Assembly: GCA_001788395.1 (NCBI GenBank)
Contig: MGBT01000074.1
Location: forward strand, 16,197 to 52,915
Length of the DNA stretch: 36,719 bases
Direction: 5' to 3'
From: Candidatus Rokubacteria bacterium GWA2_70_23
GTDB taxonomy: Bacteria > Methylomirabilota > Methylomirabilia > Rokubacteriales > CSP1-6
In this document: in pieces, positions 1-36,719 of the stretch
Position numbering within the stretch: position 1 is the stretch's first letter
Layout of the letters: each line of letters begins with the position of its first letter
The notes under the pieces: generated by a model
What the model saw: the letters and a program-made list of their open reading frames with translations, nothing else
Databases searched by the model: none
Told to the model about the DNA's origin: nothing
Translations under genes and position numbers: made by a program

Positions 1-14
1 GCGAGCCCCGTCGA

Positions 15-1010
15 CTATCCTCTCCCCATCGAGGGGGAGAGGGCAGGGTGAGGGGGTGCCTCGGCCAGATGACAGGCCACCCGGCGCCCCGGCGCCAGCT
101 CGCGAAGTTCGGGCTCGACGTCCCGGCAGATCGCTTGGGCCAGCGGGCAGCGGGGGTGGAACCGGCAGCCCAGCGGCATGTTCACGGGGCTCGGCGCGTC
201 GCCGCCCAGCACCGGCGGGTTCCAGCTCCCTCGCGCCGCCGGATCGGGGATGGAGGCCTTTAGCACCTGAGTGTAGGGGTGGAGCGGGCGCTCGAACAGA
301 GCCTCGGTGGGGGCTTCCTCCACGATCCGGCCCAGGTACATGACCGCGACACGGTCGCTGACGGTTCGGACGACGGACAGGTCGTGGGAGATGAAGAGGT
401 AGGCCAGGCGAAACTCCGCCTGGAGTTCCCTGAGGAGCGCCAGGACCCGGAGCTTCACCGTGACATCGAGCCCCGAGGTGATCTCGTCGAGCACGATCAG
501 GTCGGGTCTGAGCGCGAGCGCCCGCGCGATGGCGATCCGCTGGCGCTGGCCGCCGGAGAACTCGTGGGGATAGTGGTCCGCTGCCGACGCAGGCAGTCCC
601 ACGCGCCCCAGAAGCTCGCTAACCTGCCGACGGTGATCGCCGGGGACGCGGTGGACCCACAGCGGTTGGGCGACGATCCGGCCGACGCGCTTGCGCGGGT
701 TGAGGGAAGCGTAGGGGTGCTGAAAGACGATCTGCATCTTGCGGCGGAGCGGCCGGAGTCGGGCCTGGGAGAGGCAGGAGATGTCCTGGCCGTCGAGTAA
801 GATCCTCCCCGCCGTGGGATCCACCAGGCGGAGGATCGTCCGTCCGAGGGTCGTCTTCCCCGAGCCCGACTCCCCGACTACCGCCAAGGTTTGCTGCGAC
901 TTCAGGGTGAGGTCGACTCCGTCCACAGCGCGGAGGAGCCTCCGCAGGCTGAGCCAGCCGCCCAGCCGGTAGTGGGTCTTGAGGTTCTGGACCTCGAGGA
1001 GCGCCGTCAT
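15..1010 (-). CDS. dppF: Peptide ABC transporter ATP-binding protein (DppF/OppF type)
   Basis: This 331-aa protein is the second ATPase of a dipeptide/oligopeptide/nickel-type ABC importer and would act on the cytoplasmic face of the DppBC channel. It has Walker [10 protein letters not shown] near residue 47, signature FSGGQRQR near 165, Walker B LIVLDE and switch SHD. The C-terminal oligopeptide-binding-type tail has the CRFHPRCP cysteine motif. The usual DEP after Walker B reads DEI, a mild oddity. The start was taken as ATG 1010, one base after the dppD stop, because homology begins at [10 protein letters not shown]; an open frame continues upstream into dppD. The last dozen residues ([11 protein letters not shown]) come from a REP-like repeat and are probably not a native tail. 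It is last in the hyuA-dppF operon. Confidence 0.9.
19..42. repeat. REP-like hairpin, copy 1 (end of dppF)
   Basis: The inverted repeat has perfect 9-bp arms CCTCTCCCC (19-27) and GGGGAGAGG (34-42) with a 6-nt loop. Flanking bases to about 56 carry the CCCTCACCCT-type tail, read on the minus strand, that is common in dispersed GC-rich repeats of soil bacteria. It encodes the last residues of the dppF product ([10 protein letters not shown]), so it appears to have been inserted into or captured by the gene end. A related copy in the opposite orientation lies at 9093-9135. It may act as a transcription terminator or mRNA stabiliser for the operon. Confidence 0.6.
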
Positions 1011-1011
1011 C

Positions 1012-1920
1012 TCAGTATAAGTGGCAGGCGACCTGGTGCCCGGCTCCAACGCTCTTCAGCGGCGGGTGGGCCGTGTCGCAAATGGCCATGCGCTCCGGAC
1101 AGCGGTCGCTGAACGGGCAGGCGCGCGGGGGTTCCCGCAGGGCTGGCATGATGCCCTCGAGCGGGAGCGACCGGACGAGCGCGCGCGTGTACGGGTGGAG
1201 CGGAGCCGCGAGGATCGTCTCCGTGGGGGCCTGCTCGACGAGACAGCCCGCGTAGAGGATGGCCACCCTGTGCGTGAGATGAGCCACGATGCCGAGGTCG
1301 TGAGTGATGAAGCAGGTCGCCACGCCGGTCTCGCTCCTGAGCCCGTCCAGGAGCCGGAGGATCTGGGCCTGGGTCGTCACGTCCAGCGAGGTGGTCGGCT
1401 CGTCCGCCACCAGGAGGCTCGGGCCGCAGGAGAATGCGATGGCGATGAGCACCCGCTGGCGCATCCCGCCCGAGATCTCGTGGGGATAGCGCCGCAGGGT
1501 GTCCTCCGGATCGGGGATCCCCATCCGGGCCAGGAGCCGGGCCATCACGCCCGCCGCCTCCCGCCGGGAGAGCCCGCGGTGAATGGCCAGGGCGTCGGTG
1601 GCCTGGAGCCCGATGCGGAAGGCGGGGTTGAGCGCGGCGAGAGGGTCCTGGGGGATGAGGGCAATCTCAGCGCCCCGGAGCGCGCGCAGCTCGGCCTCGG
1701 GGAGCCCGAGGAGGTCGCGCCCCTTGAAGGCGATCGCGCCGGACACGATCCTGCCCGGCTCGGGCACAAGGCGCAGGAGGGCACGGCCAACTGTGGACTT
1801 CCCAGCGCCGGATTCCCCCACGAGGCCGAGGACCTCCCCTTCCCCGAGGGTGAAGCCGGCCTCCCACACCGCGAGGTGCCCGCCGTACCGGACGGTCAGG
1901 TCCTTGACCTGGAGTAGCAT
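1012..1920 (-). CDS. dppD: Peptide ABC transporter ATP-binding protein (DppD/OppD type)
   Basis: This 302-aa protein is the first ATPase of the peptide importer. Visible motifs are Walker A GESGAGKST near residue 37, Q-loop IPQDP, signature ISGGMRQR, Walker B LLVADEPTTSLD and switch THD. A C-terminal oligopeptide-binding tail carries CPFSDRCPERM with paired cysteines. The start ATG 1920 shares one base with the stop of the upstream permease (TGATG), which indicates translational coupling. It forms an ATPase heterodimer with the downstream DppF. Substrate class cannot be read from the ATPase alone. Confidence 0.92.
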   Translation of the reverse strand: MLLQVKDLTVRYGGHLAVWEAGFTLGEGEVLGLVGESGAGKSTVGRALLRLVPEPGRIVSGAIAFKGRDLLGLPEAELRALRGAEIALIPQDPLAALNPAFRIGLQATDALAIHRGLSRREAAGVMARLLARMGIPDPEDTLRRYPHEISGGMRQRVLIAIAFSCGPSLLVADEPTTSLDVTTQAQILRLLDGLRSETGVATCFITHDLGIVAHLTHRVAILYAGCLVEQAPTETILAAPLHPYTRALVRSLPLEGIMPALREPPRACPFSDRCPERMAICDTAHPPLKSVGAGHQVACHLY

Positions 1921-2750
1921 CAGCGGGCCGCGTCGGTCCGGAGGCGGGGGTCCAGCCGCTCTCTGAGTCCCTCGCCCAGCAGGTTGAACCCCACCACCGT
2001 GACCACCAGCGCGAGCATCGGAAGCGTCATCCCCCACCACCCGACGAGGAGATAGCCGCGCCCCTCAGCGATCATGCTTCCCCAGGACGGGACCGCGGCT
2101 TCCACGCCGAGCCCGACGAAGGAGAGGAGCGCCTCCACGCCCACCGCGATCGCCATCTCGAGCGAGGCGAGCACGATCAGCAGCGGCACCAGATTAGGGA
2201 GCAACTCCTCGGCCATGATGCGAAACGGGCCCAAGCCGATCGCTCGCGAGGCCTCCACGAACTCCCGTTCCCGAAGCGCCAGGACCTCGCCCCGGATCAC
2301 CCGGGCGAAGCGCGTCCAGTCCACGAGCACGATCGCCAGGATCACCTTGAGGAGCCCCACACCCAGGACCGCCATCAGGGCGATGGCCAGGAGCACGGCG
2401 GGGATGGACATCCACACGTCCACGACCCGCATCAGGACGGTGTCCAGCCGTCCCCGGAAATAGCCGGACACGAGTCCCACGGGGGTGCCGATCACTGCCG
2501 CGCAGACGGTGGCGCCCAGGGCCACCATCACCGCCACGCGGGCGCTCCAGAGGAGACGCGAAAGGAGGTCCCGCCCGAGGCTGTCGGTTCCGAGGGGATG
2601 GTCCCACGCCCCGCCCATCCAGACCGGCGGCTGCCGGATGGCCGAGAGATCCTGGCGGTTCGGATCGTGGGGAGTGAGCCAGGGGGCCAGGACCGCCGCC
2701 AGGCAGAGGAGGAGGCCGATGACGACGCCTCCCAGGAGCTTCGGGTTCAT
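1920..2750 (-). CDS. dppC: Peptide ABC transporter permease (DppC/OppC type)
   Basis: This 276-aa inner-membrane permease has an N-terminal OppC_N segment (TM at about residues 5-25, then LTPHDPNRQD and the loop HPLGTDSLGRDLLSRLLW typical of DppC). A BPD_transp_1 domain with about five further helices follows. The EAA cytoplasmic loop that docks the ATPase is seen as EASRAIGLGPFRIMAEELLP. ATG 2750 overlaps the dppB stop in ATGA, and the stop overlaps the dppD start. An open frame continuing upstream to 3551 in the same frame is antisense-like noise within dppB. Confidence 0.92.
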   Translation of the reverse strand: MNPKLLGGVVIGLLLCLAAVLAPWLTPHDPNRQDLSAIRQPPVWMGGAWDHPLGTDSLGRDLLSRLLWSARVAVMVALGATVCAAVIGTPVGLVSGYFRGRLDTVLMRVVDVWMSIPAVLLAIALMAVLGVGLLKVILAIVLVDWTRFARVIRGEVLALREREFVEASRAIGLGPFRIMAEELLPNLVPLLIVLASLEMAIAVGVEALLSFVGLGVEAAVPSWGSMIAEGRGYLLVGWWGMTLPMLALVVTVVGFNLLGEGLRERLDPRLRTDAAR

Positions 2751-3754
2751 GCGTAGCGAACTCGGGGGTTCAGGAAGGCGTAGGCCAGGTCCACGAGGAA
2801 GTTGGCCAGGATGACCGTGACCGCGTAGACGACCACGATCCCCTGGATCAGGGGAAAGTCCCGGTACTGGAACGCCGCCAGGGTGAGCTGGCCGATGCCG
2901 GGCCAGGAGAAGATCGCCTCGATCAGCACGGTGCCGCCGATCAGAAAGCCGAACTGGACTCCCACCAGGGTGGTCGTCGGGATCAGCGCGTTCTTGAGCG
3001 CCCGCCAGAAGATGATGCGGAGCTCCCCCAGCCCCTTCATCCTCTCCATCACGATGTATTCCTCCTGGACCGCCGTGAGCAGGTCCGAGCGGACGGCGCG
3101 GAAGACGACGGCGAGGAGCGGCAGCGCGAGCGCCGCGGCGGGAAGGATGAGATGGGCGAAGACGGATCCAAAGGCGCCGGGGTCCCGCCGCAGGAGCGTG
3201 TCGACCAGCAGGAACCCCGTGAGCGGAGCGATGTCGAAATCCGGGGCGATCCTCCCGGAGATCGGGAGCCAGCGGAGGAGGGCGCCGAAGAAGACGATGA
3301 AGAGGAGCCCCCAGATGAAGTTCGGGATGGAGAGGCCGAGGGTGCCCGCGCCGAGGGTCGCCGACTCGAACCAGGTCCGGCGCCAGAGCACCGACAGCAC
3401 GCCGAGGAGGATGCCTCCCGCCACCGCGAGGACGAGGGCCGCCAGGGCCACTTCGAGCGTCGCCGGCAGCCGCTCGAGGATGACCCGGATCGCGTCCTGC
3501 TGGAGCCAAAGCGACTTGCCGAACCGGCCGCGTACGGTCCCCCAGACCCACGCCACGTACTGAAGCCAGATGGGACCCGAGAGGCCGAACTGGGCCCGGA
3601 TCTCGGCGATGTCGGCCTGGCTCGCCCCCACGGGGGCCATGAGGAGGGCGGGGTCGCCGGGGATGACGCGCAGGACGACGAACGCCAGCACCGTCACTCC
3701 CCAGAGCGAGAGCAGCGCCAGGCCGACTCGCCCGAGCAGATACCGGACACTCAT
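2747..3754 (-). CDS. dppB: Peptide ABC transporter permease (DppB/OppB type)
   Basis: This 335-aa inner-membrane permease has TM1 at residues 9-29, ending in the family hallmark VLRVIPGDPA. A periplasmic stretch with IAEIRAQFGL and QYVAWVWGTVRGRFGKSL follows, then five more helices and the EAA loop MERMKGLGELRIIFWRALKN. It pairs with DppC to form the channel. The start ATG 3754 lies 4 nt after the solute-binding protein stop, so expression is coupled. Length is normal for the family. Confidence 0.92.
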   Translation of the reverse strand: MSVRYLLGRVGLALLSLWGVTVLAFVVLRVIPGDPALLMAPVGASQADIAEIRAQFGLSGPIWLQYVAWVWGTVRGRFGKSLWLQQDAIRVILERLPATLEVALAALVLAVAGGILLGVLSVLWRRTWFESATLGAGTLGLSIPNFIWGLLFIVFFGALLRWLPISGRIAPDFDIAPLTGFLLVDTLLRRDPGAFGSVFAHLILPAAALALPLLAVVFRAVRSDLLTAVQEEYIVMERMKGLGELRIIFWRALKNALIPTTTLVGVQFGFLIGGTVLIEAIFSWPGIGQLTLAAFQYRDFPLIQGIVVVYAVTVILANFLVDLAYAFLNPRVRYA

Positions 3755-3758
3755 TCAG

Positions 3759-5276
3759 TTACGTCCAGGACATATCCTGAGGGAGGACGAGCCCCTGCGG
3801 GTACGGGTCGTACACGAGGTCCTTCTTCATGATGATCGGCATCACCACCTGGTAGAGCGGGATGATGTAGCCGCGCTCGACCACGTAGCGCGCGGCTTCC
3901 TTGGCCGCCGCGATCCGCTTCCGCTCGTCAGTCTCCATGAAGATCGGATCCACCTTCGGGTCCACGTCGGGCGACTCCCAGACCTTGAACGGCCCCTTGT
4001 TGCGCGTCATGAACCCCACGGAGTTGACCGGATCGCCCGTGGAATTCGACCAGAAGTAGAGAGCCAGCGGGGCGATGGTCTTCGCGCTTCGGTGCTGGAA
4101 GAACTGGGGGATGGTGATGATCTCGAGCTCGGCTTCGATCCCCACGTCCTTCCACATCTGGGTCATGGCGCTCATGACCTCAAAGTCCTTCGTCTTCGCG
4201 CCCTTGGTGGTCATGGCCTTGAGCCGGAGCGGGTTGGACTTCGAGTAGCCCGCCTTTCCCAGGAGGTCGCGGGCGCGATCGGGATTGTAGGGGAAGCTGA
4301 AATCGGTGTAGGCCTCGTAGAGCGGGGCCTCGGTGGTGGACAGGGGAATGCCGAAGCCCAGGAGCACCTTGTCCACCAGGGTCTTCTTGTCGATGGCGTG
4401 GTGGACCGCCAGGCGGACTTCCTCCTTCTGGAACGGCTCGAAGCGCGGGGAGACGAAGAGCGTGGCGACATCGGTAACAGGCTGTTTCACTCCTCTCAGA
4501 CCCGGCTGAGCTGCCAGGCGGTTGTACTCCTCGACGGGGATCTCCATCGTGATGTCGGAATCCCCCGAAAGGATCTCCGCGAGCCGGGCGGTCGGATCCC
4601 CGACCACTTTGAAGGTTGCCCGCTTGATCGGCGGGGCGCCCTTCCAGTGCTTGTCGAAGGCCTCCAGCACCAACAGGCTCCCCGGCACAAAGCGTACGAC
4701 CTTGTAGGGCCCCGACCCCACCGGGTTCTTGGCGAACTCCTCGGCGCCGGCCTTCTCAAAGGCTGCCTTGGGAAGGACGAAGCCCGCGAGGAAGCCGAGC
4801 CACTTGGTGAAGGCGGGGTTGTAGGCGCCCAACTTCAGCCGGAGCGAGAACCGGTCCGGCATCTCGATGGAGGTGATGTTCTTGTACACAACGGAGTACG
4901 GCGCCGCGTCCCGCATCCGGTTCAGGCTGAAGGCCACGTCCTCGGCGGTGAGGGCCGAGCCGTCGTGGAAGCTGATCCCCTGCCGGATCTTCATGTCCAT
5001 GGCGGTCTTCTCGGGGTTGGTGTACTGCCAGGCCTCGACGATCGAAGGACGATATTTGAGCTGACTGTCCTGGCCCAGGTAGCGGTCGAAGACGGCCTGG
5101 TAGAAGGACTCTCGGGGCGTGCTGCGGCTCCCCGGCTGGGGATCCATGCTGGTGATGGCTTCAGGGAAGGCGATGGTGACGCTCGCCTTCTTCTGTGCCC
5201 ACGCAAGCCGCGCCCACGGCAGGACCAGCGACGTCGTTCCTGCACTCACGAGAAAGCCGCGCCGGGTGATTTCCAT
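3759..5276 (-). CDS. Peptide/opine ABC transporter substrate-binding protein, family 5 (SBP_bac_5)
   Basis: This 505-aa periplasmic binding protein of the DppA/OppA family has a twin-arginine signal (TRRGFLVSAG) followed by a hydrophobic stretch and a cleavage site near AWA-QK (residue 27). It is therefore probably exported folded by Tat. Family motifs include MDPQPGS, LTAEDVAFSLNRM, NPVGSGPYKV, VRLAVHHAIDKKTL and the Asp-rich C-terminal lobe. ATG 5276 lies inside the end of hyuB (31-bp overlap). It is supported by a strong ribosome site (AAGGAGGA, 7-nt spacing) and the need for a complete Tat signal. It sits between hyuB and the permeases, so the likely ligand is the hydantoinase substrate or a related peptide or lactam. 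Confidence 0.92.
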   Translation of the reverse strand: MEITRRGFLVSAGTTSLVLPWARLAWAQKKASVTIAFPEAITSMDPQPGSRSTPRESFYQAVFDRYLGQDSQLKYRPSIVEAWQYTNPEKTAMDMKIRQGISFHDGSALTAEDVAFSLNRMRDAAPYSVVYKNITSIEMPDRFSLRLKLGAYNPAFTKWLGFLAGFVLPKAAFEKAGAEEFAKNPVGSGPYKVVRFVPGSLLVLEAFDKHWKGAPPIKRATFKVVGDPTARLAEILSGDSDITMEIPVEEYNRLAAQPGLRGVKQPVTDVATLFVSPRFEPFQKEEVRLAVHHAIDKKTLVDKVLLGFGIPLSTTEAPLYEAYTDFSFPYNPDRARDLLGKAGYSKSNPLRLKAMTTKGAKTKDFEVMSAMTQMWKDVGIEAELEIITIPQFFQHRSAKTIAPLALYFWSNSTGDPVNSVGFMTRNKGPFKVWESPDVDPKVDPIFMETDERKRIAAAKEAARYVVERGYIIPLYQVVMPIIMKKDLVYDPYPQGLVLPQDMSWT

Positions 5277-7003
5277 GGTCCTATCCTCCTTCTGAGGTGT
5301 TGGGTGTCAAGCTCGTCCACGGTCATGTCCGCCTTCAGCACCACTCCGTAGTCACGCCGCGCCGCCTCGCGGCTCACCTTCCCTTCCCGGACGTCGCGGG
5401 CGGCGGCCTCGGGGTCGCGCTTGAGAGGGTCACCAAAGCCGCCGGCGCCGGGCAGGCGGAGGCTGACGACGTCCCCGGCGCGGAGCTCGGAGAGCCCCTT
5501 CGATCGGATACGCTGCTCGCCCTCGCGGCCGGGGTTCAGCACGAACTCCCCGACCGCGCCGTCCTTGCCCCCCGCCACGCCCCACGGGGCGAACTTGTGG
5601 CGATCCGCGTAGCGGGCGAAGGAGGCGTCTGCCAGGAGCCTGATGTCCCGCTGGACGGCCAGCCCGCCTCGATACAGGCCGGCGCCGCCCGAGTCCGGCC
5701 GGAACTGAAAGCGCTCCACGAGGATGGGGAACTCCATCTCCGCCGCCTCGATCGGCGTGTTCATGAAGCGGGCGAGGTGGGAATCCTGGCCGTCCCGCCC
5801 GTCCCGGTAGGGTCGAGCCGGGGCGCCTCCCACCTCGATGTCGGTGAAGGAGAAGCGCCTGCCGGTGCGCGGGTGGTAGCCGACGAAGCCGCACGTGGTG
5901 CTCTGGGCGTGCGACCCCGAAACGACCCGGTCGGGCACCGCCTGCGCCAGGGCGCGGATCATTGCCTCCACGATCTTGGCGGTCGTGTTGGTCCTCGCCG
6001 TGACGCCGGCGGGGGGGCGCGGGTTGACGACCGTCCCTTCGGGGATGCGGAACTCCACCGGCCGGAACGCGCCGGCGTTGGGCGGGACGTGAGGATCCGA
6101 CAGCGCGATCACCACGTAGTACACGGCCGCGTAGGTCGAGGCGATCGGACAGTTGATGTTGCCCCGGGCCTGCGGGCTGGTGCCTTCAAAGTCCACCGCG
6201 ATGCCGCCTCCCGCCTTGCGGATCGTCACCGCTACCCGGAGCGGCTCGTCGCCGATGCCGTCGTCGTCCACGAAGTCTTCGCCGGCGTAGGTGCCGTCCG
6301 GGATCTGTCGGAGCCCCTGGCGGATCCGTTCCTCGCTGTAGTCCAGGAGCGCCTCGATGGCAGACTGAAAGGTGGCCGGGCCGTGCTTCCGGTAGATCTC
6401 CTTGAAGCGCCGCACGCCGACGCTGGCGGCCGACACCTGGCTCCGCATGTCCCCCAGCGTGACCTCCGGGATGCGGACGTTGGTGGCGATCATGCGGACC
6501 ACCTCGGGGTTCTCGACTCCCCGCCGGTGGAACTTGATCATCGGGAACCGGATGCCTTCCTGGAAGATCTCGGTCATGCCGCCAGCCACTCCCCCCGGCG
6601 CCATCCCCCCCATGTCCACCTGGTGGGCGATGTTCCCCACGAGCCCGATCAGCGTCCCCTCCTCGAACACCGGGGCGAAGACCTGCATGTCCATGACGTG
6701 CTGGCCGCCCAGGTAGGGGTCGTTGGAGATGACCACGTCGCCCTCCTCCAGCCGCTCGGATCCCCCGCTGAAGTGGTCGAGCAGCCGCTGCGTGGTGATG
6801 TCCAGGCTGCCCAGCAGCATCGGCACGTGGTGGGCCTGGGCGATGGTCCGGCCCCGGGCGTCGGCCAGCGTGCAGGAGAAGTCCAGCACCTCCTTGATGA
6901 CGGTCGAGCGGGCGGTCCGCATTATGGTGTAGCCCATCTCGTCCGCGATCTGCTCCAGGCCGTACCGCACGACCTGCATCGTGATCGGATCGACGGCTGG
7001 CAT
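5246..7003 (-). CDS. hyuB: Hydantoinase B / 5-oxoprolinase beta-type subunit
   Basis: This 585-aa protein of the Hydantoinase_B family is cytoplasmic and works with HyuA in ATP-dependent opening of hydantoin, N-methylhydantoin or 5-oxoproline rings. Acetone carboxylase subunits are also homologous. Typical N-terminal sequence is seen (DPITMQVVRYGLEQIADEMG, IMRTARSTVIKE, SCTLADARG). Also present are the conserved DVVISNDPYLGGQHVMD, GNIAHQVDMGGM, and the C-terminal GGAGLYRGGLAVQRDI and LPGAGGFGDP glycine-rich motifs. The start ATG 7003 is preceded by GGGGAGG and lies 16 nt after hyuA. Exact substrate cannot be assigned from sequence. Confidence 0.92.
   Translation of the reverse strand: MPAVDPITMQVVRYGLEQIADEMGYTIMRTARSTVIKEVLDFSCTLADARGRTIAQAHHVPMLLGSLDITTQRLLDHFSGGSERLEEGDVVISNDPYLGGQHVMDMQVFAPVFEEGTLIGLVGNIAHQVDMGGMAPGGVAGGMTEIFQEGIRFPMIKFHRRGVENPEVVRMIATNVRIPEVTLGDMRSQVSAASVGVRRFKEIYRKHGPATFQSAIEALLDYSEERIRQGLRQIPDGTYAGEDFVDDDGIGDEPLRVAVTIRKAGGGIAVDFEGTSPQARGNINCPIASTYAAVYYVVIALSDPHVPPNAGAFRPVEFRIPEGTVVNPRPPAGVTARTNTTAKIVEAMIRALAQAVPDRVVSGSHAQSTTCGFVGYHPRTGRRFSFTDIEVGGAPARPYRDGRDGQDSHLARFMNTPIEAAEMEFPILVERFQFRPDSGGAGLYRGGLAVQRDIRLLADASFARYADRHKFAPWGVAGGKDGAVGEFVLNPGREGEQRIRSKGLSELRAGDVVSLRLPGAGGFGDPLKRDPEAAARDVREGKVSREAARRDYGVVLKADMTVDELDTQHLRRRIGPWKSPGAAFS
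5284..5291 (-). promoter_or_regulatory. Ribosome binding site of the substrate-binding protein gene
   Basis: On the minus strand AAGGAGGA sits 7 nt before ATG 5276. It lies inside the 3' coding end of hyuB and is the strongest Shine-Dalgarno in this operon. It fixes the binding-protein start within the overlap and may explain higher synthesis of the binding protein than of the membrane parts. Confidence 0.75.
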
Positions 7004-7019
7004 CGCTCGGCCTCCCCGG

Positions 7020-9074
7020 TTACCGCCTCGTCAGAATCAGGTTGCCGTACTCGTCGGCTCGCGCGATCCAGCCGGGAGTGATGACGGTCCCCGCGATGAT
7101 CTCCTCGACCAGGCAGGGACCGGCGATTTCGACCCCGACCGGGAGGTGGTCTCGCTCGTACACCGGCGCCTCGACGAAGCCACGGCCGAAGAAGAAGATC
7201 GGCCCGTGGGCCTTTGGCCTGGGGGCGGCCAGAGGCCGTGCAGCGTCCGACCCGGCGCCGAGCCCCCTGAGACGCACCGGCGGCACGCGCCCGATGCCGG
7301 TCACCCGCAGGTTGACCAGCTGGACGCTCTCCTGGGGGGAACTGTACGCGTAGAGACGCTGGTGGAGGGCGTTGAAGTCTCGGGCCAGCGCGGCGAGATC
7401 GAGATCGTGGGCCACGGGGACGTTGATCTCGTAGGATTGCCCCTCATAGCGGGCATCGACCGTCCAGAGGACCTCCAATCGATCGGGAGGGAAGCCATCC
7501 CGCCTGAGCCGCTCCAGGACCTCTGCCTCGAGCGCCTCGAACCGTCGCGCAAGATCCGCGGGGTTGCCCTCGGCGGCGAGCCGGCCGCAGGTCTGGACGA
7601 GGTCGTGCCGCGCATCCGAGACGAGCAACCCGAGGGCGGAGAGGTTGCCGGACAGGGTGGGCACGATCACCGTGCGGATGCCCATCTCGTCCGCCAGGTC
7701 CGCCGCGTGCAGCGCGCCGGCTCCGCCGAAGGCAATCAGGGCGAACTCGCGCACGTCGTGTCCCCGCTCGATCGAATTGACGGAGATGCCCTTGGTCATG
7801 GTGGCGTTGATAATGCGGATGATCCCCGCGGCCGCGTCCTCGACGGACAGGCCCAGGGGCTCCCCGACGTGTTGGCGGGTCGCCTGGTGGGCCGCCTCGA
7901 CGTCGAGCGACATCTCTCCCCCCAGGAAATACTCCGGGTTCAGCCGCCCCAGCACGAGGTTCGCGTCCGTGACCGTCGGGCGCTCCCCGCCGCGCCCGTA
8001 GCAGGCCGGGCCCGGCTGGGCGCCCGCGCTCCGGGGGCCGACGTTCAGCGCCCCGCCGGCGTCGATCCAGGCGATGCTCCCGCCACCCGCGCCGATGCTG
8101 TCGAGGTCGATCACGGGGATGCGCACCGGATAGCCGCAGAACGACCGCTCCGCGCTGATGGGGGGCCGGCCGCGATCGATGACCGAGATATCGAAGCTCG
8201 TGCCTCCCATGTCCACGCCGACGACCTGCGCGAAACCCGTCAGCTGGCCGATGAAGCTCGCGGCGATGACACCGCCCGCCGGCCCGGAGTTGACCATGTT
8301 CACGGCCCGCTGGCGGGCGTCCCGGATCGTCATCGACCCGCCGTTGGCCTGCATGATCCGCACGTCCAGCTCGCGGCCGTACTCGCGAGCCAGCCTGGCC
8401 GAGAGGCTGTCGAGATAGGTAGCCGTCACGGGCTGCAGGTAGGCGTTCAGCACGGTGGTCGAGGTCCGCTCGAACTCCCTGAACTCCGGCGCGACGGTGC
8501 TCGAGAGCGACACCGGCACTCCCGGGAGGCGCCGGGCGATGATGTCTGCGATGCGGCGCTCGTGGATCGGGTTCACAAACGACCACAGCAGGCTGACGGC
8601 GATCGCCTCCACCCGGCCCTCTCGCAGGCAATCCACGGCGGCTTCGGCCGTGCGCTCGTCCAGCGGCGTCACGACCATCCCGTCCCGGTCGATCCGCTCC
8701 CTGACCGGCCGGCGGAGATCGCGTGGGACCAGCGGGGGCGGCATGTCCACCGAGAAGTCATACATGCCCTCCTGCGGGCGCTGGCAGCGGCCGATCTCCA
8801 GGACGTCCACGAACCCCTCGGTGGTGATCAGGCCCGTGCGCGCTCCAGTCCTCTCGATCAGCGCGTTGGTGCCGATGGTCGTGCCGTGGACGATGTAGGC
8901 CAGGTCGTCAATCGACTTGCGGGCGATGGCCAGCACTTTCTCGATACCCCCCAGAACGCCGTCGGCCAGATTGCCGGGCGTCGTGGATGTCTTGGCGTAG
9001 TGGATCTGCCCGGTGGCGTCGTCCACCAGCACGACATCCGTAAACGTCCCGCCCACGTCGATGCCTATGCGCAT
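7020..9074 (-). CDS. hyuA: Hydantoinase A / 5-oxoprolinase alpha-type subunit
   Basis: This 684-aa ATP-binding subunit of the hydantoinase/oxoprolinase family has an ASKHA fold. Visible motifs are phosphate-1 IGIDVGGTFTDVVLVD at the N-terminus, HGTTIGTNALIER, NSGPAGGVIAA, phosphate-2 VGVDMGGTSFDIS, DLDSIGAGGGSIAWID and the adenosine motif AFGGAGALHA. The start is set at ATG 9074 (MRIGIDVGG), where family homology begins. The open frame continues 31 codons upstream, but that part (PSPPVGERIKVRG) is translation of a REP-like repeat. It is first in the seven-gene minus-strand operon, so its promoter must lie in 9075-9285. Confidence 0.93.
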   Translation of the reverse strand: MRIGIDVGGTFTDVVLVDDATGQIHYAKTSTTPGNLADGVLGGIEKVLAIARKSIDDLAYIVHGTTIGTNALIERTGARTGLITTEGFVDVLEIGRCQRPQEGMYDFSVDMPPPLVPRDLRRPVRERIDRDGMVVTPLDERTAEAAVDCLREGRVEAIAVSLLWSFVNPIHERRIADIIARRLPGVPVSLSSTVAPEFREFERTSTTVLNAYLQPVTATYLDSLSARLAREYGRELDVRIMQANGGSMTIRDARQRAVNMVNSGPAGGVIAASFIGQLTGFAQVVGVDMGGTSFDISVIDRGRPPISAERSFCGYPVRIPVIDLDSIGAGGGSIAWIDAGGALNVGPRSAGAQPGPACYGRGGERPTVTDANLVLGRLNPEYFLGGEMSLDVEAAHQATRQHVGEPLGLSVEDAAAGIIRIINATMTKGISVNSIERGHDVREFALIAFGGAGALHAADLADEMGIRTVIVPTLSGNLSALGLLVSDARHDLVQTCGRLAAEGNPADLARRFEALEAEVLERLRRDGFPPDRLEVLWTVDARYEGQSYEINVPVAHDLDLAALARDFNALHQRLYAYSSPQESVQLVNLRVTGIGRVPPVRLRGLGAGSDAARPLAAPRPKAHGPIFFFGRGFVEAPVYERDHLPVGVEIAGPCLVEEIIAGTVITPGWIARADEYGNLILTRR

Positions 9075-9285
9075 CCTGACTCCGTTTCCTGCCCCCCTCA
9101 CCTTTATCCTCTCTCCCACTGGGGGGGAGGGAACTGATGGCGCGATATACGCGCTCGGGGTGTCCATTGATCGCGAGTCAGGGCTCTATATAGCACGCTT
9201 GACGGGCGGGGCGCTCTCCCGCTACTGTCGCCTGGTCATTGCCGCGCCTGGCATCGCCGCCCACCTTCACTCGAGGAGCCGAGAG
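9075..9285. promoter_or_regulatory. Divergent intergenic region, hyuA operon / cyclase gene
   Basis: These 211 bp separate two divergent genes. The left part (9093-9135) is a REP-like repeat. The right part has an AT-rich island, CTATATAG at 9186-9193, which could be a minus-strand -10 (TATATA). For the plus strand TTGACG at 9199-9204 is followed 18 bp later by TACTGT (9223-9228), a weak sigma70-like pair. Ribosome site GAGGAG at 9273-9278 serves the cyclase gene. The promoter calls are low confidence, from pattern only. Confidence 0.35.
9093..9135. repeat. REP-like GC-rich repeat, copy 2
   Basis: The segment carries CCCCCCTCACC, TTTATCC, CTCTCTCCCAC and GGGGGGGAGGG. It aligns with the reverse complement of the repeat at 15-56 (CCCTCACCCTGCCCTCTCC and a G-rich 3' arm). 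Both copies can form C-rich/G-rich hairpins, although this one is less perfect. The two copies lie at the two ends of the hyu-dpp operon in opposite orientation. Confidence 0.55.
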
Positions 9286-10188
9286 ATGGCCGATGGGAAG
9301 CTGCCCACTCAGGATCGCGTCGAAGCCTACTTCAAGGAGCTGAACAACTGGGGCCGCTGGGGGCACGACGACCAGAAGGGCACGGTGAACCTCATCACGC
9401 CGGCCCAGCAGGCGGCGGCCCAGGCCCTCGTCAAGAAGGGGCGCCCGGTCTCCCTCGCCCGCGACATCGGCCCGCAGCCCGTGCTCATGTACCACGCGAC
9501 GTTCCCCTCCAAGCGCGAGCGCGTGGACGTGGTGCTCGACCGCTTCGACCTCGTCTACCACGGATTCACCATCACTCACATCGACGCCCTCTGCCACGTG
9601 GGCTGGGACGGCGAGCTGTACAACGGCCGCCCCTTCGCGGACAGCGTGACCGCCGCCGGCGCCACCTGGTGCCCCATCGACCCGCTCTTCGACGGCATCA
9701 CCACGCGCGGTGTCTTCCTCGACGTGGCGGCCGGGCGCAAGGAGGGGTACGTCAAGGTGGGCGAGCCGGTGACGCCGAAGGAGATGGACGCGGTCGCCGC
9801 CCGCGCGGGCGTGGTGGTGCAGCCCGGCGACGTGGTCGTCGTGCGCAGCGGCAACGAGGCCTTCATCAAGGCGCATCCCGACTGGGTGCCGCGTGTGTCG
9901 CCGCACCCGGGGCTGCACGTCTCCTGCCTCGAGTGGTTCCGCGAGAAGGACATCGCTGCCATCTCGTGGGACATGATGGACGAGCGGCCGAGCGGGTACC
10001 CGGGCTTCGGCATGAGCGCGCACCTGGCCATCCCGTTCCTCGGCCTGGCGCTGGTGGACAACACTGATCCCGAGCGGCTCGCCCGGGCCTGCACCGAGGA
10101 GGGCCGGAACGAGTTCCTCTTCACCGCGGCGCCGATCCGGCTCATGGGGAGCACGGGCGCGCCCGCGCACCCGATCGCCATCTTCTGA
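9286..10188 (+). CDS. Cyclase family protein (kynurenine formamidase-like metal hydrolase)
   Basis: This 300-aa protein belongs to the PF04199 cyclase family (arylformamidase, isatin hydrolase and relatives), typically Mn/Zn-dependent amide or lactam hydrolases. The metal signature THxDxxxH is seen as H98, D100 and H104 (THIDALCH), with an upstream H92. Further landmarks are NWGRWGHDDQKGTVNLIT at the N-terminus, TTRGVFLDVA, QPGDVVVVRSG and ISWDMMD. Its approximately 300-aa length matches the longer cyclase subgroup rather than the roughly 200-aa KynB. ATG 9286 was chosen because the family N-terminus starts here and GAGGAG precedes it by 7 nt. Divergence from the hydantoinase operon suggests cyclic amide substrates, but this is inference. 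Confidence 0.85.
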   Translation: MADGKLPTQDRVEAYFKELNNWGRWGHDDQKGTVNLITPAQQAAAQALVKKGRPVSLARDIGPQPVLMYHATFPSKRERVDVVLDRFDLVYHGFTITHIDALCHVGWDGELYNGRPFADSVTAAGATWCPIDPLFDGITTRGVFLDVAAGRKEGYVKVGEPVTPKEMDAVAARAGVVVQPGDVVVVRSGNEAFIKAHPDWVPRVSPHPGLHVSCLEWFREKDIAAISWDMMDERPSGYPGFGMSAHLAIPFLGLALVDNTDPERLARACTEEGRNEFLFTAAPIRLMGSTGAPAHPIAIF

Positions 10189-10216
10189 TCGCCACCTCGG
10201 AGGAGAGAGAGGGCAC

Positions 10217-10936
10217 ATGGACCGCACGAAGAGCGTGGTGACGCCGGAACGCTTCGACTCCGGCATGACCTTCGAGAGGTACCTCGCGTACATCGCCAGC
10301 CCCGAGAATCTCGAGCGCGAGGGCTCGGGCGGCGAGGGGCGGAAAGACCTGAGCGGGGTGGTGCGCGCCTGGTACGCGGCGAGCCGGTTGAGCGATCATC
10401 AGGCCGCGGGGTGGACGTGGCTCTGCGCCCAGCCCGGCGGGCCCGCCAAGATCCTCGTCCTCTCCGAGGACTGGTCGTCCGACTGCCGGCGCGACGTGCC
10501 CATGCTGGCGCGGGTGGCCGAGGCCACGGGGATGGAGCTCCGCATCTTCAATCGCGACGGCCGGAAGTTCAGCAAGAGCCAGCGGCCCGAGGTCGAGGGC
10601 GACCCTGACAGCAACGCGGACATCATGGCCGCGTTCATGAACGCGAAGAACGGTCAGCGTTTCCAGTCCATCCCGGTGGCCGTGTTCTACACCCGGGACC
10701 TTCAGTACCTCTACCACTACACCGAGTTCCCGGCGATCTATCACAAGGACCGCGTGGTGTACGAGGGGATCCGCGCGGCCCGGTTCGGCGAGACCCCGCA
10801 GCAGACCCAGGAGCGGGTGGCCCGCGAGTTCGGCGCCCTGCAGCAGTCGCCCTTCTTCCGCGTCTGGGCCTGCGCGGGGATCGACGAGATGCTGAGCGCA
10901 TTGCACGAGCGACTGGTGATGGGCTCGCTCGCCTGA
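10217..10936 (+). CDS. Thioredoxin-fold family protein with incomplete CxxC
   Basis: This 239-aa protein resembles the thioredoxin-like family (PF14595 type), in which the active site normally reads SEDWCGDC. Here residues 83-90 read SEDWSSDC, so the first cysteine is serine and only C90 remains. The fold context is retained: beta strand KILVLSEDW, helix RRDVPMLARVAEATG, then the cis-Pro strand QSIPVAVFY. It has no signal peptide and is probably cytoplasmic. It lies 28 bp after the cyclase gene on the same strand, so it is probably co-transcribed. Disulfide reductase chemistry is unlikely with one cysteine; a monothiol or structural role is possible. The exact function is unknown. Confidence 0.7.
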   Translation: MDRTKSVVTPERFDSGMTFERYLAYIASPENLEREGSGGEGRKDLSGVVRAWYAASRLSDHQAAGWTWLCAQPGGPAKILVLSEDWSSDCRRDVPMLARVAEATGMELRIFNRDGRKFSKSQRPEVEGDPDSNADIMAAFMNAKNGQRFQSIPVAVFYTRDLQYLYHYTEFPAIYHKDRVVYEGIRAARFGETPQQTQERVAREFGALQQSPFFRVWACAGIDEMLSALHERLVMGSLA

Positions 10937-10943
10937 GCGGGTC

Positions 10944-11036
10944 GAGGCGGTGGGGATCGGCCGCGCGGCGCTCGGGCGCGCGGTCCACTCCTCCAAGGAG
11001 CGCGTCGTCGTCGGCCGCCCCATCGGGCAACCATCA
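10944..11036 (+). pseudogene. Acyl-CoA dehydrogenase remnant (short internal fragment)
   Basis: Reading from GAG 10944, the frame gives EAVGIGRAALGRAVHSSKER followed by VVVGRPIGQ. This closely matches the acyl-CoA dehydrogenase segment usually seen as (A)VGIARAALERAV-YAKERVVFGRPIG. About 31 codons are recognisable. Neither the N-terminal nor the C-terminal domain is present, and the similarity stops at about 11036. It lies between the stop of the thioredoxin-fold gene and the end of the convergent CDF gene. It is probably what remains of a deleted gene. Confidence 0.5.
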
Positions 11037-11073
11037 CCCGCCTCGCCGACCGCGGGCTGGGGCTTCCGCGCTC

Positions 11074-11973
11074 CTACGGCACGCGCGCCGACGGCGTGAT
11101 CTGCAGGAGTGAGGAGCTGTCCGTCTCCACCTGGATCGTGGTGTGGTCGATGCCGAAGCGGGCGTGCAGGAGCAGGTGGAGGGCCTGCAGGATGCGATCG
11201 CTCGCGGCGCCGGCGTCCACCACCACATGCGCGCTCATGGCCTCGCGCCCCGACGTGAGCGTCCAGATGTGGAGGTCGTGGACGCGGAGCACCCCCGGGG
11301 CCTCGGCCAGCGCGAGCCCGATCTCGGTGACGTCGAGGTGCGGGGGCACGCCCTCCAGCAGCACGTTCACGGCCTGCCAGAGGAGCGCGCCGGTGCGGGG
11401 CAGGATCAGCAGCCCGATGACGGCGCCGGCCAGCGGGTCGGCCACGTGCCAGCCCGTGAGGGCGATGACGGCCCCGGCGACCAGCACCGCCCCCGAGCTC
11501 AGCGCGTCCCCCAGCACCTCGAGGTAGGCGCCCCGCACGTTCAGGCTCTCGGCGGCGCCGCCGTGGAGGAGGCGCATGCTGGCGAGGTTCGCCGCCAGCC
11601 CGAGGGCCGCTGCCACGACGATCGGGACACCGGCCACCTCGGGCGGCGCCCAGAGGCGCCCCCAGGCGTGCCAGAGGATGAGCAGCGCCAGCACGCAGAG
11701 GAGGACCCCGTTGACCAGCGTGGCCAGGATTTCCACCCGGTAGTAGCCATAGGTCTTGGTCGCGGTGGCGGGCCGCTCGGCCACCCAGATCGCCCCGAGG
11801 CTCAGCAGGATGGCGCCCGCGTCGGTGAACATGTGGGCGGCGTCGGCCAGGAGCGAGAGGCTTCCGGTCCACAGGGCGACGGCCAGCTCCACCACGAGCA
11901 CCGTTGCGGTGAGGGCCAGCGCGCCCAGGAGCCGGGACTTGTGCCGCGAGCCGTGGGTGTGGCGCTGGTGCAC
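11074..11973 (-). CDS. Cation diffusion facilitator (CzcD/ZitB-type metal exporter)
   Basis: This 299-aa inner-membrane H+/metal antiporter of the CDF family exports Zn, Co, Cd or similar ions. The N-terminus is His-rich (HQRHTHG) and followed by six TM helices. The metal site in TM2 is HMFTD (H47, D51). The TM5 partner is E152-xxx-D156 (EVLGD), where ZitB has HxxxD. The C-terminal cytoplasmic domain has VHDLHIWTLTSG. The start is taken as GTG 11973, 8 nt after the DUF192 stop, where the HxHG motif begins; no clear ribosome site is seen. It is last of the metal-handling gene run, so export sits in one transcript with zinc import genes. Confidence 0.88.
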   Translation of the reverse strand: MHQRHTHGSRHKSRLLGALALTATVLVVELAVALWTGSLSLLADAAHMFTDAGAILLSLGAIWVAERPATATKTYGYYRVEILATLVNGVLLCVLALLILWHAWGRLWAPPEVAGVPIVVAAALGLAANLASMRLLHGGAAESLNVRGAYLEVLGDALSSGAVLVAGAVIALTGWHVADPLAGAVIGLLILPRTGALLWQAVNVLLEGVPPHLDVTEIGLALAEAPGVLRVHDLHIWTLTSGREAMSAHVVVDAGAASDRILQALHLLLHARFGIDHTTIQVETDSSSLLQITPSARVP

Positions 11974-11981
11974 GGGGAGGC

Positions 11982-12485
11982 TCAGCGGGTCGGCGGGGCC
12001 ACCAGCCGCACCTCGCCCTGCCGCAGGCCCTGGCTCTCGAAGAAGCCCTTCCGTGCCTCGAGGACGTAGCGGAAGCGGCCCATGGGCCCGTACAGCGCGG
12101 TGGGGCTCGGGTCCATGCGCAGGATGGAGAAGACGCTGCCGTCGGCCTTGGCGAAGGCGATGTCGAGCGGAGCGGGCACGTTCTGCATGTGGAACTGGGT
12201 GACGATCTCCTCGCCGAAGTCGAAGAGGATCAGGTGTCGCTCGATCTCCTCGCGGGTGGCGCACTGGAACCCCGCCGCCTGCTGCTCCCCCGTCCGCGCG
12301 ACACGCACCCGGAGCGCCATGGTCCGGCCCTTGCTCTCCACCGTGACCATGTGGATGGGCATGGAGGCGAAGGCCTGGCGCCAGCGGGGGCATAGGCTGC
12401 TGTCCTCGGCCGCCGCGCCCGCCCCGGCCAGCACCGCCACGCCGAGGAGCGCGGCGGTCGCGCCCCACAGAATCCTGCCGCTCAC
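11982..12485 (-). CDS. DUF192 family secreted protein
   Basis: This 167-aa protein has an N-terminal signal peptide (SGRILWGATAALLGVAVLAG, probable cleavage near GAAA-ED). It is followed by a DUF192 domain: ALRVRVARTGEQQAAGFQ, FHMQNVPAPLDIAFA, GRFRYVLEARKGFFES, QGLRQGEVRLV. DUF192 proteins are periplasmic or extracytoplasmic and of unproven function. GTG 12485 overlaps the znuB stop (GTGA), which decides the start. A Cys near residue 33 and another at the GFQC position could form a disulfide. Its place between zinc importer and metal exporter genes suggests, but does not show, a metal-linked role. Confidence 0.82.
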   Translation of the reverse strand: MSGRILWGATAALLGVAVLAGAGAAAEDSSLCPRWRQAFASMPIHMVTVESKGRTMALRVRVARTGEQQAAGFQCATREEIERHLILFDFGEEIVTQFHMQNVPAPLDIAFAKADGSVFSILRMDPSPTALYGPMGRFRYVLEARKGFFESQGLRQGEVRLVAPPTR

Positions 12486-13309
12486 GCGCGGAGCCCGAGT
12501 GGACGGCGGAGGCCCGCCCGGCTGGCGAGGGAGGCCGCGGCGAAGATGAGGAGCGCCGTGAGCACGATGGCGCCCCCCGCGGCGAGCCTCAGGTAGTAGG
12601 CGGCGATGAGCCCCGCGGTGACGGACAGGAGCGCCATGCCGATGGCGATGCCGAGGGCCTGGCGGAAGCTCCGGCCCAGCGAGAAGCCCGTGAGGGTGGG
12701 GATGACGATCATGGCGCTGACGAGGAGCACGCCCACCATCCGCATGGCGACGACGGTGGTCAGCGCGGTGAGCACCGTCAGCATCAGGTTCAGCGCGGCC
12801 ACCGGCACCCCACTGGTGCGCGCGAGATCCTCGTTGAGCGTGATGGCGAAGAGCTGCCGGTAGAAGAGGCCGATGGCGGCGCCGACCAGAGCCCCCAGGC
12901 CCACGATGAGCCACACGTCGGTGGGGCTCACCGTGAGGATGCTGCCGAACAGGATGGCGAAGAGGTCGGCGTTGAAGCCGCGGGCCAGGCTGATCAGCAC
13001 CACCGCGAGCGCGAAGCCGCCCGAGAGGAACACCGCCAGCGCTGCGTCGCCCTGGAGCGCGCCCCGGGACCGGAGCCGCTCCATGCCTACCGCGCCCGCC
13101 ACCGTCACCACGAGCGCTCCCAGCACGGGGGAGATGCCCAGGAAGAGCCCGAGGGCCACGCCGGCCAGCGCCACGTGCGCCAGCGTGTCAGCGATGAGCG
13201 AGAGCCGGCGCGGGACCAGGAAGACGCCGATGGAGGGGCAGATGATGGCCGTCATGGCGCCGGCCACGAAGGCGCGGTGCATGAAGCCGTACTCGAGGAA
13301 CTCGGGCAT
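12482..13309 (-). CDS. znuB: Zinc/manganese ABC transporter permease (ZnuB type)
   Basis: This 275-aa integral membrane protein of the ABC-3 family has about eight hydrophobic helices. Typical sequences are AFVAGAMTAIICPSIGVFLV, RRLSLIADTLAHVALAGVAL (the cytoplasmic ATPase-docking region) and MRMVGVLLVSAMIVIPT. It forms the channel for divalent metal delivered by ZnuA and powered by ZnuC. Unlike most znu operons, it is separated from znuC by 242 bp that hold inverted repeats. The start ATG 13309 is the first in frame before the conserved N-terminus. Zn versus Mn specificity cannot be settled from the permease. Confidence 0.9.
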   Translation of the reverse strand: MPEFLEYGFMHRAFVAGAMTAIICPSIGVFLVPRRLSLIADTLAHVALAGVALGLFLGISPVLGALVVTVAGAVGMERLRSRGALQGDAALAVFLSGGFALAVVLISLARGFNADLFAILFGSILTVSPTDVWLIVGLGALVGAAIGLFYRQLFAITLNEDLARTSGVPVAALNLMLTVLTALTTVVAMRMVGVLLVSAMIVIPTLTGFSLGRSFRQALGIAIGMALLSVTAGLIAAYYLRLAAGGAIVLTALLIFAAASLASRAGLRRPLGLRA

Positions 13310-13551
13310 CGCGACAGTCCTAGCCAGTCCTCAGCGAGTCTCGTCTGGTCCCCCTGTGCGAGCGCACCGTGCCGGCCCAAGGAACGAGCCAGACGAGGCC
13401 CCGCAGTGCGAGCCGCAGCCGCAGGCCAGGCGAGCGGAGACGGGCACGCGGGCGAGCGGAGCGAGCCGGCGCGGGCGCGAGGCGTACTGGCTGTACGTTG
13501 AGCGCCCGCGCCGACCGAGAACGACGTATGGCGAAGTTCATTGGGCCGGCA
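13310..13551. other. Structured intergenic element inside the znu operon
   Basis: These 242 non-coding bp between znuC and znuB contain two inverted repeats. The first pairs CTCGTCTGG, just after 13340, with CCAGACGAG near 13389-13397 around a loop containing GTGCGAGCGCAC. The second, 13471-13509, has perfect arms GCGGGCGC and GCGCCCGC enclosing an inner hairpin CGTAC-TGGCT-GTACG. The next 30 bp (ACGTATGGCGAAGTTCATTG) look unlike coding DNA. The size, structure and position suggest an inserted repeat family member or an RNA processing/attenuation site. No Rfam family is recognised. Confidence 0.55.
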
Positions 13552-14295
13552 CTAGTGGTGGTGGGCGACGACGCGCACGGCCGGCCCATAGAGCGCGGCC
13601 AGCGCGGCGTCATTCAGGAAGTCCCCGGGTCGGCCGTGGAAGATGAGGCGCCGATTCAGGCAGGCCAGCTTGGTGACCTCTTTTGCCACCACGCCGATGT
13701 CGTGGCTGACCAGGATCAGGGTGACCTCCCGCTCCCGGTGGAGATGCTGCAGCAGGGCGTAGAAGCTCGTCTGCGCTTCCGGGTCCACGCCGCCCGTGGG
13801 CTCGTCGAGGATCAGCAGCTCGGGGTTGGAGACGAGCGCGCGCGCGATGAGGACGCGCTGTTGCTGGCCCGGAGAGAGGGTGCCGATGCGCGCCGCCGCC
13901 AGCGCGTCCATGCCCACGTGGGCGAGGACCTCGCCGACGCGGCGGCGCTCGACGGCGCCCGCGCGCCCGAGAAGCCCGAGCGCGGCCACGAGCCCGCTCG
14001 CCACGACTTCCTGGACCGTGGCCGGCAGCCCGGGATCGAGTGTCGCCTTCTGCGGCACGTAGCCCACGCGCCCCCACTGGCGGAAGCTTTCCGGCGCATG
14101 CCCGAAGAGGCGCACCTTGCCGCTCGACGGTTGCAGCAGCCCGAGTGCGAGGCGGAGGAGCGTGGTCTTGCCGGATCCGTTGGGTCCGATGATGCCCAGG
14201 AAGTCTCCGGCCTCCACGGTGAGGTTGATGCCCTCGAGCACCCGCACCTCGCCGTAGCTGAAGCCCACGTCCTCGATCTCGACGAAAGGCCTCAC
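13552..14295 (-). CDS. znuC: Zinc/manganese ABC transporter ATP-binding protein (ZnuC type)
   Basis: This 247-aa cytoplasmic ATPase has Walker A GPNGSGKT (37-44), Q-loop VPQKA, signature LSPGQQQR (P replaces the first G of the usual SGGQ), Walker B LLILDEPTGGVD and switch SHD. It powers metal import through ZnuB. The protein ends in three histidines (VVAHHH), a small possible metal-sensing tail. ATG 14295 overlaps the znuA stop as ATGA. Length and motifs are normal for the ZnuC/MntB group. Confidence 0.92.
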   Translation of the reverse strand: MRPFVEIEDVGFSYGEVRVLEGINLTVEAGDFLGIIGPNGSGKTTLLRLALGLLQPSSGKVRLFGHAPESFRQWGRVGYVPQKATLDPGLPATVQEVVASGLVAALGLLGRAGAVERRRVGEVLAHVGMDALAAARIGTLSPGQQQRVLIARALVSNPELLILDEPTGGVDPEAQTSFYALLQHLHREREVTLILVSHDIGVVAKEVTKLACLNRRLIFHGRPGDFLNDAALAALYGPAVRVVAHHH

Positions 14296-15233
14296 GAGCA
14301 GTCCAGGGCAACGCGCAGGTTCTTCAGGTTCTCCTCCATCAAGGCCACGTAGCCCTGGCCCGCTCTCGCCTGCTCCGGCGTGATCCCTTCCACCGGGTTC
14401 AGGACCAGCGTCCGGGCTCCGATCTCCCGGGCCAGCGTCTCGGCCAGCCGCGGGCTCACGAGCGTCTCGAAGAAAATGTACTTCACTTTCTTCTGGCGCG
14501 CGAACCGGACGATGGCGGCGAGCTGGGCCGGGCTCGGCTCCGCCTCGGGCGCGAGCCCCATGACCGGCACCACCGACAGCCGGTAGCGGGCGGCCAGATA
14601 GCCGAAGGCCGCGTGGGAGACGACGATCTCCCGGCGGGCGCAGCGGGCGAGGCCCGCCGCGTAGGTCTGGTCCAGGAGCGCGAGCATCGCCTGGAATGCG
14701 CGGGCACGCTCGGCATAGGCGCTTGTCCCCCCGGGGTCGCTCGTGGCCAGCGCCTCCCGGATGCGCTCCACCATGGCCTGGGCCAGCACGGGGTCGAGCC
14801 AGACATGGGGGTCGGGGGGCCCGCCGCCGGTCCCCGTCATGAGCGGGAGCCCCTGCGTGATGTTCACGGCCGTGGCTTTCGTCGCCGCGTCCCCGAGGAG
14901 CTTGCCCACCCAGGGCTCGAGGCCGGCGCCGTTGTAGACCAGGAGGCGCGCCCGCTGCAGCAGCGCCACGTCCTGCGGCGAGGGCTCCCAGTCATGGGGC
15001 TCCACGCCGGTCGGGACGAGCGAGATGACCTCGGCGCGATCGCCCGCGACCTGCCGCGAGAACTCGTAAAGCGGATAGAAGGTGGCGACCACCAGCGGCT
15101 TCGACGACGGCGCTGGGGGCTCGGTGCAGCCGGCCGCGCCGAGCGCTAGGAGCGCGACCGCCGCGCGCCATCCCCGGCGCCAGCGCCGGCTCAGGAGTCG
15201 CCTCGCAGCGCGGCGAGTCGCGCGCTCTCCCAC
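14292..15233 (-). CDS. znuA: Zinc/manganese-binding lipoprotein (ZnuA, cluster A-I)
   Basis: This is a periplasmic metal-binding lipoprotein with a lipobox (LLALGAAGC, acylated Cys near residue 36). Metal ligands are visible as H in GVEPHDWEPSPQD, H in PDPHVWLDP, H in VVSHAAFGY, and an acidic partner near the C-terminus (VLNPVEGIT). It lacks the long His-rich loop of many ZnuA proteins; only a short GTGGGPPDP loop is present. The start is uncertain: no ATG precedes the signal peptide. GTG 15233 is given (313 aa, 43-bp overlap with the PAP2 gene). A CTG at 15194 overlapping the PAP2 stop (CTGA) with GAGG upstream is a good alternative (300 aa). Confidence 0.88.
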   Translation of the reverse strand: MGERATRRAARRLLSRRWRRGWRAAVALLALGAAGCTEPPAPSSKPLVVATFYPLYEFSRQVAGDRAEVISLVPTGVEPHDWEPSPQDVALLQRARLLVYNGAGLEPWVGKLLGDAATKATAVNITQGLPLMTGTGGGPPDPHVWLDPVLAQAMVERIREALATSDPGGTSAYAERARAFQAMLALLDQTYAAGLARCARREIVVSHAAFGYLAARYRLSVVPVMGLAPEAEPSPAQLAAIVRFARQKKVKYIFFETLVSPRLAETLAREIGARTLVLNPVEGITPEQARAGQGYVALMEENLKNLRVALDCS

Positions 15234-15808
15234 CACGCCCCGCCTGCGGCGCAGGCCGTGCCGAGCGCCCAGCCCCCGAGGACGTCGGTGGGCCAGTGGG
15301 CGTTGAGCATGATGCGGGCCCAGCCGACTCCCAGGACGAGGATCACGGCCAGCGCCACGAGGGCCACGCGCCGGCGACGGCTCGCGCGCTCGCGGCTCAG
15401 CACGTAGATGAGGATCACGGCGAACGTCGCGACGGCGGTCGAGTGACCGCTGGGGAAGCCGAAGGACTCGCCGGCCGGCCGCGGCCTTCCCACGAGGAAC
15501 TTCGCGGCGGTCTCCGCGAGGCCCGAGACGGCGAAGACGGCGCCCCACAGCCACCAGTGCCGTCGGGCCACCGGGGACAGCGCGAAGAGCAGGAGCATGG
15601 CCGGGACGAGCACCCGGACGGTGCCCCCGGAGTTCACCCACCGGGCGACCTCGAGCATCCTCGACGTCTGGCCGTCGATGAGGCCCTGGCGGACCGTGAC
15701 GTCGCCGGGAGCGATTCCGGCGAGGAGGGCGGCGAGTCCCAGCGCGGCGAAGGCGGCAAGGCCCGCCAGGCATGCCGCCCGCCAGCGCGCCTCGGCCGTG
15801 GAGGTCAT
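15191..15808 (-). CDS. PAP2-superfamily membrane phosphatase
   Basis: This 205-aa type 2 phosphatidic acid phosphatase-like membrane protein has about five to six TM helices. The three catalytic motifs are complete: K103-x6-R110-P111 (KFLVGRPRP), P119-S-G-H122 (PSGH) and R165-x5-H171-xxx-D175 (RIMLNAHWPTD). It may dephosphorylate undecaprenyl pyrophosphate, phosphatidate or phosphatidylglycerol phosphate; substrate is not readable from the sequence. ATG 15808 overlaps the preceding ferric-reductase/Rieske stop (ATGA); another ATG at 15817 is possible. Its reason for being in a metal operon is unclear. Confidence 0.88.
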   Translation of the reverse strand: MTSTAEARWRAACLAGLAAFAALGLAALLAGIAPGDVTVRQGLIDGQTSRMLEVARWVNSGGTVRVLVPAMLLLFALSPVARRHWWLWGAVFAVSGLAETAAKFLVGRPRPAGESFGFPSGHSTAVATFAVILIYVLSRERASRRRRVALVALAVILVLGVGWARIMLNAHWPTDVLGGWALGTACAAGGAWWESARLAALRGDS

Positions 15809-16779
15809 GAGGGACATTGTATTCGAAGAGGTGGAGACGGGCGGGCGAGATAGGTGGTTTCGCCGACGGTCACCAGGGGATACGTCGAGACGAAATCCGA
15901 GAAGCCGGGCGGACCCTGGCCCGTGCGCGGGTCGAACTGATACCCGTGCCACGGGCACTCGAGATAGCCGTCGCGGACGCGCCCCTCGCCCAGCGGGCCG
16001 TTCTGATGCGGACACACGTTGGAGACGGCGTGGAGCCGGCCCTCCAGCCTCACGATGGCGATCCGCTCGCCACTCGCGCAGACGGCTCTGGCCTCGCCCT
16101 CGGCGAGATCGGCGAAGCACCCCAGCGGGACGAGGCCGTCGGGCCCCGGGGGCGCCGCGTGATCGGCGGCGGCCTCCTTGACCCCGGCGGCGATGTGGAG
16201 CGCCGCCGGGGTGCCGACCACGGCGAAGAACCCCCCGGCCAGCGCCCAGGGGATCGGCCCCTCCTCGGAAGCGAGCCGAGTCAGCACGTGAATGGCCAGC
16301 AGGCCGTACGCCGCGTACACGGCCATGTGGAGGCGCTTCCAGCTCGCGGGCCCCCAGGCGTGGAGAAAGTGGTCCCACGAGGTGAGCGCCATGGCGGTGA
16401 GGATGACGAGGGCCGCGGCGCCGAGGACAGGGTACGGGATACCGAGGAAGCGCTCGCCCTGGGCGGCATCGAGGAGCCCTCTCGGGTCCCAGCCGGCGGC
16501 GTAGTGCAGGACGAGGCCGGCATGGAGGGCTCCCAGCGCCCAGGTGGTGACGCCCAGATGGCGCCGGTGATAGATGAGGCGCGTGGCGGGACGCCAGAGC
16601 CTGGCCAGAGGGCCGAGGCTCAGCACGGTGCTCAGCAGGAGGAACGCGAGCGTCGCGCTGGCGCGCACCAGGAAGACGTCGCGGTCGGGGCCGGGGAAGA
16701 GAGCGCGGCCGCCGGCGAACCAGACGAGGATCAGGAGCGCGAGGGTCGCGTCGAGCTTCCACTTGGCGGTGACGCTCAC
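15805..16779 (-). CDS. Ferric-reductase-like transmembrane protein fused to a Rieske [2Fe-2S] domain
   Basis: This 324-aa membrane protein has two parts. Residues 1-200 hold six or so TM helices of the ferric reductase/MsrQ-like group, with candidate heme ligands H86, H92, H151 and H164. Residues 215-315 are a Rieske domain with cluster ligands C256-H258 (CPHQNGPLGEG) and C275-H278 (CPWHGYQFD). It should carry electrons across or along the membrane between heme b and a Rieske cluster. Partners may be the cytochrome c fusion encoded upstream or quinones. The GTG start at 16779 overlaps a 32-aa upstream gene (GTGA). Heme and Rieske modules are usually separate polypeptides, so the fusion is notable. 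Confidence 0.85.
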   Translation of the reverse strand: MSVTAKWKLDATLALLILVWFAGGRALFPGPDRDVFLVRASATLAFLLLSTVLSLGPLARLWRPATRLIYHRRHLGVTTWALGALHAGLVLHYAAGWDPRGLLDAAQGERFLGIPYPVLGAAALVILTAMALTSWDHFLHAWGPASWKRLHMAVYAAYGLLAIHVLTRLASEEGPIPWALAGGFFAVVGTPAALHIAAGVKEAAADHAAPPGPDGLVPLGCFADLAEGEARAVCASGERIAIVRLEGRLHAVSNVCPHQNGPLGEGRVRDGYLECPWHGYQFDPRTGQGPPGFSDFVSTYPLVTVGETTYLARPSPPLRIQCPS

Positions 16780-16874
16780 GGCTGCACTGCCAGGATCACC
16801 GCCGCGGCGGCGGCGATGAGGACGATCCAGACGATCCAGATCCGCCGATGCGCTTTGCGAAGGGGCGCGATCAT
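16776..16874 (-). CDS. Membrane microprotein, 32 aa
   Basis: This tiny gene encodes MIAPLRKAHRRIWIVWIVLI followed by an Ala/Val-rich end and VQP. It is one predicted TM helix with a positive N-terminal side (RKAHRR), so likely N-in. Its reality rests on context: ATG 16874 overlaps the stop of the 39-aa gene as ATGA, and its stop overlaps the GTG start of the ferric-reductase/Rieske gene as GTGA. Such perfect chaining by chance is improbable. No family is recognised. It may be a small subunit of the adjacent redox membrane protein. Confidence 0.6.
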   Translation of the reverse strand: MIAPLRKAHRRIWIVWIVLIAAAAAVILAVQP

Positions 16875-16990
16875 GCCGGGCGTCGGCGCCGGGGCGAGAG
16901 CGCCTGCGCCATCCGGCGGAGGTCGTGGGTGCGGAAGATGACGAACCAGCGCTGGTCGGGGCTGAAGCCGATCTGATAGGGATCGCTCAC
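16871..16990 (-). CDS. Small protein, 39 aa, unknown
   Basis: This short gene starts with GTG 16990, overlapping the stop of the CusF-like gene (GTGA), and ends at TGA 16871, overlapping the ATG of the 32-aa gene (ATGA). The product begins MSDPYQIGFSPDQRWFVIFR, continues with THDLRRMAQALS and ends in a basic PRRRRPA tail. No signal or TM segment is seen, so it is probably cytoplasmic. It is aromatic-rich and basic-tailed and could bind a membrane partner or nucleic acid. No family is recognised. Confidence 0.58.
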   Translation of the reverse strand: MSDPYQIGFSPDQRWFVIFRTHDLRRMAQALSPRRRRPA

Positions 16991-17364
16991 ATCTTCCCCT
17001 GCGTCGTCATCTCGGTGATCGTCATTCTCGGCGGGATGCCCCTGAGCGTGAACCGCACGAGGTCGCCGATCCCTGTCGCAGCGAGCAGCTGCGGGTCCTG
17101 AATCTGGAAGCCCATGGTCATGGAGGGCATGAAGCCGGCGATGTCATCGTGGGTGAGGATGACGACGTTCAGCTCGGGGAGCAGCCCGCGCACCACGCCC
17201 TGGCCCGTGAAGACCTGCTCCACCCCCGGAAAGGCGCCGCGCTGGCGGGAGAGCGCCAGCGCTTCCTCGAGGCGCGGGATCTGCCGGCCCCAGGCGAGGT
17301 AGCCGAGAAAGAGCCCGGCGGCGAGCGCCAGGTTCACGAGGAGCACAACCCGCCAGAGCCTCAT
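16987..17364 (-). CDS. CusF-like copper-binding protein, membrane-anchored
   Basis: This 125-aa protein has an N-terminal TM anchor (residues 4-25). The rest is an extracytoplasmic domain of the CusF/copper-binding OB fold: TGQGVVRGLLPELNVVILTH, then IAGFMPSMTM and GDLVRFTL. In CusF-type domains the His and the MPSMTM methionines (79-84) bind Cu(I) or Ag(I). The same domain often accompanies SCO or copper efflux proteins. ATG 17364 lies 13 nt after the upstream stop with GAGG before it. A longer start at 17388 (133 aa, overlapping the upstream gene by 11 bp) is possible. It follows a CopD fusion gene, in line with copper handling. Confidence 0.78.
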   Translation of the reverse strand: MRLWRVVLLVNLALAAGLFLGYLAWGRQIPRLEEALALSRQRGAFPGVEQVFTGQGVVRGLLPELNVVILTHDDIAGFMPSMTMGFQIQDPQLLAATGIGDLVRFTLRGIPPRMTITEMTTQGKM

Positions 17365-17377
17365 CGAGTGTCCGGCC

Positions 17378-19396
17378 TCAGTGGACATGCTCGGCCGGCG
17401 GCGGCGCCGGCCTCTCGAGGGTGAGCCGCCCGAGCTCGGCGAGGATGGCGGCGGGATCCGACCAGCCGGGGGCCGCCCCTCCGGGGATCCAGCGCGCGCG
17501 GAGATACCCCTGGCGGTCGATCAGGAGCTCCATGTGCTCGGGCATCGGCGGGTCGGGGCGGAGACCATCGGGCAACAGGGTAACCCGGAAGAGGCCATAG
17601 GTCCGCGCGATCTCCTCGCTGCCCTCGGTCACCACGGGAAGGAGGATCGGGGGGGGTCCTCCGAGGCGTCTGATGATCCTGGCGCCGCCGTCCAGCGGGA
17701 CCGCGAGGATCTCGCCGCCCAGCGCCCGCAGCGTCTCGTAGGTCCGCCCCAGCCGCGCGAGCCGGTCTCGAGAGCTCGGAAGGCTGAAGAATACGAGGAG
17801 TACGGCCCGCTGCCCTCGAAACTCCTTGAGGGCCCGACCCGGCCCTGGACCAGCGGAGTAGCTGAAGTCGGGAGCGACGATCCGGGGCCGGTCGGGCTCC
17901 ACCGCCGAGCCGAGCCCGCGCGCCTGCGCGGATGAGGCGAGGGAGCGCAGGAAGTTGACCACATCCCAGCGTTCCTCGGCGCCGAGCTTTTCGGCGAAGC
18001 CCGGCATGCCGCCCCGGGGGATGCCGTGGGTGAGCCACCAGAAGATGTCGCCCGCCGTGTGCTCGGCCGTGTGAGGCCCAGTGAGGTCGGCCGGCTTCCT
18101 GGGGAGCCCCGATCCACGCGGACCGTCGCCCAGCCCGGCCGCCCCGTGGCATTCCGCGCAATGCTCTCTGTAGAGCGCCATGCCCCTGGTCACCGAGCCC
18201 GCGTGGTAGGTCGCGGCCGGACGGCGGTACGTGGATGGATAGGCGTCCACGGTCATGGGCGGCAGGGCGAGGAGGAGCCCTGCAGCTATGGCCGCTGCGC
18301 CTGCGCCGAGCACCAGGCCCCGGCGCCTCCTGAGCAGCGCACCCGTGACCACTGCCAGCAGGCCCACCACGGCGACCTGGCTGCCGACGAGCACGCGTGG
18401 CTGAAGGCCGGCGGGGCCGACGGCGACGTTGTACGAGAAGCGGAACGACAGCGGCCACGACGGGCTCTCGTGTCGCGCCGGCGGGGTGACGGTGAGGACG
18501 CTGACGACCACCAGGGCCAGCGCACCGAGCACCCACTCGATGGCCACCAGCCTGCCGAGCCGCGCCATGGCGGGGCGGCCCACCTCGGCGGCATCGCCGG
18601 AAAGGGCCGGAAGCAGCCGCCGGCTCCGGCTCGCCACGATGAGAACGGCGAGCACGAGGACGATCTTGAGGAGCAGCAGCCGGCCATAGCGGGTGCCCAC
18701 GAGGGCCGGCACGCCGCCCACCTGGCTCCACGAGTTTCCGATGCCGGTGGCGCCGAGCAGCAGCATCGCGGCCAGCGCGATGCCGGAGAAGCGACGGACA
18801 GCGACGACGGCCTCGGGCCGGCTGTCGGCCCCAGCCTCGCGCGAGGCGGAGCGGAGCAGGAGGCTCAGGGGCAGAAGGGTGCCGAGCCAGGCGCCCGCGG
18901 CGATCAGGTGGGTCGCGTCCGCCAGCGCGGCCCAGAGCGCTCCGGGCTCCACCGCGGCGGCATGGCCCGCCCAGCCGAGCGCCGCCAGCGCCGCCGCGCC
19001 CAGCAGCCACGACTCGATCCGGAGCGCGGCCCAGTCGGCAGTCGACTCCTCGCGCTCGCGCAGGAGCGCGAGAGCCGCGAGCAGGAGGAGCAGCACGTGG
19101 CGGAAGAGCCAGACCGCGCCCCAGCGGGTCTCGAGCAGCACGCCGAGCCACGCGGCGAGCTCGAGGGCGGCAGCGGGCCGTCCGGCGAGGTGAGCCGACT
19201 GATGCGCCACGAGCAGCAGGCCCGAGAGGAGCGCGAGCCCGGCCAGCCGCCGCGCCCAGCGGCCGAGGCCCTCGTCCCAGGCGCGCGCCATGGGACGCAG
19301 GCGCGGCCCCGCGAGCAGGGAGGCCGTGAAGAGCCCGATGAGGAGGATGCCCGCGAGGAGATTGATCCAGCGCAGGCCAGCGCCCAGGGCGGTCAT
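17378..19396 (-). CDS. CopD copper-import domain - cytochrome c - thioredoxin-fold triple fusion
   Basis: This 672-aa protein has three modules. Residues 1-380 are a CopD-like copper resistance/import region with about eight to nine TM helices and His/Trp-rich segments (VAHQSAHLAG, ADATHLIAAGAWLG). Residues 395-490 are a class I cytochrome c domain with heme site C413-A-E-C-H417 and probable axial M464 (MPGF). Residues 500-660 resemble a redoxin/SCO-type thioredoxin fold (LLVFFSLP, ILAVPLDG, HMELLIDRQGYLRARW), but the CxxC position reads SLPSS (538-542), with no cysteine. The two C-terminal modules would be periplasmic. ATG 19396 directly follows a palindromic promoter; no ribosome site is seen. 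It heads an 11-gene run. Confidence 0.85.
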   Translation of the reverse strand: MTALGAGLRWINLLAGILLIGLFTASLLAGPRLRPMARAWDEGLGRWARRLAGLALLSGLLLVAHQSAHLAGRPAAALELAAWLGVLLETRWGAVWLFRHVLLLLLAALALLREREESTADWAALRIESWLLGAAALAALGWAGHAAAVEPGALWAALADATHLIAAGAWLGTLLPLSLLLRSASREAGADSRPEAVVAVRRFSGIALAAMLLLGATGIGNSWSQVGGVPALVGTRYGRLLLLKIVLVLAVLIVASRSRRLLPALSGDAAEVGRPAMARLGRLVAIEWVLGALALVVVSVLTVTPPARHESPSWPLSFRFSYNVAVGPAGLQPRVLVGSQVAVVGLLAVVTGALLRRRRGLVLGAGAAAIAAGLLLALPPMTVDAYPSTYRRPAATYHAGSVTRGMALYREHCAECHGAAGLGDGPRGSGLPRKPADLTGPHTAEHTAGDIFWWLTHGIPRGGMPGFAEKLGAEERWDVVNFLRSLASSAQARGLGSAVEPDRPRIVAPDFSYSAGPGPGRALKEFRGQRAVLLVFFSLPSSRDRLARLGRTYETLRALGGEILAVPLDGGARIIRRLGGPPPILLPVVTEGSEEIARTYGLFRVTLLPDGLRPDPPMPEHMELLIDRQGYLRARWIPGGAAPGWSDPAAILAELGRLTLERPAPPPAEHVH

Positions 19397-19420
19397 GGCG
19401 TTCCATTATAATGGAGCGCC
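19397..19420. promoter_or_regulatory. Palindromic divergent promoter with symmetric -10 boxes
   Basis: The entire 24-bp space between two divergent ATG codons is a palindrome with 11 of 12 base pairs matching; its core is TCCATTATAATGGA. TATAAT on the plus strand is 19407-19412, and TATAAT on the minus strand is 19410-19405. Each ends 8 nt before its ATG. Transcription would therefore start at or next to the start codon of each gene (leaderless), and neither gene has a Shine-Dalgarno. The dyad could also be a repressor or metal-regulator operator that shuts both promoters. The geometry is seen directly; the regulatory role is inferred. Confidence 0.65.
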
Positions 19421-20182
19421 ATGCGACGCTCACGGCCGCTCCGGGCCATCATCTTCGACGCGGGCAACACGCTCGTGCGGATGAACTATGGCGCCATCGC
19501 GGAGCAGCTGCGGGCGCGGGGACACCGTGTGAGCTTCGCGGCCGTGGAAGAGGCGGAGCTGCGCGCGCGCGTGCGGCTCGACGTGCACCTGGGGCCGGGG
19601 GCGCGCACCGACAGCGGCACGATGGAGCGCGCCTCCACCGAGAGCCGGACCACTCACGGCCGCTATCTCCGCTACATCCTCGAGCCCCTCGGGATCACCG
19701 GCGAGCCGGAGATCGAGGAGATCGCGCGGTGGCGGCGGGGCTACAACCTGCCGGTGGGGCTCTGGAACGTGGCCGATCCGGGCGCCGAGGCTGCGCTCCG
19801 GCGCGTCAAGGGGGCGGGGCTCGTGGCGGGCGTCATCTCCAACTCCAACGGGTCGGTGCGCTCGATCCTCGAGGCCACGGGGCTTGCCGCGCACCTCGAC
19901 TTCATCATCGACTCGGCCGTGGTGGGGGTGGAGAAGCCCGATCCGCGCATCTTCCGCATCGCTCTCGCCGAGGCCGGCGTCGCGCCGGACGAGGCCGTCT
20001 ATGTGGGCGACCTCTACTCCGTGGACGTGCTGGGAGCGCGCAGCGCGGAGATGGCGGCCGTGCTTCTCGATCCGCGCGGCTTCTGGGGCGAGCGCGACTG
20101 TCCGCTGGCCCCGGACCTGGCGGCGGCCGTCCGGCTCGGTCTCGACGCGCGCCGCCCGGCCGGGCGCACGTCAGGATTGTGA
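19421..20182 (+). CDS. HAD-superfamily hydrolase
   Basis: This 253-aa haloacid dehalogenase-like protein has motif I FDAGNTL (nucleophile D13), a helical cap, motif II VISNSNGS, motif III lysine in VEKPDPRIF and motif IV YVGDLYSVDV. The second acidic residue of the classic DxD is Gly15, as in the FDAGGTL subgroup. This makes ordinary phosphatase general-acid chemistry less certain. It is cytoplasmic and of normal length. The start ATG 19421 lies immediately after a palindromic promoter. The frame ATG 19411 in another register has no HAD homology. It is divergent from the copper/zinc gene run, so it may share its control. Confidence 0.85.
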   Translation: MRRSRPLRAIIFDAGNTLVRMNYGAIAEQLRARGHRVSFAAVEEAELRARVRLDVHLGPGARTDSGTMERASTESRTTHGRYLRYILEPLGITGEPEIEEIARWRRGYNLPVGLWNVADPGAEAALRRVKGAGLVAGVISNSNGSVRSILEATGLAAHLDFIIDSAVVGVEKPDPRIFRIALAEAGVAPDEAVYVGDLYSVDVLGARSAEMAAVLLDPRGFWGERDCPLAPDLAAAVRLGLDARRPAGRTSGL

Positions 20183-20390
20183 GATGACCTCACCCGACGC
20201 GGACAGCCGGCGCCGCTGACCGCCGCTCTCAGAAGTCCTCGAACCGGCCGCTGAGCTTGCAGCATCGCAGCGCGGTGATCGCGTCGGTGCCCGGCGTTAG
20301 AGCGGAGCTATGGCGTCGAGGCTGCGGTTTGACTTCTCCCACGCGCTCTGGCAGGATCGGCGCGCGATGCCCCGCGCTTCATCCGCGCTG
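20183..20390. other. Non-coding gap, nothing recognised
   Basis: These 208 bp lie between the HAD hydrolase gene and the convergent truncated peroxiredoxin gene. No coding similarity was recognised in any of the six frames, and no strong terminator with a T-run was seen. The lost C-terminal half of the peroxiredoxin was looked for here and not found. Confidence 0.4.
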
Positions 20391-20687
20391 TCACACGGCT
20401 GGCAGCCGCCCGCCATGCCGGAGAAGGCGCTTTATGGCGCTTGCGCGCTGGCCGGCGAGCTGGGTGCCGTGGCGCGCGACGATCTGCTCGAGCTTCTCGG
20501 GCGTCAGGTCGAGCTGGGCGAGATGCCGGCGGCAGAACGGGCAGTGGAGCCCGCGGTAGAGCCCGAGGAACACGGGCGTCCGCCCGCGGTAGTCCGCAAG
20601 CCCGACGACGCCGTCGCGATTGACCGAGGGAAGACTGAAGTCCGGCGCGGGGTCTCCGACGTCGACGGCGGGTGTTCGGGTGACCAT
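20391..20687 (-). pseudogene. Truncated peroxiredoxin (AhpC/TSA family)
   Basis: The frame starts MVTRTPAVDVGDPAPDFSLP and continues through GLADYRGRTPVFLGLYRGLH to CPFCRRHLAQLDLTPEKL. This matches the N-terminal half of a peroxiredoxin-like thioredoxin fold with a CPFC active site. After EKLEQ, near residue 66, the similarity ends. The final 30 residues (VARHGTQLAGQRASAIKRLL onward) are unlike the family, and the frame stops at 98 aa instead of about 180-200. The missing second half contains the resolving strand and cis-Pro, so activity is doubtful. An in-frame start 15 codons upstream is possible. It is divergent from the aconitase X genes. Confidence 0.6.
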
Positions 20688-20749
20688 GAGCCATGCTCCG
20701 GTCTGCCGGCGTCCGTGTCCATCCGAGGGCATGCTACGATGAGCGGCCC

Positions 20750-22006
20750 ATGAAGCTCACGGACCGCGAGCAGCGGATCCGCGGCGGCGAGGCCGGCGAG
20801 CCCGCCCGCGTCGCCATCGAGCAGCAGATCGCTGTCGGCGACTTCTTCGGCGCCGAGGCGTTCGTCCCCGTCACCAACGTCCACATGATGGGCGACATGG
20901 AAGTGATGGGCGACGCGGGCTTCGCTTTCATCGAGACGCTCGTGGCCCAGGGCGGTCGCTTCGTCGTGCCCGTCACCACCAACGCCCGCTGCGTCGACTT
21001 CGAGCGGGCGGCCAGCGTGCGCCAGGACCCCGCGCTCGTCGCGCGCGAGCGGGCGCTCGTCGCCCATCTGCGGGCGCTGGGCGCGCTCCAGGTCGATACC
21101 TGCATCAACTATCAAACCGTCTACCAGCCGCACTTCGGCGAGCATCTCGCCTGGGGCGACACGGGCACCGTCATCTGGGCGAACTCCGTCACGGGCGCGC
21201 GCACCAACTACGAGGCGGGGCCGGCGGCCGTGGCCGCGGGCCTCACCGGCGTGACGCCGGCCTACGGCTATCACCTGGACGACCAGCGCGCCGGCGGCCC
21301 GCGCTTCGAGGTGCGCTGTGCACTGAGCGACTACGCCGACTGGGGCGCGCTCGGCGGGATCGTCGGACGGCGGACGCTCGATTACTGGACGGTCCCGGTG
21401 CTCACCGGCATGCCCGCGACGCCCACGGGCGACGACCTGAAGCATTTCGGCGCGGCACTGGCCTCCTACGGCTCCTGCGCGATGTATCACATGGTCGGGG
21501 TGACGCCGGAGGCGCGCACCGACGCCGACGCGTTCCGCGCCCGGGAGCCGGCGACGTCGCACGTCGTCGATGACGCGGCGCTCGCCGCCTTCTACCGGAC
21601 GTATCCCGAGAACCGCCCGGAGATCGACGTCGTCGTGTTCTCGGGACCGCAGCTCTCGGTGCTCGAGCTGCGTCGGGTGGTCGAGCTGCTGCGCGGCCGT
21701 CGGGCGCACGGCAACACCGCGCTCATCGTGACGACGGACTTCGCGAACCGCGAGGTCGCGCGGCACCTCGGCTACGTGAAGGCCATCGAGGACGCCGGGG
21801 GCCAGGTGCTGTCCGGTGCCTGCTGGTACATCATGGAGCCCGCGAAGATGGCGGCGGCGTTCGGGTGGGCGAACGTGCTGACGAACTCGGCGAAGGTCGC
21901 CAACATCATCGGCGGCTACCGCCTCCACCCGATCCTGCGGCGGACCGACATCTGCATCGAGGCGGCCGTGACGGGCCGGCTCCCCGCCGAGGGACGCCTG
22001 GCGTGA
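20750..22006 (+). CDS. Aconitase X large (catalytic) subunit
   Basis: This 418-aa protein is the large subunit of split aconitase X (DUF521). Characterised members dehydrate cis-3-hydroxy-L-proline (bacteria) or mevalonate 5-phosphate (archaea) with a small Fe-S cluster. Family sequence is seen: NVHMMGDMEVMG, TTNARCVDF (75-83), DTCINYQT (C118), WANSVTGARTNYEAGPAA, AYGYHLDDQ, GACWYIM (C358) and LTNSAKVANIIGGY. C118 and C358 are the best cluster-ligand candidates. It is cytoplasmic. ATG 20750 fits the family N-terminus (MKLTDREQRI). The stop overlaps the GTG of the small-subunit gene, as expected for an obligate pair. Confidence 0.88.
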   Translation: MKLTDREQRIRGGEAGEPARVAIEQQIAVGDFFGAEAFVPVTNVHMMGDMEVMGDAGFAFIETLVAQGGRFVVPVTTNARCVDFERAASVRQDPALVARERALVAHLRALGALQVDTCINYQTVYQPHFGEHLAWGDTGTVIWANSVTGARTNYEAGPAAVAAGLTGVTPAYGYHLDDQRAGGPRFEVRCALSDYADWGALGGIVGRRTLDYWTVPVLTGMPATPTGDDLKHFGAALASYGSCAMYHMVGVTPEARTDADAFRAREPATSHVVDDAALAAFYRTYPENRPEIDVVVFSGPQLSVLELRRVVELLRGRRAHGNTALIVTTDFANREVARHLGYVKAIEDAGGQVLSGACWYIMEPAKMAAAFGWANVLTNSAKVANIIGGYRLHPILRRTDICIEAAVTGRLPAEGRLA

Positions 22007-22422
22007 CGCCGGACGCCGTCATCACCGCGCCGCCAGGCTTCGGCGCCGACGTCGAGGCCGAGATCGTGCTCTCCCGCGACAGCTTCTCGATCCGCTACGA
22101 CATGGACCGCGAGACCGGCGTCATCTCGCGCAAGGGCCACGCCCTCGAGGGGCGCTCGCTCGCCGGCAAGATCGTCTACTTCCCGGCGGTGCAGGGAGGC
22201 GTGGCGGCGGGCTGGGCCTTCCTCGCGCTCGTCGGCCGGGGCGTCGCCCCGGCCGGCGTCCTCTTCGGCCGCACGAACCCCGTGATGATCCAGGGGCTGG
22301 TGCTCGCCGGCATCCCGGTGATGCACCGCGTCCGTCCCGATCCCTTCAGCGTGCTCCAGACCGGCGACCGCGTCCGGATGTCCCCGGCGCGGGGCATCGT
22401 GGAGCGCCTCGCTCCCCGATGA
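22003..22422 (+). CDS. Aconitase X small (swivel) subunit
   Basis: This 139-aa DUF126/aconitase X swivel-domain protein should close over the large subunit active site. The family pattern is seen in EIVLSRDSFSIRY, MDRETGVIS, GRSLAGKIVYFPA, GVLFGRTNPVMIQGLVLAGI and VLQTGDRVRM. The motif normally written GRGS-x-x-x-S, which carries the catalytic serine, reads AVQGGVA (62-68) with no serine. GTG 22003 overlaps the large-subunit stop (GTGA) and gives the correct N-terminus. An AcnX-like fold with altered chemistry or a different substrate is likely. Confidence 0.85.
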   Translation: MTPDAVITAPPGFGADVEAEIVLSRDSFSIRYDMDRETGVISRKGHALEGRSLAGKIVYFPAVQGGVAAGWAFLALVGRGVAPAGVLFGRTNPVMIQGLVLAGIPVMHRVRPDPFSVLQTGDRVRMSPARGIVERLAPR

Positions 22423-22450
22423 GCTGTCCCATCCAGCTTCCCGGCAACTG

Positions 22451-24646
22451 ATGCCGATCAACACCGATCCCCGCTACATCGGTCGCGCCTGGATCACGCC
22501 CGACGGTCCGGTGGTGGCGGGGCAGTACGGGACGTGGACGCTCGCGTACGAGGTCGGGGCGTACGGCTACGACGAGCGCGCGCGGCTCAAGATCGCGTGG
22601 CGGTTCGCCTCCGATTGGGGCACGCCGCAGTTCACCAACGCGAAGGCGGCGAACTACACCACCGTCCGGCTCGAGACGAAGTGCTCCACCGCCGTCGCCC
22701 AGATCGGTTTCGAGCCGCGCGGTCAGGTGCGCCCGTGGTTCAAGACGCTCGTCGTGTCGGTCGCCGACGGCTCGCTCTACCCCGGTGACCGCATCTGGAT
22801 CACCGTGGGCGACACGAGTGGGGGCGGGCCGGGCTCGCGCGCCCAGACCTTCCGCGAGCGCGGCTGCGAGTGGCGCTTCTTCGTCGACCCCTTCGGCACG
22901 GAGCTGTACGCGGTCCTCGAGGACTCGCCGAGGGTCGACGTCGTGGGCGGGGCCTGCCACCGGGTGGTGGCCGTGGGGCCGACCACCGTCCGGCCCGGAG
23001 AGGCGTTCGACGCCCTCGTGAAGGCGGAAGACGTGTGGGGCAACCCGTGCGAGCGCTTCGAGGGCACGCTCGCGCTCGAGGCGACGGGCGCGGCCGTCGA
23101 CGGCTTGCCGCCCGCGGTCGCCTTCCGGAGCGGGGAAGTGGCGGTCGCGCGGCTGGCCGGCCTCCGCCTGCGCGGCGCCGAGACGCGGATCGCCGCCGTT
23201 CACGGCGGGCATCGCGCGGAATCGAACCTGATCCGCGGGCTGCGGGCGGGGGAGCCCAAGACCTTCTGGGGCGATCTGCACGGGCAGACGCGGGCGACGG
23301 TCGGCACGGGGACGATCGAGGAGTACTTCGCGTTCGGGCGGGATATCGCGCTGCTCGACATGATGTGCCACCAGGCCAACGACTTCCAGGTGACCGAGGA
23401 CGAGTGGCAGCGCCTGCGCCGCGAGATCGACCGCTTCCACGAGGACGGCCGGTGCGTCATCTTCGTCGGCTACGAGTGGTCGGGCATGACGCCCGGCGGC
23501 GGCGACCGCAACGTCATGTACAAGGGGGACGTCGCGTCACTCCATCGGTCGTCGCACGCCGAGGTCGGCGACATGGGCGACGCCGCGACCGACTGCTTCC
23601 CGGTCACCGAGCTGTTCCGGGAGTTCGACGGGCGGGACGACGTCATGCTGATCCCGCACATCGGCGGCCGCTACGCGGACATCGTCGGCTTCCACGACCC
23701 GCGGCTCGAGCGCGTCGTCGAGATCTACTCGGACTGGGGGCGGTTCGAGTGGCTGCTGGAGGACGCGCTGCGGAGCGGCTATCGCGTCGGCTTCGTCGCC
23801 AACTCCGACGGCCACAAGGGCCGGCCGGGGGCGAGCCACCCGGGCGCCTCGACGTTCGGCGCGTACGGCGGCCTCACGTGCGTGCTCGTCGAGTCGCTCA
23901 CGCGCGAGGCCGTCTTCGAGGCGATCCGCCAGCGCCGCTGCTACGGCGTGACGGCGGCGCAGCGGATCCACGTAGAGCTGGCCGTCAACGGACTCGCGAT
24001 GGGTGCCGAGGCGCGGGCACGCGGGCCGGTCACGATCACGGGCCGCGTGGCCGGCACCGGCGCCCTCGAGCGGATCGACGTCTTCCGAGGTCTCGAGATC
24101 ATCCGCGCGATTGCGCCGTACGCTCCCGCGGACTTCGAGGGCTCGGCGCGCTACCGGATCGCCTGGGCGGGGTCGCGCGTGCGCGGGCGCGACCGGCTCA
24201 CGCGCTGGGACGGGTCGCTCGAGCTGTCGGCCGGCCGCATCCTCGACGCCGTGCCCTTCGCGATGGAGAACCCCGAGAAGGGGATCGCCGAGCAGACGGC
24301 GACGCGGATCGCCTGGATCTCCACCACGACGGGCGACGACGACGGCGTCGACATCACCCTCGACGCCCCGGCCGACGCGGTGCTCCGGTTCCGCACGCCC
24401 GTGATCGACCTCGACATGCGCCTGGGTGACCTCGCCGGCGGCGCCACGCGGACGTTCCCCGCCGGCGGCATCGACCTCCGCGTGTTCATGCGCCGCCTGC
24501 CCGCCCGCGGCTTCACGCGCGAGCTGGCGATTGACCACACCGACCCGGCGCCGCCCCCCGGCGCCTGCGCCGCCTACTGGATCCGCGCAACGCAAGAGGA
24601 CGGCGCCCAGGCGTGGACCAGCCCCGTCTACCTCGACATCGACTGA
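22451..24646 (+). CDS. DUF3604 domain protein (PHP-like metal hydrolase fold)
   Basis: This 731-aa protein has an N-terminal beta-rich region (1-265) and a DUF3604 region with PHP-like metal motifs. These are GDLHGQT (274-280), MMCHQANDFQ (304-313), IPHIGGRY, and NSDGHKGRPGASH near the end of the domain. A C-terminal beta-sandwich (about 510-725) follows. No signal peptide is seen. DUF3604 proteins have no settled function; the His/Asp layout suggests metal-dependent phosphoesterase or hydrolase chemistry. The gene follows the AcnX small subunit by 28 bp on the same strand, so the three probably form one operon. No clear ribosome site precedes ATG 22451. Confidence 0.85.
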   Translation: MPINTDPRYIGRAWITPDGPVVAGQYGTWTLAYEVGAYGYDERARLKIAWRFASDWGTPQFTNAKAANYTTVRLETKCSTAVAQIGFEPRGQVRPWFKTLVVSVADGSLYPGDRIWITVGDTSGGGPGSRAQTFRERGCEWRFFVDPFGTELYAVLEDSPRVDVVGGACHRVVAVGPTTVRPGEAFDALVKAEDVWGNPCERFEGTLALEATGAAVDGLPPAVAFRSGEVAVARLAGLRLRGAETRIAAVHGGHRAESNLIRGLRAGEPKTFWGDLHGQTRATVGTGTIEEYFAFGRDIALLDMMCHQANDFQVTEDEWQRLRREIDRFHEDGRCVIFVGYEWSGMTPGGGDRNVMYKGDVASLHRSSHAEVGDMGDAATDCFPVTELFREFDGRDDVMLIPHIGGRYADIVGFHDPRLERVVEIYSDWGRFEWLLEDALRSGYRVGFVANSDGHKGRPGASHPGASTFGAYGGLTCVLVESLTREAVFEAIRQRRCYGVTAAQRIHVELAVNGLAMGAEARARGPVTITGRVAGTGALERIDVFRGLEIIRAIAPYAPADFEGSARYRIAWAGSRVRGRDRLTRWDGSLELSAGRILDAVPFAMENPEKGIAEQTATRIAWISTTTGDDDGVDITLDAPADAVLRFRTPVIDLDMRLGDLAGGATRTFPAGGIDLRVFMRRLPARGFTRELAIDHTDPAPPPGACAAYWIRATQEDGAQAWTSPVYLDID

Positions 24647-24656
24647 CGCCGTCCGA

Positions 24657-24675
24657 GCGCCGGCTCTGCCGGCGC
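24657..24675. terminator. Bidirectional terminator hairpin
   Basis: A perfect 8-bp stem (GCGCCGGC / GCCGGCGC) with a TCT loop lies between the convergent DUF3604 and tctC stops. No T-run follows on either strand, so it would be an imperfect intrinsic terminator. Position and strength make it a likely end for both transcripts. Confidence 0.6.
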
Positions 24676-24694
24676 AACCCTGTTCTGAGGGGAG

Positions 24695-25687
24695 TTAGCG
24701 CCGGATGCCGATGCCGGTGGCCATCTCGGTGTAGCCCGCGACCTCCTTCTCCACGAAGGCCCGCGTCTCGGCCGCGTTCAGGTAGTCGATGTTCATGTTG
24801 ATCCGCTGCGCGCCGGCGAGGAACTGCGGGTCCTTCGCCATCTCCGCGAGCGCGCTCTCCCACTTCTTGACGATCGCGTCCGGCGTGGCGGCGGGGAAGG
24901 CGGCGGCGGCCCACCACTGCACGCGCACCCCCTTCATCACGCCCTGCTCCTCCGCCGTCGGCACCTCGGGGAGCGCCTTGAGCCGCGAAGGAGACAGCAC
25001 GGCCAGGAGCTTGATCTTCCCGCCCTCGCGCATCGCGTTGGCCTCGGCCACCGAGTGGATGGCGAGCTGGACGTGTCCGCCGGCGAGCTTTGTCATCGAG
25101 TCGGCCGCGCCCTGGGTGATCACCATCTTCGTCTTCGTGGGATCCACGCCGATCTGGGTCATCCAGTCGTAGGCGGTGTAGCGCGACGGCCCGGCGGGGC
25201 CCACCGAGGACCAGATCAGCTCGTCCGGGTGCGCCTTGACCCACTCGGAGAACTCCTTGAACGTCTTCCACGGCGCGTCGGCCTTCACCGCGAACACCAT
25301 CGGGTCGCGGACGATCCGGGCGGCGTACTTGCGGTCGGCCAGCGTCAGGGGCGGCGTCTTCTGGGCGCCGATGAGCATCGAGGAGGTCGTGTGGATGTCC
25401 ATGAGGACGGTGTAGCCGTCGGGCCGGGCGTCCTTCAGCGCCGCGCGCGCCCCCGGCACGCCGCCTCCGCCCGGCTTGTTCACGACCAGGAACGGCTGGC
25501 GCCACTTCTTGCCGAGATAGTCGGCGACGAGCCGGGCAATGAGATCCGTGCCGCCGCCGGGGACGAACGGCACCACGATCTCGACCGGCTTCTCGGGATA
25601 CTCGGCCCGCGCTGGCGCCGCCGAGAGCACGAGCGACAGCGCGAGGACCAGGATCATCAGGGACGTCGCGATGCGCGAGGGCATCAT
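24695..25687 (-). CDS. tctC: Tripartite tricarboxylate transporter substrate-binding protein (TctC/Bug family)
   Basis: This 330-aa periplasmic binding protein has a Sec signal peptide (SLMILVLALSLVLSAAPARA, cleaved before EYPEKP). Bug-family hallmarks are KPVEIVVPFVPGGGTDLIAR, VVNKPGGGGVPGARAALK, DGYTVLMD and PSRLKALPEVPTAEEQGV. It delivers a carboxylate, or another small acid, to TctAB. ATG 25687 has AAGGAGG six nt upstream; the second ATG follows at once. A much longer open frame in the same register is an artefact running through tctA. It is last in the tctB-tctA-tctC order and is convergent with the AcnX operon. Confidence 0.93.
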   Translation of the reverse strand: MMPSRIATSLMILVLALSLVLSAAPARAEYPEKPVEIVVPFVPGGGTDLIARLVADYLGKKWRQPFLVVNKPGGGGVPGARAALKDARPDGYTVLMDIHTTSSMLIGAQKTPPLTLADRKYAARIVRDPMVFAVKADAPWKTFKEFSEWVKAHPDELIWSSVGPAGPSRYTAYDWMTQIGVDPTKTKMVITQGAADSMTKLAGGHVQLAIHSVAEANAMREGGKIKLLAVLSPSRLKALPEVPTAEEQGVMKGVRVQWWAAAAFPAATPDAIVKKWESALAEMAKDPQFLAGAQRINMNIDYLNAAETRAFVEKEVAGYTEMATGIGIRR

Positions 25688-25713
25688 GCATGACCTCCTT
25701 GTCGGGTTGGTGT

Positions 25714-27225
25714 TCACAGCGCCATCTCTTCCGCGGTGGTTTCCCGCAGCCGCCGGCTCGTGTAGCGGATGAGCGCCAGCGAGATGAACAGGAGGAGGAC
25801 GGCGGCGACGATGAGGGCGAGCGACAGCCCGCGCTGGACGAAGATCAGCGGGCTGCCGCCGCTCATCGACAGGGACTGGATCAGGTTGTTCTCGAGGAGT
25901 GGACCGAGGATGTACGCCAGGAGCATCGGCGCGAGCGGCCACCGGCACTTCCGGAGAACATAGCCGAGGAAGCCGAAGACCAGGCTGACCGCCACGTCGA
26001 ACATGCTGTTGCGGACGCTGTACGCCCCCACGAAGGACAGCAGGAGGATGGCGGGGCCCAGGATCCCGAAGGGCACGCGGGTGAGCCAGACCCACATCCC
26101 CACGAGGGGCAGGTTCAGGATGAGCAGGATCGCGTTGCCGACGTAGAGGCTGGCGATGATCGTCCACACGAACTCCGCGTTCTTCTGGAAGAGCAGGGGA
26201 CCGGGCTGCAGGCCGTAGACCATGAGCCCGCCGAGCAGGATCGCCAGGGGCGCCGAGGCGGGGATGCCGAGCGCGAGGAGCGGGATGAACCCGGCCGAGG
26301 ACGTGGCGTTGTTGGCCGCCTCCGGTGCCGCGACGCCCTCGATGGCGCCCTTGCCGAAGCGCTCGGGCTCCCGGGCGAGCTTCTTCTCCGCGTCGTAGGC
26401 CAGGAACACGGTCACGCCGGGCGCGCAGCCCGGCAGGAGCCCGAGGAAGAAGCCGATGCCGGTGCCGCGCAGGATCGCGGGCATCGACTGCTTGAGGTCG
26501 GCCCAGCGCGGGAAGACGTTGGTGATCCTGGTCGCGATGGTGACCCGCGCCTCCTCGAGGCCCAGGAACACCTCCGAGATGGCGAAGAGGCCCACCACGA
26601 GGGGGATGAGGTCGACGCCGCTCATCAGCGGCTCGAAGCCGAACGTGAAGCGCGCTTCTCCGGTGGCCATCCCGAGGCCGATCAGCGAGAGCAGGTATCC
26701 GAGCATCGCCATTGCGAGGCCGCGGGCCAGCGAGATCCCGGACAGCGACACCACGACCGTGAACGCCAGCACCATGAGGCCGAAGTACTCGGGCGGCCCG
26801 AACCGCAGCGCCTGGTCGGCGAGCAGCGGGGCGAAGAACGTGAGGATCACCACGCCGAACGTCCCCGCGAAGAACGAGCCGATGGCGGCGATGCCGAGCG
26901 CGACCCCTCCGCGGCCCTGCTGGGCCATCGGGTAGCCGTCGAGGCAGGTGGGCACCGACGCGACCTCGCCCGGGATATTGAGCAGGATCGCCGTCGTCGA
27001 GCCTCCGTACATGGCCCCGTAATAGATACTCGACAGCATGATGATCGCCGGCACGGGGCCCAGCACCGACGTGAGCGGAAAGAGGATCGCGATCGCGGCC
27101 GTCGGCCCGAGCCCGGGCAGCACGCCGACCAGGGTCCCGAGCAGCGAGCCCACGAACGCCATCAGGAGGTTGCCCGGCGTCAGCGCAGCCGCGAAGCCGC
27201 TCGCCAGGTGGCCGAGGACGTCCAT
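25714..27225 (-). CDS. tctA: Tripartite tricarboxylate transporter large permease (TctA)
   Basis: This 503-aa inner-membrane protein has about 11-12 TM helices. The TctA signatures are [20 protein letters not shown] and [19 protein letters not shown] in the first half, and [20 protein letters not shown] with [20 protein letters not shown] in the second. These are the two PGxGP- and NA-type motifs of the family. It is the main Na+/H+-coupled carrier for the substrate captured by TctC. It starts 3 nt after the tctB stop. Length is normal. Confidence 0.94.
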
Positions 27226-27228
27226 CCC

Positions 27229-27708
27229 TCAGCCGCCGAGGATGCCGGTGGGCAGCGGCTGGAGGAGCCACACGCGGAAGAAGAGGTAGAGGACACCGGT
27301 GGTGACGGCGCCGAGCAGGACGGCCACCGGCCAGCGGTAGCCACCCATGCCGCGGTAGAGCAGGACCGAGACGATGGCGGTGCTCGACGTGTAGCCCAGC
27401 CACGGGACCATGACCCAGTACGCGACCAGGACGGCGGCGCCCGCGAGCATCTGGGCGCGGGTCGCGCCCGAGGGCAGCTCGACGCGCGCGGCGGGGGGCG
27501 CGGCCGCGACCACGAGGTAGGCGCCGAGGGCGAGGAGCGCGGCCCCGACGATCATCGGAAACGTGTCGTCCCCGACGACGGCGCCGGCGACGAGCGTCTC
27601 ACGCAGCACGTACAGCCGGCGTCCCTCCCGCAGGGCGACGATGCCCAGCAGGACGAGGAGCGCGCCGACGATCTTCCCGTCGATCGGGCGTGCGCGGTTG
27701 GCGTTCAC
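27229..27708 (-). CDS. tctB: Tripartite tricarboxylate transporter small permease (TctB)
   Basis: This 159-aa membrane protein has four TM helices: near residues 13-25, around FPMIVGAALLALGAYLVVAA, LAGAAVLVAYWVMV, and AVLLGAVTTGVLYLFFRVWL. This is the usual TctB layout with a soluble loop between helices 2 and 3. It is the small membrane partner of TctA. GTG 27708 (VNANRARPIDGK) is chosen because the first helix follows at once; the frame extends upstream only through debris of a toxin gene. It is first in the tctBAC order. Confidence 0.88.
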   Translation of the reverse strand: MNANRARPIDGKIVGALLVLLGIVALREGRRLYVLRETLVAGAVVGDDTFPMIVGAALLALGAYLVVAAAPPAARVELPSGATRAQMLAGAAVLVAYWVMVPWLGYTSSTAIVSVLLYRGMGGYRWPVAVLLGAVTTGVLYLFFRVWLLQPLPTGILGG

Positions 27709-27812
27709 GTCGTGGTCCGGTGGCTCGGTGTGCGTGCGACGGCCGAAGCCCCGCGATTCTCCCGCATCGAGGCGGGGAAGGCAAGAGCCGAGGGTGGGGC
27801 GGGTGCACGTGA

Positions 27813-27865
27813 CCTGAGGCGAGTCATCCTCAGGGACGGGGCTCCCTGGATCTGGAACCTGGCAA
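27813..27865. repeat. REP-like double hairpin repeat
   Basis: Two adjacent inverted repeats are seen: CCTGAGG (27813-27819) with CCTCAGG (27828-27834), and CAGGGA (27831-27836) with TCCCTG (27843-27848). GGATCTGGAACC follows. The layout resembles dispersed GGGATTC/TCAGGATGAC-type repeats found in many soil genomes. It sits exactly where similarity of the vapC remnant ends, so its insertion or recombination may have cut the gene. Confidence 0.5.
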
Positions 27866-27875
27866 CGGAGCACCT

Positions 27876-28005
27876 TTCGCCCACGACCACCGCGCTCGTG
27901 AACTGCTCGGCGCGGGGGGATGGCCCGGAGCCAGGCCACGTACGCGGGCAGCGGCAGCGGTTTCAACACCTCCGAGATCGCTTCGGTATCGAAGAGGAAG
28001 GCCAC
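27876..28005 (-). pseudogene. vapC: VapC PIN-domain toxin remnant (frameshifted and truncated)
   Basis: From GTG 28005 the frame reads MAFLFDTEAISEVLKPLPLP then AYVAWLRAIPPR, the N-terminus of a PIN-domain toxin with the first catalytic Asp (LFDTEAIS). After PPR the frame is lost at a run of six G (27914-27919). Reading one base shifted restores AEQFTSAVVVGE, the next conserved part with the catalytic Glu region. At about 27876 the similarity ends in a REP-like repeat, so some 90 C-terminal residues are gone. The start directly follows the antitoxin stop, the usual vapBC layout. Confidence 0.75.
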
Positions 28006-28311
28006 TCAGCCGAGCGGGGCCGGGCGGCGCGGCCGCGTGCGTCGGAGCTTGCCCAGCGCCTTGACGAGGTCTTCGAAGCCCTTCCAGCCGCCGGCGAGCC
28101 CCGCGAGACCGGCGCCGCCGCGCATGTCCTTCCGCCTCGGAAGCGCCACGCGATCGACGGCGACGAGCGCGGCTACCGCCTTGCCGTGCCGCGTGATGAT
28201 CACGGACTCGCCCCCCTCCGCCTTCCGGAGACAGTCGGTGAGCTGGGACTTCGCCTGAGCCGCCAAGAGCCTGCGCGCGATCGCCCTCCTCGAAAAGGTC
28301 ATTTTGACCAT
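28006..28311 (-). CDS. Type II antitoxin, Phd/YefM family
   Basis: This 101-aa protein has an N-terminal DNA-binding Phd/YefM fold: AAQAKSQLTDCLRKAEGGES, then VIITRHGKAVAALVAVD. The basic C-terminal tail (GKLRRTRPRRPAPLG) would normally wrap the toxin. Its toxin partner downstream is broken, so this is an orphan antitoxin. Two starts are possible (28311 or 28302). An inverted repeat GGTCATTTTGACC overlaps the start codons and may be its autorepression operator. Confidence 0.82.
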   Translation of the reverse strand: MVKMTFSRRAIARRLLAAQAKSQLTDCLRKAEGGESVIITRHGKAVAALVAVDRVALPRRKDMRGGAGLAGLAGGWKGFEDLVKALGKLRRTRPRRPAPLG

Positions 28312-28312
28312 A
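28298..28312. promoter_or_regulatory. Candidate antitoxin operator
   Basis: The sequence GGTCA-TTT-TGACC is a perfect 5-bp dyad within this span. It covers the two possible start codons of the Phd/YefM gene. Phd-type antitoxins bind short palindromes near their own promoter, so autoregulation is plausible. The inference rests on position and symmetry only. Confidence 0.4.
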
Positions 28313-28347
28313 CCTGAGCGAGGGGCGTCCAGCGAGGCAAAGCTGCG

Positions 28348-28515
28348 TTACGGAAGCAGATCGTCGACGGCGACGCGGCTGCCCGGCGCTGCCAGTGGCA
28401 TGACGGCCTCGCCCCGGCGCAGCACCTGCGTCTCGGCGTAGGCCCAGCCGAAGCGCGACAGCTTCGAGGCGGTGGGGCGACGGTACACCTCCAGCACCGC
28501 GTCCAGCAGGTTCAC
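28348..28515 (-). pseudogene. Uma2-family nuclease remnant (C-terminal end)
   Basis: Read on the minus strand this gives IVNLLDAVLEVYRRPTASKL, a middle GWAYAETQVLRRGEAV and an end VAVDDLLP-stop. It matches the C-terminal third of Uma2 (DUF820) proteins such as the intact neighbour, whose end reads IVNLVERVLEVYRDP...LAVSDLLP. Upstream the frame is closed by TAG three codons before IVNL, and the catalytic core is missing. It points away from the intact copy. It is a fragment of a second, non-identical Uma2 gene. Confidence 0.7.
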
Positions 28516-28672
28516 AATATGATCCTAACCATCGCGTCTTGACTCGTCAACGTCTCCTGGCGGAGACAGGCCCACGCGGCCCGGCGTCTCCTCGTGGGAG
28601 CTCCGCCTGCCAGGCGGTGTATCCATCTCGCGGCATTGACGCCGGCGGGGGCGGCGGCATACGGTGGGGGCG

Positions 28673-29248
28673 ATGAGACAGGCCCCGCTGACGCTGCGGC
28701 GCTGGACGCGAGCCGAGTACGACCGGCTCGTGGACCTCGGGGTGCTCCACGGGGAGCCGGTGGAGCTGATCGGGGGCCAGCTTGTCGTCGCCGAGCCCCA
28801 GGGCAGCTACCACGCCACGGCCATCGGCGCCGTCGACGACGCGCTGCGAGCCGCCCTGCCGCCAGGCTGGGTGGTGAGGGCCCAGATGCCGGTGGCCCTC
28901 GACGACGAGTCCGAACCGGAGCCGGACCTGGCCGTGGTGCCGGGCGAGCGCGCCGACTACCGCGCAGACCACCCGGCCCGCCCCGCCCTCGTGGTCGAGG
29001 TGGCGGAGTCGAGCCTCGCCTTCGACCGCCAGGACAAGGGCAGTCTCTACGCGCGCGGGGGTGTCCACGACTACTGGATCGTCAACCTCGTCGAGCGGGT
29101 CTTGGAGGTGTACCGCGACCCCGGGCCGGACCCGACGGCGCCCTATGGGTGGCGGTACCGGGCGGTGGAGCGGCTGGGCCCGGCGGCGGTCGTCTCGCCG
29201 CTCGCGCTGCCGTCCGTGCGCCTTGCCGTGAGCGATCTCCTGCCGTAG
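28673..29248 (+). CDS. Uma2 family (DUF820) putative endonuclease
   Basis: This 191-aa protein has a PD-(D/E)XK-like fold. The pattern PEPDLAVV (PD), ALVVEVAESS (E) and DRQDKGSLYARGGVHDYWIV (K and downstream helix) is the standard Uma2 arrangement. The N-terminus MRQAPLTLRRWTRAEYDRLV is also typical. Such genes are abundant in cyanobacteria and GC-rich soil bacteria and tied to mobile DNA; physiological function is unknown. ATG 28673 has a G-rich stretch upstream; a GTG three codons earlier is possible. It ends 6 bp from the convergent MFS gene. Confidence 0.85.
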   Translation: MRQAPLTLRRWTRAEYDRLVDLGVLHGEPVELIGGQLVVAEPQGSYHATAIGAVDDALRAALPPGWVVRAQMPVALDDESEPEPDLAVVPGERADYRADHPARPALVVEVAESSLAFDRQDKGSLYARGGVHDYWIVNLVERVLEVYRDPGPDPTAPYGWRYRAVERLGPAAVVSPLALPSVRLAVSDLLP

Positions 29249-29254
29249 CTCTCC

Positions 29255-30517
29255 TCAGCGGATCGCCCGCAGCCGCCGGGAGGTGAGCAGGGCCAGCGCG
29301 TTGGCGGCCACCAGGGCGCCGCCCACCAGCACAGCGAAGCGGGCGTCCACGGCCGCGGCCAGGACGCCGCCGAAGAGGCCCCCCAGCGGCAGCAGGTTCC
29401 AGCAGAGCGAGTAGATGCTCATCACCCGGCCGCGAAGCTGGTCGGGCACGTGCGTCTGGAGGAACGTGGTGACCTGGGTCAGGTAGAAGGTGTTGCAGAA
29501 GCCCACCAGCAGCAGCATGGCCAGCGCCGGCCCCATCGCGGGCGATCGGGAGAAGAGCATCAGCGCCAGCCCCATGCCCACCGCCGTGACCAGGAGCGTC
29601 GTGCCCGGGCGCGGGATGCGATGGGCGATCGTGGCCACGGTGAGCGTGCCGACCAGCGCCCCCGCCCCGTGTGCGGCGTTGAGCAGGCCGAAGCCGGTGG
29701 AGCCGGCGTGGAAGTACGAGTCGGCGTAGATCGGCAGCAGCGTGACGTAGGACAGGCCGAAGAGAGCATTGAACAGGGCCAGGCAGATCAGTCCCGCGAA
29801 GACGAAGTTGTGGCCGACGAAGCTCAGGCCCTCGACGAGCTGCCGGCGCATGCCCTGCCCATCGGGCGACGGCGCGGCCCGCTGGACCCGGAGTCGGCTG
29901 TACAGCACGAGCGCGGTGCAGGAGGCGACGGCCGCCAGCCCGAGTCCCACCGCCCCGCCGAAGGCCGCGATCAGGATGCCGGTGATGGACGGGCCAATCA
30001 TGCGGCCGGCTTGCCAGGGGATGGAGCCCAGCGCGATCGCGTTCGCCAGCCGCTCGCGCTCGACCAGCTGGGGCACCAGCGACAGCCGGGTCGGCTCGTC
30101 GAAGGCCCGGAAGGTGTTGCTCAGCGCCGCCAGCGCCAGCAGGTGCTGGACGCGGACCAGCCCGAGGACGGTGAGGGCGAAGGCGATCGTCAGCGTCGCG
30201 GCGGTGAGGATCTGGGTGCCGAGCAGGAGGCGCAGCCGGTTGACGCGGTCGGCGAGGACGCCGCCGAAGAGCTGGAAGACGACCAGGGGCACGCCCTGCG
30301 CCAGGCCGAGATAGCCCAGATACATCGGGTCGTGGGTCACCTCCCACGTGAGCCAGGCGAAAGTGACGTACTCCGCCCGGTGGCCGAGGACGTAGAAGAC
30401 CAGTCCGAGCCAGTAGAGGCGGTAGTTCCGCCCCTTGAGGGCGGCGAACGTCGACGGCCGCGCGGTCCCAGCGGACGCGGGCACGGGGTCGGCGACGACG
30501 GCACGATTCGGGCTCAC
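29255..30517 (-). CDS. MFS transporter, DHA3/EntS-like (MFS_3)
   Basis: This 420-aa major facilitator has 12 predicted TM helices. The MFS_3 features are FAALKGRNYRLYWLGLVFYV at the N-terminus, FQLFGGVLADRVNRLRLLLG (motif A, loop 2-3), NTFRAFDEPTRLSLVPQLV and DQLRGRVMSIYSLCWNLLPL in the second half. It probably exports a small molecule, siderophore or drug by proton antiport. GTG 30517 has GGAGGAG four nt upstream. Its start overlaps the stop of the IS21-derived reading frame (GTGA). Confidence 0.9.
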   Translation of the reverse strand: MSPNRAVVADPVPASAGTARPSTFAALKGRNYRLYWLGLVFYVLGHRAEYVTFAWLTWEVTHDPMYLGYLGLAQGVPLVVFQLFGGVLADRVNRLRLLLGTQILTAATLTIAFALTVLGLVRVQHLLALAALSNTFRAFDEPTRLSLVPQLVERERLANAIALGSIPWQAGRMIGPSITGILIAAFGGAVGLGLAAVASCTALVLYSRLRVQRAAPSPDGQGMRRQLVEGLSFVGHNFVFAGLICLALFNALFGLSYVTLLPIYADSYFHAGSTGFGLLNAAHGAGALVGTLTVATIAHRIPRPGTTLLVTAVGMGLALMLFSRSPAMGPALAMLLLVGFCNTFYLTQVTTFLQTHVPDQLRGRVMSIYSLCWNLLPLGGLFGGVLAAAVDARFAVLVGGALVAANALALLTSRRLRAIR

Positions 30518-31080
30518 GAGTCTCCTCCGCCCGCAGAGTAGCGGCCTGCGCGCCGGGAGGTCAATCCGCGAGCCGGCGCCGGGATGACGGGCGGAAGCGG
30601 ACCTCGTCCAGGAACGCCGAGGGCCGGAGGATCCTCCTCGCCGGGGCCACAGTCGGCGAGCGGGATCGTCGGCGCAGCGCGGCCCCAGCCGAGTTCCCCC
30701 ATGGCGAAGCGCCGGAGCGTGGGGGAACTGATCATCACGCCTTGGCGCCGGAGCAGCTTGCGGATCTTGGACAGCCGCACGTCGGCGCGCAGGTACCGCT
30801 CGATGACGCCCCGTTGGGCCGCGCACGCGGCCCAACGGTCACCATGGGGGCGCCCCGTGCCCGGCTGGACGGTGCTGACGACCGCGGCGAGCAGGCCGTC
30901 GTCCAACTGGTCGGGACTGCCCGCGGTGATCAGCCCGTGCTCCTGCGCGGCGCGCAGGTACCGCCGGACCGTCTTGACGTTCAGGCCCAGCTGGGTGGCG
31001 ATCCGCTTCTTGCGGACGCCGGTCAGCCAGAGCCGCAGGACCTCTTTGACCTCGAGCATCGTGACCTCGCGATAGGCCAT
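30514..31080 (-). pseudogene. istA: IS21-family transposase (IstA) N-terminal remnant
   Basis: The 188-aa frame begins MAYREVTMLEVKEVLRLWLT, then a helix-turn-helix (KKRIATQLGLNVKTVRRYLR). It continues to IRKLLRRQGVMISSPTLRRF and PLADCGPGEE, all typical of the DNA-binding part of IS21 IstA proteins. At about residue 149 (near 30634), where VDFG and the DDE catalytic domain should follow, the similarity stops. The remaining 39 residues are unrelated. Catalytic Asp/Asp/Glu residues and istB are absent, so it cannot transpose. The frame ends by overlapping the MFS start (GTGA). It may be mere debris or a DNA-binding protein in the making. Confidence 0.78.
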
Positions 31081-31142
31081 GCACTCCTCCTGGCCCAGCG
31101 GGGGCCGAGAGGGTCATAGCCCGAGGTCACGCAAGGGGGGAA

Positions 31143-31227
31143 AGGTTTTGAAAACCTCTCAGGTCCCGGGGTCCCATGCTTCTGAACAACTCAGGCCGAA
31201 AGGGTCCCTACCTTCTGAAAACCGACA
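31143..31227. repeat. IS21-type terminal repeats (left end)
   Basis: Three related repeats precede the istA remnant. They are CCTTCTGAAAACCGACA (31211-31227), TTCTGAACAAC with CTCAGG (31178-31195) and a perfect dyad AGGTTTT-G-AAAACCT with CTCAGG (31143-31163). Read from the outside (minus strand) the first starts TGTCGGTTTTCAGAAGG; IS21 elements begin with TG and carry several subterminal transposase sites. The element edge is therefore placed at about 31227. The other end was not found in the window. Confidence 0.6.
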
Positions 31228-31793
31228 ACCCGGGCGGCCACCGCAAGAACCCTGCCGCCGGATCAGGGCCCCAACTCCGTGCTTGACTCCGCCTTCATCC
31301 GCCCTGTATAGGGAGGAGATGGATGGATGGGATGGAGGCTCACTCTGGGCGTCGCGCGACATGTAAAAGCGCGTGATTCTCGACCGGCAGGACGCAACGA
31401 GTTTGGACTTGCCGGCCGGATGGGTTCAGGTGGCCAGTGCAGATCACGGTCAGCCAGCGGCCCATTTCGCCCTTCAGGAGCGCGAGGTTTGGGGACAAGG
31501 CGCGGGGCCTGGAGGTTGGTGCCCAAGGCCCTGTACGCAATATGCGGGCCAGCTTTCGGGCCCCGTTCGAAAAACCGCGCTTCTGGGTGATCGTCGACAC
31601 TCTGGGCGCTCACTCCCGGCCGCTTCCGGCAGGGGCGCAGGCGGCGGGCCGGGCTCGCCGCGTCCGTCCGAGAAGGGCCGTCCGAGAAGGGGCTGTATGT
31701 TTCCTTCGCCCCCGGGACACATAATAGGCTAGCGACTTGCGCGGCGCGCCCGCCGAGAAAAGCCAAACTCCAAGCCGACGAGGAGGAACAGGG
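31228..31793. other. Long leader region upstream of livK
   Basis: These 566 bp follow the IS21 edge and precede livK. A perfect 14-bp tandem duplication (CCGTCCGAGAAGGG, twice) lies at 31664-31691. CATAAT at 31720-31725 is a possible -10, but no good -35 was found. AGGAGG at 31781-31786 is the livK ribosome site. Minus-strand open frames exist but none resembles a known protein. The rest is unexplained and may be leader RNA, an old insertion, or both. Confidence 0.4.
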
Positions 31794-33023
31794 ATGAGCG
31801 ATCTGAATCGAAGAGACGTCCTGAAACTGGGAGCGGTCGGAGCCGCCGGGGCCGTGGCGGGCCTCGGCTTTCCCGCGGTGATCCGGGCCCAGGCCAAAGA
31901 GGTCGTCATGCTGGGCATCTGGCCCTTCACCGGGGCCTTCTCCGACGTGGGGCCCATCCTCGACCGCGGCATGAAGATGGCGCTCGAGGAGCGCGGGATG
32001 AAGATCCTCGGGCGGCCTATCAAGTACATCACCCGCGATTCCGCGACCCAGGCCGGCGCGTCTACCCGACGGGTCGAGGAGGCGGTGGACGGCGAGGGGG
32101 CCAAGTTCGTCATCGGCCCCTGGTCGTCGGGCGTCGCGCTGGCCGTCTCCGAGGTGGCGAAGCGGAAGAAGGTCCTCCACTACTTCAGCGGCGGCACCGA
32201 GGACATCTCCGGGGCCCGCTGCCACCGCTACTCCTTCCAGTGGGCGGCGAGCCCCTACACCGCGGCCAAGACCGTCGTGGACACCTTCATGAAGGCGAAC
32301 CCGCGGGCCAAGCGCTGGCACCTGCTCGTGGCCGACTACGCCTTCGGCTGGTCGGTGGAGAAGTACATCAAGGAGGTCGGGAAGACCCACGGCCTCGAGT
32401 TCGTGGGCGCCGACCGTCACCCGCTCGGCGAGCGCGAGTTCTCGAACTACGTCACCAAGGCGGCCGGGAACAAGCCCGACGTGGTGGCGATGATCAACTT
32501 CGGCCTGGACGCCGTCACGGCCGCCCGGGAGATCTTCAACTTCGGCCTCACCCCGAAGCTCCCGCTGATCATGTCGTGGTCCTCGGGGGTGGAGGAGTTG
32601 GTGCAGCTCGCGCCGGAGATCCGGGAGAACCTCTGGGTCGGCTCCAACTTCTACTACACGACCGACACGCCGGTGGCCAAGGAGTTCGTCAAGAGCTACC
32701 AGGCCAAGTTCGGCGGCCCTCCGGGCTACGCCCCGGCGGCGGCCTACGGCATGACGCGGATGCTGCTGCACGGCTTCGACCGGGCCAAGTCCGTCGAGGT
32801 CCAGGACGTCGTGAAGGGCCTGGAGGGGATCGAGGTCAACGACCTCGTGGGGCGGATGAGGGTGGACGCGCAGACGCACCAAACGCTCCGGCCGTTCTTC
32901 TTCATGCGCTCCAAGCCGAAGTCGGCCATGAAGAACCCGATGGACTTCGCCGACATCATCGCCACCGGCGACACGCCGCTGCCGGCCCAGTACGCGGCGT
33001 GCAAGGACATCGGTAGCTTCTGA
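31794..33023 (+). CDS. livK: Branched-chain amino acid/amide ABC transporter substrate-binding protein (LivK type)
   Basis: This 409-aa periplasmic binding protein has a Tat-type signal (NRRDVLKLG, hydrophobic AAGAVAGLGFPA, cleavage near IRAQA). The Peripla_BP_6 fold is seen in LGIWPFTGAFSDVGPILDRG, RDSATQAGASTRRVEEAVD, VIGPWSSGVALAVSEVA and YHADY-like ADYAFGWSVEKYIKE. Its ligand could be a branched-chain amino acid, amide, urea or aromatic acid; the binding residues do not decide this. The start ATG 31794 has AGGAGG seven nt upstream. It is first gene of the livKHMGF operon. Confidence 0.92.
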   Translation: MSDLNRRDVLKLGAVGAAGAVAGLGFPAVIRAQAKEVVMLGIWPFTGAFSDVGPILDRGMKMALEERGMKILGRPIKYITRDSATQAGASTRRVEEAVDGEGAKFVIGPWSSGVALAVSEVAKRKKVLHYFSGGTEDISGARCHRYSFQWAASPYTAAKTVVDTFMKANPRAKRWHLLVADYAFGWSVEKYIKEVGKTHGLEFVGADRHPLGEREFSNYVTKAAGNKPDVVAMINFGLDAVTAAREIFNFGLTPKLPLIMSWSSGVEELVQLAPEIRENLWVGSNFYYTTDTPVAKEFVKSYQAKFGGPPGYAPAAAYGMTRMLLHGFDRAKSVEVQDVVKGLEGIEVNDLVGRMRVDAQTHQTLRPFFFMRSKPKSAMKNPMDFADIIATGDTPLPAQYAACKDIGSF

Positions 33024-33877
33024 GCCAGCTCCTCGGCTCGGTCCTGAACGGGATCGCGACGGGCATGCTCTATGCCCTCATGGGGCTCGGCCTGTCGCTG
33101 ATCACGGGGGTGCTGAACATCCCCAACTTTGCCCACGGCGCGCTCTTCGCCGTGGGCGCCTATTTTCTCTTCAGCGCGATCCACGCCGTCGGGAACTTCT
33201 GGCTGGCCCTCGTTCTGGCCCCCGTCGGCGTGGCGCTGCTGGGGCTCGCCATCGAATACGCGGGGATCCGGCCGCTCTACGCCGCCGGTCACGACTACCA
33301 GCTGCTCTTCACCTTCGGGCTGTCGCTCATCCTGAGCGAGGGGATCATCGTCGTCTGGGGCCCCATCGGCTTCAGCCAGCTCCCGCCGCCGCTCCTCCGC
33401 GGCGGCTTCGACCTGGGCTTCATCTTCTACCCCAAGTACCGTCTCTTCGTGATGGTGATGGCGGGGCTCCTCGTCCTCGCCACGTGGCTCTTCCTCGAGA
33501 AGACCCGCTACGGCGCCATCATGCGCGCCGGCATCGAGAGCAAGGAGATGGTCTCGCTTCTCGGGATCGACGTCCACCGGCTCTTCACCGCGGCCTTTGC
33601 CCTCGGCGCGTACCTGGCCGGGATCGCCGGGGCCCTGACCGCCCCCATCCGCGGGCTCTCGCCCTCGATGGGCGTGGACATGCTCGGCATCGCCTTCGTG
33701 GTGGTCGCCCTCGGCGGCCTCGGCAACCTGCTCGGCGCCATCGCCGCGGGGCTCATCATCGGAGTGGCACAGGCCGTCGTCGCCCTCTACTGGACCGAGG
33801 CCTCGGTGGCGGTGATCTTCGCCATCATGGCCGCGATCCTCCTCGTCCGCCCCCAGGGCCTCTTCGGCATCCGGTGA
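33020..33877 (+). CDS. livH: Branched-chain amino acid ABC transporter permease (LivH type), probable CTG start
   Basis: This 285-aa inner-membrane permease has about eight TM helices. Family sequence LLGSVLNGIATG-MLYALMGLGLSL starts the first helix. The ATG at 33065 would cut this segment in half, and a TAG in frame at 33014 blocks any start further up. CTG 33020, overlapping the livK stop (CTGA), is therefore the most likely start. AAGGA at 33003-33007 is a possible, rather distant ribosome site. Other motifs are ITGVLNIPNFAHGALFAVGA and the ATPase-docking loop RYGAIMRAGIESKEMVSLLG. It pairs with LivM. Confidence 0.88.
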   Translation: MSQLLGSVLNGIATGMLYALMGLGLSLITGVLNIPNFAHGALFAVGAYFLFSAIHAVGNFWLALVLAPVGVALLGLAIEYAGIRPLYAAGHDYQLLFTFGLSLILSEGIIVVWGPIGFSQLPPPLLRGGFDLGFIFYPKYRLFVMVMAGLLVLATWLFLEKTRYGAIMRAGIESKEMVSLLGIDVHRLFTAAFALGAYLAGIAGALTAPIRGLSPSMGVDMLGIAFVVVALGGLGNLLGAIAAGLIIGVAQAVVALYWTEASVAVIFAIMAAILLVRPQGLFGIR

Positions 33878-34815
33878 GCCGCGCCTGGCTGGCCGTCCTC
33901 GCCGCGGCCGTCCTGCTCCCGATGGCGGTCCGGCACGCCCTCGCCACCGAGATCTGGATCTTCGCGATCTTCGGGCTGGGGCTGAACCTCCTCCTGGGCT
34001 ACACGGGGCTCCTTTCCTTCGGTCAGTCCACCTTCTTCGGCGCGGCGGCCTACGTGGCCGGCTACCTCCTCAAGCACTACGAGACCAACGTCTTCGCGGC
34101 GCTCGGCGTCGGCATCGTGGTGGGCGCCGTGTCGGCGGCGCTGGTGGGCTACCTCTGCGTCCGGCGCTCCGGCCTCTACTTCATCATGCTGACGTTCGCG
34201 CTGAACCAGATGTTCTACTTCATCGCCTACCAGTGGACCACCGTGACGGGCGGCGAGGACGGCATGCCCGGGATCGGGCGGCCCGCCCTGCTCGGAGTGG
34301 ACTTCCGCAACCCCCTCGCCTACTACGTCTTCGTCGCGGCGCTCTTCCTGCTCTCGCTCTGGATCATGCAGCGCATCGTGGAATCGCCCCTCGGGAAAAT
34401 CCTCCAGGCCATCCGCGAAAACGACGTGCGGGCGGAGGCGGTGGGCTACGACGTGCCGCGCTTCAAGCTGCTCGCCTTCGTCATCGGCGGGGCCTTCTCC
34501 GGCCTGGCCGGCGTGCTCTACTCCATGCTGTTCGGCATCGTCCCCCTGGAGGCGATCGGGTTCGTCTTCTCGGGGAACGTGCTCTTCGCCACCCTTATCG
34601 GGGGCAGCGGCTCGTTTTACGGGCCGATCATCGGCTCCTTCGTCTTCATCTGGCTCTCCGAGTCCGTGAGCGTCGTGTGGGAGCGCTGGCCGCTCCTGCT
34701 CGGCGTGGCGTTCGTGATCGTGGTCCTCTTCTTCCGCGGCGGCTGCGTGGAGGCCTGGGCCCGCTTCTGGTCGTGGCGGGAGCGGCGTCGCGCTCTGGCG
34801 GGGATCGCGCAATAG
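33874..34815 (+). CDS. livM: Branched-chain amino acid ABC transporter permease (LivM type)
   Basis: This 313-aa permease has about eight to ten hydrophobic helices. LivM features are GLGLNLLLGYTGLLSFGQST, AAAYVAGYLL, RRSGLYFIMLTFALNQMFY, the docking loop SPLGKILQAIRENDVRAEAV with GYDVPRFKLLAF, and GGSGSFYGPIIGS. It forms the heteromeric channel with LivH. GTG 33874 overlaps the livH stop (GTGA); an open frame running far upstream in this register lies inside livH. The C-terminus is basic (SWRERRRALAG). Confidence 0.92.
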   Translation: MSRAWLAVLAAAVLLPMAVRHALATEIWIFAIFGLGLNLLLGYTGLLSFGQSTFFGAAAYVAGYLLKHYETNVFAALGVGIVVGAVSAALVGYLCVRRSGLYFIMLTFALNQMFYFIAYQWTTVTGGEDGMPGIGRPALLGVDFRNPLAYYVFVAALFLLSLWIMQRIVESPLGKILQAIRENDVRAEAVGYDVPRFKLLAFVIGGAFSGLAGVLYSMLFGIVPLEAIGFVFSGNVLFATLIGGSGSFYGPIIGSFVFIWLSESVSVVWERWPLLLGVAFVIVVLFFRGGCVEAWARFWSWRERRRALAGIAQ

Positions 34816-34816
34816 C

Positions 34817-35565
34817 ATGGCGCTCCTCCGGACCGAGAGTCTCACCAAGGCCTTCGGCGCCCTGACGGCGGTCAACGGCGTCACGCTGGAGGTCCAGGCC
34901 GGCACCCTCCACTCGATCATCGGCCCCAACGGCGCCGGGAAGACGACGCTGTTCAATCTCCTGACGGGGCAGTTCCCGCCGACGTCAGGCCGGATCGTCT
35001 TCGACGGGCGCGACATCACCGGGACGCCGGCCCACCGGATCGCCCATCTGGGGCTCGCGCGCTCCTTCCAGCGCACGAACGTCTTCCCCGCCCTCTCGAT
35101 CCTGGACAACGTCTGGATCGCGGCCTTCGCGCGGGGCCGGTCCTGGCGGGGGCTCGTGTGGCGGCGGAGCGACGGCTACGCCGAGGTCACCGAGCGCGCG
35201 CGGGTGGCGCTGGCGGACGTCGGGCTCGCGGACAAGGCCGACCAGCCGGCGCGCGAGATCTCCCACGGCGAGCAGCGCCAGCTCGAGCTGGCCATCGCGC
35301 TGGCCGCGGCGCCCCGGGTGCTGCTGCTGGACGAGCCGGCCGCCGGCCTCTCGCCCGACGAGACCCAGAAGATGGTGGCGCTGGTGCGGGGGCTCAAGGG
35401 GCGCTACACGATCGTCCTCATCGAGCACAAGATGGACATCATCATGGGGGTCTCGGACCGCGTCTCGGTCATGCACTTCGGGAGCCTCATCGCCGAGGGG
35501 ACGCCGGCCGAGATCCAGCGGAACCCCGAGGTGCGCCGCGCCTACCTGGGCGGGATGGTCGCGGA

Positions 35566-35569
<4 letters not shown>
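34817..35569 (+). CDS. livG: Branched-chain amino acid ABC transporter ATP-binding protein (LivG type)
   Basis: This 250-aa ATPase has Walker A GPNGAGKTT, the LivG hallmark LGLARSFQRTNVFPALSILD, signature ISHGEQRQLE, Walker B VLLLDEPAAGLSPDE and switch EHK. It couples ATP hydrolysis to import through LivHM together with LivF. ATG 34817 lies 1 nt after the livM stop. The length and C-terminal GTPAEIQRNPEVRRAYLG motif are typical. Confidence 0.94.
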
Positions 35570-36264
<695 letters not shown>

Positions 36265-36274
36265 TCGTCGGCCC

Positions 36275-36500
36275 CGGTTCGAGCAGCTCTGCCGCTACCT
36301 CCTTCGCCCCCCGGTGGCCCAGGACCGCCTCCGGCTCACCGGCGACGGCCGCATCCGGCTGGCGCTCAAGACCCCCTGGGCCGACGGCACCAGCCACCTG
36401 GTTTTCGTGCCCCTGGAATTCCTCGAAAAACTCGCCGCCCTGATCCCGCGGCCGGAAACCAACCTGCTCATCTGCCACGGATTGTTGTCCCCGCACGGTG
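36275..36500 (+). pseudogene. IS91/IS801-type (Y2) transposase fragment
   Basis: The plus-strand frame reads RFEQLCRYLLRPPVAQDRL, then LTGDGRIRLALKTPWADGTS, HLVFVPLEFLEKLAALIPRP and HGLLSPH. This is the conserved C-terminal part of IS91-like putative transposases (Y2_Tnp, usually LCRYLLRPPLAQDRL...KRPWRDGTTHL...LIPRPRVNLVRYHGVLAPH). There is no start, the catalytic Tyr region is missing, and similarity stops near 36500. It is a remnant left directly behind livF. No terminator of the liv operon is seen before it. Confidence 0.75.
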
Positions 36501-36523
36501 TAGTGACATTGTGCATCCTTTCG

Positions 36524-36719
36524 TCAAATACCTGGAATCTCGAGGGTGTGTACATCGCTGATGCGACTCCCTGGGCGACGGTGGCGACCCTGCATCACCT
36601 CCTTTGCGGCGGTGCGAATGGCGGCTGTGTCGAGCACCGAAGGATCGATCTGCCACGGGGCACACGGCACCACCTGTGTCGCCTCGAGGAGGCCACACGT
36701 GATGAGCCCTCGAACCACC
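36524..36719 (-). CDS. Probable recombinase C-terminal end (partial at window edge)
   Basis: The minus-strand frame is open to the window edge and ends at 36524. It reads VRGLITCGLLEATQVVPCAP then WQIDPSVLDTAAIRTAAKEV and finishes HTLEIPGI. This looks like the C-terminal helix-turn-helix tail of a site-specific serine recombinase (pattern TVR-LI-GLL-A-QVVPCAPW-I). The catalytic domain would lie beyond the window, so the call rests on a tail only. The neighbouring transposase fragment supports a mobile DNA setting. Confidence 0.4.
   Translation of the reverse strand, partial: VVRGLITCGLLEATQVVPCAPWQIDPSVLDTAAIRTAAKEVMQGRHRRPGSRISDVHTLEIPGI

Follow-up and report, generated by a model that had tools for sequence, protein, structure and literature searches.

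Two adjacent, putative envelope metal units, probably with separate promoters, in a conserved copper cluster of Rokubacteriales

Copper import by bacteria is poorly understood, and the direction in which CopD proteins move the metal is generally debated. In YebZ and YcnJ, a conserved transmembrane histidine (H295 of YcnJ) is needed for copper uptake. CusF is known from efflux systems, and the E. coli protein has a tryptophan among its ligands. A precedent for CopD-type copper import serving haem-copper oxidases is YcnJ of B. subtilis, and the CopD proteins for which there is evidence have a role in copper supply (PMC13344008). Bidirectional promoters have also been described in bacteria, in which a symmetrical -10 element is able to serve both strands (PMC12825309). 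No description of the cluster reported here was found in the open literature searched.

The window is the whole stretch of DNA analysed, 36,719 nucleotides from Candidatus Rokubacteria bacterium GWA2_70_23 (own genome G000, family f1 of the genome set). Its source is a soil bacterium, and the group to which it belongs is uncultured. The comparison covered 57 genomes of the family and 95 of the phylum. An earlier note on this DNA had placed eleven genes on one strand, mostly with overlapping ends, and proposed a possible undescribed metal-handling system. Open-frame listing, translation and domain search confirmed all of the frames (11/11) on the minus strand of 11074–19396, and nine of the eleven match named protein families. 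The gene content, from a CopD fusion to a CDF exporter, was borne out by the domain searches. Neighbouring ends overlap in most cases; the exception in this otherwise tight run is znuC and znuB, which are held apart by a 242-base gap that belongs to a dispersed repeat. The features are listed here from the copD end.

19402–19415, no strand assigned: 14-bp perfect palindrome TCCATTATAATGGA, overlapping TATAAT on both strands, a probable shared -10 element
17378–19396, minus: CopD–cytochrome c–Cys-free thioredoxin-like fusion, 672 aa, ending EHVH (PF05425, PF00034, weak PF00578)
16987–17388, minus: CusF-like membrane-anchored copper-binding protein, 133 aa, directly after copD (PF11604, 2.4e-12)
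16871–16990, minus: 39-aa open frame of doubtful coding status, by weak resemblance a probable YVTN propeller relict
16776–16874, minus: 32-aa microprotein with a single transmembrane segment, conserved just 5' of the ferric-reductase/Rieske gene
15805–16779, minus: ferric-reductase transmembrane domain with C-terminal Rieske [2Fe-2S] domain, 324 aa (PF01794, 1.5e-9; PF00355, 1.5e-16)
15816–15821, minus: TACAAT, promoter-like -10 element 7 bases before the PAP2 start at 15808, recurring in five relatives
15191–15817, minus: PAP2 phosphatase, start at 15817, or at 15808 if leaderless (PF01569, 1.8e-20)
14292–15236, minus: ZnuA-type metal-binding lipoprotein (PF01297, 3.7e-83)
13552–14295, minus: ZnuC-type ATPase (PF00005, 6.1e-33)
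13310–13551, no strand assigned: dispersed repeat between znuC and znuB, 67 matches in its own genome
12482–13309, minus: ZnuB-type permease (PF00950, 1.2e-68)
11982–12485, minus: DUF192 protein (PF02643, 3.1e-17)
11074–11973, minus: CDF cation exporter with an HD-ED site instead of HD-HD (PF01545, 3.4e-40)

Built of known parts, the run is one local version of a copper cluster that is conserved in Rokubacteria, rather than a new system in a single operon. The observations considered below are its gene content and conservation, the gene order in different genera, promoter-like elements and invariant residues. They are best explained, with somewhat better than even confidence, by two adjacent envelope metal units within this cluster locus, each with a promoter of its own.

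The copD fusion is present in 50/57 family genomes and, outside the family, in only four genomes (95 phylum genomes compared). Its CopD part scores 71.5 bits against a PF05425 gathering score of 32.1, and its 145.4 bits against the NCBIfam copper_CopD equivalog fall below the cut-off of 195. Residues H145 and H163, candidates for the counterpart of YcnJ H295, the haem motif C413xxC416H417 and the terminal H670-V-H672 are invariant in all 38 sequences. The structure model (38 sequences) reached a pLDDT of 88, and Foldseek matched it to c552 and to ResA and peroxiredoxins, whose fold the C-terminal domain resembles. The AhpC/TSA (PF00578) match of this thioredoxin-like domain is under its Pfam cut-off. 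Identity with a TlpA/ResA thioredoxin was rejected despite the similar fold, since CxxC is missing: no Cys occurs past residue 500 in 38/38 sequences, and the active-site region reads LPxS. The codons for the terminal HVH vary synonymously, so the constraint on this tail acts at the protein level, and the tail is a candidate copper site. Judged from the sequences, the Cys-free thioredoxin-like domain that always ends in HVH is a new feature.

In 39/40 family loci, cusF lies within 200 bases downstream of copD. Its product scores 47 bits against 27 for PF11604. H80, M87, M90 and M92 are invariant in 37 sequences and form the His and Met-x-Met ligand pattern, and the position of the E. coli CusF tryptophan is taken by Phe or Tyr, rarely Leu. 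The two microproteins of the earlier note fared differently. The 32-aa frame accompanies the reductase gene and is conserved in another genus, with 44–50% identity in L040, L041, L042 and L125, where it overlaps the start of fre. The 39-aa frame was rejected as a conserved gene since it has no counterpart in the relatives. Its first 17 residues weakly resemble NPYNLAFTPDGRYLYVL at the syntenic place in relatives, and the frame is probably what remains of a YVTN propeller gene, which comes after cusF in the family.

The ferric-reductase/Rieske protein was central to another proposal of the earlier note, a route in which metal is reduced and then imported. Its PF01794 score is 38.4 bits against 28. 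The domain search found no FAD/NAD(P)H module, and a Rieske domain with an invariant CxH/CxxH motif stands in its place. An identity as MsrQ was rejected, at 49.7 bits against an equivalog cut-off of 130. The structure model, with a mean pLDDT of 55 (four sequences), was too weak for a fold search. The second transmembrane loop carries 4–5 Lys/Arg in all four sequences; by the positive-inside rule, this loop charge suggests that the Rieske domain probably faces the cytoplasm and that electrons run outward. Such an orientation would suit a single reductive uptake operon, in which the haem/Rieske protein and the CopD–cytochrome c reduce Cu(II)/Fe(III) and the downstream transporters cooperate. 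The tight gene overlaps favour this account, as does the position of the reductase and its microprotein, which are always close to copper genes or metal transporters. However, the full reductase gene occurs in just 4/57 family genomes, the only four across the 95 phylum genomes, with orthologues at 61–62% identity in G022, G024 and G025 only. It is absent from the same-genus G055, where only 112 bases separate cusF from the aligned PAP2 start and the rest of the visible cluster, copD-cusF-pap2-znuA-znuC-znuB, is kept. A conserved promoter-like element inside the run and the solitary zinc modules of G030, G040 and G054 (both described below) also speak against such an operon, which is judged quite unlikely. 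The identity to the g8 copies is in line with that of the neighbouring genes, so the reductase is probably old and repeatedly lost. Reduction before import finds no support as the core of the system and is optional at best; as an add-on, the reductase may supply outward electron flow in four genomes. A scan of the genome collection outside the phylum gave Rieske-only matches, with the exception of L125. This contig is filed as an actinobacterium, but its microprotein is identical to that of L124, a relative with the reductase gene that is filed as Candidatus Rokuibacteriota, so L125 is probably mis-binned.

In the earlier note, one promoter appeared to drive all eleven genes, which is now doubtful. 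Upstream of the run, the start codons of copD (minus) and of a divergent HAD hydrolase gene (plus) each lie 8 bases from the palindrome, whose TATAAT is the probable shared -10 of both genes; their messages would be leaderless. A similar element occupies the HAD/cop gap in L104, L115, L105, L040, L042, L113 and L120, which belong to several genera. With a -10-like hexamer defined by at least 5 of 6 matches, A2 and T6 required, the minus strand of 10900–19500 holds two only: the TATAAT of copD and the TACAAT of PAP2. The latter is the probable promoter of the zinc half. It recurs 7–9 bases before the start in L040, L042, L105, L107 and L121 (genera g8 and g12), which, G055 aside, are all of the relatives with PAP2 next to znuC, against a background of 0.85% in random stretches. 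It was found in 0/20 of the other PAP2 genes scored, including that of G055, though PAP2 lies with znuA-znuC there. The five carriers are kin, and their elements lend support to a second promoter, not proof. A general promoter scan returned no promoters, and terminators at chance level; both -10 elements are consensus matches. A separate promoter for each half, copper and zinc, is probable. At the PAP2 boundary the genes still overlap, so transcription from the copD promoter is likely to run on into the zinc half, and the two units may be co-expressed.

In the zinc half, the binding protein, ATPase and ABC-3 permease adjoin each other in the layout of a zinc ABC importer. The closest PDB relatives of ZnuA are YcdH and AdcA, and H81, H144, H208 and E283, invariant in 11 sequences, align with the site of these proteins. 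Every score falls below the NCBIfam equivalog cut-offs for ZnuA/B/C and AztA/B/C; the set is a zinc-type ABC importer whose zinc specificity is predicted. ZnuB gave the one ABC-3 permease match in G000, which has neither perm2 nor a close YVTN orthologue. ZnuACB is thus the sole importer of that class found in this genome, at the position in which relatives keep a second metal-binding protein/permease pair (SBP2/perm2). The exporter belongs to the CDF superfamily (TIGR01297, 259 bits against 82). Its H47, D51, E152 and D156 are invariant in 5 sequences, with E152 aligned to the ZnT His; a ZitB-type zinc CDF was rejected since the HD-HD site is missing (HD-ED in 5/5). In the aligned sequences, this HD-ED metal site is a new feature.

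The linkage of copper and zinc genes, as the earlier note had it, is real: copper genes and a metal ABC transporter lie together repeatedly across several genera. ZnuA is present in 11/57 family genomes. Eight genomes have both the copD fusion and ZnuA, and in 6/8 (G000, G055, G024, G025, G035, G056) these share a contig, each time with ZnuC 3' of copD, so the link is not due to chance. A check for scatter in relatives gave a divided result. The zinc module is apart from copD in G022, G030, G040 and G054 and most of the family has copD-cusF without it, against the six of eight that keep both together. In G030, G040 and G054, the module is znuA-znuC-znuB-DUF192 away from any copD, and the three group together in the ZnuC tree, apart from the window type. 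Downstream order was scored in 26 family loci with at least 4.5 kb 3' of copD. PAP2 follows in 21/26, a YVTN propeller in 19/26, SBP2/perm2, with no ABC ATPase of its own alongside, in 12/26, and a metal ABC (SBP2/perm2 or ZnuC) in 14/26. Two g8 loci hold the genes of the run minus the 39-aa frame; znuA and PAP2 are swapped in L040, and SBP2/perm2 is retained in between in L042.

Could two housekeeping metal units simply share a chromosome stretch by descent, with no joint function? The separate promoter-like elements would fit, as would the interruption by a dispersed repeat and the recombination of modules, in which the order of PAP2 and znuA differs between genera and SBP2/perm2 is variably present. 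Mere descent sits poorly with the six of eight genomes that hold copD and ZnuA together despite this rearrangement, and with a metal ABC or PAP2 3' of copD across most of the family; it is considered highly improbable.

The locus might just as well serve for protection from copper. In a defence locus, the CopD fusion, CusF and reductase would handle excess periplasmic copper, and the zinc importer and exporter would counter mis-metallation. CusF is familiar from efflux systems. In L125, the genes lie beside an apparent P-type copper ATPase, a multicopper oxidase, an outer-membrane channel and CusF proteins (named by eye). However, the window's locus has no copper efflux pump and its partner ZnuACB is an importer, and the CopD proteins with evidence serve supply (PMC13344008). 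Defence is taken to be unlikely.

For the preferred reading of two adjacent units, the metals, transport direction, electron path, regulation and all activities are predictions. Unit 1, copD fusion and cusF, joined in few genomes by the microprotein and ferric-reductase/Rieske protein, would take periplasmic copper. The CopD membrane part would move it across or into the inner membrane, with the fused cytochrome c on the periplasmic side. The Cys-free thioredoxin-like domain with its HVH end would bind without reducing, and the anchored CusF-like protein would hold Cu. Where present, the Rieske protein would hand on electrons through haems in the membrane, and their acceptor in the periplasm may be Cu(II) or Fe(III). 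Unit 2, comprising PAP2, ZnuA, ZnuC, ZnuB, DUF192 and CDF, would pair an exporter with an ABC importer of the zinc type. It occupies the place where many family members have the other binding-protein/permease pair without its own ATPase.

A bolder proposal, rather unlikely as a whole, is an envelope copper-supply system of the Rokubacteriales, not found described in the literature searched. In it, a fusion of CopD, cytochrome c and a dead thioredoxin with a copper-binding HVH tail would link the transport of copper with the flow of electrons in the periplasm. It would be assisted by a CusF-like anchor and by an interchangeable ABC importer (ATPase-less pair or ZnuACB), joined in some genera by an outward Rieske-haem reductase. 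The conserved copper core is now separated from the sporadic reductase that drew first notice. For a copper supply linked to redox chemistry, the CopD–cytochrome–Cys-free thioredoxin-like fusion offers a concrete candidate: nearly every genome of this uncultured family from soil has it, and a metal ABC importer often lies next to it.

Several known systems resemble parts of this locus. As in CopC/CopD uptake (B. subtilis YcnJ, E. coli YebZ), there is a CopD with invariant His, an extra C-terminal domain and a periplasmic copper-binding neighbour. Unlike YcnJ and YebZ, the fusion carries a cytochrome c and a Cys-free thioredoxin-like domain ending in HVH, and the window's copD is linked to an ABC unit of the zinc type. 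It also lacks a neighbouring CopC open frame, in which it differs from YcnJ and many relatives. The CusF-like protein shares with CusF (PF11604) the His and Met-x-Met ligands and a small periplasmic copper-binding fold, yet differs from that of E. coli in having Phe/Tyr for Trp, a membrane anchor and no adjoining Cus efflux pump. The reductase has the haem-binding transmembrane domain and conserved His of MsrQ/ferric reductases (PF01794), but a C-terminal Rieske domain replaces their FAD/NAD(P)H module and it scores far under the MsrQ cut-off. The element upstream of copD shares a symmetrical -10 with the described bidirectional promoters (PMC12825309), but it is a 14-bp perfect palindrome with start codons 8 bases off and messages predicted to be leaderless. 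The zinc half has all three parts of ZnuABC/AdcA/AztABC (cluster A-I, ABC-3) and the His3-Glu site of AdcA/YcdH, whereas its genes are interleaved with PAP2, DUF192 and CDF, and a repeat lies between znuC and znuB.

In most loci of the family, as in the window, an HAD-family hydrolase gene lies next to the copper genes. A perfect 14-bp palindrome (19402-19415) carries TATAAT on both strands, and is flanked by two divergent start codons lying 24 bases apart. Given this spacing and the TATAAT on each strand, one symmetrical -10 element may drive two leaderless genes. The features of the window are as follows.

19421-20182, divergent from copD: HAD-family hydrolase
13310-13551: dispersed repeat, 67 matches to which occur in the genome; its insertion separates znuC from znuB
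11074-11973, minus strand: CDF exporter whose transport site has Glu instead of His in the half on the fifth helix

From its sequence, the CDF exporter may prefer a metal other than zinc.

Two further features were found in relatives, including the loci L085 and L123.

L085:3119-4890, L123:6739-8452 and other family loci: SBP2/perm2 pair (metal-binding protein and ABC-3 permease)
L085:6673-7665, family copper cluster: cytochrome c domain and, after it, a P19-like Fe2+ transport domain with a weak score narrowly under the PF10634 cut-off

The SBP2/perm2 pair is conserved beside copD-cusF, and no ABC ATPase adjoins it in L085, L123 or the other family loci that carry it. The cytochrome c/P19-like gene has no counterpart at the window locus.

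The Rokubacterial microprotein/reductase pair is also present on L125, a contig filed as actinobacterial, where it is adjoined by genes that read, by eye, as copper ATPase, multicopper oxidase and CusF. L125 shares an identical microprotein with L124, which is filed as Candidatus Rokuibacteriota, so L125 is likely mis-binned.

Follow-up and report, generated by a model that had tools for sequence, protein, structure and literature searches.

The window, by which we mean the whole 36,719-nt stretch of DNA that was analysed, contains a copD-like gene on the minus strand and a HAD hydrolase gene on the plus strand that diverge from a gap of only 24 bp (19397-19420; GGCGTTCCATTATAATGGAGCGCC). The copD-like gene (17378-19396, minus strand) encodes a protein of 672 aa in which Pfam recognises CopD and cytochrome c domains and, more weakly, an AhpC/TSA-like C-terminus; its match to the NCBIfam model copper_CopD scored 145 bits, under the cut-off of 195. 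A protein that joins these three regions is an unusual-looking fusion. The 3' end of copD is overlapped by a gene for a CusF-like small protein (16987-17388, minus strand; Pfam), which is probably carried on the same transcript. On the other side of the gap, the HAD-IA hydrolase gene (19421-20182, plus strand; Pfam and NCBIfam) encodes 253 aa, and beyond it lies a short AhpC/TSA-like ORF (20391-20732, minus strand) that is seemingly truncated and matches just the first half of the Pfam model. Much of the family retains copD and HAD as a divergent pair, frequently with additional sequence between the two genes.

The putative shared promoter and the intergenic region are one and the same 24-bp near-perfect dyad. 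Complementary bases occupy 11 of its 12 pairs, and 14 of 15 when both start codons are included (19394-19423), where the symmetry ends. At the core is the palindromic octamer ATTATAAT, which carries two TATAAT elements on opposite strands, one at 19407-19412 (plus strand), 8 nt before the HAD ATG at 19421, and one at 19410-19405 (minus strand), 8 nt before the copD ATG at 19396. Both boxes are perfect and overlap by 4 bp, as opposite -10 elements do in bidirectional promoters, and on each strand the TANNNT box falls within the ~6-9 nt before the start codon that marks leaderless promoters. The HAD element is separated from its ATG by the discriminator GGAGCGCC (19413-19420, plus strand) and the copD element by the discriminator GGAACGCC (19397-19404, minus strand). 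A first-pass annotation of this DNA had reported the 24-bp dyad and the overlapping boxes, each 8 nt from its own ATG, and a fresh reading of the sequence agrees with it on both. Its remark that such AT-rich DNA is rare also holds. In a genome of about 70% GC (366-kb sample), ATTATAAT occurs twice in 4.65 Mb, and the 14-mer core TCCATTATAATGGA is found a single time with up to 2 mismatches allowed, and once in the window with up to 3.

The bare dyad is not extreme in the window, where 24-bp dyads with no loop and 11 or more of 12 pairs occur three times; 20 first-order Markov shuffles gave 0.45 on average. The two further examples, each of 11/12 pairs, lie at window positions 19 and 30813 and are possibly terminators. 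The arms of the dyad, GGAACGCC and GGAGCGCC, are alike at 7 of 8 positions, a match equalled by 57 of 44,850 random pairs (0.13%) of start-upstream octamers from a sample of 21 stretches, although this figure carries a selection effect, the site having been chosen for its palindromy. With spacers of 15-19 nt allowed, the best match to a TTGACA box at the site is 2/6 on the plus strand and 3/6 on the minus strand.

A distance of 7 nt from the box places the predicted starts at C19419 and C19398, 2 nt before each ATG and 21 bp apart. At 9 nt the start would fall on the A of the ATG on both strands, and the two starts would then be 25 bp apart. The earlier claim that a start about 7 nt past the -10 box lands on the start codon is thus 2 nt short at that distance and holds at 9 nt only. 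A fair prediction is a leader of 0-2 nt for both mRNAs. The start base at the usual 7-nt distance is a C rather than an A, which counts against the explanation that we favour below.

Leaderless spacing in the source genome and its family

A 366-kb sample of the source genome supplied 126 promoter-proximal-like starts, upstream of which we collected TAnnnT boxes with at least 5/6 identity to TATAAT and spacers of 0-39 nt. For six of the seven boxes the spacer to the start is 7-9 nt; two of these six belong to the 19397-19420 site itself, and none of the 174 operon-internal-like starts in the same sample has such a box at 7-9 nt. Genome-wide, the pattern TATAATN{2,25}ATG gave 32 matches, against 5 for the reversed pattern, and spacers of 6-11 nt account for 20 of the 32. 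Judged from these counts, leaderless spacing is normal in the source genome.

The two genes show the same preference across the family. A TAnnnT box stands 6-9 nt before the HAD gene in 24 of 48 scorable loci (48 of 50 were scored, two being dropped by a rule on match start or upstream length) and before copD in 16 of 34, with sharp spacing peaks at 6-8 nt for both. Many of the HAD loci that lack a box have, by eye, a start that abuts the end of the upstream gene, where a promoter is not expected. Both genes have a box at 6-9 nt in six loci (L002, L021, L024, L025, L029 and L031), in which overlaps and distances vary. These spacing statistics in genome and family support the earlier proposal of two leaderless mRNAs from divergent overlapping promoters, except for its strict zero leader, in place of which the sequence predicts 0-2 nt.

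In two loci of genus g9 (L058 in G053 and L064 in G030), no RTG codon could be located close to where HAD begins. An ATT stands there 6 nt after a TATACT, which suggests that HAD may have a leaderless ATT start codon in these loci.

The octamer and the general architecture across genomes

In 57 genomes of the family, ATTATAAT occurs at 72 sites, compared with 22 for its reverse, TAATATTA. Among 119 RTG codons located 0-19 nt from the 72 sites, 78 have a distance of 6-11 nt, and distances of 4-5 nt do not occur. An RTG codon at 4-11 nt on both sides is present at 20 of the 72 sites and at 1 of the 22 control sites. By gene content, the copD-HAD pair and further HAD-linked loci are among the 20 two-sided sites. 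The 20 also include a pair present in three genomes of g18, another present in three genomes of g23, a single pair each in G004, G007 and G009, and five sites of g9. At L079, the sole g9 site of which the second side was read, the second-side ORF has just 41 aa and that side is probably spurious. A neutral home-made start caller counts against the two-sided reading, with leaderless-like starts on both sides at 4 of the 72 octamer sites and on at least one side at 27 of 72; this caller often put starts inside the opposite gene and is little trusted.

At the octamer sites of genus g9 (L076-L080, L088-L090 and L107), ATTATAAT stands 7 nt from the GTG of a transporter-like gene. Several of these sites also have a gene of 429-434 aa on the other strand, with its start 47-230 nt away. 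These sites probably combine one octamer with one leaderless and one leadered mRNA.

A more general form of the architecture, CAYN{6,9}ANTATANTN{6,9}RTG (CAY-6/9 nt-AnTATAnT-6/9 nt-RTG), was matched 100 times in the 57 family genomes, in 38 of which it occurs; the reversed control was matched 7 times. In both these and the octamer counts, orthologous sites recur and a few sites are entered twice. Of 20 sites that were fetched, 12 are flanked by coding-like ORFs on either side; about 2 would be expected given that a single random RTG passes at 33% and pairs at about 11%; the 20 were hand-chosen from the roughly 100, among the matches listed, to favour different contigs. A second such site in the source genome (C181:1010-1036, L263; CACCCGCGTAGTATAATCCGCGCCGTG) is flanked by ORFs of 501 and 168 codons, both with GTG starts. 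By eye, these two ORFs resemble an FAD-linked oxidase and a thioredoxin-like exported protein.

Enrichment of the architecture was absent from 11 unrelated genomes (31 matches against 33 for the control, summed) and slight or absent in 38 genomes from other families of the class (42 against 30). A related geometry in which the boxes overlap by 2 bp, CAYN{6,8}ANNNTANNNTN{6,8}RTG, showed a real, weaker enrichment in the 57 genomes (633 against 372), and its matches include the copD-HAD pair of G013. Over 69 sides, the mean best match to a -35 box was 2.23, compared with 2.37 after shuffling, and thus gave no -35 signal.

The copD-HAD gap in the closest relative

Within the genus, G002 is the only other genome with the copD-HAD pair, and both of its proteins are about 80% identical to those of the source genome (G000). 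The pair was not found in G001, the third genome of the genus, which is 87% complete. The copD half of the site, GGCGCTCCATTATAAT, is kept in G002, including the -10 element and its 8-nt spacing. G002 keeps GGCGCTCCATTATAATG, which is followed by AGGGGCGCGAAAGCCC ahead of the HAD ATG, and box and ATG are 17 nt apart; the G000 gap is 27 bp shorter than that of G002. In this one close relative with the pair, leaderless spacing is therefore retained for copD (8 nt) and changed for HAD (17 nt). The prediction that the dyad would be conserved in a relative with the same gene pair holds for the shared -10 core and the copD spacing and fails for the outer dyad, as the HAD-side (right) arm differs in G002.

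Discussion

We propose that the 24-bp gap is a complete bidirectional promoter for the housekeeping sigma factor, giving two leaderless or nearly leaderless mRNAs. From the sequence evidence we assign this reading a probability of roughly 0.78. RNA polymerase carrying the housekeeping sigma factor would bind ATTATAAT in either orientation, one molecule at a time, and would melt the same AT-rich octamer whichever way it was bound. Initiation some 7-9 nt to the right would yield the HAD mRNA, and initiation 7-9 nt to the left the copD mRNA. With starts on the start codons or at most 2 nt from them, both mRNAs would be leaderless or nearly so and would be translated without a Shine-Dalgarno site. 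A recognisable -35 box is absent. The HAD element draws on its sequence and on the spacing peak in genome and family, and the copD element on the retention of box and spacing in G002. Transcription from the gap, the positions of its starts, mutual exclusion of the two polymerases and translation of leaderless mRNAs are what we infer from the observed sequence, its spacing and the family-wide statistics.

It is unlikely that only copD is driven from the gap, with the HAD-side TATAAT a by-product of the symmetry of the -10 element and HAD transcribed weakly or from elsewhere. The relative G002, in which the copD half is conserved and the HAD half is not, lends this account some weight, as do published bidirectional promoters, which are described as often yielding a non-coding RNA on one side (PMC10268837), yet the HAD-strand box of G000 is a 6/6 match and the HAD genes of the family have their own TAnnnT at 6-9 nt in the 24 of 48 loci noted above. 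Furthermore, no operon can carry HAD, because the next gene upstream is divergent.

A near-perfect 24-bp dyad next to a copper-protein gene, with an arm match reached by 0.13% of random pairs, could also be an operator at which a dimeric metal regulator, such as Fur, Zur, CsoR or one like them, covers both promoters. The first-pass annotation had raised this idea in supposing that one bound regulator, or one polymerase, could exclude the other. We regard it as quite improbable, because the arms are not conserved and the 14-mer is single-copy: TCCATTATAATGGA has its one genomic site at up to 2 mismatches and one in the window at up to 3, and G002 retains one arm only. Nor do other promoters of this kind carry symmetric arms. 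Among the matches listed, core-side arm identity of at least 5/6 was seen at 2 of 62 family sites, as many as the null of 2.6% predicts. For these 62 listed sites the mean arm identity, out of 6, was 2.31 on the core side and 2.53 on the start side, compared with 2.02 and 2.20 for mismatched pairs. Arm symmetry across family promoters is thus a slight trend at most and no general feature. The other family gene pairs that were read do not, by eye, resemble metal genes. A metal-regulator operator was accordingly rejected as a candidate on the sequence tests of regulon copies, arm conservation and arm symmetry.

The remaining alternative, that both genes are transcribed from promoters within neighbouring coding sequence and the gap is a chance palindrome, can find encouragement in the two other dyads of equal quality in the window, but is very improbable given that the exact spacing of the site coincides with the genome- and family-wide peak and that matches to the full architecture outnumber those to its control by 100 to 7.

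Within the bidirectional promoter that we favour, the outer arms are unneeded and are either chance or a mutational relic. From the octamer towards HAD, the next 11 nt in G000 (GGAGCGCCATG) make up discriminator and start codon, and they match the reverse complement of G002's copD-side arm exactly; the discriminator GGAGCGCC alone is identical to the copD-side discriminator of G002. On the HAD side, ATTATAATGAG is common to G002 and the more distant G004, and this resemblance suggests that G000 has the derived form. The HAD-side arm of G000 may then have arisen by inverted copying of the start region on the copD side, a possibility that we hold tentatively and somewhat short of even odds, as it concerns a single event, one weak outgroup and a site selected for its symmetry. 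A mutational origin would nevertheless fit the arms better than an operator does.

A broader and more doubtful hypothesis joins these strands. At tens of loci, the 8-bp palindrome of the family might supply two genes with all of their promoter and 5'-end signal, dispensing with -35 box, leader and Shine-Dalgarno site and forcing the two genes to alternate. The palindromic -10 element might, in addition, serve as a hinge for template switching, such that one mutation at the present locus turned a leadered HAD into the second leaderless gene by way of an inverted copy.

The strongest point of a shared -10 element with two leaderless mRNAs is its recurrence across the family. If real, it would be about the smallest control region that two genes can share, and competition between polymerases could be tested on it without interfering leaders or -35 boxes. 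Gene callers that rely on Shine-Dalgarno sites would be expected to misplace starts in this family, and a sequence rule would be available for finding more sites of the same kind.

Recent work by Warman, Grainger and colleagues described bidirectional promoters in which -10 elements on opposite strands share bases, starts are 7-25 bp apart and the position is often between two genes (PMC12825309, PMC10268837). The overlapping opposite -10 elements at 19397-19420 are of this type. The commonest distances between starts in that work are 18, 10 and 23 bp; here, 21 bp is predicted from the 4-bp overlap, or 25 bp if both starts are at the ATG. Polymerase bound one way at a shared -10 element is reported to exclude sterically the polymerase facing the other way, with basal activity usually too low for this competition to matter (PMC12825309). 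This exclusion agrees with the first-pass suggestion that one polymerase could exclude the other. The present site differs in that neither mRNA is predicted to have a leader, and the word "leaderless" is absent from the main text of both papers.

Similarly, leaderless promoters with a TANNNT or TATAAT box a few nt before the start codon have been described by Zheng 2011 (PMC3160421), by Cortes 2013 (PMC3898074) and in Deinococcus-Thermus (2025; PMC12340547). The signature of a -10 element near the start is reported from other phyla as well (Zheng 2011, PMC3160421), and the leaderless promoters of M. tuberculosis are described as having no conserved -35 element. The arrangement of -10 element and start codon at the copD/HAD site is the same. 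In the passages drawn on here, these papers treat one gene per promoter; "bidirectional" occurs in none of the three main texts and "divergent" is missing from two. Closely juxtaposed divergent promoters are reported to be common in M. tuberculosis (Cortes 2013, PMC3898074), where the divergent genes Rv1129c and Rv1130 (prpD) are both mapped as leaderless with starts at 1254510 and 1254630 (PMC3898074). These starts are 120 bp apart and the two genes therefore share no -10 element, unlike the copD/HAD site.

Template switching at quasipalindromes is likewise described as improving or creating dyads by inverted copying in one step (PMC7202029, PMC8604942, PMC8794818). This process would fit the arms of G000, where the copy would include a start codon and a discriminator.

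By its sequence, the copD/HAD site sides with bidirectional promoters in the overlap of its boxes and with leaderless TANNNT promoters in their distance from the ATG. In titles, abstract openings and selected passages of the literature, we met no case in which two leaderless mRNAs are described as arising from a single shared -10 element, nor, within the same scope, any lineage described as having such elements commonly. The bidirectional promoter and the leaderless mRNA are both familiar by themselves; as far as those portions of the literature extend, their union in one shared -10 element is apparently new.
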